Shown: positions 1 through 64,000 of the stretch, piece by piece
Position numbering within the stretch: position 1 is the first letter of the stretch
How the letters are laid out: every line of letters begins with the position of its first letter
Assembly: GCA_019639075.1 (NCBI GenBank)
Contig: JAHBSO010000009.1
Location: 1-64,000, forward strand
Direction of reading: 5' to 3'
Source: Actinomycetota bacterium
GTDB lineage: Bacteria; Actinomycetota; Acidimicrobiia; Acidimicrobiales; Iamiaceae
Length of the DNA: 64,000 nt
Notes under the pieces: model-generated
Told to the model about the DNA's origin: nothing
Databases searched by the model: none
What the model saw: only the letters and a program-made list of their open reading frames with translations
Made by a program: the position numbers and the translations under genes

Positions 1-1443
1 GTAGAAGCCGAGCAAGGACGTCACGAGCATCGACGCACCGATGGCGATTCGCGCTCCGACCGGCACGTCGTACCGCTTCGGTGCGTCGTCGTCGGCGTCC
101 TCGCCGTACATCGTCAGCACGATCCGCAGGTAGACGTACGCCGAGATCACCGAGGTGAGCATCCCGACCAGCGCCAGCGGCCACGAACCGGCGTCGATCG
201 CCGCGCCGAGCACCCCGAACTTGGCCACGAACCCGGCGGTGAGCGGCACACCGGCCTGCGCCAGCAGGAAGATCAGGAACGAGAAGGCCAGGAACGGCGA
301 ACGGCGGGCGAGGCCCTTGTAGTCGGTCAGGTCGTGGGCGTTGTCGCCGGTGCGGCCGACGATCGTGACGATCCCGAAGCTGCCGGCCACCGTGAAGGTG
401 TAGGTCGCCAGGTAGAAGAGGATCGACGCGACGCCCGTCTCGGTCGCGGCCTGCACGCCCAGCAGGATGAAGCCGGCGTGGCTGATCGACGAGTACGCCA
501 ACATCCGCTTCACGTTGGTCTGGCTCACCGCGAGCACCGACCCCACGACCAGGGTGAGCACGGCGAGGACGTAGACGATCGGCTGCCAATCGGCCCGCAG
601 GGAACCGAACGCGTAGAGGAACACCCGCACGAGACCGGCGAACCCGGCGGCCTTCACCGCGGAGGCCATGTAGGCGACGACCGGGCTCGGCGAGCCGTCG
701 TAGACGTCGGGGGCCCAGGCGTGGAACGGCACCGCCGCCACCTTGAAGCCGAGGCCGACGAGGAGCATGGCGAACCCGGCGAGCATGGTGACGTCGTTGG
801 TGAGGACGTTCCGGGAGAGGAACGACTGGATCACCGTGAAGTTGGTGCTGCCGGTGGCGCCGTAGACGAGCGCGATGCCGTAGAGCAGGAACGCGGAGGA
901 GAACGCCCCGAGCACGAAGTACTTCAGCGCCGCCTCACCGGACCGGGCCCGCCGGACGTGGATGCCGGCCAGGACGTACACCGCGATGGACAGGATCTCG
1001 AGGCCGAGGAACAGCACGACCAGGTCGTTGGCCGAGGCCATGATCACGCCACCGCTCGCCGAGAGCAGGAGCAGCACGTACGCCTCGGGACCCTCGAGGC
1101 GCTCGCGGCGGAGGTAGCCGTCGGCCAGCAGCGACGTCAGGACCACCCCCAGGCTGATCACGACGGCGAGGAAGACGGTCAGACCATCGACCCTGACCGC
1201 ACCGCCGACGACCTCGATCGGGCCGTCGTCGCGGATGCGGAACCACAGGTTGGCCGACGCGGCGATCGCGGCACCGGCGGTGGCCACCGCGAAGGTCGCG
1301 TGCCACGGCAGCGCACTGCGCCGCGGGAGCAGCGAGCCGAGCACGAGCAGGAGCACGGCGCCGCCGACCAGCAGCAGCACCGGGAGGAGGAGCGAGAACT
1401 CGACGTTCGGGGTGTCGAGCTTCTGGATCTCGGCCAGCAGCAT
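1..1443 (-). CDS. nuoN: NADH-quinone oxidoreductase subunit N (3' end cut by window edge)
   Basis: Antiporter-like proton-pumping membrane subunit of complex I. The reading frame is open from the ATG at 1443 to base 1 (481 codons) with no stop, so only the last few residues lie outside. The protein starts MLLAEIQKLDTPNVEF and is a succession of hydrophobic helices. It carries the family segments FLGLEILSIAVYVLAG, KYFVLGAFSSAFLLYG, VPFHAWAPDVYDGSP and KRMLAYSSISHAGFILLG (the Lys/His helices of the proton channel). Its start overlaps the nuoM stop by one base (TGATG), so translation is probably coupled. It is the last nuo gene in canonical order. Confidence 0.97.
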   Translation of the reverse strand, partial: MLLAEIQKLDTPNVEFSLLLPVLLLVGGAVLLLVLGSLLPRRSALPWHATFAVATAGAAIAASANLWFRIRDDGPIEVVGGAVRVDGLTVFLAVVISLGVVLTSLLADGYLRRERLEGPEAYVLLLLSASGGVIMASANDLVVLFLGLEILSIAVYVLAGIHVRRARSGEAALKYFVLGAFSSAFLLYGIALVYGATGSTNFTVIQSFLSRNVLTNDVTMLAGFAMLLVGLGFKVAAVPFHAWAPDVYDGSPSPVVAYMASAVKAAGFAGLVRVFLYAFGSLRADWQPIVYVLAVLTLVVGSVLAVSQTNVKRMLAYSSISHAGFILLGVQAATETGVASILFYLATYTFTVAGSFGIVTIVGRTGDNAHDLTDYKGLARRSPFLAFSFLIFLLAQAGVPLTAGFVAKFGVLGAAIDAGSWPLALVGMLTSVISAYVYLRIVLTMYGEDADDDAPKRYDVPVGARIAIGASMLVTSLLGFY

Positions 1444-3095
1444 CAGTGGCCTCCCTCGCTCGTCGTCACGGCGGCCTCGTCGTGACCGCCGTCGTCACCG
1501 GCCTCGTCGGTGCCCTGCCGTTCCGACTCGGGCACGACGTCCTCGCCCTCCTGGGCCACGCCCGGCTCGCGGTAGTCGGAGTTGTCCTCGACGTGCTGGA
1601 CCAGGTGGGCCACCGTCGGCTCGATGCGGTCGAAGATCGGCTTGGGGTAGACGCCCATGAAGACGATGAGGCCGACCAGGGGGGCCATGACCAGACCCTC
1701 GGTGAACCTGAGCTCCGGGAACGATGCGTTCTCGTCGTCCGGCGTGCCGTGGAAGACCCGCTGGTAGGCCCAGAGCAGGTAGAGGGCGGCGAGGATGACG
1801 CCGGTGACGGCGACGACGGTCCACCAGCGGCGGGTGAGGAAGGACCCCTGGAGGATGACGAGCTCGCCGACGAAGCCGTTGAGCCCCGGCATGCCGATCG
1901 ACGCCAGCATCACGACGGTGAACACCGCGGCGAAGATCGGCGCGGGCTTCTGCAGGCCCTTCAGCGCTGCGATCTGCCGGGTGTGGCGGCGGTCGTAGAT
2001 CATCCCGACGAGCATGAACAGCGCGCCGGTGGACAGGCCGTGGGCGACCATCTGGAACACGCTGCCGGACAGGCCCTGGGTGGTGAGGGCGAACATGCCC
2101 AGGGCGATGAAGCCGAGGTGCGCCACCGACGAATAGGCGACCAGCCGCTTGAGGTCGCGCTGCATCGTGGCGCAGACCGCGCCGTAGACGATGCCGATCA
2201 CCCCGAGCGTGACGAGCCCGGGCGCCGCCCACACGGCAGCCTCGGGGAACAGGTAGATCCCGAAGCGGATGAACCCGTAGGTGCCGAGCTTCAGGAGCAC
2301 GCCGGCGAGGATGACCGAGCCGGCGGTGGGCGCCTGGGTGTGGGCGTCGGGCAGCCAGGTGTGGAACGGGAACAGCGGGACCTTGATGGCGAACGCGATC
2401 GCGAACGACAGGAACAGCCAGCGGCCGGTGCTCTTCGCGATGACGCCCTGGTTCTCGGCGAGGGTCTGGAGGTCGAAGGTGACCGGGCCGCCCTTGGCGT
2501 GGAGGTAGGCGAGGCTGATGATGCCGACGAGCATGAACGCCGAGCCGAACATCGTGTACAGGAAGAACTTCGTGGCCGCGTACTTCCGGTCGTCGTAGCC
2601 CCACCCGCTGATCAGGAAGTACATCGGGACGAGCACGATCTCGAACATGACGAAGAAGAGGAACAGGTCCTTCGCCAGGAACGCCCCCAGACAGCCGGCC
2701 TCGAGGAGCAGCAGCCAAGCGTAGAACGGCTTCTCGTCGTGGTGGGGCGGCGCCCCGAGCATCGCGATCGGGAAGAGGATGCCGGTGAGGACCACCATCC
2801 AGAGCGAGATGCCGTCGAGCCCGAGCGACCAGGCGATCTGCGGCTCGTCGATCCACCGGGCGTGCTCGACGAGCTGGAAGCCGGCTTCGCCGGTCTTGAA
2901 CAGGGCCAGTGCCCCGATGCTCAGCGCGCCGGTGGCGAACGAGAAGAGGACGGCCACCTGCTTGGCGACGTCGGACCGGCGCCGGTTCACCAGGGCGACG
3001 ACGAGCGCGCCCACCGCCGGGGTCACGATCAGGACGGTCAGGATCGGGAAGGACACGGACGCAGCACCTTCGGCGGCGAGGAGCGGGGCGGTCAT
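1443..3095 (-). CDS. nuoM: NADH-quinone oxidoreductase subunit M
   Basis: Second antiporter-like proton-pumping subunit of complex I, 550 aa with about 14 hydrophobic helices. Recognisable family stretches are FFVMFEIVLVPMYFLI (the conserved membrane Glu), KVPLFPFHTWLPDAHTQAPT and KRLVAYSSVAHLGFIALG. The ATG at 3095 is chosen because it gives the normal N-terminus MTAPLLAAEGAASVSFPIL and overlaps the nuoL stop by 4 bases (ATGA). The frame continues upstream of this ATG, but only as Arg-rich non-homologous sequence inside nuoL. The C-terminal tail after the last helix is acidic. Confidence 0.97.
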   Translation of the reverse strand: MTAPLLAAEGAASVSFPILTVLIVTPAVGALVVALVNRRRSDVAKQVAVLFSFATGALSIGALALFKTGEAGFQLVEHARWIDEPQIAWSLGLDGISLWMVVLTGILFPIAMLGAPPHHDEKPFYAWLLLLEAGCLGAFLAKDLFLFFVMFEIVLVPMYFLISGWGYDDRKYAATKFFLYTMFGSAFMLVGIISLAYLHAKGGPVTFDLQTLAENQGVIAKSTGRWLFLSFAIAFAIKVPLFPFHTWLPDAHTQAPTAGSVILAGVLLKLGTYGFIRFGIYLFPEAAVWAAPGLVTLGVIGIVYGAVCATMQRDLKRLVAYSSVAHLGFIALGMFALTTQGLSGSVFQMVAHGLSTGALFMLVGMIYDRRHTRQIAALKGLQKPAPIFAAVFTVVMLASIGMPGLNGFVGELVILQGSFLTRRWWTVVAVTGVILAALYLLWAYQRVFHGTPDDENASFPELRFTEGLVMAPLVGLIVFMGVYPKPIFDRIEPTVAHLVQHVEDNSDYREPGVAQEGEDVVPESERQGTDEAGDDGGHDEAAVTTSEGGH

Positions 3096-5059
3096 GCGTA
3101 GACCGCCTTCGTGAGGAGCAGCGCCACCACGACGACCACCCCGATCGTGATGCCGAGGGCGTAGCTGCGGACGAAGCCGTTCTGGGCGAGGCGCGCCTTG
3201 CCGGAGCCCTCCCGCACGACCGTGCCCACGCCGTCGACCGCGCCGTCGACGATCTTCTTGTCCATGTCGGCGATGAACTGGAACGCCTTGCGACCCGGCC
3301 CGCCCATGAAGGCGGCGATCGAGCTGTCGTAGTACCACCCGTTGGCGAGGATCGGCTGCTCGACCTTCTCGGCCAGGTCGCGCCGGCCCTTGAGGTAGAT
3401 GACGACGGCGATGGCGATGCCGACGAGCGCGGTGATCGTGGCGATGAGGGCCAGTCCGACCTTGAGACCGGTGCCGGCGGTGCTGTGGGCCTCACCGAGG
3501 TGGACCACGGGCTCCAGCCAGTGCTCGAGGAACTTGCCACCGTCCCAGAACGGGGTGTTGATCAGGCCGGCGCCGAGCGCGAACGGGGCGAGGATCACGA
3601 GCGGTGCCGTCATCTTCCAGCCCGACTCGTGGGGGTGGATCTCGCCGCTCGGGCCGACGCCGTGGCCCTCGTGGACACCCGCGGCCTCGCGCTCGGCGGC
3701 GAGCTCGGGGACCGCTTCGGCGATCGGACGGTCCCAGTGCTTCTCGCCGTAGAAGACCATGAACACCTGACGGCTCATGTAGAAGGCGGTGAGCAGGGCG
3801 GTCACGACGCCGATCGCCCAGAGGGCCGGCGACTTCTCCCACGCCATGAGCAGGATCTCGTCCTTCGAGAAGAACCCGGAGAACCCGGGGAAGCCGGCGA
3901 TGGCCAACCAGCCGACGATGAAGGTCGCGGAGGTGATCGGGAGGAGCTTGCGGAGGGCACCCATGCGGCGCATGTCCTGCTCCTCGTGCATGCCGTGGAT
4001 CACCGAGCCGGAGCCGAGGAACAGCAGCGCCTTGAAGAAGGCGTGGGTGATCATGTGGAAGATCGCGGCGATGTACGCCCCGCTGCCCACGGCCAGGAAC
4101 ATGTAGCCGAGCTGGCTGACCGTGGAGTACGCCAGCACCTTCTTGATGTCGTTCTGGGCCACCGCGATGGTGGCCGCGAACAGCGCGGTGAGGGCGCCGA
4201 CGATCGCGATGAGCCACGGCACCCAGTCGGCCGCGAGGACCATGACCGGGTTGATGCGGGTCATCAGGTAGACGCCGGCGGTCACCATCGTGGCGGCGTG
4301 GATGAGCGCCGACACCGGTGTCGGGCCGGCCATGGCGTCGGGGAGCCAGACGAAGAGCGGGATCTGGGCCGACTTCCCGCAGGCGCCGACGAACAGCAGC
4401 GCCACGATCGCCGTCGCGGTGGAGGACGACATGGCCCCGGAGGCCTCGAAGATCCCGCCGTAGTTCAGCGTGCCGACGGTGGCGAAGGTGAACAAGATCG
4501 CGACCATGAAGCCGAAGTCGCCGATGCGGTTGGTGACGAACGCCTTCTTGCCGGCCGAGGCGTTGGCGTCGTCCTGGAACCAGAAGGAGATGAGGAAGTA
4601 CGAGCAGGCGCCGACGCCCTCCCAGCCGAGGAAGGTGATGACCATGTTGTCGCCGAGCACCAGCATGACCATGGAGAAGACGAAGAGGTTCAGGTACACG
4701 AAGAACTTCGTGAACTTCTCGTCGCCGTGCATGTAGCCGATGCTGTAGAGGTGGATCAGCGTGGCGATCCCGGTGATGAACAGGAGCATCGCCACCGAGA
4801 GCGGATCGGCGAGGAAGCCGACGTCGACCTGGAACCCGCCGACCGGCAGCCAGGTGAAGAGGGTCTGGGTGAGGGCCCGTTCGTGCTCGGGCTTCGAGAC
4901 CAGGTCGAGGAACACGCCGACGGTGGCGGCGAACGAACCGGCGACGGCGGCGGTGGCCACCCAGCCGGCCAGCGGTTCGCCGAGGCGCTTCCCGAAGAAC
5001 ATCAGGAGGGCGAACCCGGCCAGCGGCAGCGCAGGGATGAGGAAGAGCAGGTCGTTCAT
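3092..5059 (-). CDS. nuoL: NADH-quinone oxidoreductase subunit L
   Basis: Distal proton-pumping subunit of complex I, 655 aa, the expected length for NuoL including the long lateral amphipathic helix. It starts MNDLLFLIPALPLAGFALL. Family signatures include FLGWEGVGACSYFLISFWF, IPLFVWLPDAMAGPTPVSAL with the following ALIHAATMVTAGVYL (conserved His), and KKVLAYSTVSQLGYMFLA. Membrane segments are found along the whole length. Its stop overlaps the nuoM start (ATGA), and a 10-base gap separates it from nuoK upstream. Confidence 0.98.
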   Translation of the reverse strand: MNDLLFLIPALPLAGFALLMFFGKRLGEPLAGWVATAAVAGSFAATVGVFLDLVSKPEHERALTQTLFTWLPVGGFQVDVGFLADPLSVAMLLFITGIATLIHLYSIGYMHGDEKFTKFFVYLNLFVFSMVMLVLGDNMVITFLGWEGVGACSYFLISFWFQDDANASAGKKAFVTNRIGDFGFMVAILFTFATVGTLNYGGIFEASGAMSSSTATAIVALLFVGACGKSAQIPLFVWLPDAMAGPTPVSALIHAATMVTAGVYLMTRINPVMVLAADWVPWLIAIVGALTALFAATIAVAQNDIKKVLAYSTVSQLGYMFLAVGSGAYIAAIFHMITHAFFKALLFLGSGSVIHGMHEEQDMRRMGALRKLLPITSATFIVGWLAIAGFPGFSGFFSKDEILLMAWEKSPALWAIGVVTALLTAFYMSRQVFMVFYGEKHWDRPIAEAVPELAAEREAAGVHEGHGVGPSGEIHPHESGWKMTAPLVILAPFALGAGLINTPFWDGGKFLEHWLEPVVHLGEAHSTAGTGLKVGLALIATITALVGIAIAVVIYLKGRRDLAEKVEQPILANGWYYDSSIAAFMGGPGRKAFQFIADMDKKIVDGAVDGVGTVVREGSGKARLAQNGFVRSYALGITIGVVVVVALLLTKAVYA

Positions 5060-5069
5060 CGTGGGCGCC

Positions 5070-5384
5070 TCAGCCCTTCAACAACGAGAGGTCGTCGGCG
5101 GTCGCGTTGCGGCGCCGCCGGAAGATGGACACGACGATGCCGAGGCCGACCACCACCTCGGCGGCGGCGACCACGAGCACGAAGAACACGGTGACCTGGC
5201 CGCCGAGGTCGTCCAGCTCGCGGGCGTAGGTCACGAAGGTGAGGTTCACCGCGTTGAGCATCAGCTCGATGCACATGAACATGATCAGCGCGTTGCGGCG
5301 GACCAGGAGCCCGACGGCACCGGCCGCGAACAGCAGCGCGCTGAGGACGAGGTACGCCTCGGGGGGTGGCGCGGAGGCGAGCAT
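5070..5384 (-). CDS. nuoK: NADH-quinone oxidoreductase subunit K
   Basis: Small three-helix membrane subunit of complex I (MrpC-like), 104 aa, standard length. Starts [19 protein letters not shown]; the conserved membrane glutamates are in [15 protein letters not shown] and [13 protein letters not shown]. The ATG at 5384 overlaps the nuoJ stop by one base. A GTG codon directly in front could serve instead and would add a single residue. Confidence 0.96.
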
Positions 5385-5974
5385 CACGTGGCCACCTCGC
5401 CTTCGTCGACCGCGACCACCGCTGGGGCGGGCAGCTCGTCGACCAACTCGTCGTCGACCATTCCGTCGGGGCGGTGGCGGGCCAGCGTCACCGCGCCGAC
5501 CACGGCGATCACCAGGAGGATGGAGGTGATCTCGAACGCCCACAGGTAGTCGGTGAACAGCACCCGACCGATCTGGACCGGGTTGGCGACGTCGGTGTCG
5601 ATCGGCGCCGCGGATGAGGTGGCACCGGTGATCGCTCCGGCGACCACGACGAAGATCAGCACGGCGGCGATGGCGACGCCGGCCACGACCGCGGCGGTGC
5701 GCTGACCGGTGATCGGCTCGACCTCGAGGTCCTCGGCCGTGTCGACGCCGAGCAGCATGATCACGAAGAGGAACAGCACGACGATCGAACCGGCGTAGAC
5801 GATGACCTGCACCGCGGCCAGGAACTCGGCGTCCTGCGCGATGAACAGCACGGCGATCCCGAAGAAGGTGCCGATGAGGCTGAGCGCGGCGTGCACCGGG
5901 TTGGACCGGGTGACGACGCCGAAGGCGCCCAGCGCGCAGATCAGCGCGCCGAGGACGAAGACGACCCACTCCAT
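5384..5974 (-). CDS. nuoJ: NADH-quinone oxidoreductase subunit J
   Basis: Membrane subunit of complex I, 196 aa with five predicted helices. Starts [21 protein letters not shown]; the conserved third-helix region reads [25 protein letters not shown] (pi-bulge helix with conserved Tyr and Gly). The polar loop between the third and fourth helices is rich in Asp/Glu ([13 protein letters not shown]). One-base overlaps join it to nuoI and nuoK. Confidence 0.96.
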
Positions 5975-6660
5975 CAGTCGTCCTCCCCCGCGTGGGCGTC
6001 GTCGAAGGGCCCCTCGGCCTCGGCCTCGACGTCGTGGTAGCTCAGGTCGGGAGCGGGCGCGGTCTGGCCGAGCTCGGGGGCCTTCACGCCGAAGCCGAGC
6101 TCACCGCTCCAACCGACCTTGCCCTCGTAGTCCACCGAGCCGCCGGGCGCGGTGGCCCGGACCCAGGCCGACGAGCGGGCGGCGACGGCGTCGAGGTCGC
6201 TCCAGTCCTCCCACGGGAGGCGCTGGGGCAGCCCGTCGTCGCCGACCACCAGCTCGGCCTTGGTGTAGATGGCGTCCTGGCGGTTGGTGAAGGAGAACTC
6301 GAACAGCTTCGACTCGGTGATCGCCTCGGTCGGGCAGGCCTCCACGCACAGGTCGCAGTGGATGCAGCGCAGGTAGTTGATCTCGTAGACGAACCCGAAG
6401 CGCTCACCCGGCGAGGTCGGCGCGGCCGGGTCGTTGTCGGCGCCCCGCACGTAGATGCAGTTCGCCGGGCACACACCGGCGCACAGCTCGCAGCCGATGC
6501 ACTTCTCCATGCCGTCCTCGTAGCGGTTGAGGACGTGGCGACCGTGCAGGCGGTCGGGCTTGTCGCGCTTGCCGCCCTCGCCCTTGGCGTACTCACGCGT
6601 GTAGCGCTGCTTGCGGCCCCGCTGGCGGAACGTGACGAGGAAGCCTCCGAGGTACCCCAT
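5974..6660 (-). CDS. nuoI: NADH-quinone oxidoreductase subunit I (2x[4Fe-4S])
   Basis: Peripheral-arm subunit carrying clusters N6a and N6b, passing electrons from NuoG to NuoB. 228 aa. Two complete ferredoxin motifs are visible: [15 protein letters not shown] and [15 protein letters not shown], both with the Cys-Pro of the CxxCxxCxxxCP type. The ATG at 6660 ([15 protein letters not shown]) overlaps the nuoH stop by one base. The C-terminus is long and acidic (ending DDAHAGEDD), beyond the usual NuoI end, a feature common in actinobacterial NuoI. Confidence 0.97.
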
Positions 6661-7886
6661 CAGTCGATCACCCCTTCCGGTGCGTCGAGGGCCTCGGCCG
6701 CCAGGCGGCGCGACGTGGCGCCGGCCAGGCGCAGCAGGCCGTAGCAGGCCACCATGACGACGGCGGCGACGGCGACGGTGACGACGGGGTTCCACCCGGC
6801 GTCGGCACCGACCCGGATGCCCACGAGGAGCAGCATCCAGCCCACCCCGAGCGGGATCAGGACCTTCCAGCCCAGATCCATGAGCTGGTCGTAGCGGACC
6901 CGGGGCACCGAGGCGCGGGTCCACACGAAGGCGTAGAGCACTGCGACCAGCTTGAGGAAGAACCACACGAAGCCCCACATCCAGCCGGGGCCGAACAGCA
7001 CGGGTCCACCGGGGCCGCCGAGGAACAGGGTGACCACGATGGCGCCCATGGTGATCGCGTTGAGGAACTCGGCCAGGTAGAAGATGGCGAAGCGGAAGCC
7101 CGAGTACTCGGTCTGGAACGAGCCGACCAGCTCCTGTTCGGCCTCGACGAGGTCGAAGGGCGGGCGGTTCAGCTCGGCGGTGGCGGCGAGGATGAAGATC
7201 ACGAACGGCACGAGGCCCGTGACCCACAGGTTCCAGCCCCACGGCATCTGGGCGGAGACGATCGAGTTGGTGGTCAGCGAGCTGATCCCGGCGTCGTTGC
7301 TCCCGACGAGCACGACCGCCAGCACGCCCAGGCCGAGGGCCGCCTCGTAGGAGACCATCTGGGCGCTCGCCCGGACCGACCCGAGCAGCGGGTACTTCGA
7401 ACCGGAGGACCAGCCGGCGAGCATCACGCCGTACACGGCGATCGACGACATGGCGAGGATCACGAGGACGCCGGCGTCGGGGTTGGCCAGCTGGAGCAGC
7501 GTGTCGTGGCCGAACATGTGCACGACACCGCCGTTGCCGTCGGTGAAGTCGCCGCCGATCGGGATCATGCCGAAGGTGATGAACGCCGGGATCATGGTGA
7601 GGATCGGGGCCAGGCGGAACACCCACCGGTCGGACTTCTCGGGGACGAGGTCCTCCTTCAGGATGACCTTGAGGCCGTCGGCGAGCGTCTGGAGGATGCC
7701 GAACGGGCCGGCCCGGTTCGGGCCGATCCGGTTCTGGAGGTCGGAGATGACCTTGCGCTCGAACCAGATCATCAGCATCGTGGCGATCAGGCAGATGCCG
7801 AGGGTCACCACGGCCTTGCCGAGCACGATCAGAAAGACGACGAGCCCGACGTGGCCGGACAGCAGCGGATCGGCGGCGACGATCAT
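6660..7886 (-). CDS. nuoH: NADH-quinone oxidoreductase subunit H
   Basis: Membrane subunit forming the quinone-binding chamber with NuoB/NuoD, 408 aa, eight or more helices. Starts MIVAADPLLSGHVGLVV; key family segments are WFERKVISDLQNRIGPNRAG, ILKEDLVPEKSDRWVF, and ELNRPPFDLVEAEQELV with the acidic quinone-channel loop. The ATG at 7886 overlaps the nuoG stop by four bases (ATGA). Confidence 0.97.
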   Translation of the reverse strand: MIVAADPLLSGHVGLVVFLIVLGKAVVTLGICLIATMLMIWFERKVISDLQNRIGPNRAGPFGILQTLADGLKVILKEDLVPEKSDRWVFRLAPILTMIPAFITFGMIPIGGDFTDGNGGVVHMFGHDTLLQLANPDAGVLVILAMSSIAVYGVMLAGWSSGSKYPLLGSVRASAQMVSYEAALGLGVLAVVLVGSNDAGISSLTTNSIVSAQMPWGWNLWVTGLVPFVIFILAATAELNRPPFDLVEAEQELVGSFQTEYSGFRFAIFYLAEFLNAITMGAIVVTLFLGGPGGPVLFGPGWMWGFVWFFLKLVAVLYAFVWTRASVPRVRYDQLMDLGWKVLIPLGVGWMLLLVGIRVGADAGWNPVVTVAVAAVVMVACYGLLRLAGATSRRLAAEALDAPEGVID

Positions 7887-10513
7887 GCGCGGGTCTCCAG
7901 TCGGACCTCGGTCACCGCAGCGTCGGCGTCGATGAGCGTCGTCGGCGACGGGTCGCCCTGGTTCCAGGTCAGCACGACGGTGCCGACCGGCACGGTGAGG
8001 TCGACGCGCACCGGGGTGGTGACGCTGCCCCGGGACGAGGTGAGCACGACCTCGCCGCCGTCGACGACGCCCAGGCGCTCGAGGTCGGCCGGGTTGACCG
8101 CGGCGGTCGACGTACCGCCGAGGTTCGCCAGCGACGGGGCCTTGGACACGATCGTGCCCCGGTCGTAGAGGCGGCGGGCGGTGACGAGGCGCAGCGAGTA
8201 GGCGTCGACGGCCGGAGCCTCGTAGGAGGACTCGGCCGGACCGACCATGGCCGGCAGGCGCGGCGCCACCGCGTCGTCCTCGACGTCGACGACGACGACC
8301 TCGTCGACCACGACCACCTCGTCGGAGGCCTCGTCGACGATGACCTCGGTGGCCTCCACGACGACCTCGGTGACGTGGCCGTCGTGGGTCGGCTCGGTGC
8401 CGAAGCCGTCCTGGCGACCGGCGACGATGCCGTCGGGCAGGTCGACGAGGTCGGCACCGGCGATGCCGTGGTGCAGCGGCGACAGCGCCTCGATCTCGTC
8501 CCAGATGGACTCGACCGAGTCGAAGCCGAGGTCGGCGCCCAGCAGGGCGGCCAGCTCGGCGGCGATCTGCCAGTCCGGTCGGGCGGTGCCCGGCGGGGTC
8601 ACCTTCTGACGGACGACGGTGACCCGGCCCTCGAGGTTCGTGGTCGTGCCGTCGACCTCGGCCGGACCGGCGGCGGGCAGCACGATGTCGGCCGACGCCG
8701 TCGTCTCGTTGGCGAAGGTCTCGACCGCGATGAGCGTGCGGGCGCCGGCGATGCCGCGGCGGGCCAGCTCCCGGTCGGGGAAGTCGGCGAGCGGGTCGGC
8801 ACCGAGCAGCACGAGCGTGTCGATGGCGCCGTCGGCGGCCGCGGCGAGGATGCCGGCGGTCTCGTGGCCGACCTCGGCGGGGATCGAGCCCCACGCGGTG
8901 GCGTAGTGACCGGCGTCGGCCTCGAGCGGCACCCGGCCGGGCAGCAGGCCGGGCGTGAGGCCGAGGTCGAGGGCGCCGTGGACGTTGCCCCGGCGCAGGC
9001 CGCTCAGGACCTTGGCCTCGGGGTGGGCGGCGAGCACCTTGACGGCGGCGGCGATGGCCGAACCGCCGGACTCGCCGACCGACGGCCGACCGACGACGAC
9101 GGTGAGCGGTCCGGCGGTGAGTGCGTCGCGCACCGCGGCGAGGTCGTCGGCCCCGGTGAGCACCCGGTCGACGAGCACGTCGACGGCACCGGGGGCCGAG
9201 CGCAGGGAGTGGGCGGCGAGCGGCGTGAGCGAGGTGTCGCGGGGCGAGATCTCGACGATGCGGGCGCCGCGTCGGGTGACCGCGTCGCGGACCCGGAGGA
9301 ACAGCACCGGCAGCTCGTCCTTGAGGTCGGAGCCGAGCACGAGGATCGTGCCCCCGGCCGCACAGGCCTCGTCGATGGTGGCCCGGGGCAGACCGGCGAG
9401 CTCCGGCGCGTCGAGGCCGTCGCCGATCTGGGCGTCGACGTGGTCCGAGCCGATGACGCCCTTGGCCAGCTTGGCCCAGGCGTAGGCCGACTCGTTGGTG
9501 AGCCGGGACCCGCCGATGACGGCGAAGCCCCCGGGGCCCGAGCGGTCGATCCCGCTTCGGATCGCCTTGGCCGCCCGGGTGAGGGCGTCGGTCCACCGGG
9601 TGTCGACGAACGTGCTGCCCTGCTTGACCTGCGGGGAGGTGAGCCGATCCTCCGAGCCGATGGCCTCGAAGCCGAAGCGGCCCTTGTCGCAGAGCCAGCT
9701 CCAGTTGACCGGGTCGGAGTCGACGCCGACGTAGCGGAGCACCTCGTCGCGGGAGCTGTCGATCACGATGCGACAGCCGACCGAGCAGCCCTGGCAGGTG
9801 GACTCGACGACGTCGAGGTCCCACGGGCGGGCCTTGAACCGGTAGGGCTTGGCGGTGAGGGCACCCACCGGGCAGATCTGCACGGTGTTGCCGGAGAAGT
9901 ACGACGCGAACGGGTGGTCCGGGAAGGTGTTGACCTGCGTGCCGTTGCCGCGGTCCTGGAAGTGGATGAGCGCGTCGCCGGCCACGTCCTTGGCGAAGCG
10001 GGTGCAGCGGTCGCAGAGGATGCAGCGCTCGCGGTCCAGGTAGACGTTGTCGGAGATGGCGATCGGCTTCTCGTAGTGCCGCTTCTCCTCGACGAACCGC
10101 GACTCGCCGGGCCCGAACGCCACCGTGTGGTCCTGGAGGGGGCACTCGCCGCCCTTGTCGCACACCGGGCAGTCGAGCGGGTGGTTGATCAGCAGGAACT
10201 CGAGGATGCCGTCCTGGGCCTTCTTCACCCGGGGCGTCTCGGTCTCCACGACCATGTCGGGGGCGACGGTCACCATGCAGCTCGGCTGGAGCGCCGGGCC
10301 CCGACCGGTGTCGATGTCGACGATGCACATCCGGCACATGCCGACCGGATCCATGCGGTGGTGGTAGCAGAACCGCGGGATGTAGGTGCCGTTGCGCTCG
10401 GCGGCGTCGATCAGCAGCTCGCCGGGCGTCGCGTCGATCTGCTGGCCGTTGACGGTGATGGAGATGGCGGTCTCGGCTGCGCCGGCTGCTGAGCCTGTCG
10501 AAGTATCAGACAT
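7883..10513 (-). CDS. nuoG: NADH-quinone oxidoreductase subunit G
   Basis: Large iron-sulphur subunit of complex I, 876 aa. The N-terminal [2Fe-2S] domain has FCYHHRMDPVGMCRMC and a fourth Cys in QPSCMV. The His-Cys3 cluster is HPLDCPVCDKGGEC, followed by RCILCDRCTRF. A bis-MGD oxidoreductase-like domain follows. Two oddities: residues about 712-748 are a Val/Asp/Glu-rich run (VVVVDEVVVVDVEDD) between the catalytic-like domain and the C-terminal MopB-binding beta-barrel, and the first ~15 residues are encoded by sequence resembling the intergenic repeat (see findings). The start overlaps the nuoF stop by 8 bases. Confidence 0.97.
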   Translation of the reverse strand: MSDTSTGSAAGAAETAISITVNGQQIDATPGELLIDAAERNGTYIPRFCYHHRMDPVGMCRMCIVDIDTGRGPALQPSCMVTVAPDMVVETETPRVKKAQDGILEFLLINHPLDCPVCDKGGECPLQDHTVAFGPGESRFVEEKRHYEKPIAISDNVYLDRERCILCDRCTRFAKDVAGDALIHFQDRGNGTQVNTFPDHPFASYFSGNTVQICPVGALTAKPYRFKARPWDLDVVESTCQGCSVGCRIVIDSSRDEVLRYVGVDSDPVNWSWLCDKGRFGFEAIGSEDRLTSPQVKQGSTFVDTRWTDALTRAAKAIRSGIDRSGPGGFAVIGGSRLTNESAYAWAKLAKGVIGSDHVDAQIGDGLDAPELAGLPRATIDEACAAGGTILVLGSDLKDELPVLFLRVRDAVTRRGARIVEISPRDTSLTPLAAHSLRSAPGAVDVLVDRVLTGADDLAAVRDALTAGPLTVVVGRPSVGESGGSAIAAAVKVLAAHPEAKVLSGLRRGNVHGALDLGLTPGLLPGRVPLEADAGHYATAWGSIPAEVGHETAGILAAAADGAIDTLVLLGADPLADFPDRELARRGIAGARTLIAVETFANETTASADIVLPAAGPAEVDGTTTNLEGRVTVVRQKVTPPGTARPDWQIAAELAALLGADLGFDSVESIWDEIEALSPLHHGIAGADLVDLPDGIVAGRQDGFGTEPTHDGHVTEVVVEATEVIVDEASDEVVVVDEVVVVDVEDDAVAPRLPAMVGPAESSYEAPAVDAYSLRLVTARRLYDRGTIVSKAPSLANLGGTSTAAVNPADLERLGVVDGGEVVLTSSRGSVTTPVRVDLTVPVGTVVLTWNQGDPSPTTLIDADAAVTEVRLETRA

Positions 10514-11891
10514 CGGCGGTCGTCTCCAACGAGAGGTCCTGCACGGTGGGGGTCGGCTTGCCGACGAAGGCGGCGCCCTTGACCTCGACGGTCATCTCCG
10601 CCGGGCCGCCGAGGTAGGCCTCGAACTCGTCACGGAAGCGCATCACCGCGGACGCGATCGGCGAGGTCGCCGACTGGCCGAGCGGGCAGATCGTGGTCTG
10701 GGTCGGCGGCCAGGCGAGGCCGACCGAGATGTTGTCGGCGACGTCCATGAGCAGGTTGAGGTCCTCCGGGCGGCCGTGGCCGTCGAGGATGCGCTCGAGG
10801 ATCATCTCCAGCCAGCTGGTGCCCTCGCGACACGGCGTGCACTTGCCGCACGACTCGCGGGCGAAGAAGCGGACCAGCCGGAGCGCGGCCTTGACCATGT
10901 CGGTGGTCTCGTCGAAGACCACCACCGCACCGGAGCCGAGCATCGTGCCGAGCTTGCCGACGGTGGCGGCCTCGAGCGGCGTGTCGAGGTGCTCGGGGTA
11001 CAGCCACGGGGCCGACGCGCCACCGGGGATGAACGCCTTCAGCTCGTGGCCGCCGCGGATGCCGCCGCCGTAGACCGGGGCGTAGATGAGGTCGCGGAAG
11101 GTGGTGACACCGAACTCGACCTCGTAGACGCCGGGGTTCTTCACGTGGCCGGAGACGGCGAAGATGCGGGTGCCCTTGGAGTTCTCGGCGCCGAGGGCGG
11201 CGAACGCCGCGCCCCCGTTGGTGAGGATCCACGGCAGGTTCGACAGGGTCTCGACGTTGTTGACGATCGTCGGCTGCATGTAGAGGCCCTTGGCCGCCGG
11301 GAAGAACGGGGGCTTCAGGCGGGGCATGCCCCGGTTGCCCTCGAGGCTCTCGATGAGCGCCGTCTCCTCGCCGACGATGTAGGCGCCGGCGCCCCAGTGC
11401 AGGACGATGTCGAGCGAGAAGTCGGTGCCGCAGATGTTCTTGCCGACGTAGCCGGCGGCGTAGGCGTCGTTGAGGGCCTGGGCGATGCGCTCCTGCGCGA
11501 GGGCCATCTCGCCCCGCACGTAGAGGAACGCCTGCGAGCAGCCGACCGCGTAGCAGGCGATCAGGATGCCCTCGATGAGCTGGTGGGGATCGCGCTCCAT
11601 GAGGATGCGGTCCTTGTAGGTGCCCGGCTCGGACTCGTCGCCGTTGACCACGAGGTAGCGGGGGAACACGCCGGGCGGGCAGAACCCCCACTTGACGCCG
11701 GCCGGGAAGCCGGCGCCGCCGCGACCGAGCAGCGATGCAGACTTCACCTCTTCGGTGACGTCGGCGGGAGCCTTGGCCAGCGCGGCCCGCAGGCCCTCGT
11801 AGCCGCCGGTCTCCAGGTAGCGCTCGATCGTGTGGCCGTCGTCGAGGTCCCAGCGGGAGGTCACGATCTTCGGGGCGTCGGTGACGGTCAC
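10506..11891 (-). CDS. nuoF: NADH-quinone oxidoreductase subunit F (FMN/NADH-binding)
   Basis: NADH dehydrogenase flavoprotein, 461 aa. The FMN/NADH-binding glycine loop GRGGAGFPAGVKW and the N3 [4Fe-4S] motif ESCGKCTPCREGT are intact. The start is the GTG at 11891, which overlaps the nuoE stop as GTGA and gives VTVTDAPKIVTSRW. The frame is open further upstream but only encodes Arg/Pro-rich antisense-like sequence inside nuoE. It accepts hydride from NADH and feeds the NuoE/NuoG clusters. Confidence 0.97.
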   Translation of the reverse strand: MTVTDAPKIVTSRWDLDDGHTIERYLETGGYEGLRAALAKAPADVTEEVKSASLLGRGGAGFPAGVKWGFCPPGVFPRYLVVNGDESEPGTYKDRILMERDPHQLIEGILIACYAVGCSQAFLYVRGEMALAQERIAQALNDAYAAGYVGKNICGTDFSLDIVLHWGAGAYIVGEETALIESLEGNRGMPRLKPPFFPAAKGLYMQPTIVNNVETLSNLPWILTNGGAAFAALGAENSKGTRIFAVSGHVKNPGVYEVEFGVTTFRDLIYAPVYGGGIRGGHELKAFIPGGASAPWLYPEHLDTPLEAATVGKLGTMLGSGAVVVFDETTDMVKAALRLVRFFARESCGKCTPCREGTSWLEMILERILDGHGRPEDLNLLMDVADNISVGLAWPPTQTTICPLGQSATSPIASAVMRFRDEFEAYLGGPAEMTVEVKGAAFVGKPTPTVQDLSLETTADV

Positions 11892-12517
11892 TTCCCGTCG
11901 CCCCCTTCCTCGGCGGCAGCGATCGCGAGCCACACCGGCTCGACGTTCACGGTCGGGTCGGCGACGCCGGCGGCCCGGTCGGCGGGGATGTGCTGGCGCA
12001 CCCGGGCGAGGGTGCCGTGGGGCGGCACCTCGTCGTCGAGGCGGCCGGCGGCGAGGTCGTCGACGAGCTGGTCGAACTCCTCGTGGGTGATCCTGTGCCG
12101 GTAGCGGTAGTTGACCTGGAGGCACGGGGCCTCGGTGCACGCCGCGATGCACTCGACGTCCTCGACGGTGAAGAGGCCGTCGGGGGTGGTGCTGCCGGAG
12201 CGGATGCCGAGCTTCTCCTCGGCGTGGTGCAGCAGCTCCTCGCCGCCCATGATCTGGCAGGCGATGTTGGTGCAGATGTTGATGGCGTAGCGGCCGACCG
12301 GCTCCCGCTTGAACATCTCGTAGAACGAGCAGGTGCCCAGCACCTGCGCCGGGGTGGTGCCCACCAGTTCGGCGATGTGCTCCATGGCGTCGTCGGTGAC
12401 GTAGCCGTCCTGCTCCTGCGCGAGGTGCAGGAGCGGGATCGTGGCCGACTTGGCGATCGGGTAGCGGGACACGATCTCGAGCGCGGTCGCGAGGTTGGCG
12501 TCGGTGAAGCGGGCCAT
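11888..12517 (-). CDS. nuoE: NADH-quinone oxidoreductase subunit E ([2Fe-2S])
   Basis: Thioredoxin-like [2Fe-2S] subunit (cluster N1a), 209 aa. The four ligands are in ICTNIACQ (C-x4-C) and CIAACTEAPC (C-x3-C). The N-terminal helical part ends in the usual TCSFYEMF. A C-terminal extension of about 45 residues after the cluster domain (DLAAGRLDDEVPPHG onward) is longer than in E. coli. Start ATG at 12517 overlaps the nuoD stop by one base. Confidence 0.96.
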   Translation of the reverse strand: MARFTDANLATALEIVSRYPIAKSATIPLLHLAQEQDGYVTDDAMEHIAELVGTTPAQVLGTCSFYEMFKREPVGRYAINICTNIACQIMGGEELLHHAEEKLGIRSGSTTPDGLFTVEDVECIAACTEAPCLQVNYRYRHRITHEEFDQLVDDLAAGRLDDEVPPHGTLARVRQHIPADRAAGVADPTVNVEPVWLAIAAAEEGGDGK

Positions 12518-13848
12518 CAGCGATCGACCTCGCCCATGATCGGGTCGACGCTCGAGATGACGGCGACGGCGTCGGCGATGGTGCCGCCCCGGAGGAGGTG
12601 CGGCAGGACCTGCAGGTTCACGAAGGACGGCCCCCGGATGTGCATGCGGTAGGGCGTGCCCGAGCCGTCGCTCACGATGTAGCAACCGAGCTCGCCCCGC
12701 GGGGACTCGACGGCCGCGTAGGCCTCGCCCTCGGGGACCTTGAAGCCCTCGGTGAAGATCTTGAAGTGGTGGATGAGCGCTTCCATCGACTCGTCGATGC
12801 GCGCCCGCGGCGGGGGCGTCACCTTCTTGTCCTGGATGCGGTAGTCGCCGGCGGGCATGTGCTCGAGGCACTGCCGCAGGATCCTCACCGACTCGCGGAT
12901 CTCGTTGAGGCGGATCGCGTAGCGGTCGAAGCAGTCGCCGTAGCTGCCGACGATCACGTCGAAGTCGACCTGGTCGTAGGCGAAGTACGGCATCTGGCGC
13001 CGCAGGTCCCACGCGTAGCCGGTCGACCGCAGGATGGGCCCGGTGGCACCGAGGGCGATCGCCTCCTCGGTGGTGATGTCGCCGACGCCCTGGAGCCGCT
13101 CCCGCCAGATCGGCTGGTCGGTCATCAGGACCTCGTACTCCTCCAGCCGGGCCGGGATGGCGTCGAGGTAGGTCGACAGGCGCTCCTGCCAGCCGTCGGG
13201 GAGGTCGGCCGCGGTGCCACCGACGCGGATGAAGTTGTGGTTCATCCGGAGACCGGTGATCATCTCGAGGATCCGCAGACCCTCCTCGCGCTCGCGCCAG
13301 CCGTAGATCATCATCGACGTGGACCCGAGGTCCATGCCGTTGGTGCCGAGGAACAGGAAGTGCGAGGTCAGCCGGTTGAGCTCGTGCATGAGCATCCGGA
13401 TCCACTGGGCCCGCGGCGGCACCTCGAGGCCGAGCAGGGCCTCGGTGGCGAGGCAGAAGGCGGCCTCGCTGAACAGCGGCGAGGCGTAGTCCATGCGGGT
13501 GACGTTGGTGCCGCCCTGGACGTAGGTGAGCTGCTCGCCGGTCTTCTCCATGCCGGTGTGCAGGTAGCCGATGACGGGCTTGGTCCGCAGCACGGTCTCG
13601 CCGTCGAGCTCGAGCATCAGCCGGAGCACGCCGTGGGTGCTCGGGTGCTGCGGGCCCATGTTGATGATCGAGGTCTCGGAGTCGTCGGGCGCGTCGAGCA
13701 TCGCGTCGGACTCGGACATGCGCAGGACCGATCCGACCTCGCGCAGCACCTCGACGCCGCCCGCCAGCGCGCGGGGCGACATCTCCTGTGCCCCCTCGTC
13801 GGTAAGGGCAGCGAGGTCGTGGTCGGCTTCGTGTTCCGCGATGGTCAT
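12517..13848 (-). CDS. nuoD: NADH-quinone oxidoreductase subunit D
   Basis: 49-kDa-type, hydrogenase-like subunit that forms the quinone pocket with NuoB, 443 aa. Family stretches INMGPQHPSTHGVLRL, IGYLHTGMEKTGEQ, GSYGDCFDRYAIR and the C-terminal SSVDPIMGEVDR (terminal Asp-Arg) are present. A 50-residue acidic N-terminal extension precedes the conserved part; the ATG at 13848 (MTIAEHEADHD) lies 11 bases after the nuoC stop. Confidence 0.97.
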   Translation of the reverse strand: MTIAEHEADHDLAALTDEGAQEMSPRALAGGVEVLREVGSVLRMSESDAMLDAPDDSETSIINMGPQHPSTHGVLRLMLELDGETVLRTKPVIGYLHTGMEKTGEQLTYVQGGTNVTRMDYASPLFSEAAFCLATEALLGLEVPPRAQWIRMLMHELNRLTSHFLFLGTNGMDLGSTSMMIYGWREREEGLRILEMITGLRMNHNFIRVGGTAADLPDGWQERLSTYLDAIPARLEEYEVLMTDQPIWRERLQGVGDITTEEAIALGATGPILRSTGYAWDLRRQMPYFAYDQVDFDVIVGSYGDCFDRYAIRLNEIRESVRILRQCLEHMPAGDYRIQDKKVTPPPRARIDESMEALIHHFKIFTEGFKVPEGEAYAAVESPRGELGCYIVSDGSGTPYRMHIRGPSFVNLQVLPHLLRGGTIADAVAVISSVDPIMGEVDR

Positions 13849-13859
13849 GGCTGCCTCGT

Positions 13860-14399
13860 TCAACCTCTGGACGGGGCCTTGAACTGGACCGGGATCGACC
13901 CGACCGCGAAGTCCTTGCGCAGCGGGTGACCGACCCAGTCCTCGGGCATGAGGATGCGGGTGAGGTCGGGGTGGTCGGTGAAGGTGATGCCGAACAGGTC
14001 GAACACCTCCCGCTCCATCGCCTCGGTGCCGGGGTGGACCTCGAACAGCGACGGCACGGTCGGGTCGGCCTCGGGCACCTGCACCCGGAGCCGCAGCCGT
14101 TCCCGATCGGCGTGGGAGATGAGGGTGACGACCACCTCGAAGCGCTCGGGATCGATCCCGTCGGGCAGCACCCGGGTGGGGTTGGTGAGGTAGTCGACGG
14201 CGGTGACGTCGAGGCACATGAGCCAGCCCTCGTCCCGGAGGGCCCGGGCGACCGCGACGAGCGAGCCGCGCTCGACGTGGGCGACGCGCTGCCCGTTGGC
14301 GCGCGTGACCGGTGCCCCGTGGAGCAGCTCCGGCTCGGGCGCGGGCGCCTCTTCGGTCGCCACCTCGTCCTCGGTGGCGTCGGCGGGTGCGTCGCTCAT
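13860..14399 (-). CDS. nuoC: NADH-quinone oxidoreductase subunit C
   Basis: 30-kDa-type structural subunit of the peripheral arm, 179 aa. The signature ERECFDLFGI appears here as EREVFDLFGITFTDHPDLTRILMPEDWVGHPLRKDF (quoted across 36 residues only by its key words EREVFDLFGI, MPEDWVGHPLRKDF). The first ~27 residues are an acidic, Ala/Pro-rich tail. The start ATG at 14399 overlaps the nuoB stop by one base. Confidence 0.95.
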   Translation of the reverse strand: MSDAPADATEDEVATEEAPAPEPELLHGAPVTRANGQRVAHVERGSLVAVARALRDEGWLMCLDVTAVDYLTNPTRVLPDGIDPERFEVVVTLISHADRERLRLRVQVPEADPTVPSLFEVHPGTEAMEREVFDLFGITFTDHPDLTRILMPEDWVGHPLRKDFAVGSIPVQFKAPSRG

Positions 14400-14983
14400 C
14401 AGGACCGTCCCAGGGTGACCGGTTGCGGGCCGCCCTGCCCGTCGAGCTGCGTCACGGTGATGTTGGCCCCCGCGCCGCCGTTCTCCTCGCGCCGGCGGAA
14501 CACGTCGCCGTCGTTGATCTTGTCGTGCAGCGTCCCGATGGCGTGGATGAGCGTCTCGGGACCGGGCGGGCACCCCGGCGCGTAGACGTCGACCGGCACG
14601 ACCTGGTCGACGCCCTGGACGATCGCGTAGTTGTTGAACATGCCGCCGGAGCTGGCGCAGACGCCCATGCTGATGACCCACTTGGGTTCCATCATCTGGT
14701 CGTAGATCTGGCGCAGGACCGGGGCCATCTTCTGGGAGACCCGGCCGGCCACGATCATGAGGTCGGCCTGGCGGGGCGAGGCCCGGAAGACCTCCATGCC
14801 GAACCGGGCGAGGTCGTAGTGGGCGCCGCCGGTGCCCATCATCTCGATGGCGCAGCAGGCCAGGCCGAAGGTGGCCGGCCACATGCTGCGGGTGCGGGAC
14901 CACTTCACCAGGTCCTCGATCTTGGCGGTGAGGACGTTGTGGTCGATCGTCTCGAGGCCGTTGCTGAAGTCGAGACCAGCCAT
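14399..14983 (-). CDS. nuoB: NADH-quinone oxidoreductase subunit B (cluster N2)
   Basis: Subunit carrying the terminal [4Fe-4S] cluster N2 that reduces menaquinone, 194 aa. The ligands are visible as the adjacent pair in [10 protein letters not shown], the Cys in [11 protein letters not shown] and the Cys in [10 protein letters not shown]. The C-terminus (from residue ~165) is a Gly-rich tail. Overlaps nuoA and nuoC by one base on each side. Confidence 0.97.
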
Positions 14984-15453
14984 CAGGCCGCGACCTCCGA
15001 CGCGTCGTCGCCGCGGCCGTCGAGTCCGACCCGACGGATCGTCGAGGTCGAGGTGCGGGCCGGGTCGACCGCCGGGTTCGACCGACGCACGCGCTGGGCA
15101 GGACCCCAGTCGAGCGATCCGGTCGAGATCAGGTAGATCAGGCAGGCGAAGACGGCGATCGAGAAGACCACCACCTCGGCCAGACCGAACGGGCCGAGCT
15201 CACGGAACATCGTGGCGTACGGGTACAGGAAGATGATCTCGATGTCGACGATGATGAACACCATCGCCACCAGGTAGAAGCGCACCGGGAAGCGCTCCGG
15301 GGGCTCCTGACGGGCGATGATCCCGCACTCGTAGGGGGCCGACTTCGCCGCCGACGGTCGCTTGGGGCTGACCAGGTTCGACATCACCAGGCTGGTCACG
15401 GCGAAGCCGAGGCCGAGCACCAACATGACGACGATCGGCAGGTACTGGCCCAT
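14983..15453 (-). CDS. nuoA: NADH-quinone oxidoreductase subunit A
   Basis: Three-helix membrane subunit of complex I, 156 aa. The conserved loop and second helix read [11 protein letters not shown] and [23 protein letters not shown] (key acidic residues in VDIE). About 40 hydrophilic residues follow the third helix, longer than in E. coli. First nuo gene in the order A-N; only three bases separate it from the 311-aa membrane-protein gene upstream, so bc-type genes and nuo genes are probably one transcript. Confidence 0.96.
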
Positions 15454-15456
15454 GGG

Positions 15457-16392
15457 TCACGCCGCTCCGGCGACCGCAGCCCGCTGGAGCTGTGCGAGCT
15501 TGTCCCGACGGTGGAGCATGTTCGCGGTGATGGCGAAGACGATCCCGCAGAAGATGGTGAAGAAGATGGCCGGCTGGCGGAGGTTGCCGCGGTTGCGTTC
15601 CATGATCACCGTGTAGACGGTGGCGTCGGGATCGCGCTGCACGGTGGGGGGCGCCTGGCCGGGCTTGGTCTCCTGGGGGATCACGGCCTGGAGCTGGATC
15701 GCCACGTAGAAGGGGTCGTGCGGTCGGTCGAAGGTGTTGGTCACCTTGAAGATGATCCGGCCGATGATCGAATCGCTGGCCCGGGGCGCCTCACCACCGG
15801 TCCAGTACCCGTCGAGGAAGGTGAACTCGGTGGCGTCGGCGAAGAGGCCTTCGGCCACGACGTCCTCGGACACCTTGGCCTGGGCCTCACCCGTGTACTT
15901 GTTCGAGGCCGACAGCAGGTGCCAGTCGCCCAGCTGCTCGTTGACGGTGTCCTCGATCGAGGGGTCGATGGCCGCCAGTTCACTGAGGGTCGGGTCCTTG
16001 CGCTCGGGCGGGAACTCGGCCTGGAGGTCCTCGCTCTCGGCCCGCAGATCGAGCGGGTCGGGCAGGGTGCCGTCGCCCGGAAGCGGAAGTGTCTGCGCGA
16101 CCTCCACCGACGACTGTGACACGTCGTTCTCGACGATGTTCTTGACGTCCCAGGTCGGGGCCTCGCCCTTCCAGCCGATGCCGTAGATCGACCAGATGGT
16201 GCCCATCACGGTGAGCCACCCGAAGAGGGCGCTGACCGCGAGCAGCGTGCCCAGGCGGGCGCCGCTGTTGGTGCTCAGGATGAGCGCGACCGAGCCGCAC
16301 AGGATGATGACGGCCAGGACGACGGTGAGGAAGCCCCGGAAGCCGGGGTCCCACTGCATGGCGCCGAGCAGGTTGGCTGCGGTCGCGATCAT
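15457..16392 (-). CDS. Uncharacterised membrane protein between bc-type and nuo genes
   Basis: I do not recognise a family. The 311-aa protein starts MIATAANLLGAMQWD. It has two or three N-terminal hydrophobic segments (residues about 20-75), a soluble region of about 180 residues, and one C-terminal helix (AIFFTIFCGIVFAITANML) ending in a basic tail. No Cys-based cofactor motif is visible. Its start overlaps the stop of the diheme cytochrome gene (ATGA) and it ends three bases before nuoA. Position and membrane topology make an accessory subunit or assembly factor of the quinol:cytochrome c complex the best inference. Confidence 0.8.
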   Translation of the reverse strand: MIATAANLLGAMQWDPGFRGFLTVVLAVIILCGSVALILSTNSGARLGTLLAVSALFGWLTVMGTIWSIYGIGWKGEAPTWDVKNIVENDVSQSSVEVAQTLPLPGDGTLPDPLDLRAESEDLQAEFPPERKDPTLSELAAIDPSIEDTVNEQLGDWHLLSASNKYTGEAQAKVSEDVVAEGLFADATEFTFLDGYWTGGEAPRASDSIIGRIIFKVTNTFDRPHDPFYVAIQLQAVIPQETKPGQAPPTVQRDPDATVYTVIMERNRGNLRQPAIFFTIFCGIVFAITANMLHRRDKLAQLQRAAVAGAA

Positions 16393-17603
16393 CGGGCGAG
16401 GCTCCTCACGTACTCCACGATCTGCTGGACCTGTTCCTGGGTGTACATGCCGCCGTCCTCGGCGGTACCGACATCGTGCGCGACGACCCCGACCTCACCG
16501 TCGGCGGCCTCGACCGCCGGCACCACACAGAACCCGGGCATGCGGCCCGACCCCTGGCCGTACTGGCCGTAGCGGGCACCGTTGGTGCTGCCGGTGCAGA
16601 CGAAGTCGGTCATCTGGGTGACGCCGAGCACGTCGCCGGGGAACTGGGTGAGCACCCCACCGAGGTTCGGGCCCATGGCGCCCGAGCCGTCCTCACCCTT
16701 CTCGCCGTAGGACCAGCCCGGGGTGTGGCAACGGCCGCACGAGTAGGCGCCACCGGCGAAGCCGTCGTTGTAGCCGAGGTTGAAGAGGGCCTCGCCCTCG
16801 GAGTCCCACGCCAGCGGGCAGCTGTCGGTGTCGACCGTCGATGCGTCGAACGACGCCAGCTCCTCCTCGGTCATGCCGGCCTTCGCGGCGTCGGTGCGGG
16901 CCGACACGCAGGTGGCGTCGCGCTCGTCCATCGCCTTCGGGAGCTCCTCGGCCACCTGCTGCTGGGACTCTTCCTTGGTGATCTGGAAGGTGCCGATGTA
17001 GTCGATCAGGTTCTGGAGCTGCTGCTCGGTGAGGGGGCCACCGCCCTTGGTGCCCCACGCCGGCATCGGCGTGGCGAGGCGCCCGTACTCGAGCACGTAG
17101 CGGATCTCCTCACGGCTGTAGCGCAGGAAGATCGTGTTGAGCGCCGGGCCCTTCCACTGGACCTCCTTCACGAACCGCCCCTCGGCGTCGGTGATGGTGT
17201 ACGGCGTCGAGCCGCCGCCGCCGTCGGGGCCGTGGCAGAAGGCGCAGTTGTAGCCACCCTCGGCGGTGGGGGCGAACATGTGCTCGCCGCGCTGGATGAA
17301 CTCCTCGCGGATGCGCTCCTCGGCGCCCTCCTGGCGGGACGGCTCCTGCAGCCAGTAGAGCGGCAGGCCGATCCCGAGGATGAACAGGCCGAGCAGGCCG
17401 ATGCTGAGCGTGCGGTCGAGCTTGCGCCCCTCCAGCTCCGCATCCGGCAGGTACGGCTTGCGGTTGGGGGCGAGCTCGATCTCCGAGCCGACCTCGGCGC
17501 GCCCCTGGCGCAGGTTCACCAGGCCGAACACGACCGCGATGACGAGCGACAGGAACAGGACGAACAGACCGATGGAGGTCTGCGTTGAGACGGCGAGAAG
17601 CAT
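16389..17603 (-). CDS. Membrane-anchored diheme cytochrome c of the bc-type complex
   Basis: 404-aa protein with two c-type haem motifs, CAFCH (C120, C123, H124) and CGRCH (C289, C292, H293), so two fused cytochrome c domains. Two hydrophobic helices precede them (about residues 10-30 and 67-87). Candidate axial Met residues follow each haem motif (TPMPAWG; SGRMPGFC). It plays the role of QcrC in the cytochrome bc complex, but QcrC is usually anchored at the C-terminus, while here the anchors are N-terminal. It lies between the Rieske gene and a membrane protein, overlapping both. Confidence 0.88.
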   Translation of the reverse strand: MLLAVSTQTSIGLFVLFLSLVIAVVFGLVNLRQGRAEVGSEIELAPNRKPYLPDAELEGRKLDRTLSIGLLGLFILGIGLPLYWLQEPSRQEGAEERIREEFIQRGEHMFAPTAEGGYNCAFCHGPDGGGGSTPYTITDAEGRFVKEVQWKGPALNTIFLRYSREEIRYVLEYGRLATPMPAWGTKGGGPLTEQQLQNLIDYIGTFQITKEESQQQVAEELPKAMDERDATCVSARTDAAKAGMTEEELASFDASTVDTDSCPLAWDSEGEALFNLGYNDGFAGGAYSCGRCHTPGWSYGEKGEDGSGAMGPNLGGVLTQFPGDVLGVTQMTDFVCTGSTNGARYGQYGQGSGRMPGFCVVPAVEAADGEVGVVAHDVGTAEDGGMYTQEQVQQIVEYVRSLAR

Positions 17604-18457
17604 CAGTGACCACCTGCTCCCGAAACGCAGTGGGGACCCTCGGCCTCTTGGCCGGTGGTGTTGGTGCCGATCGGCGGACCTTGGATGATCTGGCCGGTGT
17701 TGACGGTGAGCGAGCCGCCGCCCACCTCCATGGCGAACCGGTCGAGGCCCCGGGGGGCCGGACCGGCCTTCTTCTCACCGACCCGGTTGTACTGCGAGCC
17801 GTGGCAACCGCACTCGAACCACTGCGAGGTGGCGCACGACGGCACGCGGCAGCCGAGGTGGACGCACTTCTGGTAGAGCGCGATCACGCCGGCCTCCATG
17901 CCCGCGAGCTCCGGCGCGCTGTAGACGGCACGAGCCTTCTCCAGGGCGTTGGAGGGGTAGTGGGTGATCCACATGCGACCCTCCGGGTAGTAGGCGAAGC
18001 CGTTGCCCTGCTGGATGGCGAGGTCGATGTCGGCGAGCTTGCCGACGGCGATCTTGGAGCCGAAGCCGCCGCCGCCGGACGGCCACAGGAAGGCGAGGAC
18101 GCTGGCCCCGAAGCCGCTGAGGCCGAGGATGAAGCCACCGATGATCGAGCGGTTGAGGAACTGGCGGCGGTAGACGCCGATCTCCTCGGGGTCGGGCTCG
18201 ACGAACGGGGTGACCGGGGCGGGGCCGACCGGCACGAGGTCGCCACCCTTGCGGGCGAGCACGGCGGCGGCCTCGACGTCGCGGCCCGAGGAGCCCTCCG
18301 AGAGCGCGGCGGCCTTGCGGCCCTTGCGGTCGCGCGACCGGGTCTCCCGTGAGAGCTCCCCGACGCCGAGGCTCTCCCGGCGACGCAGCGTCGACACGAT
18401 GAGCAGGCCGGCGAACGCGACCAGGACCAGGACGGCGATGACGATGACGATTCCCAT
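17603..18457 (-). CDS. qcrA: Rieske iron-sulphur protein of the bc-type complex
   Basis: 284-aa quinol:cytochrome c oxidoreductase Rieske subunit. The [2Fe-2S] ligands are C198/H200 in CVHLGC and C216/H219 in CGCHGSQY, with C203/C218 positioned for the usual disulphide; C208 is an extra Cys between the motifs. There are two hydrophobic segments, one at the extreme N-terminus (residues 1-22) and one at about 104-125, so it has at least one more helix than a classic single-anchor Rieske protein. It ends one base into the start of the diheme cytochrome gene. Confidence 0.93.
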   Translation of the reverse strand: MGIVIVIAVLVLVAFAGLLIVSTLRRRESLGVGELSRETRSRDRKGRKAAALSEGSSGRDVEAAAVLARKGGDLVPVGPAPVTPFVEPDPEEIGVYRRQFLNRSIIGGFILGLSGFGASVLAFLWPSGGGGFGSKIAVGKLADIDLAIQQGNGFAYYPEGRMWITHYPSNALEKARAVYSAPELAGMEAGVIALYQKCVHLGCRVPSCATSQWFECGCHGSQYNRVGEKKAGPAPRGLDRFAMEVGGGSLTVNTGQIIQGPPIGTNTTGQEAEGPHCVSGAGGH

Positions 18458-18466
18458 GTCGGCCTC

Positions 18467-19261
18467 CTACAGCTCGAAGAAGAGTCCCTCGGTCCAGGGG
18501 AAGACGAAGAGCTGCCCCGGGCCTCGGAAGAACGAGCCGATGATGGTGAGCACGGCGCACGACATCATGAAGATCGTGAACAGTGCGATTGCGAACTTGC
18601 GGTCCTCGGGCTTCTGCGACGGGTTCCGGTCGATGTAGGGAGCCATCGCGAGCCCGGCGAGGCCGATGCCCGGGAGGAGCACGCCGGCCACCATCGGGTG
18701 GAAGAAGGCGAGGAGCTCCTGGAGGCCGAGGAAGTACCACGGCGCCTTGGACGGGTTCGGCGTCTTGTTGATGTCGGCCAGCTCGAGCAGCGGTGCGTTC
18801 ACGAAGATCGAGAAGACGAACGTGAACGCCAGGCACAGCAGCGCGGCCACGAACTCGACCGACAGCAGGTGCGGCCAGACGTGGACCTTGTCCTGCGGGC
18901 TGGCCTTCACGTCCTGGATGGAGCCGGACTTCACGACGGTCAGCAGCCGCTGGGTGTGGCCGCCGGGGCCGGCGGCCACGGGCGGGCCGGCGGTGGCGAC
19001 CGCGGTGCCGCCCCCGGAGGTGGCGGCGACGCCGGTGCCCGCGCTCTCGGCACCGGCGGTGGCGCCGGCCGCCTTGGACCGGGCGGCCTTGGCCCGCTCC
19101 AGCAGGTGGGCGGGGATCTTCGAGGCGGCCTCGCTGGAGGCGGCGTCGTCACCGGACGCGGCGGGCGCCTCGGCCGGGGGCGCGCCCTCGTCCTTCTTGG
19201 CGGCGGCCTTGGCGCGGGCCTCTTCGGCCCGCTTCCGGAGGTGTTCTGGGATCTCGGTCAT
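18467..19261 (-). CDS. Cytochrome b C-terminal half (subunit IV/PetD-like) with repeated N-terminal motif
   Basis: 264 aa. The C-terminal ~150 residues hold three hydrophobic helices and the Qo-site motif in the variant form SKAPWYFLGLQELL, so the PEWY glutamate is replaced, followed by MAPYIDRNP. This is the separate C-terminal half of a split cytochrome b, as in b6f. The N-terminal ~100 residues are low-complexity Ala/Gly/Pro with two copies of a charged motif, IPEHLRKRAEEARAKA (residues 4-19) and IPAHLLERAKAARSKA (49-64), also found at the start of the cytochrome c at 21294. Gene follows the cytochrome b6-like gene by 18 bases. Confidence 0.9.
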   Translation of the reverse strand: MTEIPEHLRKRAEEARAKAAAKKDEGAPPAEAPAASGDDAASSEAASKIPAHLLERAKAARSKAAGATAGAESAGTGVAATSGGGTAVATAGPPVAAGPGGHTQRLLTVVKSGSIQDVKASPQDKVHVWPHLLSVEFVAALLCLAFTFVFSIFVNAPLLELADINKTPNPSKAPWYFLGLQELLAFFHPMVAGVLLPGIGLAGLAMAPYIDRNPSQKPEDRKFAIALFTIFMMSCAVLTIIGSFFRGPGQLFVFPWTEGLFFEL

Positions 19262-19279
19262 ATGCGATTCCTCCGTCGG

Positions 19280-20053
19280 CTACAGCGGGCCGCTGATGCC
19301 GCCGTCCTTGCGGACACGCCAGAAGTGGATGGCCATGAAGATCACGATCACGAACGGGAGCATCAGCACGTGCAGCACGTACCAGCGCAGGAGCGTGTCG
19401 GTGCCGATCTCCGAGCCGCCGAGCAGGACGAAGCGGACCTGATTACCGAACACGGGCGTGTAGCCCATCATGTTCGTCCCCACGGTCACGGCCCAGAGGG
19501 CCAGCTGGTCCCACGGCAGCAGGTAGCCGGTGAAGCTGAGCAGCAGGGTGAGCAGCAGCAGCACGATGCCGATCACCCAGTTGAACTCGCGGGGCGGCTT
19601 GTAGGCCCCGTGGTAGAAGACGCGGGCCATGTGCAGGAACACCGAGAGCACCATGAGGTGCGCGGCCCAGCGATGCATGTTGCGCACCAGGAGGCCGAAG
19701 GTGACCGACGTCTGCAGGTGGTAGATGTCGTTCCAGGCCTGCGCCGCGGTCGGCCGGTAGAAGAACATCAGGAAGATGCCGGTCACCGTGAGCAGGATGA
19801 AGAGGAAGAAGCTCAGGCCGCCGAGGCAGAGCGTGTAGCTCACCTTCACGGCGTGGCGCTTCACCTTCACCGGGTGCAGGTGGTACAGCACCGAGTTCAT
19901 GATCACGTAGGACCGGTTCCTCGGGCTGTCGGTGTAGCCCTTCCGGAAGATCGAGCCCGGTCGGAAGATCGAGTTCCAGGCCTGCGAGCTCTGGACCTTG
20001 TCGGTCAACTCGTTGAGCTTGTCGGAACCCTTGTTCTGCATGGTCTTGGCCAT
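19280..20053 (-). CDS. Cytochrome b6-like subunit (N-terminal half of split cytochrome b)
   Basis: 257-aa di-haem cytochrome b with four helices. Haem ligands are H127/H141 and H228/H243; the second pair is separated by 14 residues, the b6-type spacing, against 13 in mitochondrial-type cytochrome b. C76 in TLCLGGL aligns with the b6 cysteine (YCLGG) that covalently holds haem ci. The protein ends ISGPL, as b6 does, after helix IV. The start ATG at 20053 is preceded by GGGAGG. It oxidises menaquinol with the Rieske and PetD-like subunits. Confidence 0.93.
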   Translation of the reverse strand: MAKTMQNKGSDKLNELTDKVQSSQAWNSIFRPGSIFRKGYTDSPRNRSYVIMNSVLYHLHPVKVKRHAVKVSYTLCLGGLSFFLFILLTVTGIFLMFFYRPTAAQAWNDIYHLQTSVTFGLLVRNMHRWAAHLMVLSVFLHMARVFYHGAYKPPREFNWVIGIVLLLLTLLLSFTGYLLPWDQLALWAVTVGTNMMGYTPVFGNQVRFVLLGGSEIGTDTLLRWYVLHVLMLPFVIVIFMAIHFWRVRKDGGISGPL

Positions 20054-20056
20054 GGG

Positions 20057-20131
20057 TTACCGGTCCTCCCTGACGTGCGAGCCGGCGTGCTTGGGGTGGC
20101 GGGGGGCCACGGGATCGAGGGGTGCGTTCAT
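20057..20131 (-). CDS. Candidate 24-residue peptide between ferredoxin and cytochrome b genes
   Basis: ATG at 20131 overlaps the ferredoxin stop as ATGA and the frame runs 24 codons (MNAPLDPVAPRHPKHAGSHV, then REDR) to a TAA three bases before the cytochrome b start. The same bases hold the Shine-Dalgarno sequence of the next gene. It may be a real micro-protein or only a coupling device that carries ribosomes across the junction. No family is recognised. Confidence 0.4.
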   Translation of the reverse strand: MNAPLDPVAPRHPKHAGSHVREDR

Positions 20132-20544
20132 CCGAGGCGCATCCCGTAGCCGTAGCCGTGGGTGTTGGTGCGCTGGTGGGCGTCGCCGTTGGCGGCGGGG
20201 TCGCCGACCTTGCCGAGGATGATGACCCCGGTCGGGCAGCGGTCCACGCAGAGCGCGCAGCGGGTGCAGACGTCGTCGTCGATGAGGAAGATGACGTTGT
20301 CGCTGGGGTCGATGCCCGGGCGCTCGGTGTTCTCGGCCTCGGCCACCGAGGTCGGCGCCACCATGTGGATGCACTTCCACGGGCAGATGTCGACGCAGCC
20401 CTCGCACATGATGCACTCGGACTGGTCGATGTGGATGAACTGCTTCGGCTTGACCGCCTTGGCCAGGTAGTCCGCGTCGACCTCGACGAGCGCGTAGTCG
20501 GAGCGGAACTCCGGCATGGGCGGGTTGGCGTCGGTCTTGGTCAT
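20128..20544 (-). CDS. 2x[4Fe-4S] ferredoxin in the bc-type operon
   Basis: 138-aa soluble ferredoxin with two full motifs, CIMCEGCVDICPWKC and CTRCALCVDRCP, the spacing of an 8Fe bacterial-type protein. The motifs are flanked by ~35 N-terminal and ~25 C-terminal residues without cofactor motifs; the tail is His/Gly/Tyr rich (HQRTNTHGYGYGMRLG). It sits between a small membrane protein (4 bases) and the cytochrome b genes. A ferredoxin is not part of canonical bc1 or bc-aa3 complexes, so it may be an extra electron-transfer subunit. Confidence 0.9.
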   Translation of the reverse strand: MTKTDANPPMPEFRSDYALVEVDADYLAKAVKPKQFIHIDQSECIMCEGCVDICPWKCIHMVAPTSVAEAENTERPGIDPSDNVIFLIDDDVCTRCALCVDRCPTGVIILGKVGDPAANGDAHQRTNTHGYGYGMRLG

Positions 20545-20548
20545 GGGT

Positions 20549-21040
20549 TCAGGCCTTCACCAGCGGACGGCCGTAGTTGGAGGTCTCGACGTCGTCGCCG
20601 GTCGAGGCGCCGCGGCCCTGCCAGACCGCCCACATGGCGATCGTGAGGGCGAGGCCGATCATGTAGATGTTGACCGTCACGAAGTCGGCGATGGTGGCCT
20701 TGGTGATCCGGACCGGGAGCCACTCGAACCAGCCGGTCGAACCGGGGCCGGCGAGGATGGCGTCGGAGCGCATGGCGAGGGTGCCCTCGGCGTGCTTCAT
20801 CCACTGGTCGGGGACCACGCCGAAGAACCAGAACATGAGGAACGTGACGTAGAAGGCCGCGACCATGGCCGTGCCCCAGGTGAGCTCCGCGCCCTGCGGC
20901 CGCTTCCGGGAGTAGAGGACGATCCCGCCGCACAGCAGGAGCGCGACGATCAGCGAACCGGTGAAGGGGACGCTGCGGAAGCCGCTGCCGATGGAACAGA
21001 TGACGTGCCAGAGCTCTTCGCCGAACGATGCCGTGATCAC
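20549..21040 (-). CDS. Small membrane protein, first gene of the bc/nuo operon
   Basis: 163 aa, not recognised. Three hydrophobic helices are visible: about residues 27-45 (LIVALLLCGGIVLYS), 58-78 (AFYVTFLMFWFFGVV) and 120-140 (NIYMIGLALTIAMWAVW). The GTG at 21040 is preceded by GAGGAGG at 11-17 bases. It begins the long minus-strand gene run and lies directly downstream of a Rex-like operator. Co-location with all bc-type genes suggests a small subunit of that complex. Confidence 0.75.
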   Translation of the reverse strand: MITASFGEELWHVICSIGSGFRSVPFTGSLIVALLLCGGIVLYSRKRPQGAELTWGTAMVAAFYVTFLMFWFFGVVPDQWMKHAEGTLAMRSDAILAGPGSTGWFEWLPVRITKATIADFVTVNIYMIGLALTIAMWAVWQGRGASTGDDVETSNYGRPLVKA

Positions 21041-21056
21041 GCTGCTGGCTGCCTCC

Positions 21057-21074
21057 TCGTGAATCCGATCACAA
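21057..21074 (-). promoter_or_regulatory. Putative Rex operator before the bc/nuo operon
   Basis: On the plus strand the site reads TCGTGAATCCGATCACAA, matching 12 of the 14 fixed bases of the Rex consensus TTGTGAANNNNTTCACAA. It is 16 bases upstream of the GTG of the first operon gene. A CATGAT box at 21079-21074 could be the -10 element, so the site would cover the transcription start. rex itself is at 42201-42848. Known Rex targets in Streptomyces include nuo and cyd genes. Confidence 0.65.
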
Positions 21075-21088
21075 TCATGGGGGCCGAG

Positions 21089-21106
21089 GACGACGACGTC
21101 GTCGTC
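21089..21106. other. 18-bp perfect palindrome upstream of the bc/nuo operon
   Basis: GACGACGACGTCGTCGTC reads the same on both strands. It is built from a GAC trinucleotide repeat, so it may be chance low complexity. Its place 15 bp upstream of the Rex-like site, in the only long divergent promoter region between respiratory genes, keeps an operator role possible. Confidence 0.25.
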
Positions 21107-21224
21107 GGGGGCTCCGGGTCACGGTCTAGCACGCGACCCTCCGGCGGCTCACATTCCCGACACGATGCGCGACCGGGCGACGGGCGGCCCGGCCACCAGG
21201 CTTGGTTCCGGTCGCGGGAGCGGG

Positions 21225-21230
21225 CCTAGA
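21225..21230 (+). promoter_or_regulatory. Putative -10 box for the cytochrome c/menJ genes
   Basis: TAGAGT in an otherwise GC-rich leader; a start of transcription about 7 bases later would give a leader of roughly 57 bases that contains the GGAGG ribosome site of the cytochrome gene. No clear -35 element was seen. Confidence 0.3.
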
Positions 21231-21293
21231 GTGGCCGCGTCACGCCCCGCACCCATCGTGCGGAGTGCACCGATTCGCCCGCGGAGGACGTTC

Positions 21294-22094
21294 GTGACCG
21301 AGATCCCCGAGCACCTGCTGAAGCGAGCCCAGGCCCGCCGCGCCGCGCTGGGCGGTGGCGACGCCCCCGAGGACGCCCCAGCAGGGGATGCCCCGGCCGC
21401 TGCCGCGTCGGCGGACGCCCCGGCTCCGGCCGCGGCCGCCCCGGCCGCGCCGACCCCGCTGCCGACGCTCGACGAGACGCCGGAGAAGGCGACGCCGGAC
21501 ATCCCGGTCGTGGCCGCCGCCAAGCGCCGCAAGCGGGTGCCGTTCTGGGCCGCCGGTGTGCTGGCGCTGCTGCCGGTGTGGGGCCTGATCTACCGCGACG
21601 CCACCATCCCGAAGCCGACCGCGGAGACCGACCCGCTGGTGATCGGCGCCGAGGTGTTCTCGGTCACCGGGGGCTGCGCCGGCTGCCACGGGGCCGACGG
21701 CGCCGGCACCGGCGCCGGCGCCCAGCTGCGCGACGGCCACGCCATCGACACGTTCAACGACCCGCTCCAGATGGTCCACTGGGTCGCCTTCGGCTTCGCC
21801 GACGGCAGCCACGGCGACGGCACCTACGGCGTCGACACGATCCGCCAGCAGGTCACCGGCGGCATGCCGGCGTTCAAGGACAAGCTGACGCCCGAGGAGA
21901 TCGCGGCGGTCGTCATCTACGTCCGGTCGCAGTTCTCCCCGGACCAGTACGACGCGGCGAACGAGCAGGGCTTCACCGCCGAGACCTTCGAGGCCGACCC
22001 CGAGGCCCTCGCCGCCGAGGTCGAGGCGGTCATCGAGAAGGGCCCCGGCGGCACCACGGACCTCTCCGACATCGAACGCACCGGCGCCGAGTAG
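21294..22094 (+). CDS. Membrane-anchored monoheme cytochrome c
   Basis: 266 aa from GTG 21294, chosen because GGAGG lies 6 bases upstream; an upstream in-frame start would add only Arg/Gly/Pro-rich sequence. Residues 1-18 are VTEIPEHLLKRAQARRAA, the same charged motif as in the PetD-like protein. A Pro/Ala linker, one hydrophobic helix (about 82-100, FWAAGVLALLPVWGLIY) and a cytochrome c domain follow, with CAGCH (C128, C131, H132) and likely axial Met in GGMPAFKDKLTPEE. It is divergent from the bc/nuo operon and probably carries electrons from the bc-type complex to an oxidase. Confidence 0.9.
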   Translation: MTEIPEHLLKRAQARRAALGGGDAPEDAPAGDAPAAAASADAPAPAAAAPAAPTPLPTLDETPEKATPDIPVVAAAKRRKRVPFWAAGVLALLPVWGLIYRDATIPKPTAETDPLVIGAEVFSVTGGCAGCHGADGAGTGAGAQLRDGHAIDTFNDPLQMVHWVAFGFADGSHGDGTYGVDTIRQQVTGGMPAFKDKLTPEEIAAVVIYVRSQFSPDQYDAANEQGFTAETFEADPEALAAEVEAVIEKGPGGTTDLSDIERTGAE

Positions 22095-22101
22095 TCGCCG
22101 T

Positions 22102-22118
22102 CCGGCCCCATGGGCCGG
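22102..22118 (+). terminator. Short GC hairpin between cytochrome c and reductase genes
   Basis: CCGGCCC-CAT-GGGCCGG forms a 7-bp perfect stem with a 3-base loop, 7 bases after the cytochrome c stop. There is no U-tract, so at best it is a weak or partial terminator, or an mRNA 3'-end stabiliser. Confidence 0.3.
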
Positions 22119-22146
22119 GCACCACCCCCCTCCCAGGAGCGCCCCG

Positions 22147-23406
22147 ATGGCCGCCACCGATCGAGTCGACGTCCTCGTGGTCGGCGGTGGCCCGGCCGGC
22201 GCAGCCACGTCCTACTGGCTGGCCGAGGCCGGCCATCGCGTCACCTGCGTCGAGCGCAAGGAGTTCCCGCGCGACAAGACGTGCGGTGACGGCCTGACGC
22301 CCCGGGCGGTCAAGCAGCTCACCGACATGGGCCTGGCCGACGCCCTGCTCCCCTACCACCGCTACGACGGCCTGCGGGCCATCGCGCACGGCGTCACCCT
22401 CGAGCTCGAGTGGCCGAGCCACCCGGACTACCCGTCCCACGGCTACGTCGTGCGCCGCCGCGACCTCGACCAGATCGTGTTCGAGCACGCTGCCGCGGCG
22501 GGCGCCGACACCCGGTCGGGCACCGAGGCCGTCGCACCGATCGTCGAGGGCGGGCTCGTCGCCGGCGCCGTCCTGAAGGACAAGGCCAGCGGTCGCACGA
22601 GCGAGCTGCGGGCCCGCTACGTCGTGGTCGCCGACGGGGCCAACTCCCGGTTCGGCCGAGCGCTCGGCACGGCCCGCAACCGCAGCTACCCGCAGGGCAT
22701 GGCGATCCGCACCTACTACGAGAGCCCGCTGCACGACGACCCGTGGATCGAGAGCTGCCTCGACGTGCGGGATCGCAACGGCTCGTCGCTCCCCGGCTAC
22801 GGCTGGATCTTCCCGGTGGGCAACGGGACCATCAACGTCGGCATCGGCCTGCTGTCGACCTTCCGGGACTGGCGCGACGTCAACACGTCGCACCTCATGG
22901 CCGAGTGGGCGGCCACCGCCCCCGCCCACTGGAAGATCGACCCCGACAACCCCGTCGCCCCGCCCACCGGCGGCCGCATCCCCATGGCCGGCTCGGTCAA
23001 CCCGAAGGTCGGTCCCAACTGGGCCGTGGTCGGTGACGCCGGCGGCTCGGTCAACCCGTTCAACGGGGAGGGCATCGACTACGCCTACGAGACGGCCCGC
23101 ACGGTGGCCGGCCTGCTCGACGAGGCGATCCGCACCGGCGACGGCATGGCGCTGCAGCAGTACCCCCACCTGCTCGACGAGGAGTACGGCCTCTACTTCA
23201 AGGTGGCCCGCCTGTTCGCCAACGTGATCGGCCAGCCGGCGCTGATGCGCGAGCTCACCCGGGTCGGCATGCGCAGCCGCAGCCTGATGGAGTGGGTGCT
23301 GCGGATCATGGCCAACCTGCTGCGCCCCGACGAGATCGGGCCCGCCGAGGCCGCCTACAAGATGGCCGCCGCCATCGTGAAGCGCGTCCCCGACCCCCTC
23401 CCCTGA
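22147..23406 (+). CDS. Geranylgeranyl reductase family flavoprotein, MenJ-like
   Basis: 419-aa FAD enzyme. The N-terminal dinucleotide fold is VLVVGGGPAGAATSYWLAEAG, with VERKEFPRDKTCGDGLTPRA, the DG motif VVADGANSRFGR and the second FAD motif VVGDAGGSVNPFNGEGI. These are hallmarks of prenyl reductases. In mycobacteria MenJ saturates one isoprene unit of menaquinone, and the respiratory context here (menaquinol-oxidising complex next door) supports that role; reduction of other polyprenyl lipids cannot be excluded. The ribosome site AGGAG lies 7 bases before the ATG. Confidence 0.85.
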   Translation: MAATDRVDVLVVGGGPAGAATSYWLAEAGHRVTCVERKEFPRDKTCGDGLTPRAVKQLTDMGLADALLPYHRYDGLRAIAHGVTLELEWPSHPDYPSHGYVVRRRDLDQIVFEHAAAAGADTRSGTEAVAPIVEGGLVAGAVLKDKASGRTSELRARYVVVADGANSRFGRALGTARNRSYPQGMAIRTYYESPLHDDPWIESCLDVRDRNGSSLPGYGWIFPVGNGTINVGIGLLSTFRDWRDVNTSHLMAEWAATAPAHWKIDPDNPVAPPTGGRIPMAGSVNPKVGPNWAVVGDAGGSVNPFNGEGIDYAYETARTVAGLLDEAIRTGDGMALQQYPHLLDEEYGLYFKVARLFANVIGQPALMRELTRVGMRSRSLMEWVLRIMANLLRPDEIGPAEAAYKMAAAIVKRVPDPLP

Positions 23407-23431
23407 CCCGCCTCCGCTCAACCATCAGGTT

Positions 23432-23516
23432 CGTTCCTTGAGCGGAGCGAGCCGCCAGGCGAGCCCCCTCCGTTCCTTGAGCGGAGCGAGCCGCCAGGCG
23501 AGCGCAGTCGAAAGGC
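23432..23516. repeat. Intergenic GAGCG-rich repeat, two copies (cluster A)
   Basis: Two copies of CGTTCCTTGAGCGGAGCGAG followed by CCGCCAGGCGAG, at 23432-23463 and 23471-23502; the second runs on into GCGCAGTCGAAAGGCGG. They fill the gap between the convergent menJ-like and rrf2 genes, ending two bases before the rrf2 stop. Same family as the clusters at 25630, 53598, 55070 and 61790. Confidence 0.85.
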
Positions 23517-23518
23517 GG

Positions 23519-23932
23519 TCAGTAGCCGAGCTTGACCTTGTCGAGGCGACGCTTGCGGAGCGAGTCCATGAGGACCGTCCGGGCCGGCGCCCACGACGTG
23601 TGCATCGGGCACTGCTCGTGTGAGTCGCAGGGCACGCCGACGACGATGCACACACCGTTGTCGATGGGACCGTCGACCAGCTCGACCACGTCGAGGACGG
23701 TGAGCGACCGCAGCGGCACCTCCAACCGGTAGCCGCCGGTCCGGCCCGGTTCGGAGCTGATCCAGCCCGCCTTCACCAGCGGGTTCATCACCTGCGACAT
23801 GAATCCGGCCGAGGTGTCGAGCTGTTCGGCGAAGGCGCGGGCGCTCGTCCGTCCCTCCCGGTGATCGGCATCCCCGAGGGTGACGAGCGCCCGGATCGCG
23901 AGATCCGCCTGGCGAGTTACCTCTAGTCGCAC
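23519..23932 (-). CDS. Rrf2-family regulator, NsrR-like
   Basis: 137 aa from GTG 23932 (VRLEVTRQADLAIRAL, the normal Rrf2 beginning). A winged helix-turn-helix (SARAFAEQLDTSAGFMSQVM) is followed by a dimerisation helix and three cysteines, C95, C102 and C108, spaced C-x6-C-x5-C. Streptomyces NsrR holds its nitric-oxide-sensing [4Fe-4S] cluster by Cys93/99/105, so the position fits well. The gene is divergent from a multicopper oxidase and shares with it a pair of direct repeats. IscR-type or other Rrf2 sensing remains possible. Confidence 0.85.
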   Translation of the reverse strand: MRLEVTRQADLAIRALVTLGDADHREGRTSARAFAEQLDTSAGFMSQVMNPLVKAGWISSEPGRTGGYRLEVPLRSLTVLDVVELVDGPIDNGVCIVVGVPCDSHEQCPMHTSWAPARTVLMDSLRKRRLDKVKLGY

Positions 23933-23974
23933 GCTATGAGTATCGTGTATCTTGCAGTCGCACACTACGAATAT
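23925..23974. promoter_or_regulatory. Tandem operator between rrf2 and the multicopper oxidase
   Basis: Two 19-bp direct repeats, agtcgcacgctatgagtat (23925-23943) and agtcgcacactacgaatat (23956-23974), identical at 16 of 19 positions and 31 bp (about three helical turns) apart. The first overlaps the rrf2 start codon and its GATACT -10-like box (23944-23939), which stands 6 bases before the GTG. This is the only AT-richer patch nearby. Likely sites for the Rrf2 protein, with autoregulation. Confidence 0.6.
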
Positions 23975-24033
23975 ACCGACCGATCGCCGGGGCGACTCCC
24001 GGGCCGGTCACGAGCGAACAGGAGCGGACGACG

Positions 24034-25110
24034 ATGTCCACCACCGCCACCGACCCGACCGAGGAGCAGGGCCCCCGACCGTCGCTGCGCCGTCGGGCCT
24101 TTCTCGCCGGCGCCGGCGCTGGGGTCGCCGGGACCGGCCTGGTCGCGTTCACCGCGGCCGCGGGCTGGCCCGCGGCGAGCAACGCCCAGGACGATCACGA
24201 CATGAGCTCGGGCGACACCACCGAGATGACCGACGAGGAGATGCTCGCCCACCACAAGGAGGGCATCGAGCAGTTCCTCGCGAACGCCGAGGATCCGCTC
24301 ACCGAGGGGGTGCCGATCCAGCCGCTCGAGTCGAAGGTGGTCGACGGCGTCCGGGTCTTCGAGCTGACCGCGTCGGAGATCGAGTGGGAGGTCACCCCGG
24401 GCGAGAAGTACGAAGCGATGGCGTTCAACGAGCAGGTGCCCGGCCCGCTGATCCGCTGCACCGAAGGTGAGCGCATCCGGGTCATCGTCCACAACGAGAT
24501 GTCGCAGAGCACCTCGATCCACTGGCACGGGCAGATGGTCCCGAACGACCAGGACGGCGTCCCGTTCGTGACCCAGGAGGCGATCAAGCCCGGCACGACC
24601 TACACGTACGAGTTCGTGGCCAAACCGGCCGGGTCGCACATGTACCACTCGCACAACAACTCGACCGAGCAGGTCGGCAAGGGCCTGCTCGGCCCGCTGA
24701 TCGTCGACCCGAAGGAGCCCATCGCGGGGCACGAGTCCGACCACGACCACGTGCTCATCCTCAACGACGCCCTCGGCGGCTTCACCATCAACGGCAAGGG
24801 CTTCCCGGCCACGACCGCCTACAAGGCGAAGGTCGGCGAGAAGATCCGCTTCCGCTACATGAACGAGGGACTCGCCATCCACCCCATGCACCTCCACGGG
24901 TTCCCCCAGGAGGTCATCACGAAGGACGGCTGGCCGCTGCCCGCTCCCTACAAGTGCGACACCGTCAACATCGCCCCCGGCGAGCGCTACGACGTGATCG
25001 TCACCGCGGAGGACCCCGGCATCTGGGTCTTCCACTGCCACATCCTCACCCACGCCGAGGGTCCCGACGGGATGTTCGGCATGGTCACCGCCCTGATCGT
25101 CGAGGAGTAG
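24034..25110 (+). CDS. Tat-exported two-domain multicopper oxidase
   Basis: 358 aa. A twin-arginine signal (SLRRRAFLAGAGAG, residues 17-30) ends near SNA-QDD (about 51). Four copper motifs are present: HWHG (H163, H165), HMYHSH (H202, H205, H207), HPMHLH (H283, H286, H288) and HCHILTH (H334-H340) with a following Met. The type-1 copper ligands (His, Cys335, His) are only in the second domain, as in two-domain laccase-type enzymes, which act as trimers; nitrite reductase NirK instead has its type-1 site in domain 1. Substrate is unknown. AGGAG precedes the ATG. Followed by a cupredoxin gene 5 bases downstream. Confidence 0.9.
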   Translation: MSTTATDPTEEQGPRPSLRRRAFLAGAGAGVAGTGLVAFTAAAGWPAASNAQDDHDMSSGDTTEMTDEEMLAHHKEGIEQFLANAEDPLTEGVPIQPLESKVVDGVRVFELTASEIEWEVTPGEKYEAMAFNEQVPGPLIRCTEGERIRVIVHNEMSQSTSIHWHGQMVPNDQDGVPFVTQEAIKPGTTYTYEFVAKPAGSHMYHSHNNSTEQVGKGLLGPLIVDPKEPIAGHESDHDHVLILNDALGGFTINGKGFPATTAYKAKVGEKIRFRYMNEGLAIHPMHLHGFPQEVITKDGWPLPAPYKCDTVNIAPGERYDVIVTAEDPGIWVFHCHILTHAEGPDGMFGMVTALIVEE

Positions 25111-25115
25111 ATCCG

Positions 25116-25625
25116 ATGACCGACACCACCACCGAAGCTCCCACGACCGTCGACGAGACCACGGGCGGCGGCGCCGGGTCGGGCGCCGGCACCCGGACGC
25201 CCGCCGACCGGGTGCGCGAACGCAGCGAGTCGATCGCCATCTTCGCCGCCGTGTTCGCGGCGATCGGCGTCCTGACGGCGCTGTTCGCCGTGGGCCTCGC
25301 GGTGCGGGCCGTCCAGCGGGCCGACAGCATCGAGAACCCGCCGGCGGTCGAAGCTGCCGGCACGACGGGGCCGGAGCTCACGCTGACCGAGTTCAAGATC
25401 ACCCCGAACGAGATCTCGGTCCCCGCCGACTCGATCATCACCATCGTCAACGACGGCACCGTGGCCCACGACGTCAGCGTCGACGGCATCACGTCGGACC
25501 GGGTCGACGCCGGAGGGAGCACCATCCTCGACCTCACCGGGGTCGAGCCCGGCACCTACGACATGATCTGCACCGTCACCGGCCACAAGGACTCCGGCAT
25601 GACCGGCACCATCACCGTCACCTGA
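25116..25625 (+). CDS. Membrane-anchored cupredoxin (blue copper protein)
   Basis: 169 aa. A Thr/Gly-rich cytoplasmic start, one hydrophobic helix (IAIFAAVFAAIGVLTALFAV, about residues 41-60) and a plastocyanin-like domain follow. The type-1 copper ligands are H118 (VAHDV), C152, H157 and M162 in MICTVTGHKDSGM. It sits 5 bases after the multicopper oxidase and is probably its electron donor or acceptor on the outer face of the membrane. Confidence 0.9.
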   Translation: MTDTTTEAPTTVDETTGGGAGSGAGTRTPADRVRERSESIAIFAAVFAAIGVLTALFAVGLAVRAVQRADSIENPPAVEAAGTTGPELTLTEFKITPNEISVPADSIITIVNDGTVAHDVSVDGITSDRVDAGGSTILDLTGVEPGTYDMICTVTGHKDSGMTGTITVT

Positions 25626-25629
25626 CCAG

Positions 25630-25958
25630 GCACCCTTCGACTGCGCTCGCTGGCGCTCGCTCCGCTCAGGGAACAGCTGGATCGACGCCCTATTCCTTGA
25701 GCGAGCGCAGCGACGCCCCTGCTCCTTGAGCGAGCGGAGCGAGTCGAAAGGCAACAGGACAGCGAGCGCAGCGAGGCCTTCCCGTTCCTTGAGCGAGCGG
25801 AGCGAGTCGAAAGGCAACACAGCGAGCGCAGCGAGGCCTTCCCGTTCCTCGAGCGAGCGCAGCGACGCCCCTGTTCCTTGAGCGAGCGGAGCGAGTCGAA
25901 AGGCAACACAGCGAGCGCAGCGAGCGCAGCGAGGCCTTCGACTTCGCTCAGGGAACGG
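25630..25958. repeat. Dense array of the GAGCG-rich repeat (cluster B)
   Basis: The 322-bp gap between convergent cupredoxin and zwf genes holds no gene; it is almost wholly repeat. At least five copies of GTTCCTTGAGCGAGCG (some with CTCGAG or CTCCTTGAG variants), most continuing to GAGTCGAAAGGCAAC, alternate with the short block CAGCGAGCGCAGCGAGGCC. Both ends carry the inverted form (CTTCGACTGCGCTCGC at 25636; CTTCGACTTCGCTCAGGGAA at 25938). The last copy runs into zwf and supplies its stop codon. Confidence 0.9.
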
Positions 25959-27348
25959 ATGGGGGTGGATCCTCGGGAGCGATCCAGCCGCCGACGTCGG
26001 CGGCCAGGCGGTCGGCCGAGGCCGGGCCGAGGGTGCCGGCCTCGTAGCGCTCGACCGGCGGGTGGTCCTCGACGACCCGCTCGACGATCCGCCACTGCTG
26101 GTCGAGCGCGTCCTCGCGGCCGAACCTCCGGGCCTCGCCCCGCATGGCGTCCTCGAGCAGCCGCTGGTACGCCTCCTCCCGACGTCCCAGCACCTCGGGG
26201 TAGGACACCTCCAGGTCGGCGGGCATCGGCACGAGGGCGTCGCCCGGCTTCTTGACGTGCAGGTGCATCTGGACGCCGTCGTGCGCGCCGAGCCGGAAGC
26301 GCAGGAAGTTCGGTCCGGGCTCGGGCGCGTCCTCGGGCGTGAAGAGGAGCCGGGGCGGACGTTGGAACGTCACCACCGCCTCGGTGGCCGTCACCCCGAG
26401 GCGCTTCCCGGCCCTGATGATCCACGGGACGCCGGCCCATCGCCAGGAGTCGATCTCGAAGCGGACCGCGACGTAGGTCTCGACGTCGGAGTCGGCGGCG
26501 ACGCCGGTCTCGTCGAGGTAGCCGTCGTACTGGCCGCGCACGACGTCGGACGGCTCGATGGTGCGCACCTGGCGGAGGATCTTGGCCTTCTCGTCCCGCA
26601 GGGCCCCGGCGTCGGCGGCGACCGGGGGCTCCATGCCGAGGATCGCCACGACCTGGAGGAGGTGGTTCTGCACGACGTCGCGCATGGCACCGACCGTCTC
26701 GTAGAACCGACCGCGGGTCCCGACACCGAACTCCTCGGCCATCGTGATCTGCACGCTGGCCACGAACTGGCGGTTCCACACCGGCTCGAGCATCGAGTTG
26801 GCGAACCGGAAGAGCAGCAGGCTCTCGACCGACTCCTTGCCGAGGTAGTGGTCGATCCGGAAGATGTCCCGCTCGTCGAAGGTGCGGTGGATGACCTCGT
26901 TCAGCTCGGTCGCGCTCGCTCGGTCACGACCGAACGGCTTCTCGACGACCACCCGGCCGCGGGCCGCGACCCCGCACCGCGACAGCCCGGTCACGACGTC
27001 GTCGAACAGGTCGGGTGGGATGGCCAGGTAGAAGAGCGGGTGCGAGCAGTCGGTCAACAGCTTGCCGAGGTCCTCGAACACCCGGGCGTCCCGGTAGTCG
27101 CCCGAGACGTAGCGGATCCGCGACAGGAGGCGATCGAGGACCCGGTCGTCGACGTCGTCGACCAGCTCGTTGACCGACGACCACACCTTCGAACGCAGGT
27201 AGGCGTCGTCGCCCACCGACGACGCCACACCGATCACCGGCACCTCCAGCTCGCCGTCGGCCGCCATCTCGTAGAGCGCCGGGAAGATCTTCTTGTGGGC
27301 CAGGTCCCCGGTGGCGCCGAAGAGGACGAGGGCGTCGGAGCGGGTCAC
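25948..27348 (-). CDS. zwf: Glucose-6-phosphate 1-dehydrogenase
   Basis: 466 aa, oxidises glucose-6-phosphate with NADP+ (or NAD+), first step of the oxidative pentose phosphate path. The cofactor loop [15 protein letters not shown] and the active-site motif [13 protein letters not shown] are intact, as is the EKPFGRD segment. The GTG at 27348 overlaps the gnd stop (GTGA). The last residues and the stop (PSVP then TGA) are encoded inside a copy of the intergenic repeat, so the C-terminus was probably altered by the repeat. Confidence 0.96.
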
Positions 27349-28247
27349 GACGCGCCTCCGGCCGGAGGCTCGTGCTCGACGGCGTGGCCACCGAACTGGT
27401 TGCGCAGCGCCGAGATCGCCTTCATCGTCACGTCGTCGTCGCGGCGCTGGGACACGAACCGGGCGAACAGCGCGGCGCTGATCACCGGGGCGGCCACCCC
27501 GTTGTCGATCGCCTCGACCACCGTCCAGCGACCCTCGCCCGAGTCGGCGGCGACCGGGGCGATGCCGTCGAGGCCGGGGGTCTCCTCCAACGCCTTCACG
27601 AGGAGGTCGAGCAGCCACGATCGCACGACGCTGCCCTGCTGCCACGACCGCAGGGCGGCGGGGACGTCGATGTCGAGCGGCGCGGCGTCGAGGATCGCGT
27701 AGCCCTCCGCGTAGGCCTCCATCAGCCCGTACTCGATCCCGTTGTGGACCATCTTCACGTAGTGCCCGGAACCGGCCGGACCGACGTGGGCGTAGCCGCC
27801 CTCCGGCGCGAGTGCGTCGAACACCGGCTGGACGACCGCGACCGCGTCGTCGGCGCCGCCGACCATGAGCGCGTAGCCGTTCTCCAGCCCCCACACGCCG
27901 CCGGACGTGCCGCAGTCGACGAAGCGCACGCCCCGCTCGGCCAGCTCGTCGTGGTGGCGCATCGAGTCCCGGTAGTTGGAGTTGCCGCCGTCGACCACGA
28001 CGTCGCCGGGCGACAGCAGCTCGGCCAGCCCGCGGATGGTCTCGTCGGTGATCTCGCCCGAGGGCACCATCGACCACGCGACCCGGGGCTGGCCCCCGGT
28101 GTCGAGGAGCGGGACGAGCTCGGCGAGCGTGCGCGCGTCGGCCCCCGGAGCCGTGGGGTCCATGCCGACGACCTCGTGTCCGTGCCGGCGGAGGCGTTCG
28201 GCCATGTTCCCGCCCATCTTCCCGAGCCCGATCATCCCGATCTTCAC
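27345..28247 (-). CDS. gnd: 6-phosphogluconate dehydrogenase, short form
   Basis: 300 aa, the short 'GndA/YqeC' type rather than the 470-aa form. It has the N-terminal Rossmann motif [17 protein letters not shown], the substrate loop [10 protein letters not shown] and the catalytic segment [14 protein letters not shown]. It decarboxylates 6-phosphogluconate to ribulose-5-phosphate. GTG start at 28247 with AGGAG nearby. Located between pgi (54-base gap) and zwf (overlap). Confidence 0.94.
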
Positions 28248-28301
28248 GTCGTCTCCTGTCGTGGTGCGTCCGCTCCTGCGGTGCGGCCCCCGGGCAGTCG
28301 T

Positions 28302-29858
28302 CTAGTTGAGGACCCGGGCCGCCTCGATCTCGTCCGCGGTGGTCCGCACGACCCGGAGGCCGTGGCGGTGCAGCGTGAGCAGGTCGCCGTCGGCCTGGGC
28401 CCGCTCCAGCTGCCCGAAGGTGAAGTCCCGTCCCGGGACCGCCGCGTCGGTGGCCTCGTGACCGACGATCTGGAGGAACACCCCCGTCGGCGGGCCGCCC
28501 TTGTGGAGCTGGCCGGTCGAGTGGAGGAACCGCGGACCGAGCCCGAACGTGGTGGCCACCCCGAGCGCGCCGCGCAGCGCCAGACGCAGCTCCTCGAGCC
28601 GATCGACGACCGCGTCGGCCGGATCCACGAACGCCAGCACCGCGACGTAGTCGCCGGGCACGACCGTGGCCAGCACGTCGTCGAGGGTGGCGGTCGGCCA
28701 GTCGTCGGTCGTGTCCCCGGCCAGCACGCGGTTGGTGGCCTCCTTCGCCTCGGCCACGTTGGGCTGGTCGAACGGGTTCACGCCGAGCACCGCCCCGCAG
28801 ATCGCGGTGGCCAGCTCCCAGATCAGCACCTGGGCACCCAGGTCGAACAGGTCGTCGAGCTCGAGCTCGACGACCGGGTGGCCCGACTCGGCGAGCACGT
28901 CGACCCCGACCTCGTGCTCGGGGCGGCCGACCACCACGAAGAGGCGGTCGTCGCCGTACACGTCGGTGGGGCCGAGCGCCTCGCCCACGATCGGCACCGT
29001 TCCGGTGCCCTGCTTGCCGGTCGACTCGGCCAGCAGCTGCTCCAACCAGAGCCCGAACGTCTCGGCCCGGGGGTCGAGCAGGAGGGTGATCTTGTCCCGG
29101 CCGGCCCGCACCGCCGCGCCGAGGATCGCCCCCAGGCGCAGACCCACGTTGACGGTCGGTTCGACCTCGCGCAACGCGGGCGCCACGGCGTCGGCCGACG
29201 CGACCAGGGCCCGCCAGTCCACCCCGGCCAGCGCCGCGGGCACGAGGCCGAAGAAGCTGAGCGCCGAGTAGCGGCCGCCGATGTCGGTCCGGTTCTCGAA
29301 CACGGCCCGGAAGCCCCGCTCGACGGCGAGGCGGCCGAGGTCCGAGCCCGGGTCGGTCACCGCGATGAACCGGGACCCGTCGCCGATCCGGTCCCAGAAG
29401 AACTCGAGGTGGCTGCGGGTCTCGACGGTGCCGCCGGACTTCGACGAGGTGACGAACAGGGTGTGGTCGGCGGGCACGGTGGCGGCCACGTGGGCGACGG
29501 CGTCGGGATCGGTGCTGTCGAGCACGTGCAGCCGCAGCCCGGCGCCACCGGGGAACGTCCGGGCGAGGACCTCGGGGAACAGGCTCGACCCGCCCATGCC
29601 CATCACGACGACGTCGGTGAAGCCGTCGGCGACGGCCTCGGCCCGGAGGTCGTCGAGCCGGTCGGCGGCGGCCAGCATGTCGGCGGTGACCTCCAGCCAG
29701 CCCAGCCGGTCGCTGATCTCGGTCGGGTCCTCGGACCAGAGGGTGTGGTCGCGGTCCCAGAGGCGGGTGATCGCGTCCCGTTCGGCCAGGCCGGCGAGGG
29801 TCGCGTCGACCTCCGCACCGAGGGGGCCGAGTCGCTGCCGACGAATGCCTGACGCCAT
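28302..29858 (-). CDS. pgi: Glucose-6-phosphate isomerase
   Basis: 518 aa, interconverts glucose-6-phosphate and fructose-6-phosphate. The sugar-phosphate loop [15 protein letters not shown] and [10 protein letters not shown] are visible. The latter part ([20 protein letters not shown]) matches the isomerase domain found alone or fused to transaldolase in actinobacteria. Starts ATG 29858. It heads the pgi-gnd-zwf set, which channels carbon into NADPH production. Confidence 0.94.
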
Positions 29859-29902
29859 GTCCGGTTTGCTCCTGGTCGAGGGATGCTGCGTCCCCCTTCC
29901 TA

Positions 29903-29922
29903 CCGCGCCCGGCCGGGCGCGG
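29903..29922 (-). terminator. 20-bp perfect GC palindrome after the GGDEF/EAL gene
   Basis: CCGCGCCCGGCCGGGCGCGG, 10 bases past the stop of the GGDEF/EAL gene and 45 before pgi. It can form an 8-bp stem with a 4-base loop. There is no T-run, so termination would be of the GC-hairpin type seen in actinobacteria. Confidence 0.45.
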
Positions 29923-29931
29923 GTGGCGCGG

Positions 29932-32490
29932 TCAGCTGGCGACGGTCCCCGTGGTGCCGACGGCCGGGAGGCACCCCTCGCGCACGATCGCGTCGACGTC
30001 GTCGGCGGTGACCGCGGCGCTGAAGAGGAAGCCCTGTGCAGCGTGGCACCCGAGGTTCTCCAGCACCTGCCGCTGCTCGTCGGTCTCGACGCCCTCCGCG
30101 ATGGTCTCGAACTTCAGGTTCTGGGCCAGGACCATGGCCGCGGAGACGATCGCCAGGTCGTGCGACGACGGGTTGCTCACCCCGGCGACGAAGGATGCGT
30201 CGATCTTCAGGACGTCGGCGGCGGAGAAGCGACGGAGGTAGTCGAGGGTGGCGAACCCGGTGCCGAAGTCGTCGATGGCCAGGCGGACGCCCAGCTCGGT
30301 GAACCGGGCCAGCTGGTGGGCCAGCTCGGCGTCGGAGATCAGGTCGGTCTCGGTCACCTCGAGGCAGAAGCGGTGCGGCGCGACGCCGTGCTGGTCGAGC
30401 GTCCCGGCCACGAACTCGACGAGGTCGGCGTCGGTCAGCTGGCGGGCGGACAGGTTGGCGGCGACCTCGAGGGTCGGCCAGCGGGCCGCGTCGGCGACGG
30501 CCTGCTGGATCACCCATCGGCCCAGCGGGAGGATGAGCCCGGTGTCGGTGGCGATCGGCACGAACGCGCTCGGCTCGACCAGGCCGTGACCCGGTCGCCG
30601 CCACCGCAGCAGCGCCTCGACCCCGATCATGTGCTCGTCCTTCAGGCGCACCACCGGCTGGTAGTGCAGCTCCATCTCGCCGCTGACGATCGCGTCGCGC
30701 AGCGCGCTCTCCACCGCGAGCCGGTCGATGGCGCGGTCCCGGAGCCGCTGCTCGAACAGCGCCGCCTGGTTCCGGCCCTGCTGCTTGGCCTCGTACATGG
30801 CCAGGTCGGCGTCCTGGAGCATGGCGGTGGGCTCGGCCGGTCCCCGCACGTGGACGACGCCGATGCTGGCGGTGACGACGACCCGGCCGCCCGGCAGGTC
30901 GACCGGGCGCTGCAGCGCGGACGACAGGCGCGACGAGATGATCGCCACCTCGTCGACGTCGCCGAGGTCCGGACACACCACGACGAACTCGTCGCCGCCC
31001 ACGCGGGCCACGAGGTCGACGCCCCGGACGGCCCGCCGGAAGCGGCCGGCCACCTCCTGGAGCAGTTGGTCGCCGGCGTCGTGGCCGAGGCTGTCGTTGA
31101 TGAGCTTGAAGCGGTCGAGGTCGACGAACAGCACGCCGCCCTGGCTCCCGTCGTGGCCGAACAGCTCCCGGAGGCGGGCGACGAGGAAGCGACGGTTGGG
31201 CAGGCCCGTCAGCTCGTCGTGCAGCGCACCCCGGGCGAGCCGGGCGTGGAGGTCGTGGCGCTCGACCGCGATCGACGCCAGGTCGGCCACCAGGCCGAGG
31301 AAGTCGCGATCCTCGGGCGACAGCGGGGCGTCGCTCTCGCTCAGCACCGCGACCCGACCGGTGACCGACCGGGTCGACGAGACCAGGTCCTGGAACCAGA
31401 CCGAGCGGTAGCGGCCCGCGGACGCCGAACGCACGAGGAGGTCGGTGGCCTCGTTGCGGCGGAACCCGCTCGCGGTCGGACCGGTGGCCCGGCCCGCGCC
31501 CGGGCGGGTCACGCCGAGCTGGCCCAGCTGGTCGAGCAGCTCGGGGGCGACACCGACCGCGTGCGACGCGAAGTCCTCATCGGGATCGAAGTAGCCGACG
31601 ACGATCCGGCGGCCGTCGAGGTGGCGCAGCGCGAACTGCTGGATCTCGTCGAGGGCCTCGCGCACCGGCAGACCGCGGGCGATCCGGTCGAGGAGGAGCG
31701 TCTGCTCGGTGAGCAGCTCGGCCGCGGAATCCTCCTCGACGAGGTCGCGGCAGGTGAGGACGACGGATCGGTCCGAACCCGGCGAGTCGAGCGTCCGCCG
31801 CACCCGCAGCGGGCACCAGCTGCCGTCGGAACGCTGGAAGCGGATGACCGGTCGGCGGCCGGCCGCGGTGCCGAGGACGCGGTCGAGCGACTGGCCGTCA
31901 CCCGTCGGGGCCTGGAGGTCGTCGGGGTGGACGATCTCGGGGATCTCCTTGCCGACGAGCTCGTCGGGCCGGAACCCGAGGATCGTGCGGACCGACGGAC
32001 CGACGTAGGCGATCCGCCCGACGTGGTCGCCGGCGATGATCAGGTCGGTCGCCCCCTGGAGGAGCGTGGTGGCCCAGGCCTCGCTGACCCGCCGCGCCTC
32101 GGCCTCGGACTCGCTGGTCTCGAGCACCCGGCCCACGGCCACGATCGCGTTGAGGGCCGGGTCGCGCAGCGCGTTCGTCACCGTGAACACCACCCGCGTC
32201 GGTTCGCCGTTGATGACGAGGTCGATGTCGAGGGGTCGTGGGTAGGGACCGTCCGTGTCGAGGATCCTCGCGAACACCTCGGCGTGCAGCGGATGGTTGG
32301 CACGGTGGACGACGAGGTCGAAGATCGACCGGTGGAGCAGCTCGTCCTCGTCCATCCCGACCCACGCGGGGAGGGCGTCGACGCTGACGATGACCCCCGA
32401 GCCCGACACGGACAGGACGAGGTCGGGGAACGCGTCGAGGACGGCGCTCGGGATGCGACGGCGCGCCGGTCCGGTGGGTCCGGCGTTCAC
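29932..32490 (-). CDS. PAS-PAS-GAF-GGDEF-EAL c-di-GMP turnover protein
   Basis: 852 aa. Two PAS-like sensor regions (about 15-130 and 135-260; FRPDELVGKEIPEIVHPDD marks the second) and a GAF-like region precede the GGDEF domain, whose active loop is intact (ARVGGDEFVVV, with the metal Asp in FVDLDRFK). The EAL domain follows with GVEALLRW, ANLSARQL, EVTETDLI and IDDFGTGF, all expected catalytic residues. Both cyclase and phosphodiesterase activity are possible. No membrane helix. The GTG at 32490 overlaps the hemL stop (GTGA), linking it to haem synthesis genes. Confidence 0.93.
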   Translation of the reverse strand: MNAGPTGPARRRIPSAVLDAFPDLVLSVSGSGVIVSVDALPAWVGMDEDELLHRSIFDLVVHRANHPLHAEVFARILDTDGPYPRPLDIDLVINGEPTRVVFTVTNALRDPALNAIVAVGRVLETSESEAEARRVSEAWATTLLQGATDLIIAGDHVGRIAYVGPSVRTILGFRPDELVGKEIPEIVHPDDLQAPTGDGQSLDRVLGTAAGRRPVIRFQRSDGSWCPLRVRRTLDSPGSDRSVVLTCRDLVEEDSAAELLTEQTLLLDRIARGLPVREALDEIQQFALRHLDGRRIVVGYFDPDEDFASHAVGVAPELLDQLGQLGVTRPGAGRATGPTASGFRRNEATDLLVRSASAGRYRSVWFQDLVSSTRSVTGRVAVLSESDAPLSPEDRDFLGLVADLASIAVERHDLHARLARGALHDELTGLPNRRFLVARLRELFGHDGSQGGVLFVDLDRFKLINDSLGHDAGDQLLQEVAGRFRRAVRGVDLVARVGGDEFVVVCPDLGDVDEVAIISSRLSSALQRPVDLPGGRVVVTASIGVVHVRGPAEPTAMLQDADLAMYEAKQQGRNQAALFEQRLRDRAIDRLAVESALRDAIVSGEMELHYQPVVRLKDEHMIGVEALLRWRRPGHGLVEPSAFVPIATDTGLILPLGRWVIQQAVADAARWPTLEVAANLSARQLTDADLVEFVAGTLDQHGVAPHRFCLEVTETDLISDAELAHQLARFTELGVRLAIDDFGTGFATLDYLRRFSAADVLKIDASFVAGVSNPSSHDLAIVSAAMVLAQNLKFETIAEGVETDEQRQVLENLGCHAAQGFLFSAAVTADDVDAIVREGCLPAVGTTGTVAS

Positions 32491-33770
32491 GTCGGCGCCC
32501 GAGCGGTGACCGACGCGGCGGCATCGGCCGCCCGCGAGACGATCTCGTCGACGATCGCGTCGTCGTGGGCCAGGCCGGGGAACAACACCTCGTAGGGGCC
32601 GGGCGCCAGCGCCACCCCGCGGTCGAGGAGGGCGTGGAACAGGAGCCCGTAGGTGGCCTCGTCGGTCGTGCGCGCACCGTCGTAGTCGTGGACCTCGCCA
32701 CCGCCGAGGTGGATGCCGACGAGCGGTCCCACCCTCGGCACCCGGGCCTGGAGGCCGGCGTCGGCGAACGCCTTCGCGAGGCCGTCGGCCAGGCGCGTGG
32801 CCGTCGCCTCGAGCGCGTCGTACGCGGCGTCGTCCACGAGTCCGAGCGCCGCCAGGCCGGCCGCGGTGGCGAGCGGGTTCCCCGACAGGGTGCCCGCCTG
32901 GTACACGGGCCCGAGCGGGGCCAGGTGGTCCATGACGTCGGCCCGCCCACCGAAGGCGCCCACGTTGAGCCCACCGCCGATCACCTTGCCGAAGCAGGTC
33001 AGGTCGGGACGGACGCCGAACCGGGCCTGCGCCCCGCCACGGTGCAGGCGGAAGCCGGTGATGACCTCGTCGAAGATCAGCAGCGCACCGACGCGGTCGC
33101 ACTCGACCCGGAGGCCCTCGAGGAAGCCGGGATCGGGGGCGACGAGGCCCATGTTCGCGGCGACCGGTTCGACGATGACGCAGGCGACGTCGTCGTCGAG
33201 GGTGGGGACCCGGTTGTAGGGGACGACCGTGGTCTCGGCCACGGCGGTCGGTGGCACGCCCGCCGACCCCGGGACGCCGTGCGCGTCGTCGAGGTGGGCC
33301 ACCGCCGAGCCCGACTCGGCGAGCAGCGCGTCGCCGTGGCCGTGGTAGTTGCCGGCGAACTTCACCACCCGGCTGCGGCTCGTGGCGCCCCGGGCCAGCC
33401 GCAGCGCGGTCATGGTCGCCTCGGTCCCGCTCGACACCATCCGGACCTTCTCGCACGACGGCACGCGGGCGGCGATCTCCTCGGCCAGCAGCACCTCGCG
33501 CTCGGTCGGCGCGCCGTAGGACGTGCCGTCGCCCGCCGCGGTCCGCACCGCCTCCACGATGGCCGGGTGCGCGTGGCCGGCGATGATGGCGCCGTAGGAC
33601 TGGACCATGTCGAGGTACTCGGTGCCCTCGACGTCCCACACCCGCGGCCCCTCGGCCCGGGCCACGAAGTACGGCACGCCGCCCACGCTGCGGAAGGCGC
33701 GCACCGGCGAGTTCACGCCTCCCGGGATCACCGCTCGGGCTCGGTCGTAGAGGTCGCGGTTGGTCGTCAC
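32487..33770 (-). CDS. hemL: Glutamate-1-semialdehyde 2,1-aminomutase
   Basis: 427-aa PLP enzyme making 5-aminolevulinate in the C5 haem path. The start VIPGGVNSPVRAF, the SGTEATMTALRLAR phosphate loop, FDEVITGFR and the PLP lysine in CFGKVIGGGLNVGAFGG are diagnostic. GTG start at 33770 preceded by a 67-base gap after hemB that contains a TACGCT box, so it may also have its own promoter. Confidence 0.97.
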   Translation of the reverse strand: MTTNRDLYDRARAVIPGGVNSPVRAFRSVGGVPYFVARAEGPRVWDVEGTEYLDMVQSYGAIIAGHAHPAIVEAVRTAAGDGTSYGAPTEREVLLAEEIAARVPSCEKVRMVSSGTEATMTALRLARGATSRSRVVKFAGNYHGHGDALLAESGSAVAHLDDAHGVPGSAGVPPTAVAETTVVPYNRVPTLDDDVACVIVEPVAANMGLVAPDPGFLEGLRVECDRVGALLIFDEVITGFRLHRGGAQARFGVRPDLTCFGKVIGGGLNVGAFGGRADVMDHLAPLGPVYQAGTLSGNPLATAAGLAALGLVDDAAYDALEATATRLADGLAKAFADAGLQARVPRVGPLVGIHLGGGEVHDYDGARTTDEATYGLLFHALLDRGVALAPGPYEVLFPGLAHDDAIVDEIVSRAADAAASVTARAPT

Positions 33771-33837
33771 TGGTCCGTGGGCTGGGCGGGCGGTCGGTTC
33801 GGTTGCTTCGCGTCGAAGCGTACGCCTCGGCCGGGGG

Positions 33838-34812
33838 TCAGAGCCCGGCGGCGACGTCCTTGGCGAAGTAGGTGAGGATCAGGTCCGCGCCGGCTCGCTT
33901 CACGGCGATGAGCTGCTCCAACGCGACCTGGTCGCCGTCGATCCAGCCCTTCTCGGCCGCGGCCTTGATCATCGAGTACTCGCCCGACACGTGGTACGCG
34001 GCGAGCGGCAGGTCGTGCTCGGCCCGAACCCGGGCGATCACGTCGAGGTAGGTCACCGCCGGCTTCACCATCAGGATGTCGGCGCCCTCGGCCACGTCGA
34101 GCCGCACCTCCTCCAGGCCCTCCCGCGCGTTGCGGGGGTCCTGCTGGTACGCCCGACGGTCCCCGCCGTCGGCGATCTCGACGTCGACGGCCTCCCGGAA
34201 CGGGCCGTAGAGGCCGGAGGCGTACTTCGCGGCATAGGCGAGGATGGCGACGTCGCCGAACTCGTCCTCGTCGAGCGCGTCGCGGATCGCCGCGACCTGG
34301 CCGTCCATCATCCCCGAGGGCGCCACGACGTCGACGCCCGCCTCGGCCTGCGCGACCGCGACCTCCGCGTAGCGGTCGAGGGTCGCGTCGTTGTCGACGG
34401 CGCCGGTCGGGGTGACGAGGCCGCAGTGGCCGTGGTCGGTGTACTCGTCGAGGCACAGGTCGGCGATGAGCACCACGTCGTCACCGAACCGGTCGCGCAG
34501 GTCCTTGAGCGCCACCTGCACGATGCCGTCGGGGTCGCTCGCCCCACTGCCCTCGGCGTCCTTGTGCTCGGGGACGCCGAACAGGATCACGCCGGGGATC
34601 CCGAGGTCGATCAGCTCGGCGACCTCGGCGACGAGCGACGCCCTCGTGTGCTGCACCACGCCGGGCAGCGACTCGATGGGGACCGGTCGGTCGATGCCCT
34701 CCCGCACGAACAACGGGGCGATCAGGTCGTCGGGGGTGAGGACGGTCTCGGCCACCATGCGCCGGAGCGCGGGGGTGCGGCGGAGCCGGCGGAGTCGGCG
34801 CTGCGGGAACAC
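33838..34812 (-). CDS. hemB: Delta-aminolevulinic acid dehydratase (porphobilinogen synthase)
   Basis: 324 aa, condenses two 5-aminolevulinates. The Schiff-base lysines lie in AYAAKYAS and MVKPA. The metal-binding loop reads DLCLDEYTDHGHCG: the first and third zinc cysteines of the Zn-type enzyme are kept, but the second is Asp, a mixed form. GTG start 34812; a TAGGCT box at 34824-34819 lies exactly 6 bases before it. Confidence 0.96.
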   Translation of the reverse strand: MFPQRRLRRLRRTPALRRMVAETVLTPDDLIAPLFVREGIDRPVPIESLPGVVQHTRASLVAEVAELIDLGIPGVILFGVPEHKDAEGSGASDPDGIVQVALKDLRDRFGDDVVLIADLCLDEYTDHGHCGLVTPTGAVDNDATLDRYAEVAVAQAEAGVDVVAPSGMMDGQVAAIRDALDEDEFGDVAILAYAAKYASGLYGPFREAVDVEIADGGDRRAYQQDPRNAREGLEEVRLDVAEGADILMVKPAVTYLDVIARVRAEHDLPLAAYHVSGEYSMIKAAAEKGWIDGDQVALEQLIAVKRAGADLILTYFAKDVAAGL

Positions 34813-34818
34813 GCCCCG

Positions 34819-34824
34819 AGCCTA
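34819..34824 (-). promoter_or_regulatory. Leaderless-type -10 box of hemB
   Basis: TAGGCT followed by six bases and the GTG start, so transcription probably begins at the start codon. Confidence 0.45.
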
Positions 34825-34850
34825 CGGTCGGGACGTTCCGACCGGAGGGG

Positions 34851-36479
34851 TCAGCGGCGCAGGACGCGGGCCAGGAGGGCGATGTCGACGTCGGCGATGG
34901 CGGCGACCGTGCGGTCGGCGGCCGACAGGTCGGTGTGGCGGGTGATCTCGCTGGGGACGGCCACGACGCGCATCCCGGCGGCGTGCGCGGCGGCGATGCC
35001 GGGGGCCGAGTCCTCCAGGGCGACGGCATCGACGGGGTCCACGCCCAGCTCCCGGCAGGCGAGGAGGTACACGTCGGGGGCCGGCTTCCCGACGCCGGTC
35101 CGGTCGATGGTGGCGAGGGTGGCGAACCGGTCGAGGAGACCCCAGCGCTCGAGGTGCCCGGCCACCCACGACCGCGGGCTGCTCGACGCGACCCCGTAGG
35201 GGATGCCCGCGGCGTCGAGCTCGTCGAGCAGCTCCACGACGCCGTCGTGGACGTCCGGGCGGACCGGGTCGGCCGCCAGCCGCGCCGACTGGCGGGAGTC
35301 GACGTCGTCCCAGTCGACCTCGATCGCCAGACGTTCGGCCAGCAGCCGGGGCCACTGCCCGTCCCCGAGACCGATCACCGCGGCCCAGTCCTCGATCGGC
35401 AGCTCGTGGCCGACCTCGGCGAGCGCCGCGGCCGTCGCTTCGTAGATCGGCGTCTCGGTGTCGGCCAGCAGGCCGTCGAAGTCGAACACCACCGCGGCGG
35501 GGGTCCGGGGTGGCGCGGGGCGGCCACCGGTGCGGGCGATCGCCATCGCCGCGGTCGACGACCCGTCGGCCAGGCCGGCCACGACGTCACCGCCCCGAAC
35601 CCGGGCGGCGAGGTAGCCGGCGGCGAACGCGTCGCCGGCACCGGTCGTGTCGACGCCACCACCCTCCGCCACCGCCCCCGGCTTTCCCCTGTGGTCCTGC
35701 ACCACCACCGGTGCACGATCACAGGGGAAAGCCGGGACGGGGTGGCGGTCGTGGCCGTCGGTCCAGGTCGCACCGGCCGGACCGTGCTTGGCGACGAGCT
35801 GGGCAGCCACCCCGAGCACCGCGGCCTCGCCACCGAGGGCCGCGACCTCGTCGTCGTTGGCGAACAGGACGTCGACGCCGTCGACCCACCCGAGGAACAC
35901 CTCCGGACCGATCGCCCGGATCGGGGCAGCGCTCGACGCATCGACGCTCACCGGCACCCCTCGGCGGCGGGCCTCGGCGAGGGCGGCCAGCCCGGCCGAC
36001 CGAGTCCCCTCGGCGAGCAGCACGTAGCCGGTGACGTGCAGGTGCGACGGCGGCGGGTCCAGCGCCGCGACCACGTCGTCGACGGTCAACGCCCCGTTGG
36101 CGCCCCGGTCGGGGAACATCGTGCGCTCGCCGTCGGGCCCGACGAGCACCACGCACGTCCCGGTCCGGAGGCCGGCCACGACCGGGCCGACCACCTCGAC
36201 CCCCTCGACCGCCAGCCGGCGGACGGCCGACCGCCCGACGTCGTCCTCGCCCACCGCGGCGACCAGCCCGACCCGGATCCCGAGCGAGGCGAGCCAGGCC
36301 GCGGTGTTCGCCGCCGAGCCGCCACCGAGCACGTGCACGGTCGACGGCGTGTCGGAGCCGACCGCGATGGGACCGTCGTGGTGGACCACGACGTCGACCA
36401 TCAGGTCGCCGAGCACCAGCACCTCGAACGGCTCCGCGGCCGCCCTCGCGTCAGCGGCCATCGGCACCGTCGTCCGCAT
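34851..36479 (-). CDS. Fusion of PfkB-type pseudouridine kinase and HAD phosphatase
   Basis: 542 aa. Residues ~18-325 are a ribokinase/PfkB domain (GGGSAANTAAWLASLG near the start; VDTTGAGDAFAAGY with the catalytic Asp). Residues ~330-542 are a HAD phosphatase of the beta-phosphoglucomutase-like group (DFDGLLADTE, SSSPRSW, GVGKPAPDVY, LEDSAPGI). Overlap with psuG suggests the kinase is PsuK, phosphorylating pseudouridine; the HAD part could remove phosphate from pseudouridine-5'-phosphate or another sugar phosphate. A ~20-residue insert (about 248-268) just before the GAGD motif is encoded by a palindrome. The start may instead be the ATG at 36461. Confidence 0.85.
   Translation of the reverse strand: MRTTVPMAADARAAAEPFEVLVLGDLMVDVVVHHDGPIAVGSDTPSTVHVLGGGSAANTAAWLASLGIRVGLVAAVGEDDVGRSAVRRLAVEGVEVVGPVVAGLRTGTCVVLVGPDGERTMFPDRGANGALTVDDVVAALDPPPSHLHVTGYVLLAEGTRSAGLAALAEARRRGVPVSVDASSAAPIRAIGPEVFLGWVDGVDVLFANDDEVAALGGEAAVLGVAAQLVAKHGPAGATWTDGHDRHPVPAFPCDRAPVVVQDHRGKPGAVAEGGGVDTTGAGDAFAAGYLAARVRGGDVVAGLADGSSTAAMAIARTGGRPAPPRTPAAVVFDFDGLLADTETPIYEATAAALAEVGHELPIEDWAAVIGLGDGQWPRLLAERLAIEVDWDDVDSRQSARLAADPVRPDVHDGVVELLDELDAAGIPYGVASSSPRSWVAGHLERWGLLDRFATLATIDRTGVGKPAPDVYLLACRELGVDPVDAVALEDSAPGIAAAHAAGMRVVAVPSEITRHTDLSAADRTVAAIADVDIALLARVLRR
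35677..35736. repeat. 60-bp palindrome in frame inside the kinase domain
   Basis: Arms of 27 bases (CCCGGCTTTCCCCTGTG onward, and its complement ending CACAGGGGAAAGCCGGG) pair at 25 of 27 positions around a 6-base loop. On the coding strand it reads in frame as PAFPCDRAPVVVQDHRGKPG. It looks like an inserted palindromic element tolerated in a surface loop. Confidence 0.85.
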
Positions 36480-37401
36480 CGGCGACGGCGATGCGAGCCG
36501 CGAGCGCGGCGTTGGCGAGGATGATCTCGACGTTGGCCCGGAGGCTCTCGCCGCCGGTGGCCTCGTGGAAGTGGGCGAGGAGGAACGGCGTGACGTCCTT
36601 GCCCCGCACCCCGGCGGCCTCGGCCGCGGCGAGCCCCTCGACCAGCACCCGGTCGTGCAGCGCCGGGTCGACCTGGCGGTCCTCCGGGAGCGGGTTGACG
36701 ACGAGGAGCGCGGCGTCGATGGCCAGTGCCCGACGGGCGGCCATGACCGCCGCGACCTCCGCGGGGTCGTCGACCCGCCACTCCACCGGGTGGCCGCCGT
36801 CGCGGAGGTAGAAGCCGGGGAAGCGGTCGGTGCCGAAGCCGACCACCGCGACGTTGAGCGTCTCGAGTCGTTCGAGCGTGGCGGGGACGTCGAGGATCGA
36901 CTTCACCCCGGCGGACACCACCGTGATCGCTGTGTCGGCCAGGGTCGTGAGGTCGGCGGACTCGTCCCAGGTCTCGGCCGCCCCCCGGTGCACACCGCCC
37001 AGCCCCCCGGTCGCGAACACGCCGATGCCGGCGAGGGCCGCGACGTGCGCGGTGGCGGCGACGGTGGTCGCGCCGTGGCCACCCCGGGCCACGATCGTCG
37101 CGAGGTCGCGCCGACTCACCTTCACGACACCGTCGTCGTCGGCGATCACGGCGAGGGCCGCGTCGTCGAGCCCGACGTGGACGACGCCGCCCACCACGGC
37201 GATGGTCGCCGGCACCGCGCCCTCGCCCCGCACGGCGTCCTCGATGTGCCCCGCGATCACCCGGTTGTCGGGCCGCGGCAGGCCGTGGCTGATGATCGTC
37301 GACTCGAGCGCCACCACCGGCCGCCCGGCGGCCAGCGCGGCCGCGACCTCGGGGGCGACGCGCACCCGGGTCGGGTCGAGGGCGGGCGGGGCTGGGGTCA
37401 T
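36451..37401 (-). CDS. psuG: Pseudouridine-5'-phosphate glycosidase
   Basis: 316 aa, splits pseudouridine-5'-phosphate into uracil and ribose-5-phosphate (physiologically degradative). Family stretches VALESTIISHGLPRPDN, VKVSRRDLATIVARGGHGATTVAAT, FATGGLGGVHRG, VVSAGVKSILD and the active-site KDVTPFLL are visible. Starts ATG 37401, overlapping the cobA-hemD stop; it overlaps the downstream kinase-HAD gene by 29 bases. Confidence 0.95.
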   Translation of the reverse strand: MTPAPPALDPTRVRVAPEVAAALAAGRPVVALESTIISHGLPRPDNRVIAGHIEDAVRGEGAVPATIAVVGGVVHVGLDDAALAVIADDDGVVKVSRRDLATIVARGGHGATTVAATAHVAALAGIGVFATGGLGGVHRGAAETWDESADLTTLADTAITVVSAGVKSILDVPATLERLETLNVAVVGFGTDRFPGFYLRDGGHPVEWRVDDPAEVAAVMAARRALAIDAALLVVNPLPEDRQVDPALHDRVLVEGLAAAEAAGVRGKDVTPFLLAHFHEATGGESLRANVEIILANAALAARIAVADADDGADGR

Positions 37402-38879
37402 CGGTCCTCCGGGAGCGTGCCGGGGGCGAGCGCCGCGCACAGCGCGTCGACCAGCCCGTCGATCGTGTGGGGGTCGGCCTCGGCGGTCACGGCCAGATCG
37501 AGCCCCTCGGCGGTCGCCGAGGTGATCGGGCCGATGGACACCACCACCGGCGGCACCCCGCCGGCCCCCACTGCGTCGACCAGGTTGGTGACGGTCGACG
37601 AGGACGTGAACGTGACCGCGTCGGCCGACGCGACCGCGGCGGCGGTGGCGGCGTCGAGCGAGACCGCCGCGGTGCGGTAGGGCGCAGCGATCTCGACGTC
37701 CCACCCCGCGGCCCGAAGGCCGTCGGCCAGCACCGGGCGGGCGCCCTCGGCGACCGAGATCAGCACGCGCCCGCCACCCACCGGGGGCGGCGGGAAGACG
37801 TCGAGGAGGCCCTCGGCCACGAACCGCTCCGGCACGAGGTCCGCGACCACCCGGTGGTCCCGCAGCGCGGCGGCGGTCCCGGTGCCCACCGCCGCGACCT
37901 GCACGCCGGCCAGCGCCCGGGCGTCGGGGACGAGGGCGAAGGTGCGGGCCACGCCGGTCGGCGACGTGAGCACCAGCCAGTCGAAGGTCCCGATGCGGGC
38001 GATCGCGTCGCGGATCGCCGCGCCGCCGTCGGTGGGGTCGGTCGGCTCGATCGTCGGCGCCTCGACCACCCGGGCACCGAGCCCCCGCAGCCGTTCGGCC
38101 AGCCCCGACGCCTGCGGCCGCGACCGGGTGACCACCACGGACCGTCCGAACAGCGGCCGCCGCTCGAACCAGTCGAAGCGTTCGGCGGCCACCGCCCCCA
38201 CCACGATCACCGACGGCGAGGCCAGGTCGTGGTCGGCGAGGGTGGCGATCGTGGCCCGAACGGTGTGCTGCTCGGGCCGGGTCCCCCAGCGGACCGCCGC
38301 CGCCGGGGTCTCGGGGTCCCGGCCCGCGGCGAGGAGCCGATCGGCGATGGCCTCCCACCGACCCACACCCATGAGGATCACCAGGGTGCCCCCGGTGTTG
38401 GCGACCGCGTCCCAGTCCACGGTGCCGTCGCCGCTCGCCGGGTCCTCGTGGCCGGTGACGACGGTGAACGACGTCGACGAGAACCGCTGCGTGACCGGGA
38501 TGCCGCCGTAGGCCGGGACGGCGAGCGCCGAGGTGATGCCGGGCACCACCTCGTACGGCACGCCGGCCGCGTCGAGCGACGCCGCCTCCTCGCTGCCCCG
38601 GGCGAACACGAACGGGTCGCCGCCCTTGAGCCGCACGACCTCGACGCCCGAGCGCCCCCGCTCGACGAGGAGCTGGTTGATCTCGTCCTGGCTCAGCCGG
38701 TGGCGGCCCGGTGCCTTGCCCACGTCGATCCGCTCCGCCCCGTCCGGTGCGAGGTCGAGGAGCTCGGCGGCGGACAGGCGGTCGTGGATCACGACGTCGG
38801 CCCGGGCCAGCAGCTCCGCACCGCGGCGGGTCAGCAGTCCGGGATCGCCGGGGCCGGCGCCCACGAGGTAGACGGTCAC
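37398..38879 (-). CDS. Uroporphyrinogen-III C-methyltransferase / uroporphyrinogen-III synthase fusion
   Basis: 493 aa. Residues 1-~240 are SUMT/CobA (YLVGAGPGDPGLLT, VRLKGGDPFVFARG, YGGIPVTQR), which methylates uroporphyrinogen III towards sirohaem or cobalamin. Residues ~245-490 are HemD (VVVTRSRPQASGLAERL, VLTSPTGV, VTFTSSSTVTNLVDAVG), which closes the tetrapyrrole ring. This CobA-HemD fusion is common in Gram-positive bacteria. GTG start with a TACGAT box 6 bases upstream. Confidence 0.95.
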   Translation of the reverse strand: MTVYLVGAGPGDPGLLTRRGAELLARADVVIHDRLSAAELLDLAPDGAERIDVGKAPGRHRLSQDEINQLLVERGRSGVEVVRLKGGDPFVFARGSEEAASLDAAGVPYEVVPGITSALAVPAYGGIPVTQRFSSTSFTVVTGHEDPASGDGTVDWDAVANTGGTLVILMGVGRWEAIADRLLAAGRDPETPAAAVRWGTRPEQHTVRATIATLADHDLASPSVIVVGAVAAERFDWFERRPLFGRSVVVTRSRPQASGLAERLRGLGARVVEAPTIEPTDPTDGGAAIRDAIARIGTFDWLVLTSPTGVARTFALVPDARALAGVQVAAVGTGTAAALRDHRVVADLVPERFVAEGLLDVFPPPPVGGGRVLISVAEGARPVLADGLRAAGWDVEIAAPYRTAAVSLDAATAAAVASADAVTFTSSSTVTNLVDAVGAGGVPPVVVSIGPITSATAEGLDLAVTAEADPHTIDGLVDALCAALAPGTLPEDR

Positions 38880-38885
38880 GCCGAG

Positions 38886-38891
38886 ATCGTA
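38886..38891 (-). promoter_or_regulatory. Leaderless-type -10 box of cobA-hemD
   Basis: TACGAT, then six bases, then the GTG start codon; suggests an internal promoter giving a leaderless mRNA. Confidence 0.45.
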
Positions 38892-38910
38892 CGGCCCGGC
38901 GGAGGTGCGC

Positions 38911-39261
38911 CTACGAGGGCTGCGACTCCTGGACCCACGCGGCGTCGACCTCCCGGCGCAGCTCGTCGAGCACCGCCTCCAGATCGGCCTGGATCGACCG
39001 CCACTGGTCGTCGCCGGCGTCCCGGGCGCCCCGCAGCGCGGCCCGCGATCGGGCGGCGAGGTCGTTGAGCGCGCTGATCGCCGGATCGATGTCGGCCGTC
39101 CTGACCGACTGCTTCAGGTCGAGGCGGGCCCGCAGCAGCTCCGTGCGCGTGACCCCGAGGTCGACGGTCAGCTGCTGCACCTCCTCGACCAACCGGCGCA
39201 CCTGCCGTTCGAGCTCGTCGAGCCGCTCGTCCTGCCCGAGATCGTCACCGAAGATGCCCAT
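38911..39261 (-). CDS. Small coiled-coil protein of unknown function
   Basis: 116 aa, starts MGIFGDDLGQDERLDELERQ. Almost entirely charged helix with heptad-like spacing (VRRLVEEVQQLTVDLGVTR; later SIQADLEAVLDELRREVD), no Cys, no membrane segment. AGGTGG lies just upstream of the ATG at 39261. It lies between hemC and cobA-hemD on the same strand, so it is probably co-expressed, but no haem role is evident. Confidence 0.75.
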   Translation of the reverse strand: MGIFGDDLGQDERLDELERQVRRLVEEVQQLTVDLGVTRTELLRARLDLKQSVRTADIDPAISALNDLAARSRAALRGARDAGDDQWRSIQADLEAVLDELRREVDAAWVQESQPS

Positions 39262-39359
39262 CGTCCACCTCGCTGTTCCATCGCCCGCGGACCGGACCGA
39301 CCGGCCCGGGCCACGGTACCAACGGGTCGGCGACCGCGCGCCGGGCACGGGGACGTCGG

Positions 39360-40220
39360 TCAGCCGTCGGCGAGGGTGCGGGCGACCTCGCGCCCCACGG
39401 CCTCGGCGTCGCGGCCCCGGGCCGAGCACCGCCGGATGCCGCCGGCGTCGAGGAACCCGTCGACCTCGACCTCGTCACCGTGGAGCGTCGCGTGGGCACC
39501 GGCCGGCAGATCGCAGTCCCCGCCCAGCTCGGCCAGGAACGCGCGCTCGGCATCGACCCGCCGTCGCGACGCCGCGTCCTCGATCCGCACCACCAGCTCG
39601 ACGGTGGCGCGGTCGGCGGCCCGGCACTCGACGGCGAGCGCGCCCTGACCGACCTGGGGCACGAGCACGTCGACGCCGAACCGCTCCGAGATGCGATCCC
39701 CGAGGCCGAGCCGCTCCAGCGCCACGGAGGCCACGACGATCGCCCCGTCGGCCGGCACCTTGCCGAGGCGGGTGGCCATGTTGCCCCGCAGCTCGACGAA
39801 GTCGAGGTCCGGACGGAGGGCCCGGAGCTGGGCCCGGCGGCGCTGCGAGCCGGTCGCCACGGTGGCACCCTCGGGAAGGTCGGCGAGGGGCGAGCCCACG
39901 AGCGCGTCGCGGGCGTCGCCCCGCTCGGGCACCGCGGCCAGCACGAGGCCGTCGACGGTCACCGCCGGGAGGTCCTTGGCCGAGTGCACGGCGAGGTCGG
40001 CCCGCCCGTCGAGCACCGCCTGCTGCACCTCCTTGGCGAACACGCCCTTGCCGCCGACCTCGGCGATCGGCACGTCGAGGCGCCGGTCGCCCTCGGTGTC
40101 GAGCAGCACCAGCTCGACCTCGACGCCGGGGTTCGCCGCAACGAGTGCGGCGGCCACGTGCTCGGCCTGCCACACCGCCAGCGGGCTCCTGCGACTGGCG
40201 ATCCGGAGCCGGTCAGGCAT
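39360..40220 (-). CDS. hemC: Porphobilinogen deaminase (hydroxymethylbilane synthase)
   Basis: 286 aa, polymerises four porphobilinogens. RIASRRSPLAVWQA, AVHSAKDLPA, GSQRRRAQL and the dipyrromethane-cofactor cysteine in ELGGDCDLPAGAH are present. ATG at 40220 overlaps the hemA stop by 8 bases. Confidence 0.97.
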   Translation of the reverse strand: MPDRLRIASRRSPLAVWQAEHVAAALVAANPGVEVELVLLDTEGDRRLDVPIAEVGGKGVFAKEVQQAVLDGRADLAVHSAKDLPAVTVDGLVLAAVPERGDARDALVGSPLADLPEGATVATGSQRRRAQLRALRPDLDFVELRGNMATRLGKVPADGAIVVASVALERLGLGDRISERFGVDVLVPQVGQGALAVECRAADRATVELVVRIEDAASRRRVDAERAFLAELGGDCDLPAGAHATLHGDEVEVDGFLDAGGIRRCSARGRDAEAVGREVARTLADG

Positions 40221-41478
40221 CGAGGTCGTACAGCTGGCGCAGGGCGTCGGCCAGGCGGTCGCCCGTGGGCGTGCCGGCCGCGTCCTTCAGCGCCACCGTC
40301 GGCCGGTGCAGCAGCTTGCTCACCAGACCCTTCACCAACGCCTCGACCGCCTCGCGCTGCTTGGGGTCGAGCCCCTCGAGGCGAGCGTCGAAGCGGCTCA
40401 GCTCGGCCTCGCGGACCTCGTCGGCCCAGCGGTGCAGCGACGACACGAGCGGAGCGGCACCACGGGCCGACGCGTCGGCCCGGAAGCGATCGACCTCGAC
40501 CTCGACGATCGACCGGACGGCGGCGACCTCGCCGGCCCGGCGCTCGATGCCCTCCTGGGCGAACGAGCGGAGGTCGTTGATGTCGAGCAGCGTGACGCCC
40601 GGGACCTCGGCGACCGCCGGGTCGACGTCGCGGGGCACCGCGATGTCGACGATGAGGAGCGGCCGGCCGGCGCGCTCGGCCATGACCGGCTCGAAGTCGT
40701 CGCGCTCGACCACGGGCACGGTGGCCCCGGTGGAGGTGAGGAGGAGGTCGGCCTCGAGCAGGGCGAGCGGCAGGTCCGACAGGCGCACGGCCTGGCCGCC
40801 GATGCGGTCGGCCAGCGCCCGGGCCTTCGCCCACGTGCGGTTGACGACGTAGACGTCGGTGACCCCGGCCCCCTGGAGCGCGGTGGCCATGCCCTCGGCC
40901 ATCTCGCCGGCGCCCATGATCAGCACCCGTCGCCCGGCGAGGTCGCCGAGGTGCTGACCGGCCATCTCGACCGCGGCGTGCGAGACCGACGCCGTGCCCC
41001 GGGCGATCCCGGTCTCGGTGCGGGCCCGCTTCCCGGCCTCGAGCGCGTGGCGGAACAGCAGGTTGAGGACCGGCCCGGCGGTGTGCTCGTCGCCCGCCCG
41101 CTGCCAGGCGGTCCGCACCTGGCCGAGGATCTCGGCCTCGCCGAGCACCGCGGAGTCCAGCCCCGACGCCACCGAGAACAGGTGGCGGACCGCCTCGGTG
41201 TCGTAGTGGACGTAGAGGTGGTCGGCGAACTCGTCGGGCGTGACGTAGGCCAGCTCCGACAGGAAGTTGCGGACGTCGCTGTACGCGCCGTGGAACTTCT
41301 CGGCCAGCGCGTAGACCTCGGTGCGGTTGCACGTCGACAGGACGGCGACCTCGCCGATGTGGTCGCGGCCGGTCAGGTCGTGCAGGGCCTTGGGCAGGCG
41401 CGCGTCATCGATCGTCATGCGCTCGAACAGATCGAGCGGCATGGTCCGGTGGTTCAGTCCGATGACGACGACAGACAC
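40213..41478 (-). CDS. hemA: Glutamyl-tRNA reductase
   Basis: 421 aa, first committed enzyme of the C5 haem route. VIGLNHRTMPLDLFER, the catalytic cysteine in VLSTCNRTEVYA, GEAEILGQVR and the NADPH fold VLIMGAGEMAEGMA are present. The start is the GTG at 41478 (VSVVVIGLNHRT), 25 bases inside the preceding gene; the frame upstream is Arg/Gly-rich and not homologous. Confidence 0.96.
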   Translation of the reverse strand: MSVVVIGLNHRTMPLDLFERMTIDDARLPKALHDLTGRDHIGEVAVLSTCNRTEVYALAEKFHGAYSDVRNFLSELAYVTPDEFADHLYVHYDTEAVRHLFSVASGLDSAVLGEAEILGQVRTAWQRAGDEHTAGPVLNLLFRHALEAGKRARTETGIARGTASVSHAAVEMAGQHLGDLAGRRVLIMGAGEMAEGMATALQGAGVTDVYVVNRTWAKARALADRIGGQAVRLSDLPLALLEADLLLTSTGATVPVVERDDFEPVMAERAGRPLLIVDIAVPRDVDPAVAEVPGVTLLDINDLRSFAQEGIERRAGEVAAVRSIVEVEVDRFRADASARGAAPLVSSLHRWADEVREAELSRFDARLEGLDPKQREAVEALVKGLVSKLLHRPTVALKDAAGTPTGDRLADALRQLYDLDA

Positions 41479-42152
41479 GCCTCGAGGCGCTCCTTCGCTT
41501 CGGCCAGACGGCCTTCGCTGATGCTGACCAGCATTCCCGAACCGACCACCTTCCGCCAATCGGGACGGGGCGCGTCGGGGTGGCGCCGCCGATGGTCGTC
41601 CAGGAGGTCGAGCGCGATCGACGGCGCGGTGCCCACCGCGCCGGCCGCGCGGTCGCGCAACCAGGCGGCGGCGCCGGGGTGCACGCCCCCCGTCCCGACG
41701 GCCAGGGTGACCGTCCCCTCGCGGTGCACCGCGGGGATCGAGGCCGGTCCGCCGTGGGCGTCGGTGGCGTCGTTGGCCCACGTGCCGCGGGTGCCGGCGC
41801 GGGCGACGAGGACCCGGTTGACCGCCGCATCGTCGGTCGCGGCGACGAGGAACGCCCACGGCGGACCACCGGGTCCCTCCGGCCCCAGCGGATCGTCCTC
41901 GGTGACCGCCCGCTCCTCGACGACGAGCGACCCGCCCGGACGGTCGAGGTCGATGATCTCGACGCCGGCCCGCAGCGCGGCCACGTCGGGCCCGACGACC
42001 GTGGCGACGACCCGCACGGCCGCTCCCGCCGCGAGCAGTCCACGGGTCTTGCGGGCGGCCACCGCGCCGCCACCCACGACCAGGCACCGACGGCCGCGGA
42101 GGTCGAGCAGGACCGGGTACCTGACCTCGGGCTCCTCGGCGTCGTCACCCAT
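41454..42152 (-). CDS. Precorrin-2 dehydrogenase (SirC/CysG N-terminal type)
   Basis: 232 aa. Rossmann motif CLVVGGGAVAARKTRGLLAAG and FLVAATDDAAVNRVL, with NDATDAHGG and IPAVHREGTVTLAVGTGG, match the NAD-dependent precorrin-2 to sirohydrochlorin dehydrogenase. Together with cobA it makes the sirohaem branch. A TAGCGT box stands 6 bases before the ATG at 42152. Confidence 0.9.
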   Translation of the reverse strand: MGDDAEEPEVRYPVLLDLRGRRCLVVGGGAVAARKTRGLLAAGAAVRVVATVVGPDVAALRAGVEIIDLDRPGGSLVVEERAVTEDDPLGPEGPGGPPWAFLVAATDDAAVNRVLVARAGTRGTWANDATDAHGGPASIPAVHREGTVTLAVGTGGVHPGAAAWLRDRAAGAVGTAPSIALDLLDDHRRRHPDAPRPDWRKVVGSGMLVSISEGRLAEAKERLEACLSSSSD

Positions 42153-42158
42153 GGGTCG

Positions 42159-42164
42159 ACGCTA
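42159..42164 (-). promoter_or_regulatory. Leaderless-type -10 box of the precorrin-2 dehydrogenase gene
   Basis: TAGCGT, six bases, then ATG. Confidence 0.4.
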
Positions 42165-42200
42165 CCGGCGGCAGCGGCTCGACGGGCGGGATCGGAACGA

Positions 42201-42848
42201 TCAGACGGGATCCGGGGCCCGGTGCTCCTGGTAGAAGGACAGCACCTGCAGCTCGAGCGCGAGGTCGACCTTCCGGAGGAACGCCCCCTCGGGCACGGTG
42301 ATGACCGTCGGGGCGAAGTTGAGGATGGACTTGATCCCGGCCGCCACCAGCTGGTCGGCGACGCCCTGAGCCGCGACGGCGGGGGTGGCGATGATGCCGA
42401 TCGAGATGCCCAGCTCCTCGACGAGGTGGGGAAGGTCGTCGGGGTGGTGGACCTGCACCCCGTGGATGCGGCTCCCGACCTTGTCGACGTCCGCGTCGAT
42501 CAGGCACGCGACGGGGAAGCCCCGCTCGGTGAACCCGCCGTAGTTGGCGAGGGCCTGGCCGAGGTTGCCGGCGCCGACGATCGCGACCGGCCAGTCGTGG
42601 GTCAGCCCGAGCTCGCGGCTCATCTGGAACGCCAGGTACTCGACCTCGTAGCCGACGCCCCGCGTGCCGTAGGAGCCGAGGTAGGACAGGTCCTTGCGGA
42701 CCTTGGCGGCGTTCACGCCGGCCATCTCGGCCAGGCGCTCGCTCGACACGGTGGTGACCTTCTCGTCGAGCAGCTCGGCCAGGCTGCGCAGGTAGACCGG
42801 CAGGCGCGACACCGTCGCTTCCGGGATGTGCCTGGCGCCGTCGGTCAT
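42201..42848 (-). CDS. rex: Redox-sensing transcriptional repressor Rex
   Basis: 215 aa. N-terminal winged helix (IPEATVSRLPVYLRSL, VNAAKVRKDLSYLGSYGTRGVGY) and C-terminal NAD(H)-binding Rossmann domain (VAIVGAGNLGQALANY, IIATPAVAAQGVADQL). NADH binding releases Rex from DNA. It heads a rex-hem gene run, as in Streptomyces (rex-hemACD). A Rex-like operator overlaps its own promoter. Confidence 0.97.
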   Translation of the reverse strand: MTDGARHIPEATVSRLPVYLRSLAELLDEKVTTVSSERLAEMAGVNAAKVRKDLSYLGSYGTRGVGYEVEYLAFQMSRELGLTHDWPVAIVGAGNLGQALANYGGFTERGFPVACLIDADVDKVGSRIHGVQVHHPDDLPHLVEELGISIGIIATPAVAAQGVADQLVAAGIKSILNFAPTVITVPEGAFLRKVDLALELQVLSFYQEHRAPDPV

Positions 42849-42854
42849 GGGGCG

Positions 42855-42885
42855 ACCCTAACGCCCTCGTGCACGAGTTCACAAA
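42855..42885 (-). promoter_or_regulatory. rex promoter with overlapping Rex-like operator
   Basis: On the minus strand TTGTGAACTCGTGCACGA-like sequence (42885-42868) gives a full TTGTGAA left half-site and a weaker right half (TGCACG against TTCACA). It overlaps a -35 candidate TTGTGA; 18 bases later comes TAGGGT (42860-42855), and the ATG follows 6 bases after that. The arrangement predicts autorepression and a leaderless mRNA. Confidence 0.55.
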
Positions 42886-42934
42886 GCACCCCGAACCCCG
42901 GCGTCGCGGGACCGCCGGAGCGACCGGAGGGGCC

Positions 42935-44428
42935 TCAGCGCAGGGCGCGGCGCAGGATCTTGCCGGAGAGGTTCGTGGGCACCTCGTCGACGAAGTTGAC
43001 CTTCTGCGGGCACTTGTACCGGGCCAGCTGCTGGGCGCAGTGCTCGATGATGGCGTCCTCCTCGAGCGCGAAGCCCGGCTCGGGGACGACGAACGCCTTG
43101 ACCGCCTCGCCCGTGTGGGGGTGGGGAACGCCGACGACCGCGCAGTCGCGGACACCGGGCATCTCCATGACCACCTCCTCGACCTCGGCCGGGTAGACGT
43201 TGAAGCCCGACACGATGATCAGGTCCTTCGCCCGGTCGACCAGGTAGAGGAAGCCCTCGTCGTCGACCAGCGCGACGTCGCCGGTGTGGAGCCAGCCGTC
43301 CTCGTCGACGGTGGCCCGCGTCGCCTCGGCGTCGTTCCAGTACCCCTGGAACACGTTGGGACCGCGCACCCAGATCTCCCCCGGATCGCCGACGAGCGCG
43401 TCCTCCCCGCTGGTGTCCACCAGGCGGAGCTCGACGTCGTCGACCGCCGCACCCACCGACCCGGGCCGGTACGGCAGGCCGATCGAGGCGGTGACCACCG
43501 GTGACGCCTCGGTCAGGCCGTAGCCCTCACCGATCTCCAACCCGAAGCGGTCCTTGATCGCCCGGGAGATCCCCGGGTCGAGCTGCGCGGCGCCCGAGGT
43601 GGCGACCTTCACCGTGGCGAACGAGTCCGGTTCGAGCGAGAAGAGCGACGCCCACGCGGCCCACATCGTCGGGGCGCCGGCCACGACGCTGACCCGGTGC
43701 TTGTTGATCGCCTCGATCGCCGACACGGGGTCGAACCGCTCCACGAGGAGCACCGACGCTCCGGCGGCCAGGGCCGCACCCAGGATCACGTTCAGACCGA
43801 AGATGTGGAAGAGCGGCAGCACCCCGAAGGTCACGTCGTCGGACTCGCCCCGGCCGTCGCCCCGGAGCGCGAGCACCTGCCCGATGTTGGCGAGCAGGTT
43901 GCCGTGGGAGAGCATCGCCGCCTTCGGGAACCCTGCGGTGCCGCTGGTGAAGATGAGCGCGGCGAGGTCCTCCGGATCGCGCTCGACGATCGGCACCGGC
44001 TCGGCCACGAGCAGGTCGTCGAGCGCCACGCCCCCGGCCTCGGCCCCCTTGCCGTGGATGATGAACTCGAGCACGGGGAGGTGCTCGACGTCGACCTTGG
44101 CCGCGGTGTCGCGACCGGACGGGCCGACCACCAGCGCCCGCGCGCCGACGGAGGCCAGCTCGCGCTCGAGCTCCAGCGGCGGACTCAGCGGGTTGAGCGG
44201 CACCGCCACCGCACCGACCCCCAGGATGGCCAGGTAGTTGACGACGAAGTACCAGTTGTTCGCACAGAGGATGGCGACCCGGTCCCCCGGCTCGATCCCG
44301 AGGCCCACGAACCCGCCGCGCAGGTGGGCGACCTGCTCGCGGAGGGTGCCGTAGTCGGTCACCCGGCCCCGGCTGATCAGCACCGGATCCTCGGCCGGGT
44401 GGTTCTCGATGATCGAGGCGAGGTTCAC
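42935..44428 (-). CDS. AMP-forming acyl-CoA synthetase
   Basis: 497 aa, ANL-superfamily ligase. AMP-binding motif ALIFTSGTAGFPKAAML, GEGYGLTEASPVVT, the DGWLHTGD hinge region, DRAKDLIIVSGFNVYPAE and the C-terminal catalytic lysine in NLSGKILRR are intact. It activates a carboxylic acid, probably a medium or long fatty acid, to its CoA ester; the substrate cannot be told from sequence. GTG start at 44428. It lies upstream of rex with an 86-base gap. Confidence 0.9.
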   Translation of the reverse strand: MNLASIIENHPAEDPVLISRGRVTDYGTLREQVAHLRGGFVGLGIEPGDRVAILCANNWYFVVNYLAILGVGAVAVPLNPLSPPLELERELASVGARALVVGPSGRDTAAKVDVEHLPVLEFIIHGKGAEAGGVALDDLLVAEPVPIVERDPEDLAALIFTSGTAGFPKAAMLSHGNLLANIGQVLALRGDGRGESDDVTFGVLPLFHIFGLNVILGAALAAGASVLLVERFDPVSAIEAINKHRVSVVAGAPTMWAAWASLFSLEPDSFATVKVATSGAAQLDPGISRAIKDRFGLEIGEGYGLTEASPVVTASIGLPYRPGSVGAAVDDVELRLVDTSGEDALVGDPGEIWVRGPNVFQGYWNDAEATRATVDEDGWLHTGDVALVDDEGFLYLVDRAKDLIIVSGFNVYPAEVEEVVMEMPGVRDCAVVGVPHPHTGEAVKAFVVPEPGFALEEDAIIEHCAQQLARYKCPQKVNFVDEVPTNLSGKILRRALR

Positions 44429-44615
44429 TGGCGGTCCTCAGGCGACGGCGGGCGGAGCTGGGAACCGACCACGCAGCGAGCAGGGTGGCGGCCCCCCGAT
44501 CTCCGTGCGTCCCGTTCGGGAGCCTACGGCCGAAGCCGCTCCGCCACCAGTGACCCACCGGGGTTCGGCACCGGAGTGCCCACGCCGTGCTGCGGTCGGG
44601 TGCCACACTGCCCCG

Positions 44616-45599
44616 GTGAGCACGCGATCGGTCCGGTGCGAGGGCCTGACCAAGTCCTTCGAGGGCGAGCCGGCGCTCGATGGCCTCACCATCGACGTCC
44701 GGCCCGGCGAGGTGCTCGCGCTCCTCGGTCCGAACGGCGCCGGCAAGACCACCACGATGCGCCTGCTCAACGGGGTGCTGACGCCCGACCTCGGTACGGC
44801 CACCGTCCTCGGGCTCGACCCGTGGGCGCAGGGCACCGAGCTCCGCCGGCGCACCGGCGTCCTCACCGAGAACGCCGGTCTCGACGAGCGGTTCACCGCA
44901 CTGGAGAACCTCGTGACCACGGCCGAGCTCCGGGGCATGGACCGCAGCGCCGCCCGGGTGAGGGCCGGCGAGCTCCTCGAACGGTTCGGCATGGGCCACC
45001 GCGCCGACGCGCGGGTCCAGGGCTTCTCCACCGGCCAGCGGAAGCGGGTGGCGCTCGCCCGGGCCCTGCTCCACGACCCCGAGCTCCTGTACCTCGACGA
45101 GCCGACCTCGGGCCTCGATCCGGCCGCCACCCGCGACGTCGTCGAGCTGATCGCCTCGTTGACCGCGGAGCGGGGACGCACCGTCGTGCTGTGCACGCAC
45201 TTCCTCGGCGAGGCGGGGAAGCTGGCCTCGCGGATGGCGGTGCTGTTCCAGGGCCGGCTCCACGCGTTCGGCACGCCCGACCAGCTCGCCGCCGACCTGT
45301 GGTCCGACACCGAGGTCCGCCTCGACGTCGGTGGCCCCGCCTCGACGGAGCTCCTCGTCGCGCTGGCGGCGGTGGAGCCGGTGGTGCAGGCCGTGCCGAC
45401 CGACGACGGCGCACTCGTGCGCGTCCGGTCGGCGGACGTGACGCCGAGCCTCGTGCGGGCCTGCGTCGCGGCCGGGGTCGACGTCCACGCCGTCACGCCC
45501 CGGGCCCGCACCCTCGAGGACGTCTACTTCGAGGTCGAGGCCCGCGCCCAGGCCCAGGGCACCGACGACGGGCTCGGTGCCCGACCGGTGGCGACGTGA
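44616..45599 (+). CDS. ABC transporter ATP-binding protein
   Basis: 327 aa from GTG 44616 (VSTRSVRCEGLTKSF); an upstream in-frame start would add ~69 Pro/Arg-rich residues. Walker A is GPNGAGKTT, the signature is the degenerate FSTGQRKRVALARALL and Walker B is LLYLDEPTSGLD. The ~100-residue C-terminal extension resembles that of NatA/DrrA-type exporters. Coupled (GTGA) to the permease gene. Confidence 0.93.
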   Translation: MSTRSVRCEGLTKSFEGEPALDGLTIDVRPGEVLALLGPNGAGKTTTMRLLNGVLTPDLGTATVLGLDPWAQGTELRRRTGVLTENAGLDERFTALENLVTTAELRGMDRSAARVRAGELLERFGMGHRADARVQGFSTGQRKRVALARALLHDPELLYLDEPTSGLDPAATRDVVELIASLTAERGRTVVLCTHFLGEAGKLASRMAVLFQGRLHAFGTPDQLAADLWSDTEVRLDVGGPASTELLVALAAVEPVVQAVPTDDGALVRVRSADVTPSLVRACVAAGVDVHAVTPRARTLEDVYFEVEARAQAQGTDDGLGARPVAT

Positions 45600-46426
45600 G
45601 CGCGACCGTCCCCCGCAGGGAGGGCACCGACTGGCGGGTCGTGCGGGCCATGTTGCGCCGCGACCTGGGCGCGATCGTCCGGTCGAAGGCGCTGCTGCTC
45701 CCCATGCTCTTCCTCCCGACCGTCCTGCTCGTGCTGCTGCCGCTGTCGATCGGCCTGGCCGCCAACGGCAAGACCGTGCGGGTCGAGCGGGCCCTGGAGC
45801 TGCTGCCGGAGCGGCTCGTCGCCCCGGTGCTGTCGCACCCGCCCGACGAACGGCTGATCATCCTCGTGCTCGGCTACCTCGTGGCCCCGCTCTTCCTGAT
45901 CGTGCCGCTCATGGTCTCGGCGGTGACCGCGTCGGACACGTTCGCCGGCGAGAAGGAGCGGCGCACGCTGGAGACCCTCCTGCACCTGCCGATCCGCGAC
46001 CGCGACCTCTACCTCTCGAAGCTGCTCGGGGGGTTCCTGCCGGCCACGATCGTCTCGTGGGTCGGCTTCGTGCTCTACGCGGTCCTCGCCAACATCATCT
46101 GCTGGCCGGTCATGGGACGGATCTTCCTGCCCACCTGGAAGTGGACGATCCTCATCTTCTGGGTGGCCCCGGCGGTCGCCGCGCTCGGCCTCGGCGTCAT
46201 GGTCCGGGTGTCGACCCGGGTGGACACCACCCAGGAGGCCCAGCAGCTCGGTGGGGCCGTCGTGCTCCCCCTCGTGATGCTCGCGGTCGGTCAGACGACC
46301 GGCCTCCTCCTCACCGGTCCGATCGTCTCGATCGTCGCCGGAGCGGTGGTGTGGGCCATCGCCGCGTTCCTCAACCTCCGCGGCGCGAAGGCGTTCACCC
46401 GCGACCGGATGGGCTCGCGCCTCTGA
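45596..46426 (+). CDS. ABC-2 type permease
   Basis: 276 aa from GTG 45596, overlapping the ATPase stop. About six helices; the pattern of a cytosolic start, an extracellular loop (VRVERALELLPERLV), FAGEKERRTLETLLHLPIRDRDLYLSK and a final helix ending in RGAKAFTRDRMGSRL is typical of ABC-2/NatB-like exporter subunits. Substrate unknown (natively a drug, ion or lipid exporter). Confidence 0.88.
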   Translation: MSATVPRREGTDWRVVRAMLRRDLGAIVRSKALLLPMLFLPTVLLVLLPLSIGLAANGKTVRVERALELLPERLVAPVLSHPPDERLIILVLGYLVAPLFLIVPLMVSAVTASDTFAGEKERRTLETLLHLPIRDRDLYLSKLLGGFLPATIVSWVGFVLYAVLANIICWPVMGRIFLPTWKWTILIFWVAPAVAALGLGVMVRVSTRVDTTQEAQQLGGAVVLPLVMLAVGQTTGLLLTGPIVSIVAGAVVWAIAAFLNLRGAKAFTRDRMGSRL

Positions 46427-46429
46427 GCC

Positions 46430-46516
46430 TCAGGCGAGGATGACGAGCTGGATCGTCGCCGCCAGCAGGATCATGGCGAGCAGCGCGGCGAGGACGATGG
46501 TGGTTCCCTGTCTCAC
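46430..46516 (-). CDS. Tiny single-helix membrane peptide coupled to SAM hydrolase
   Basis: GTG at 46516 overlaps the SAM-hydrolase stop as GTGA; 28 residues, VRQGTTIVLAALLAMILL then AATIQLVILA, to a TGA at 46430. A short basic start and one ~22-residue hydrophobic helix look like a real small membrane protein, not noise. No family recognised. Confidence 0.55.
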   Translation of the reverse strand: MRQGTTIVLAALLAMILLAATIQLVILA

Positions 46517-47379
46517 GACTTCTCCCTCAGCACGACCGGGGTGGTGACCGACGGCGGGACGGCGGCCTCGTCGTCGGCGAGGAGCACGAGCTGCACCTCG
46601 GCACCGGTGCCGATGCCGAGCTCCTCGGCGGCCGACGACCGGTCGACGGCGATCGACAGCAGACCGTAGGAGTCGACGACGAGGCCGATCTCGCCGGTCT
46701 TGATCTCGGCGTAGGTGTCGTGGCGGGTGCCGGTGCGCGACCGCCCCTCGAACCGCAGGCCGATGCGGTCGCCCCAGGCGCCGACCTCGTCGGGGTCGAC
46801 GTTGAGCTGGAGGTTGCCGAACCGGTCGGTCCACAGCACCTCGGCGATCAGGGCGTCGTCCTCGATGCGGGTGATCGGGACCATCGCCGGCATCAGGCCG
46901 TTGGTGTCGACCTCGTCGCCGAGCTCGTCGATCGGGACACCGGCGCAGAGGTGGGCCGCCGCCGGTGCGAACACGTCCCGCCCGGCGAAGGTCGGCCCCG
47001 GCGCCCCGAGCTGGTACGCCTCGTTGGTCAGCTCGAACGCCCTCGTCGCGCCCCCGACCATGGCGACCGCCGGGGCGAGCAACCCGTTGTCGGGCCCGAC
47101 GAAGACCGCCGCACCGTCGGCGACCTCGACCGCGATCGCCCGACGGGCGGTGCCCACGCCGGGGTCGACCACGGCGAGCACCACGCCGGGGGCGAGGTAC
47201 TGCGCGGCCCGGGCCAAGGCGAGCCCGCCGGCCCGCACGTCGTGCGCCGGGATCTCGTGGGTGACGTCGACGACGCCGGTCGACGGCGAGATCTGCCGGA
47301 TGACGGAGTGGACGACCCCCACGAACTCGTCGACCGTGCCGTAGTCGGACAGGAACGAGATCGTCGGGTAGGGGCTCAC
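46513..47379 (-). CDS. SAM hydrolase / hydroxide adenosyltransferase (DUF62 family)
   Basis: 288 aa. SFLSDYGTVDEFVGVV, THEIPAHDVRAG, VDPGVGTARR, VGPDNGLL and DRFGNLQLNV are the hallmarks of the DUF62 fold shared with fluorinase and chlorinase; family members without the halogenase loop hydrolyse S-adenosylmethionine to adenosine and methionine. GTG start; a TAGGGT box at 47412-47407 suggests a ~20-base leader. Confidence 0.9.
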   Translation of the reverse strand: MSPYPTISFLSDYGTVDEFVGVVHSVIRQISPSTGVVDVTHEIPAHDVRAGGLALARAAQYLAPGVVLAVVDPGVGTARRAIAVEVADGAAVFVGPDNGLLAPAVAMVGGATRAFELTNEAYQLGAPGPTFAGRDVFAPAAAHLCAGVPIDELGDEVDTNGLMPAMVPITRIEDDALIAEVLWTDRFGNLQLNVDPDEVGAWGDRIGLRFEGRSRTGTRHDTYAEIKTGEIGLVVDSYGLLSIAVDRSSAAEELGIGTGAEVQLVLLADDEAAVPPSVTTPVVLREKS

Positions 47380-47461
47380 GGGGGTGCGGTTCGACTCGAT
47401 GGGACGACCCTACGACGAGCGTCCGCCGATCACGCAGCCGGCGGACCCTCCCGGCCGGCGG

Positions 47462-47656
47462 TCAGCCCGCTTCGGTGTAGCGCTGCTCGAGGTAGCGGTC
47501 GACGTCGCCGCGGCGGATGCGGAGCGACTTGCCGACGCGGGTGGCCGGCAGCTCGTCGGCCTTGATCAGGCGGTACACCGTCATCGTCGACACGCGCATC
47601 TCGGCCGCCACCTCGGCGACCGTGAGGAACGGGTTGTTCGGTGCATCCTCGGACAC
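47462..47656 (-). CDS. Excisionase-type HTH protein, Rv0500A-like
   Basis: 64 aa from GTG 47656, with GGAGGG 10 bases upstream. The whole protein is one MerR-like helix-turn-helix: LTVAEVAAEMRVSTMTVYRLI followed by the wing GKSLRIRRGDVDRYL. In Mycobacterium the homologous small gene also lies next to proC (Rv0500/Rv0500A). DNA targets are unknown. Confidence 0.85.
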   Translation of the reverse strand: MSEDAPNNPFLTVAEVAAEMRVSTMTVYRLIKADELPATRVGKSLRIRRGDVDRYLEQRYTEAG

Positions 47657-47759
47657 GGCGTCCTGACCCTCCGTCTGCGGAACGTCCCGACCGTAGTTGC
47701 GCCCGTTAGCCGATGCCAAGGGCTCGATGGTGGATGGTCGGGGCCGGGCCACGGCCGGG

Positions 47760-48539
47760 TCAACCGAGCTCCCGGCTCCGTTCGGTGGCCGCGGCCACCG
47801 CCGAGGCGAACGCGGCCCGCACCGACGCGTCCTCCAGCGCCCGGACACCGGCCTCGGTGGTCCCCCCGGGAGAGGTCACCTGGGCGCGGAGGTCCACGGG
47901 CGCCTGCCCGGTGGCGAGCAGTGCGGCGGCACCGCGCAACGTCTGCACGGCGAGGTCGGTCGCCACCGGCCGCGGCAGGCCCTGCTCCACCCCAGCGTCG
48001 ACGAGGGCCTCGGCCACCAGGAACACGTAGGCCGGCCCCGACCCGGAGAGCCCGGTGACGGCATCGAGGTCCCGCTCCGCCACCCGGACGACGGTGCCGA
48101 CGGCACCGAGGATCGCCTCGGCCCAGACCAGGTCGGCCTCGCCGGCCGCGGCGCCCCCGGCGATGGCCGCGGCGCCGACGCCCACGAGCGCCGGGGTGTT
48201 GGGCATGGCCCGGACGACGGCGACGCCCGCCGGCACCTCGGCCTCCATCGACGCGAGGCGCACCCCGGCGGCGATCGACAGGATGCGCGCCACGCCGAGG
48301 GCCCCCAAGGCTCGGCAGACGTCGGGCACCTGCTGCGGCTTCACCGCGACGACCGCGGCACCCGCGGCCTCCGGCGCCTCGAGGACGACGAGATCGGGGA
48401 ACCGCTCGGCCAGCTCGGCCCGTCGTTCGCCAGCGGGCTCCACCACGCCGATCGTGCCCGCCTCCCACCCGGCGGCCAGCAGGCCGCCGATCAGCGCCTC
48501 ACCCATCCGCCCGCCACCGACCACCAGCAGTTCGACCAT
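47760..48539 (-). CDS. proC: Pyrroline-5-carboxylate reductase
   Basis: 259 aa, last step of proline synthesis. N-terminal VVGGGRMGEALIGGLLAAG, VVAVKPQQV, RAMPNTPALVG and the C-terminal catalytic region TGLSGSGPAYVFL with TSPGGTTEAGVRALE are intact. A TACCGT box stands 6 bases before the ATG. Confidence 0.96.
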   Translation of the reverse strand: MVELLVVGGGRMGEALIGGLLAAGWEAGTIGVVEPAGERRAELAERFPDLVVLEAPEAAGAAVVAVKPQQVPDVCRALGALGVARILSIAAGVRLASMEAEVPAGVAVVRAMPNTPALVGVGAAAIAGGAAAGEADLVWAEAILGAVGTVVRVAERDLDAVTGLSGSGPAYVFLVAEALVDAGVEQGLPRPVATDLAVQTLRGAAALLATGQAPVDLRAQVTSPGGTTEAGVRALEDASVRAAFASAVAAATERSRELG

Positions 48540-48545
48540 GCCTGC

Positions 48546-48605
48546 ACGGTACGCGGTCGGACCGCAGCAGCTGCCACGAGGTGAGCACAGCCACTGCGGT
48601 CCGAC
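48546..48605 (-). promoter_or_regulatory. proC promoter box and upstream inverted repeat
   Basis: TACCGT at 48551-48546 precedes the proC ATG by 6 bases. Next to it a perfect 12-bp inverted repeat, GTCGGACCGCAG (48556-48567) and CTGCGGTCCGAC (48594-48605), covers the -15 to -65 region. It could be an operator or the 3' hairpin of the upstream mRNA. Confidence 0.4.
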
Positions 48606-48708
48606 GAGGTTCCCGCTGCCGCCAGGCCTTCCGAGCCGCCGAACCCGGGAACGCCAGGATCAAAGCACAGAACATCATGAAATGCAATGAGATGACGGGT
48701 GGTCTGAT

Positions 48709-49176
48709 TCAATCGGTGAAGCGGCTGGCGAACCCGATCCGCAGCGCCGGGCGGAAGGTCTGCTCGACGTAGGCCCAGAGCGACCCGATGATGCGGTCGA
48801 GCTCGTCGTCGGTGACCGCCGAGATCGGCAGGCGCCCCTTCAGGAAGATCGCGTCCTCGTCGCCGATCGTGAATGCAGCGCCGTTGAACCCCTCGTTCCG
48901 CCGGAGCAGGTGCTCGTAGAAGCGGGCGTGGTCCTCCTCCGGCGCGGGCATGACGTAGGTCTCGTAGCGGAGGGTGCGCTGGGCGATGGTCAACCAGACC
49001 GTGGTCGTCTGCTTCTCCTCGCCGGCCAGGCGCACGAACCATCGCCGCATGCTGGGCTCGGTCCGGTCGACCGCCAGGACCAGGGGGTTCTCCTCCAGCT
49101 CCCGGGCGAGGTAGGCATCGATCGCCGCCTCGATCTCGTCGAGCTCGTCGTCGGACGCCGGCGCCGGGGTGCCCAC
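48709..49176 (-). CDS. YbjN-domain protein
   Basis: 155 aa, GTG start 2 bases after the mshA stop. The fold type is the YbjN/type-III-chaperone-like domain: WFVRLAGEEKQTTTVWLTI, TLRYETYVMPAPEED, YEHLLRRNEGFNGAAF. Many actinobacteria carry a YbjN protein beside mshA (e.g. Rv0487 by Rv0486). Molecular role is unknown. Confidence 0.85.
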   Translation of the reverse strand: MGTPAPASDDELDEIEAAIDAYLARELEENPLVLAVDRTEPSMRRWFVRLAGEEKQTTTVWLTIAQRTLRYETYVMPAPEEDHARFYEHLLRRNEGFNGAAFTIGDEDAIFLKGRLPISAVTDDELDRIIGSLWAYVEQTFRPALRIGFASRFTD

Positions 49177-49178
49177 GG

Positions 49179-50393
49179 TCAGGCGGCGCAGTCGACCGGC
49201 TGCCGGGTGGCCAGGTCGCCGTAGATCCGGCGCAGGCGGGCGGCGGCGGTCGACCAGGTGTAGCGGGCGGCGCGGGCGGACGCACTCGCGCCCATCTCGG
49301 CGGCCCGGACCGGATCGGCCAGCAGCGTGGTGACGGCCTCGGCGAACGCCGCGGGGTCGCGCTCGTCGACCAGGAGCCCGGTGCGCCCGTGTTCGACCAG
49401 CGTGCGCAGGCCGCCGACCGCAGCGGCGACGACCGGCGTGCCGCAGGCTGCGGCCTCCAGGGCCACGAGGCCGAACGACTCGGACCGGCTCGGCACCACG
49501 ACCACGTCGGCGGCGCGGTACCAGGTCGACAGCAGGTGGTGGGGCTGGGGTGCGACCCAGGTGATGCGCTCGGCGACGCCCAGGGCCTCGGCCAGCGCCC
49601 GGACCCGGGCCAGCTCGGCGTCACCCTCTTCGCCGCTCGGCCCGCCGACGACCACGAGCCGGGCCCGCTGGTCGGCCAGCTCGGCCAGTGCCCCCACGGC
49701 GACGTCGAGGCCCTTCAGCGGCTGGATCCGCCCGACGAACAGCAGCAGCGGCACCCGCTCCGGGAGCCCGACGGCCCGACGGGCCCCGGCACGGTCGCCG
49801 GGCGCGAAGAAGGCGTGCTGGACCCCGGGCGGAACGATCTCGATGCGCTCCCGGGACGCGCCGTACAGGCGGACGAGCTGGGCCCGCTCCTCGACGGAGT
49901 TGGCGAGGATCACGTCGGAGCAGCCGATGACCTCGGCCTCGGCCTCGATCCGACGGTCGGGCTCGGGGTCGCCGGTCTCGGCCTTGACCCGGGCGAGGGT
50001 GTGGAAGGTCGACACCAGCGGCAGGTCGAGGCGGTGCTTCACCCGGTGCCCGACGACCCCGGACAACCAGTAGTTGGCGTGGAGCACGTCGACCGGTGCG
50101 GCGAGCAGACGGCGCTCGAGCTCGGCGGTGAACTCGTCGACGACGTCCGGCAGCGCCTCCTTCGGGAGGTCGACCGCACCGGCGTCGAGGTGCACGACCC
50201 GGAACCCGGGTTCGACCGCGACCTCGTCGGGCAGGTCGGCGCCGTCGCGCCGCACGTAGACGGTGGTGCGCACCCCCGACTGGGCCAGCGACGCCGCGAG
50301 CTCGCGCACGTAGACGTTCATGCCGCCGCTGTCGCCGATGCCGGGCTGCACCAGCGGCGACGAGTGCAGGGAGAGAACGGCGAGGTCCACCAC
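49179..50393 (-). CDS. mshA: D-inositol-3-phosphate glycosyltransferase
   Basis: 404-aa GT4 enzyme, first step of mycothiol synthesis (GlcNAc transfer to inositol-3-phosphate). VLSLHSSPLVQPGIGDSGGMN (donor loop region), VSTFHTLARVK, GRIQPLKGLDVAVGAL and the ESFGLVALEAAACGTPVVA nucleotide site match MshA. The GTG at 50393 (or the adjacent GTG at 50390) is preceded by TGAGGA; the frame continues upstream through the XRE gene only as Arg-rich sequence. Confidence 0.92.
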   Translation of the reverse strand: MVDLAVLSLHSSPLVQPGIGDSGGMNVYVRELAASLAQSGVRTTVYVRRDGADLPDEVAVEPGFRVVHLDAGAVDLPKEALPDVVDEFTAELERRLLAAPVDVLHANYWLSGVVGHRVKHRLDLPLVSTFHTLARVKAETGDPEPDRRIEAEAEVIGCSDVILANSVEERAQLVRLYGASRERIEIVPPGVQHAFFAPGDRAGARRAVGLPERVPLLLFVGRIQPLKGLDVAVGALAELADQRARLVVVGGPSGEEGDAELARVRALAEALGVAERITWVAPQPHHLLSTWYRAADVVVVPSRSESFGLVALEAAACGTPVVAAAVGGLRTLVEHGRTGLLVDERDPAAFAEAVTTLLADPVRAAEMGASASARAARYTWSTAAARLRRIYGDLATRQPVDCAA

Positions 50394-50398
50394 GATCC

Positions 50399-50866
50399 TC
50401 AGGAACGCTCGGCGTTCGCTCCGGATTCCCGTTCGGCGGCCTGGTCGTCGGCCTCGGCCCCGTCCTCCTCGGCCCCCGCCCCGGCCTCGCCGGTGGCGTC
50501 GGGCCCGAACCCGGCAGCCCGCCGTTCGGCCTGGAAGGACTCGTAGATCTGGACGAGGGTGCGCTTCTGCTCCTCGTTGAGCCACGGATCGCGACGGATC
50601 TCGGTGGTCAGGTCGGCCGCCCCGGGTTCGGCGTCGAGGATCCCCGCCCGCACGTAGAGCGTCTCGCTGCTGATCTCGAGCGCCCGGGCGATCTGCTGGA
50701 GGATCTCCGCCGACGGCTTCCGCAGGCCACGCTCGATCTGGCTCAGGTACGGGTTGGAGATGCCGGCCATCTCCGAGAGCTTGCGCAGGGACAGGTGACC
50801 GACACGGCGCTGCTCGCGGATGAACTCACCCAGGTCCCTCCAACGGGTCTCGAGCTCGGACGACAT
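50399..50866 (-). CDS. XRE-family transcriptional regulator
   Basis: 155 aa. N-terminal HTH_3 domain (FIREQRRVGHLSLRKLSEMAGISNPYLSQIERG quoted by its core LRKLSEMAG and SNPYLSQIERG). A helical middle (NEEQKRTLVQIYESFQAERR) and an acidic low-complexity tail follow. The mycobacterial homologue lies near heparin-binding haemagglutinin; here it is 5 bases upstream of mshA, so they are co-transcribed. A TACGGT box lies 7 bases before the ATG. Confidence 0.88.
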   Translation of the reverse strand: MSSELETRWRDLGEFIREQRRVGHLSLRKLSEMAGISNPYLSQIERGLRKPSAEILQQIARALEISSETLYVRAGILDAEPGAADLTTEIRRDPWLNEEQKRTLVQIYESFQAERRAAGFGPDATGEAGAGAEEDGAEADDQAAERESGANAERS

Positions 50867-50873
50867 GGCAGGA

Positions 50874-50879
50874 ACCGTA
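50874..50879 (-). promoter_or_regulatory. Leaderless-type -10 box of the XRE-mshA-ybjN genes
   Basis: TACGGT, seven bases, then the ATG of the XRE regulator. Confidence 0.4.
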
Positions 50880-50925
50880 GGTCAGCGCCCCGACCCGACC
50901 CCAACCAGGCCGGACGGGCAGCGGG

Positions 50926-51480
50926 TCACCCCTCGGGCCGGTCGTCGCCGATCAGCAGGTCGTCGACGTTGGCCTCGCCGTCCCGGTAGCGACGGGTCAG
51001 CTCGGCCTCGACGGCGTCGATCCGGTCGAACATGGCCCGACGGGTGGCCGACACCTCGACCTCGAGGGCGCCGAGGTCGGTCGCGACCCGCTCCAGTTCG
51101 ACGTCGCCGACCTCGGACGCGTCGTCGAGCGACACGCGGCGGGTGACGGCCGTGAACCGGTCGACCAGCTCACCGGTCAGCTCGCCCGGCTCCACGGTGG
51201 CGGTGAGCCGCCCCTGCCCGGGCCCCCGGACCCGGTCGGCCAGGATCGACGGGAGCCGGTCCACGAGGCTGGCGATGTCGTCGGGGGAGCCGCCGTCACG
51301 CCGTCGGGTCAGCTCGCCGCCCACGATGTCGTGGTGGCCCTGGATCAGACGACGCAGGTAGGAGAGCTTGGTCTCGACCTCGCGGCACGTGGCCCGCTTC
51401 GCGCGCAGCTCGGGGACCGACAGCGCGTCGAGGCCGTCGAGGTACCCCTCGGCCAGGATCTCCTGCAACTCGCGGTCCAC
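50926..51480 (-). CDS. RsiG-like c-di-GMP-binding anti-sigma factor homologue
   Basis: 184 aa from GTG 51480 (GGGAGG 4-9 bases upstream). The first helical part contains ETKLSYLRRLIQGHHD, an exact match to the c-di-GMP-binding signature E-x3-S-x2-R-x3-Q-x3-D of RsiG (E36, S40, R43, Q47, D51). A second, diverged copy is EVEVSATRRAMFDRID (E140, S144, R147, F151 instead of Q, D155). RsiG proteins form a helical hairpin that holds the sigma factor WhiG in a c-di-GMP-dependent way. No sigma gene is in the window. Confidence 0.8.
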   Translation of the reverse strand: MDRELQEILAEGYLDGLDALSVPELRAKRATCREVETKLSYLRRLIQGHHDIVGGELTRRRDGGSPDDIASLVDRLPSILADRVRGPGQGRLTATVEPGELTGELVDRFTAVTRRVSLDDASEVGDVELERVATDLGALEVEVSATRRAMFDRIDAVEAELTRRYRDGEANVDDLLIGDDRPEG

Positions 51481-51520
51481 GGCACCTCCCGGACCCCGGG
51501 GTGGGGCCACGCGGCACGAT

Positions 51521-51534
51521 ACCCCGATCGGGGT
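51521..51534 (-). terminator. 14-bp palindrome between CdsA-like and rsiG-like genes
   Basis: ACCCCGATCGGGGT lies 42 bases after the CdsA-like stop and 40 before the rsiG-like start. Could be a short termination hairpin or an operator for the rsiG-like gene. Confidence 0.3.
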
Positions 51535-51576
51535 GCGACACCGGGGCAGGTCGCCGGCGGTCCGTGGTGACGACGA

Positions 51577-52770
51577 TCAGTGGCCGGACGACTGCAGGTA
51601 GAGGCCGATCAGGCCGGCCCACGCCGGCGCCGCGACCAGCATCGAGTCGATCCGACGCAGGGCCGGCGCCTTCGTGCCGGCCTTCGGGAGCATGGCCGAC
51701 GCGAGCAGCTGCCCCGCCGGGCACGCGACCGCGGCGAGCATCGCGAAGTTCCAGACGTCGACCCCGCGGAACGGGGGCACCTCCGTGAACGCCAGGAGCA
51801 TCGACGTGGCGAAGATGAACAGGGCGCCGGCCAGCGGGCCCTCGACACCGTTGCTCGCCCCGGACCCCACGATGAAGTCGCTCGCGTCGTAGACCATCAG
51901 GAAGATCAGCAGGATGATCACCGCGCCGATCTCGTAGTTCGCGAGCAGCACCAGCGCCGCGGCCGCGCCGCCGCAGATGCCGGCCGCCATCACCGTGACG
52001 GCGGCCGAGGCGAACACCGGACGACCACGTTCGTCGTCGGGACGCAGGAAGGCCACGATCGTCGCGGCGACGACGAGGACCATCAGGCCGAAGCCGAGCA
52101 GGCGGGTGCCCGACGTGGCGAGCACCGGGAGGGTGGCACCTCCCAGCGCGGCGGCCCAGCGGTCCATGCCGTCGTGGCCCGGGTTCCACGCGTCGACGAC
52201 CTGCCGGGCGGCGACCCCGGCCATGATCCCGTACACCATGGCCAACCCGTACGGACGAGCCGGTTCGAACGCCAGTGACAGCACCACCACGAGGCACCAG
52301 AGGACACCGACCCGCATCCTCGGGCCGTGGGTGTCGTAGACGACGCCGTAGCGCTGGCGGAACGCCGTGGCCGGCGTCGGCGGCGGCAGGATCGTCGCCG
52401 GATCGGGGCGCACGGCGCGGACCCGGCCGGTCCAGTCCCGCCGCACCTTCGGTCGGGCCTCGGCCTTCGCCCCGGTCCTCGCACGGTCGGTCGACGGGTC
52501 CTCGCCGCTCCCGCGGACCGGCACCTCCCCGGTCGGCAGGTCGCGGAACCGGACCGAGCTGGTGGCCGACTTGGCCGGCGGACGACGCACCCGGGTCCGG
52601 GGCTCGGGTCGAGGGCCCGGCGCGACCGGGGAGGGTCGGCGTCGGGGCGGGGCCGCCTTCGCCTGCTGCGTCGGCGCGGACGCGGCCTTCGCGCGGGAGG
52701 TCGGGCGGGCCGCGTCGTCGGTGCGCGGGCGGGGCGGGCGCCTCGGGCCCCCGGACCGGTCGTCGCTCAC
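51577..52770 (-). CDS. CdsA-like (phosphatidate cytidylyltransferase-related) membrane protein
   Basis: 397 aa from GTG 52770 (GTG 52782 is an alternative). About 150 N-terminal residues are basic and disordered (Arg/Pro/Ala rich). About eight helices follow. MVYDASDFIVGS and the C-terminal KAPALRRIDSMLVAAPAWAG resemble, in degenerate form, the CdsA signature (K-D...DRxDS-l-aAP). The classic KKxxKD-HGG residues are not obvious, so activity as a CDP-diacylglycerol synthase is uncertain. Confidence 0.65.
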   Translation of the reverse strand: MSDDRSGGPRRPPRPRTDDAARPTSRAKAASAPTQQAKAAPPRRRPSPVAPGPRPEPRTRVRRPPAKSATSSVRFRDLPTGEVPVRGSGEDPSTDRARTGAKAEARPKVRRDWTGRVRAVRPDPATILPPPTPATAFRQRYGVVYDTHGPRMRVGVLWCLVVVLSLAFEPARPYGLAMVYGIMAGVAARQVVDAWNPGHDGMDRWAAALGGATLPVLATSGTRLLGFGLMVLVVAATIVAFLRPDDERGRPVFASAAVTVMAAGICGGAAAALVLLANYEIGAVIILLIFLMVYDASDFIVGSGASNGVEGPLAGALFIFATSMLLAFTEVPPFRGVDVWNFAMLAAVACPAGQLLASAMLPKAGTKAPALRRIDSMLVAAPAWAGLIGLYLQSSGH

Positions 52771-52932
52771 CGCCGCCACCACCGAGGGGCGCGAGCCGGC
52801 GATCCACCCGGGGCGAGGTCACGGGTGGGACCGTCGGCGATCCGGGGAGCTGCAACGAGCCATGAGGCGGCCATGTCGGCTGGCGATGCTACCGGGGGCC
52901 TCCCCGTCGGCCCGCTTCCGACCCACGGCCGG

Positions 52933-52938
52933 TACGGT
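52933..52938 (+). promoter_or_regulatory. -10 box of the histidine phosphatase gene
   Basis: TACGGT, nine bases, then ATG 52948; predicts a leader of only two or three bases. Confidence 0.35.
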
Positions 52939-52947
52939 GCTGCACCC

Positions 52948-53583
52948 ATGACCCGCATCCTGCTGATCCGCCACGGTGAGTCGATCTGGAACGCCGACGG
53001 CCGTTGGCAGGGCCAGGCCGACCCCGCGCTCACCGACCGGGGCCGCCACCAGGCCCGCTCGGCCGCAGGCTCGATCGGCCAGGTCGACGCCGTGGTCACG
53101 TCCGACCTGGAACGGGCGGCCGAGACCGGGGCGATCATCGCCCGGCTGCTCGGAGTCGACCACCTGGCCACCGAGCCCCGCCTGCGCGAGCGGGACGCCG
53201 GGCCGCTGTCGGGCCTGACCCGACCGGAGATCCACGAGGCCTTCCCCGGCCTCCTCCACGACGATCCGACCGGGTTCGTGCCCGGCCCGGACGGCCGCCC
53301 GGCCTGGCCCGACGGCTGGGAGGGCGATGCCGAGCTCTGGGAGCGGGTCGAGGTCGCGCTGCTCGCCATCGGTCGCCTGGTGCCCGACGGCGAGGTCCTC
53401 GTCGTCACCCACGGCGGCGTGATCTACGCGACCGAGCGCCACCTCGGCGCCGAGGACCGCGGCCGCCTCGCCAACCTGTCCGGCACCGAACTGGCGATCG
53501 AGCGGGACGTGCTCCGGGTCGGCGACCGCATGGCACTGACCGACCCCGACCTCACCACCGCCATCGAGGTCGACCGCATCTAG
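52948..53583 (+). CDS. Histidine phosphatase (phosphoglycerate mutase family)
   Basis: 211 aa. Catalytic motif LLIRHGESIWNADGRWQGQ, then SDLERAAETGAIIA, the acid in LRERDAGPLSGLTRPE and the second His in VVTHGGVIYAT. It belongs to the dPGM-like broad family; it may be a sugar-phosphate phosphatase rather than a glycolytic mutase, which sequence alone cannot settle. Divergent from the CdsA-like gene. Confidence 0.88.
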   Translation: MTRILLIRHGESIWNADGRWQGQADPALTDRGRHQARSAAGSIGQVDAVVTSDLERAAETGAIIARLLGVDHLATEPRLRERDAGPLSGLTRPEIHEAFPGLLHDDPTGFVPGPDGRPAWPDGWEGDAELWERVEVALLAIGRLVPDGEVLVVTHGGVIYATERHLGAEDRGRLANLSGTELAIERDVLRVGDRMALTDPDLTTAIEVDRI

Positions 53584-53597
53584 CCGTCAGCCCTCGG

Positions 53598-53715
53598 CGA
53601 GGCTCCGACTCCGCTCCGCTCGACCAACAGGCTGTTCCTCGAGCGAGCGAAGCGAGTCGAAAGGCCGCTCGACCAACAAGTCTGTTCCTTGAGCGAGCGA
53701 AGCGAGTCGAAAGGC
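53598..53715. repeat. GAGCG-rich repeat, two copies (cluster C)
   Basis: Two near-identical units: CTGTTCCTCGAGCGAGCG... and CTGTTCCTTGAGCGAGCG..., each running to AGCGAGTCGAAAGGCCG with CTCGACCAACA in front. They fill the gap between the convergent phosphatase and 120-aa-protein genes. Confidence 0.85.
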
Positions 53716-53717
53716 CG

Positions 53718-54080
53718 TCAGCTCTCGGCGAGGAGTCGGACGAGCAGCGGCGAGCGCTCGAGCTCGCCGGCGTCGATCGCGGCCAGCGCCTCCTCGACGT
53801 CGGCCATCGCCGCCTCGGCGGCCGCCAGCGCCGTCAGGTCGATCGATGCCTCGGTCGCCGCCGGTGCGGCATCGGGTTCGGGTTCGGGCTCGGGTTCGGG
53901 CTCGGGTTCGGCCTGGGCCTCGGGCTCGTCGTCGCGGGCCCACGACGGGATCTCGGGCTCAGGACGGTCGTCGACGTCGTCGCCGGCCAGCACCACGCCC
54001 TCCGGGAGGAACGCCCGCACGTCGACCTCGACGTCGTCGGGTTCCGGCACGGCGTTCGAGGGCGGGGTCGGATCGGTCAC
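53718..54080 (-). CDS. Acidic low-complexity protein of unknown function
   Basis: 120 aa, GTG start with a TAGCAT box 7 bases upstream (54093-54088). The sequence is strongly acidic, with a Glu-Pro repeat (EPEPEPEPEPEP, about residues 59-70) and a final Ala/Leu-rich helix (DLTALAAAEAAMADVEEALA). No domain recognised. The dipeptide run is encoded by a GGTTCGGGCTCG-type repeat and may vary in length. Confidence 0.65.
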   Translation of the reverse strand: MTDPTPPSNAVPEPDDVEVDVRAFLPEGVVLAGDDVDDRPEPEIPSWARDDEPEAQAEPEPEPEPEPEPDAAPAATEASIDLTALAAAEAAMADVEEALAAIDAGELERSPLLVRLLAES

Positions 54081-54125
54081 GGCGGCGATGCTACCGACGT
54101 TCCGCCGACCGACGCGCGGGCCGGC

Positions 54126-54965
54126 TCAGGCGGCGACCATGGCCGCGGCCACCACGGCAGCACCCAGTCCGGCGAACTGGACGGGCTGCATCCGCTCCCC
54201 GAGCCGGGTCCGGGCCAGCACGATGGTCGCCGCCGGGTACAGCCCGGTGAGCGTGGCGACCACGGCGAGCATGCCCTGGCGCGACGCCATGAGGAAGAGG
54301 ACGTTCGCCGTCATGTCGAGCACCCCGCTGACCAGGACGGGGGCGACGAGGGACCGGCTGCGGGGCACGGTCGTGCGGCGGGCGACGAGGAGGGCGGCCA
54401 GGACCGGCACCGACGTCACTCGGGCGGCGAGCAGCGGCCACAGCCCGGCGTCGTCGCCGGAGAGGTGGAGGCAGACGAAGAACAGGCCGAGCACGCTGCC
54501 GGCACCGACGGCGGGCAGCACCCGCCCGAGCGATGCCCGGAGCGGCGCCGGCTCCTCCTCCTGCTCGCGGGAGATGAGGGTCACCGCCACGAACGCGATC
54601 ACGATCCCGACCGCGGCGGAAGGGCCGGGGCGCTCGCCGGCCAGGAGGCCGGCGAGGATCGGCACCGCGGACGCGGCGAGGGCCGTCGTGGGGGCCACGA
54701 CGCTCATCGGCCCCCGGGAGAGCACCTGGTAGACGAGCACGACGCCGACGCCGCCGAACACCCCGGCGAGGGCACCGGCCAGCAGGTCCGTGGTCCGGAC
54801 CGACGCCGGACCCAGCAACGGGAGGACGGCGACCAGCACGGCGAGGCCCGCCACCTGGGCGAGGAACGCGACGGCGAGCGCGGCACTGCGGCGCGTGGCC
54901 ACGGCCCCCATGAAGTCCGAGGACCCGTAGAACGCTGCGGCCCCGAGGGCCAGGACGATCGCCAT
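54126..54965 (-). CDS. EamA/DMT-family transporter
   Basis: 279 aa, about ten helices in two EamA repeats (AAAFYGSSDFMGAVATRR at the start; FFVCLHLSGDDAGLWPLLAAR; LTGLYPAATIVLARTRLGER near the end). Members export or import small metabolites. The divergent XRE-cupin gene and its repeats in the shared promoter suggest local regulation. Confidence 0.88.
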   Translation of the reverse strand: MAIVLALGAAAFYGSSDFMGAVATRRSAALAVAFLAQVAGLAVLVAVLPLLGPASVRTTDLLAGALAGVFGGVGVVLVYQVLSRGPMSVVAPTTALAASAVPILAGLLAGERPGPSAAVGIVIAFVAVTLISREQEEEPAPLRASLGRVLPAVGAGSVLGLFFVCLHLSGDDAGLWPLLAARVTSVPVLAALLVARRTTVPRSRSLVAPVLVSGVLDMTANVLFLMASRQGMLAVVATLTGLYPAATIVLARTRLGERMQPVQFAGLGAAVVAAAMVAA

Positions 54966-55020
54966 GTCGCTTCCACCTCCCGGCGCCGACGAGCGACCGG
55001 TCATCTTGTTGTACCAACTG

Positions 55021-55054
55021 GTGCAGTGTAGTGCAGTACACCCCAATGCACCAA
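55021..55054 (-). promoter_or_regulatory. EamA promoter with tandem 10-bp repeats
   Basis: Tandem direct repeats GTGCAGTGTA and GTGCAGTACA (55021-55040) overlap a plausible minus-strand promoter: TTGGTG (55054-55049), an 18-base spacer and TACACT (55030-55025). Likely operator for the divergent XRE-cupin regulator. Confidence 0.4.
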
Positions 55055-55069
55055 GCAGTTCGGTGTGTC

Positions 55070-55165
55070 GACCGCCTTTCGACTCGCTCCGCTCGCTCGA
55101 GGAACGGGTGGGTACCGATGGTTGAGCGGAGTGGAGCGCCGGCGGAACGCAGTCGAAACCTCGTG
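55070..55165. repeat. GAGCG-rich repeat in inverted pair (cluster D)
   Basis: CCTTTCGACTCGCTCCGCTC...GAGGAACGG (reverse orientation) followed by GGTTGAGCGGAGTGGAGCGC...CAGTCGAAACC (forward orientation), so two copies facing each other in the eamA/xre divergent region. Confidence 0.8.
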
Positions 55166-55179
55166 GCGCGGGTGGTCGG

Positions 55180-55185
55180 TAGGTT
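55180..55185 (+). promoter_or_regulatory. Leaderless-type -10 box of the XRE-cupin gene
   Basis: TAGGTT, six bases, then the GTG start. Confidence 0.45.
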
Positions 55186-55191
55186 GGCGAC

Positions 55192-55791
55192 GTGCCCGAC
55201 GCCGACGACGTGGCCCTCGCCATCGCCCGCAACACCCGGACCCTGCGCACCGAGCGCCAGTGGTCGCTCGACCAGCTCGCGTCGAGGTCCGGGGTGAGCA
55301 AGGGCATGTTGGTGCAGATCGAGCAGTCGCGGACCAACCCGAGCATCGCGACGCTGTGCCGCGTCGCCGACGCGTTCGGCGTCACGTTGGCCCAGCTCGT
55401 CGAGCTGTCCGACGGCGCAACGGTGCGGGTGGTCGACCCGGCCGACGTCGTCCGCCTGTGGACCGGCGCCGACGGGTCGGGTGGCGACCTGCTCGTCGGG
55501 ACCGACCGGGTCGAGCACATCGAGCTGTGGCGCTGGCAGCTGGCCCCCGGCGACGCCCACGACAGCGAGGGCCACGTCGAGGGCACGCGCGAGCTGATCG
55601 CGGTGATCTCCGGGACGCTCAGCCTCGACGTCGGCGAGGAGACCCACCCGGTGCGCGCCGGCGGCGCCGTGCTGTTCGACGCCGACCGGCCCCACCGCTA
55701 CCGCAACGAGCACCGCCGGCCGGTCGACATGGTGCTGGTCGTCGTCCAGCCGTCGACCGGCGACCCCAACCAGCCCAGCCACCCGGACTGA
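55192..55791 (+). CDS. XRE-cupin transcriptional regulator
   Basis: 199 aa. An N-terminal HTH (WSLDQLASRSGVSKGMLVQIEQSRTNPSIATL, core SGVSKGMLVQIEQS) is joined to a C-terminal cupin barrel (TRELIAVISGTLSLDVGEETHPVRAGGAVLF, then DRPHRYRN). Cupin domains of this class usually bind a small ligand. Divergent from the EamA transporter, which it probably controls. Confidence 0.9.
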   Translation: MPDADDVALAIARNTRTLRTERQWSLDQLASRSGVSKGMLVQIEQSRTNPSIATLCRVADAFGVTLAQLVELSDGATVRVVDPADVVRLWTGADGSGGDLLVGTDRVEHIELWRWQLAPGDAHDSEGHVEGTRELIAVISGTLSLDVGEETHPVRAGGAVLFDADRPHRYRNEHRRPVDMVLVVVQPSTGDPNQPSHPD

Positions 55792-55812
55792 CCGTCCGGG
55801 CCCGCACGGCCG

Positions 55813-56784
55813 TCAGCCGGCGGGCGGGTCCTCCCCCACCGGCACGTCCCCGTCCCCGTCCCCGTCCCCGGCATCGTCATCGGTCTGGCCGGACCCGTCC
55901 TCGTCGACCGTCTCCTCGGCGAACGCGGACTCGTCGTCGGCGGTCTCGGCCTCGGCCTCGGGGGCGAGCCAGGCCGACGGGGGCAGGTCGGCGACCGGGG
56001 TGCGGCGCAGGTTGACCATCAGGACGACGAACGCGATCAGACCGACGATCACGCTCATCCAGATGTTGATGCGGATGCCGAGGATCAACGACGCCGGATC
56101 CGAGCGGAGGCTCTCGACCCAGAGCCGACCGATGGCGTAGCCGAGCACGTACAACGTGAAGAGCTGCCCCGGCGGGACCTTCCGCTTGCGGTCCAGGCGG
56201 ATCAGCAGCAGGCACAGGGCGACGTTCCACAGGCCCTCGTACAGGAACGTCGGATGGAACGTGGGCTCGTCGACGTAGCGGGGCGGCCGGTACTGCGGCT
56301 CGATCTCGAGGCCCCACGGCAACGACGTCGGGCGACCGAAGACCTCCTGGTTGAAGTAGTTGCCGAAGCGCCCGATCGCCTGCGCGAGCGGCAGGGCGGG
56401 CGCCACGACGTCGAGCAGCGGGAGCACCGGCAGCTTGCGGATCTTGACGACCGCGTAGCCGGCGAGGACGCCGAAGAAGATGCCGCCGGGGATCCCGAGG
56501 CCGCCCTGGGTGATCTTGAACGCCCCGAGCCAGTCGTGCTGGTAGGTCTTCCAGTCGGTTGCGACGTGGTAGATCCGCGCGCCGATCACCCCGGCGGGCA
56601 CCGCCCAGATCGCGATCGAGTAGATGTCGTCGGGATCGCCGCCCCGGTCCTCCCACCGCTTCGCCGACAGCGTGACCGCGGCCAGGACGCCGAGCGCGAT
56701 GCACAGCCCGTACAGGTGGAACGGGCCCACGGTGTTGAACGACGGGCTGGGGATCGACGCGAGCGCGGGGGTCAGCACGGGCAC
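55813..56784 (-). CDS. lgt: Prolipoprotein diacylglyceryl transferase
   Basis: 323 aa from GTG 56784 (GTG 56778 possible). Multi-helix membrane enzyme that lipidates the Cys of prolipoproteins. FHLYGLCIALGVL, the Lgt signature region IGRFGNYFNQEVFGRPTSLP, HPTFLYEGLWN and RLWVESLRSDP are present. The last ~80 residues are a non-conserved acidic tail ending in a Gly-Asp repeat. Confidence 0.95.
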   Translation of the reverse strand: MPVLTPALASIPSPSFNTVGPFHLYGLCIALGVLAAVTLSAKRWEDRGGDPDDIYSIAIWAVPAGVIGARIYHVATDWKTYQHDWLGAFKITQGGLGIPGGIFFGVLAGYAVVKIRKLPVLPLLDVVAPALPLAQAIGRFGNYFNQEVFGRPTSLPWGLEIEPQYRPPRYVDEPTFHPTFLYEGLWNVALCLLLIRLDRKRKVPPGQLFTLYVLGYAIGRLWVESLRSDPASLILGIRINIWMSVIVGLIAFVVLMVNLRRTPVADLPPSAWLAPEAEAETADDESAFAEETVDEDGSGQTDDDAGDGDGDGDVPVGEDPPAG

Positions 56785-56827
56785 CGGGCTAGCACGCCCG
56801 GCGGGAGGGCACCGCGCGACGACCCCG

Positions 56828-58834
56828 TCAGTCGAAGGGGCGGCCCTCGACCCGGGGGCGGTCGCGGTTGGCGAGGAGCACGAACCGGTGGCGGCGACCG
56901 GCCCGATGGACCGGTTCGTACCAGCGGACCCGGTAGCGGGTCCGGCCCAGCTCGTCGCCGACGCGGGACACCTCCAGCGCCCAGCTCTGGTCGTCGGCGG
57001 TCGTGCCGTCGTCGTGGACCGCCGGGCTCCAGGTCCGCCCGTCGTCGTCACTGGCCTCGACGACCACGAGCGGTTCGTGCCAGTCGAGCCGCCCGGGGTC
57101 GACGTCGATCCAGGTCTGGTCCCAGAAGCCGTCGATCCGGTCGGTGGGGTCGGTGAAGCGGGCGGGTCCGTCGAAGCGCCGGTCGGGCACGGGACCGGTC
57201 CCCGGGGCCGGGAGGTAGCGACGGGCCCGGAGCCGCCAGGTCCGTTCGTCGCCCACGTCGAGGAACGCGCCGGAGCCCACGGTGGCCTCGGCCAGCCGGC
57301 GGGCGTGCGCGGTGAGGAACCGCTGCGTGTTCGGCCCGTAGAGCGTGTGGCCGCCCTCGTAGAACTGCCGGCGGTACTCCTCGGCGGTCGCCACGTAGCC
57401 CCAGTACTCGTTCACGACCGAGGACACGACGACCCGACCGATGCCGCGATCGCCCACCGCCTCGGCCACCGCGGCCTCGATGCGGCGACCGGACTCCACC
57501 GTGACCTCGAACGGGAGGCCGACGAGCACGGCGTCGCCGATGCGCAGGGCCTGCACGGCGAGCAGCCGCGGGAACGACCCCTTGCGCAGCAGCAGCGGTT
57601 GGAGCCAGCGGGAGCCGAGCACCCACTTCTCGCCCTGCGGGTTGTCCTTGCCGAACCGCTTCGGGTACCCGGCCTTGAACGGCGGGATCCGGTTGAGGAC
57701 CGGGGTCAGGTTCTCGGTGGCGCCGGCGGTGAGCGCCGCACCGACCGCGGGCCGGTCGGGGAGCGAGATGCCTTCGACGGTCCGGTCGACGTTGAGGTCG
57801 ATCTCCCGCAGCCCGCCGTCGAGCGCGACGCGATCGCTGAGCGCGCCGGCGAGCGACTCGTAGAGGTCGGCCGCCGCGGCCCCGATGCCGGCGCCCACCC
57901 GTCGGGCCTCGCGGTGGCCCGCCAGCCCCGGTCGCAGCGCGGGCGCGACGTCGGCGTGGGTGCCCTCCATCGCCCCCACCACGGGCCGGACGCCGTGGGC
58001 CCGCCGGATCCGTCGGCCCAGCTCGCCGACCAGGTAGGCCCACACGTCGGCGTTGTAGTCGCGGGCGTGCTGGGAGACGCCGGTGCCGTGGATCGAGAAG
58101 ACCACCGCGGCGGCGAGGGGCGAGACCGCGCCGTCCTCGGCCACCCGGTCGACCCGGAGCAGGTGGAGCCGGGGGTTGACCGCGACCCACTTGCGCTGCG
58201 GGTCCATGCGCTTGTCGGTGACCGTCTCGTTCTGCACGTACGGGTCGTGCGAGCGGTTGCGGGTGAGGCCCCACACCTCGGTGGTGCCGAAGGCGGCGCG
58301 GGCCGGTCCACGGGTGTCGTGGGCCTCGATGATCGCCCCGGCGATGCGCCGGACCAGGAAGTCGGTCCACGCAGGGTCGAACCCGGGGCGGTTGGAGGCG
58401 TGGTGGTTGTAGAAGTCGGTCCCGAGGAACTGGCCGGGACCGGCGTGGGTGTGCGTGGCGCCGATCCACACGCCGGCCAGCGGGATGTCGGTGTGCTCGG
58501 CGATCGCGTCGGCCACGAGGTGCTGGAGCACCGACGACCCGCCCAGCAGGTCGAGCTGCACGAGCGCGATCGACGAGCGACCGGAGCGGAGGTGGGTGAC
58601 CCGGGCCCGCAGCCGGGTGTGGAACCCGACCCCGTCGTGGGCGTTGGCCGAGTACCCGGCCTTCGGCATGCCCGGCGGGGGCGTGATGTCGGCCTCGGCC
58701 GCACCGGCCAGGAGCCCCTCGACCTCCGGCAACGGCTCGACCGCCCGGGGCCGCACCGAGAACTCGACCCGCTTCGGCGGATCGGCGACGAACGGCGCCA
58801 GCGGCGTCCGGATCGTTCGATGGTCAGCACCCAC
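56828..58834 (-). CDS. Neutral/alkaline ceramidase family protein
   Basis: 668 aa from GTG 58834, chosen for the GGGGAG ribosome site 7 bases upstream; a TTG at 58852 is also open. AGAAEADITPPPGMPKAGYS near the start and ATHTHAGPGQF (zinc His pair) mark the neutral ceramidase family, with SIHGTGVSQHARDYNADVW and MEGTHADVAPAL in place of the usual GD-SPN nucleophile region. No signal peptide or membrane helix is evident, unusual for this normally secreted family. The C-terminal ~150 residues form a beta-rich domain. Confidence 0.8.
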   Translation of the reverse strand: MGADHRTIRTPLAPFVADPPKRVEFSVRPRAVEPLPEVEGLLAGAAEADITPPPGMPKAGYSANAHDGVGFHTRLRARVTHLRSGRSSIALVQLDLLGGSSVLQHLVADAIAEHTDIPLAGVWIGATHTHAGPGQFLGTDFYNHHASNRPGFDPAWTDFLVRRIAGAIIEAHDTRGPARAAFGTTEVWGLTRNRSHDPYVQNETVTDKRMDPQRKWVAVNPRLHLLRVDRVAEDGAVSPLAAAVVFSIHGTGVSQHARDYNADVWAYLVGELGRRIRRAHGVRPVVGAMEGTHADVAPALRPGLAGHREARRVGAGIGAAAADLYESLAGALSDRVALDGGLREIDLNVDRTVEGISLPDRPAVGAALTAGATENLTPVLNRIPPFKAGYPKRFGKDNPQGEKWVLGSRWLQPLLLRKGSFPRLLAVQALRIGDAVLVGLPFEVTVESGRRIEAAVAEAVGDRGIGRVVVSSVVNEYWGYVATAEEYRRQFYEGGHTLYGPNTQRFLTAHARRLAEATVGSGAFLDVGDERTWRLRARRYLPAPGTGPVPDRRFDGPARFTDPTDRIDGFWDQTWIDVDPGRLDWHEPLVVVEASDDDGRTWSPAVHDDGTTADDQSWALEVSRVGDELGRTRYRVRWYEPVHRAGRRHRFVLLANRDRPRVEGRPFD

Positions 58835-58937
58835 GGCGTCACTCCCCTGCAACCGGTGCCGGCCCCACCCGGTGGCCGACCGTCGGCGACCCTACCCGGG
58901 TGGCCTCCGGGGTCGGACGGGCACTAGCCAAGGGTGC

Positions 58938-59417
58938 GTGTCGCTCGTGCTCACCCCGTCGGTCCGGTCCCAGCGCGGACGGCTGACCCGCCACCTCGTG
59001 CTCTTCCTGCTGGCCGCGCTGCCGGTAGCCGGGGTGATCTGGGCACTGGTGAACCTGTGGGTGGCGCTGGTCTACGTCGTCGTGCAGACCGCGGTGCTGA
59101 TGTTCGGCGTGCGCCAACAGCGGACCTCGGTGCTGCGGGTCGACGACGCCGGGATCCAGTACGAGGCCCCGGCGTTCGTCCTGCGGGCCAGCTGGGACGA
59201 CATCGACCGCATCGGCGAGGCCGACCTGCCGACCGGTCCGACCAAGGCGTTCGTCCTCAAGCGTTCGGCGGTGCGCTGGACCCACACGCCCCAGGTCCGC
59301 CAGCAGGTCACCCGGAGGGGCTGGGACCGCATCGTGCCCATCGACGAGTTCGAACCGGCCTGGCCCGACGGCCCGCTCGCCGACCTCACGAGACGCCACC
59401 GCGCCGACCTCCTCTGA
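58938..59417 (+). CDS. Small membrane protein with PH-like domain
   Basis: 159 aa from GTG 58938. Two close hydrophobic helices (VLFLLAALPVAGVIWALV, LVYVVVQTAVLMFGV) are followed by a soluble part (VLRVDDAGIQYEAPAFVLRA-like, then SWDDIDRIGEAD) resembling bacterial PH/YdjM-type domains. Function unknown. Divergent from the ceramidase-like gene. Confidence 0.7.
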   Translation: MSLVLTPSVRSQRGRLTRHLVLFLLAALPVAGVIWALVNLWVALVYVVVQTAVLMFGVRQQRTSVLRVDDAGIQYEAPAFVLRASWDDIDRIGEADLPTGPTKAFVLKRSAVRWTHTPQVRQQVTRRGWDRIVPIDEFEPAWPDGPLADLTRRHRADLL

Positions 59418-59425
59418 TCCAGAAC

Positions 59426-59454
59426 GCACAGATGGGGTCCGACCCCATCTGTGC
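59426..59454. repeat. 29-bp perfect palindrome, GGGGTC-C-GACCCC type
   Basis: GCACAGATGGGGTC, one central C, then its exact complement. It lies between the PH-like and winged-helix genes. A second copy with two changed base pairs lies at 62202-62228, so this is a repeat family, not a gene-specific terminator. Confidence 0.85.
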
Positions 59455-59459
59455 ACCGG

Positions 59460-59465
59460 TAGGTT
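59460..59465 (+). promoter_or_regulatory. Leaderless-type -10 box of the winged-helix gene
   Basis: TAGGTT, seven bases, then GTG 59473. Confidence 0.4.
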
Positions 59466-59472
59466 GCGATCC

Positions 59473-60597
59473 GTGGCCCCCAAGGTGAACGCCGACGTCC
59501 GACGCATCCGTGCGATGCGCCTGCGCGCGCAGGGCCTCGTGCCCGGTGCGCGGACGTGGGCGACCCCCTCCGAGGTCGCCCGGGGCATGCTCGCCATGCA
59601 GGCGCAGGACCCGAAGGGCGTGCTGTGGGCGCTGGCGCTGCGCTGCGCCGAACACCCGACCGAAGCGGAGGTGCTCGCCGAGATGGCCGAGGGTCGGGTC
59701 GTCCGCAACCGTCCGAGCCGGGGCACGCTCCAGGTCACCGCACCCGAGGACCTGCACTGGCTCAGCGAAACCATGACCCCGCGCTCGATCGCGGCCGCGG
59801 TGAAGCGACGGGGCCAGATCGGCGTGACCGAGGAGATGGTCGCGGGCGTCGGCGAGGTGCTGCGCCGCGAGCTGGCCGACGGGGTCGTCCGCACCCGACC
59901 CGAGATCGTGGAGGCGTGCGCCGCGGCGGACATCGACCTCGACGGCACCCAGGCCGGCCACGTGCTGCGGCACCACACCGAGGTCATGACCATCGTGTTC
60001 GCCGAGCCCGAGGGCCGGACCGACACGTTCGCCCTCGCCGAGCACTGGATCGACGATGCTCGGGAGCTCGACCACGACGACGCGCTCGCCGAGCTCGGCC
60101 AGCGGTACGTCGAGGCCCGCGGCCCCGTCACCGCCGCCGACCTCGGCCGCTGGGCCAACCTCACGATGGGCGACGCCCGAGCGGCCATCGCCGGCGCCGG
60201 CGACGCGCTCACCACCGTGACGCTCGACGGCGACGAGTACGTGGTGGCCGCCGACGCGGCGGACCTGGGCGACGACGACGTGGACGGAGCGCTCGACCGG
60301 CCGCTCCTGCTTCCGCCGTTCGACGAGTACCTCCTGGGCTACGGCAGCCGTTCGTCGATCATCGACGACGAGCACTTCGAGAAGGTCGTCCCGGGCCGCA
60401 ACGGCATGTTCAAGCCCATCGTCGTGGTCGACGGCGAGATCGTCGGGATCTGGAGCCGGAAGCTGACCGCGAAGAAGGCGACGGTCACCGTCGAACCGTT
60501 CGGCTCGCTCTCCGCCCCCGTGAAGCGAGGCCTCGCCGAGCCCGCCGAGGCCTACGCGCGGTTCCTGGAGCGGACGCCCGCGCTGGAGTTCGCCTGA
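59473..60597 (+). CDS. Winged-helix DNA-binding domain protein (HTH_42/AlkZ-like family)
   Basis: 374 aa from GTG 59473; a TTG and a later GTG are alternatives. RLRAQGLVPGARTWATPSEV, MQAQDPKGVLWALALR and RGTLQVTAPEDLHWLSE, with the C-terminal LPPFDEYLLGYGSRSSI, match the HTH_42 superfamily, which includes the AlkZ/YcaQ DNA glycosylases. The QxQ-type glycosylase motif of AlkZ is replaced here by MQAQDP at the expected place, so a glycosylase role is possible but unproven. Confidence 0.8.
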   Translation: MAPKVNADVRRIRAMRLRAQGLVPGARTWATPSEVARGMLAMQAQDPKGVLWALALRCAEHPTEAEVLAEMAEGRVVRNRPSRGTLQVTAPEDLHWLSETMTPRSIAAAVKRRGQIGVTEEMVAGVGEVLRRELADGVVRTRPEIVEACAAADIDLDGTQAGHVLRHHTEVMTIVFAEPEGRTDTFALAEHWIDDARELDHDDALAELGQRYVEARGPVTAADLGRWANLTMGDARAAIAGAGDALTTVTLDGDEYVVAADAADLGDDDVDGALDRPLLLPPFDEYLLGYGSRSSIIDDEHFEKVVPGRNGMFKPIVVVDGEIVGIWSRKLTAKKATVTVEPFGSLSAPVKRGLAEPAEAYARFLERTPALEFA

Positions 60598-60624
60598 CCC
60601 GCCCGTACCGGCCGCAGGTCTCGC

Positions 60625-61716
60625 TCAGATCGGGAAGCGGTGGCGGATCCAGTCGGCGAACACCGGGTCGACGATGCGGTACTCGTCGTCGCGGACCACC
60701 AGATGGCCGAGCTCGACCAGCCGGTGCCGGGCGTGCTGCGCGGCACCACCGCCGAGGTCGAGCAGAGCAGCCCGGGTCCCGAAGACCGCGCCCCCCGACG
60801 CCAGCACCCGCAGCACCGCCCGCTCCTTCTCCTTCAGCGCGGAGTAGAGCCGCTCGTTGCCGTCGGCGGTGGCGGCCCGGACCCGGTCGAGGGCCTCGGC
60901 CCACGTCACGTCGGTGCCCTCGTCGCCCGGGGGCACGAGCCGCCACGCCGCGTCGGCGAGCTGCATCGCCCGCTGCGGGTGGCCCTCGCTGAACCGGGCG
61001 ACGTGGCGGGCGACGACCCCGGCGATGCGCCCCGTCCAGTCGAACCCGTCGGCCACCTGCTCGACCAGCGCGTCGATGCCGAGCGGCTCGATCTCCACGA
61101 GGTCGGCCTGGGCGTAGAACGGCTGGGCCTGCTCGGTGAACAGCATCCGCATCATCGACGGCTCCGACCCGGCGAACACCAGCCCCAGCTCCTGGTAGTG
61201 GTGCTGGAGCGCGGTGCGGAGCAGTCCGGCGGCGCCGTCGACCTTGGCGATGCCGGAGAACTCGTCGACGAACACGACCGTCGGCTGGGTGAGGGCGAAG
61301 CGGGTGAGCACGTCGAGGAGGGCGTGCACCGTGAGCACCGGGTCGGGCCGGTCGCGGCTCGGGGCCCGGAGCTCGACCCGGACGACCCCCAGGTTGATCT
61401 CGAGGCCGGCCGCGACCTTGGCGAGGGTCTCGCCGAAGCGACCACCCACGCGGGCGAGCGCGTCGTCGAGGCGGGCGGCGAGGTCGGCCAGCGACGCCAC
61501 CTCGTACAGGTCGACCCACACGACCGCGGCGCCCCCGCCGATGACGTCGTGGGCCACGCGTCGCAGCACGCTGGTCTTGCCGTAGCGGCGGGGCCCGAGC
61601 AGCGCGGTGACCCGGTGCTCGGTCACCCGTTCGGTCAGGTCGGCGATCAGGTCGTCCCGCCCCAGCACCCGCTCGGGCTCCAGCGGCCCCTGGTAGGGGA
61701 ACGGCGACAGATCCAT
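60625..61716 (-). CDS. AAA ATPase with C-terminal winged helix (ATPase_2 type)
   Basis: 363 aa. Walker A ALLGPRRYGKTSVLRR, Walker B TVVFVDEFSGI, sensor-like LGLVFAGSEPSMM, and a C-terminal winged helix (KEKERAVLRVLASGG, then GHLVVRDDEYRIVDPVF). This is the prokaryotic ATPase_2/STAND-like group best known from archaea. ATG at 61716 with TAGGGT 8 bases upstream. Function unknown; possibly regulatory or defence-related. Confidence 0.85.
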   Translation of the reverse strand: MDLSPFPYQGPLEPERVLGRDDLIADLTERVTEHRVTALLGPRRYGKTSVLRRVAHDVIGGGAAVVWVDLYEVASLADLAARLDDALARVGGRFGETLAKVAAGLEINLGVVRVELRAPSRDRPDPVLTVHALLDVLTRFALTQPTVVFVDEFSGIAKVDGAAGLLRTALQHHYQELGLVFAGSEPSMMRMLFTEQAQPFYAQADLVEIEPLGIDALVEQVADGFDWTGRIAGVVARHVARFSEGHPQRAMQLADAAWRLVPPGDEGTDVTWAEALDRVRAATADGNERLYSALKEKERAVLRVLASGGAVFGTRAALLDLGGGAAQHARHRLVELGHLVVRDDEYRIVDPVFADWIRHRFPI

Positions 61717-61789
61717 GGCGCAGCACCCTACGGAAAAACCGAGCCTCCCGCCCTCGGTTCCACCGTCACCCGCCACTCGTCGAGCGGCC

Positions 61790-61905
61790 CTTCGACTTCG
61801 TTCGCTGGCGCTCACTCTCGCTCAGGGACCAAGGAGCGCCAGCGGAGGACGCTCCAATCCTGTTCGTTGAGCGGAGCGGAGCTTGCGGAGCGGAGTCGAA
61901 ACGCC
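61790..61905. repeat. GAGCG-rich repeat, inverted pair (cluster E)
   Basis: CCCTTCGACTTCGTTCGCTG...CTCAGGGACC in one orientation, then CTGTTCGTTGAGCGGAGCG...GGAGTCGAAACGCC in the other. It borders the 5' side of the decayed DUF222/HNH gene. Confidence 0.8.
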
Positions 61906-62286
61906 GACCGCGACGCGCCCGCGGGCGCGTGCCGATCTGACCGGGCCCCCGGCCGAGCGGTTGGAGGCCGAGGTGGTCGACCTCACCGCGAACGGCGACG
62001 CGTTGCTGGACCTCGCCGAGCGCAACCCGGCCGGACGACTCGGCGCGGCGATCGCCGCGTGGTCCCAACGCCACGAAGACCCCGACACCATCCGGGCCCG
62101 CCAACACGAGGCCCGCAGCCTGTCGTGGCGCACCGAACCCGACGGCACCGTCCTGCTCACCCCCGAGGTAGCCGGTGCCGTGTGCGCGTCATCCACACCC
62201 GCACAGTTGGGGTCTGACCCCAACTGTGACGACCTCCAACGGCTCTGCGGCCCCCACAACCGGGCCCGCACCCGGAATGATCCGAC
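61906..62286 (+). pseudogene. Remnant of a DUF222/HNH endonuclease gene (13E12 family)
   Basis: The frame reads LDLAERNPAGRLGAAIAAWS, RHEDPDTIRARQHEARS and SWRTEPDGTVLLTPEVAG, typical of the middle of DUF222 proteins, then jumps to DLQRLCGPHNRARTRND, the end of the HNH domain. The start, the rest of DUF222 and the DH residues of HNH are missing. The 27-bp palindrome sits exactly at the join, and the repeat cluster E borders the other end. Not expected to be functional. Confidence 0.7.
62202..62228. repeat. 27-bp perfect palindrome, GGGGTC-T-GACCCC type
   Basis: CACAGTTGGGGTC, central T, exact complement. Same family as 59426-59454. It lies at the internal deletion point of the DUF222/HNH remnant. 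Confidence 0.85.
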
Positions 62287-62289
62287 GTG

Positions 62290-64000
62290 TCAGCCGCAGA
62301 TCGGCGCCTCTCCGCCGGCCACCACCGCGCCGAGGAGCTCGCCCGAGTCCTCATCGGCAACGGCAACCGACGTCACCTCCGCGCTCGACAGTCCTGGCTC
62401 CTCAAACTGAATCGTGTGAGGCCATGCCGACGAGGTGGCGATCACGCGACTCGCGACGTAGGTCGGTCCCTTCCGAACGGTGATCCGGAGCGAGTCGACG
62501 TTCGCCTCCTCCCACTCCTCGCCGAGCACGACGAGAAGTACCCGGCCGTCGGCCGGGCCACACGCCCAGGTCGCCACGACCGGAATGCTGCCTGGCCACG
62601 GGCCACCCGGAACGAACAGCGGCTCCGCCTCGATCTGCGCCGGCTCGGAAGCCGCCGACGACCCGGCCGAGCCGGAGGTTCCCGACGACGACGTGTCGGG
62701 CGGGGACGAAACGGTGCCGTCGGGGTCGGGCTCGCGGGACAGTTCGATGCGGGCATCGTTCGTCCAGAGCACGAGGCGGTCGCCCTGGAAGAGGACCAGC
62801 GGCTCGGCGCGCACGACGTCGGCGAACCACGCGTCCTGTTCCATCCGGGCCTCGCCATCGCCCCCTGCGCACGCCATCTCCCGGGACCCGACGGCCCCGG
62901 GCACGAGCCGGTCGCCGTCGAAGGTGAGGCCACCGTTGCCGCCGACCCCGTTGCAGCCCCCGTCGAACCACGCGTAGGTGAGGGTCTCGCCGTCGCTCGT
63001 CTCGGTCGAGATGCCGAAGTGGACGTCGTCGATGCCCTCATCGGGGACCAGCGTTCGCTCGACGTCGCCGTCGAGCGCCCGGTCGACCGTCCACGTCGTG
63101 CCGACCAGACCCGCCGGGTCATCACTCGCCTCGAACGTGATCGTGGCCGACTCGTTGGACAACGTCATCTGTTCATCGGTCATCGAGATGTCGAGGGGTG
63201 GGCGGTGCGCCGACCCAGGATCGGTCGGGCCCAGCACCGCAATCACCCAAGCGAGACGCTGATCACCGGGATCCGGTTCGCAGCTCGTCTCAGCCGACCG
63301 GCGGAACTGCGGCTTCGGGAACCCCTCGACGACGGCGATGCCGATCGGCGGTGCGCACATCCCGAGGAGCTGGACCTCGTCCGACGCCTCGCCGGGTACC
63401 AACACCAACCCACCCACGCCGTGCAGGTCCTGGGCGACACCGTCGACATCGACCGTCGTCGCCGACCAGCGACGGTGGAACATGCCGTCCAACAGATCGC
63501 GGTCGGCGCGCTCGAACGTGGCGGCGCCGTCGGGGCCGGTGAGGACGAGTCGGTCGCCATCGACGGCCACCGTCGGGTTCGCCGCGAGGAGGGCGCCGAT
63601 CTCCGCGTCGAGATCCATGAGCGCCGCGCCGTCGGGGTCGGCGCAGGCCATCTCGGTCATGGCGAAGCCACCCTCGGTCACGAGGCGATCGCCGTCGATC
63701 CGGGCCGGTCCTCCACCGCTGTTGCAGCCCCGAAAGGCGACGGTCCCCTCCACGGTGAGGTCCAGCACGGGTACCCGATCCGTTCCGATCCCCAGGTCGT
63801 CGGCGCCGACCTCCTGGCCGTCACGCTCGGAGGATGTCCAGCTCCAGCGCGAGCCCCAGAACCCGGCGGGGCCGTCGGCCGCGATTCCACCGCCGTCGCC
63901 GTCGCCGCCCCGGAACGCCAGCACCGCCACCGCGCCGACCACCAGCAGGAGGACCGCGGCCGCCGCGCCGGCGACCCAGCGGGAGGAGCCCGCACGGGCG
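62290..64000 (-). CDS. Membrane-anchored protein with two META domains (5' end cut by window edge)
   Basis: Open frame from the window end to the TGA at 62290 (569 codons seen). The first visible residues (ARAGSSRWVAG then AAAAVLLLVVGAVAVLAF) are a single N-terminal membrane anchor. Two META/HslJ-like domains follow, each with the typical core: FRGCNSGGGPARIDGDRLV...MTEMACADP and DGGCNGVGGNGGLTFDGDRLV...REMACAGG. A Ser/Thr/Gly linker and a C-terminal domain of ~120 residues follow. Function unknown; META domains occur in envelope stress proteins. Confidence 0.75.
   Translation of the reverse strand, partial: ARAGSSRWVAGAAAAVLLLVVGAVAVLAFRGGDGDGGGIAADGPAGFWGSRWSWTSSERDGQEVGADDLGIGTDRVPVLDLTVEGTVAFRGCNSGGGPARIDGDRLVTEGGFAMTEMACADPDGAALMDLDAEIGALLAANPTVAVDGDRLVLTGPDGAATFERADRDLLDGMFHRRWSATTVDVDGVAQDLHGVGGLVLVPGEASDEVQLLGMCAPPIGIAVVEGFPKPQFRRSAETSCEPDPGDQRLAWVIAVLGPTDPGSAHRPPLDISMTDEQMTLSNESATITFEASDDPAGLVGTTWTVDRALDGDVERTLVPDEGIDDVHFGISTETSDGETLTYAWFDGGCNGVGGNGGLTFDGDRLVPGAVGSREMACAGGDGEARMEQDAWFADVVRAEPLVLFQGDRLVLWTNDARIELSREPDPDGTVSSPPDTSSSGTSGSAGSSAASEPAQIEAEPLFVPGGPWPGSIPVVATWACGPADGRVLLVVLGEEWEEANVDSLRITVRKGPTYVASRVIATSSAWPHTIQFEEPGLSSAEVTSVAVADEDSGELLGAVVAGGEAPICG

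Follow-up and report, generated by a model that had tools for sequence, protein, structure and literature searches.

A twin-motif RsiG with Gln and Phe at its stacking positions in Acidimicrobiales and its predicted control of Tad pili through WhiG

The rsiG locus and its product

The window (the whole 64,000-nucleotide stretch of DNA analysed here) corresponds to contig C28 of a 2.74-Mb genome that is 79% complete, and it encodes on its reverse strand an RsiG-type protein with two c-di-GMP motifs (Table 1). The GTG start codon at 51480 is credible, as the same alignment column holds Met in a genus-mate (L020). Most loci compared across the order have the HTH_3 gene beside rsiG and likewise keep the arrangement rsiG, HTH gene, MshA-like gene, YbjN gene, proC; such conservation of gene order argues for vertical inheritance of rsiG. 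The GGDEF domain is matched 13 times in the genome, with one of these matches falling in a GGDEF gene of the same window (30085-31239, (-) strand; G000:C28:30766-31227).

Table 1. Features of the rsiG locus and of the predicted RsiG-WhiG system. Positions without a prefix are those of the window; those prefixed G000 lie on other contigs of the same genome.
Feature	Position	Strand	Basis or remark
rsiG, twin-motif RsiG, predicted c-di-GMP-dependent anti-sigma factor	50926..51480	(-)	184 aa, GTG start
Motif 1, residues 36-51 (E36-S40-R43-Q47-D51), ETKLSYLRRLIQGHHD	51328..51375	(-)	exact E-x3-S-x2-R-x3-Q-x3-D
Motif 2, residues 140-155 (E140-S144-R147-F151-D155), EVEVSATRRAMFDRID	51016..51063	(-)	E-x3-S-x2-R-x3-F-x3-D
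XRE-type regulator gene (HTH_3), conserved rsiG neighbour	50399..50866	(-)	Pfam HTH_3, 50 bits
Family-4 glycosyltransferase (MshA-like), conserved neighbour	49179..50390	(-)	kept next to rsiG locus
whiG, FliA/WhiG-type sigma, predicted partner of RsiG	G000:C6:17812-18480		FliA_WhiG model (TIGR02479), 266 bits, cut-off 189.6
Putative FliA/WhiG-type promoter before tadA, TCAA-N15-GCCGATAG	G000:C4:64034-64060 (L100:14035-14061)		flagellar/WhiG consensus scan

The RsiG family and its occurrence in Acidimicrobiales are already known from published work, in which RsiG-WhiG is described as the one sigma/anti-sigma pair that c-di-GMP is known to target (PMC8325347). The window protein matches the Pfam RsiG profile PF22802 in two stretches (88.2 bits, E 2.9e-25, cut-off 27), S. 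venezuelae RsiG (6pfj) over almost its full length at E 1e-17, with F151 facing the Gln of that protein, and R. radiotolerans RsiG at E 6e-6; given these three matches, the resemblance of the motifs is not due to chance. NCBIfam holds no model for it. The AlphaFold2 (AF2) model (pLDDT 82, pTM 0.75) places the two motifs on separate long helices, one at residues 22-62 and the other at 126-166. Its best PDB matches are by far the S. venezuelae RsiG chains (Foldseek E 3e-6), with 6pfv_B giving Z 11.9 and an rmsd of 4.5 over 154 residues, against a Z of at most 7.9 for unrelated rows; as modelled, the protein forms an antiparallel coiled coil like that of 6PFV. The initial annotation had described an RsiG with one exact motif and a second carrying Phe in place of Gln, and the translation of 50926-51480(-), the profile and homologue matches, and a predicted fold nearest 6pfv all bear this out.

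All eight c-di-GMP-contact residues (E, S, R and D of each motif) are present in the window RsiG. With both helices within 184 aa, it is not of the single-motif homodimer type seen in Rubrobacter, and with Phe at the motif-2 stacking position we have not filed it in the canonical Q/H-type twin-motif subset, as in Streptomyces. By homology and gene order, the window protein is an RsiG, a vertically inherited Acidimicrobiales orthologue of the twin-motif form.

Across the phylum, the RsiG profile is matched in 248 of 396 genomes sampled, a wider occurrence than published. Many families (loci L204-L222 and others) carry what appears to be a short single-motif RsiG, with one profile match and frames often of about 85-160 aa. 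Two genomes of the phylum hold five (G159) and six (G205) profile matches; a second RsiG copy has been reported in one species only (PMC8325347).

Histidine and phenylalanine in the second motif

Residue F151 is encoded by TTC (51030-51028), and Streptomyces has Gln at the equivalent position. Over 77 Acidimicrobiales homologues, S, R and D of motif 1 are invariant, with E kept in 74 and Q in 75, and E, S and R of motif 2 are invariant, with D kept in 75. The same lack of variation in motif-1 S and R and motif-2 E, S and R was seen in 30 homologues from the order and then in 96 non-redundant sequences. Position 151 is His in 43 of the 77 homologues and Phe in the other 34, that is, two kinds of residue, whereas the x positions of the same motif accept 6 to 16.

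A tree of 102 rows, computed with the motif-2 stacking column masked and with Streptomyces rows (Gln/Gln) as outgroup, places the window RsiG inside the clade formed by the 77 rows (SH-aLRT 99). Within this twin-motif clade, Phe at 151 needs at least 4 changes (parsimony 12), from which it follows that His and Phe interchange at this position, and the Q/F pair (motif 1/motif 2) is fixed in a 12-row clade around the window RsiG. On this alignment and tree, F151 represents a conserved aromatic substitution, gained several times within a clade whose members already had both motifs, and the His/Phe variant of motif 2 is common to the whole order, not a decaying intermediate.

The initial annotation had instead called motif 2 decayed and the protein a possible evolutionary intermediate, standing between the homodimer with one motif per subunit and the monomer with two, which one residue off the published consensus might suggest, but the residue diversity at 151 and the tree lead us to reject it as highly improbable: E, S, R and D are intact or nearly so, only His or Phe occurs at 151 in the 77 orthologues, a Phe gained after both motifs were in place provides no bridge between the two forms, and the second helix is wholly absent from single-motif RsiGs (PMC8325347). 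In three distant RsiG homologues (L184, L186 and L192), Arg replaces Glu in motif 1 and the stacking position of motif 2 holds Ile; these are better candidates for true motif decay than the window RsiG.

The motif Gln stacks on guanine, as can His, which often occupies this position of motif 1 in other RsiGs (PMC8325347), so it follows naturally that Phe would retain just the stacking. Among structures, we found none that carries Phe at the equivalent of residue 151; going by sequence, F151 most likely still stacks on guanine, with hydrogen bonding lost. Since Phe cannot hydrogen-bond as Gln and His can, the substitution might go further and weaken or remove the second site, leaving one c-di-GMP or an asymmetric lower-affinity pocket and a switch tuned to higher c-di-GMP, and the fixed Q/F pair in the 12-row clade would fit such tuning. 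We think this improbable, as motif 2 retains the R and D that read guanine, which would be unexpected if no ligand were bound there, and as His and Phe swap repeatedly with the other motif residues unchanged. The aromatic motif-2 form would widen the tolerance of the c-di-GMP motif, so that genuine receptors would be missed by searches that admit only Gln or His.

The WhiG partner and predicted targets

A WhiG/FliA sigma gene, which the initial annotation expected elsewhere in the genome, is present on contig C6 (Table 1). The alignment of its product with WhiG of 6pfj has E 7.5e-87, and the gene adjoins xerC-, M23-peptidase- and rpsB-like genes (read from translations), surroundings that we take to be those of whiG in Streptomyces; a score above the cut-off together with this neighbourhood places it in TIGR02479. 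The residues of S. venezuelae WhiG that touch c-di-GMP, K57, G61 and R62 (PMC8325347), correspond to K34, G38 and R39 here, with Lys-Gly-Arg all retained, and the closest paralogue, which is the sigma scoring next best in this genome, reads R-F-Q in place of KGR. K-x3-G-R is found in 26 of 31 WhiG orthologues, and the remaining 5 have KSR or KTR (G to S/T).

The two genes also occur together. Across 99 genomes, comprising the window's own and 98 relatives and with WhiG counted at about 245 bits or more, 57 have both rsiG and whiG, 30 have neither, 9 have rsiG only and 3 have whiG only (Fisher p 4e-14); among genomes at least 90% complete, there are 48 with both, 21 with neither and 4 discordant. 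In some discordant genomes (G005, G094, G084 and G047), whiG is matched in part, probably because a contig ends within the gene, and in another (G054) a diverged RsiG was detected with the Pfam model.

Regarding output, the initial annotation had tentatively favored motility over sporulation. No flagellar FlhA was found in the genome (79% complete), making flagellar motility unlikely, and what stands of the proposal is a non-sporulation output, with the Tad pilus operon as the best predicted target. Tad-type genes lie on contigs C4 and C28, and a type IV pilus cluster with PilB-, PilC- and pilin-like genes and a second ATPase (read from translations) lies at G000:C24 about 162900-178500 (L097, L098). 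At the latter, no WhiG-like promoter above 9/12 was found. The site before tadA is the only match of at least 11/12 in 385 kb of the genome's own DNA, both strands counted. TAAA-N14-16-GCCGATA without mismatch has zero matches in the genome, and TAAA-N15-GCCGATAA with at most two mismatches has ten, tadA among them, versus three in the control.

Using a consensus that was partly learned and refined from the tadA sites themselves, so that all sites are similarity matches and putative, we find TYWA-N14-16-GCCGATAR directly upstream of tadA in 10 of 12 genus genomes, the window's own included (10 of the 10 readable), and 27 times over the genus as a whole, versus 10 for the reversed pattern. The site before tadA takes the form TCAA or TTTA, N15, GCCGATAG across the genus. 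Nine aligned tadA sites share CT[CT][AT]A, a 15-nt spacing and all eight bases of GCCGATAG, with most flanking and spacer columns varying, and a GTG or ATG start codon always follows within 6 to 7 nt. Read from this alignment, the invariant element amid varying flanks is a regulatory footprint and implies a leaderless tadA transcript, which we regard as probable. G018, in which rsiG but no whiG was detected (78% complete), retains GCCGATAG before tadA. The site is missing before tadA in several relatives from other genera that have rsiG, making tadA a genus-level target at best.

Other matches precede genes for c-di-GMP enzymes and a DivIVA-domain protein. Three exact genus matches (G004, G007 and G010) precede a GGDEF-EAL-type gene. 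The gene most similar to it in the window's own genome (65% identity, with GGDEF and EAL domains by Pfam) has TCAA-N15-GCCGATGG at C22:19622-19648, one mismatch away. Six same-family genomes without rsiG and whiG (L240, L242 and L245-L248) have a near-miss, (A/G)CCGATG, before tadA, which may be a remnant or another promoter type, and as GCCGATGG resembles this form, its GATG may likewise be either. A second GGDEF gene (C23:93892-94344) has TCAA-N15-GCCGATTG just upstream, and a DivIVA-domain gene follows a match in two genomes, the window's own (C23:205490-205517) and one other. The GGDEF-EAL target is of interest because the GGDEF domain of the Streptomyces phosphodiesterase RmdB binds WhiG and keeps RsiG off (PMC13232838). 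Together, these sites predict that the switch gates Tad pili, which are adhesive surface pili, and c-di-GMP enzymes.

RsiG and WhiG might nevertheless interact while the main WhiG targets are not Tad pili and a different sigma factor recognises the tadA element, an idea that draws on the related (A/G)CCGATG element kept by the whiG-less relatives. However, in combination with a TCAA-type -35 at N15, GCCGATAG is similar to the FliA/WhiG consensus of PMC8325347, and whiG is present in all ten genus genomes with the exact tadA site, such that we see reading by another sigma factor as a real possibility but an unlikely one.

A predicted c-di-GMP switch and known RsiG-WhiG systems

The predicted control of tadA by WhiG would belong to a switch of the following kind. 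In the window RsiG monomer, the two long helices would form an antiparallel coiled coil to which a c-di-GMP dimer binds. There E and S of the motifs would contact ribose and R and D would recognise guanine, while Q47 and F151 would stack on the guanine bases; in sister lineages, His would take the role of F151. Loaded with c-di-GMP, RsiG would sequester the WhiG-type sigma, and a drop in c-di-GMP would free WhiG to transcribe from TCAA-N15-GCCGATAG promoters, its targets being the tadA pilus operon, c-di-GMP enzymes (a feedback) and a DivIVA-like gene. This joint reading, in which twin-motif RsiG and c-di-GMP hold WhiG and freed WhiG drives these three targets, is in our judgement probable. 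It is the best explanation of homology, residue conservation, predicted fold, partner presence, co-occurrence and promoter conservation, from which we infer ligand binding, Phe stacking, anti-sigma activity by sequestration, and the direction and targets of control. The more specific claim, that in this genus RsiG with an asymmetric Gln/Phe pocket and WhiG govern Tad pili, GGDEF-EAL enzymes and the DivIVA-like protein from WhiG-type promoters (leaderless at tadA), with high c-di-GMP turning Tad pili off, has about an even chance of being right.

We found neither the motif-2 His/Phe state nor a link to Tad pili in the relevant passages of PMC8325347 or in the literature searched, in which no paper mentions both WhiG and Tad pili. 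The conserved tadA promoter offers a directly testable third output of the RsiG-WhiG switch, and suggests that surface pili may be the recurring role of this switch in unicellular actinobacteria, with sporulation as another use.

Among known systems, the closest by taxonomy are RsiGs of the same order, reported in 3 of 4 Acidimicrobiales species and counted as twin-motif (PMC8325347); the main-text passages concerned are silent on their motif-2 His/Phe state. The twin-motif monomer of S. venezuelae (PDB 6PFJ/6PFV) is like the window RsiG in full-length homology, in both motif helices, in the coiled-coil fold (predicted here), in E, S, R and D of both motifs, and in a WhiG partner with the same contact residues. 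It differs in having Gln rather than Phe in motif 2, and its output is sporulation, whereas Tad pili and c-di-GMP enzymes are predicted here. The single-motif homodimer of R. radiotolerans (PDB 7LQ2-7LQ4) shares the motif 1 helix and a WhiG partner but has one motif helix per chain, whereas the window RsiG has both in one chain. In Rubrobacter the same logic applies, with type IV pili and c-di-GMP enzyme genes under RsiG-WhiG (PMC8325347), so that pilus and c-di-GMP enzyme genes are predicted targets in both systems, type IV pili in R. radiotolerans and Tad pili here.
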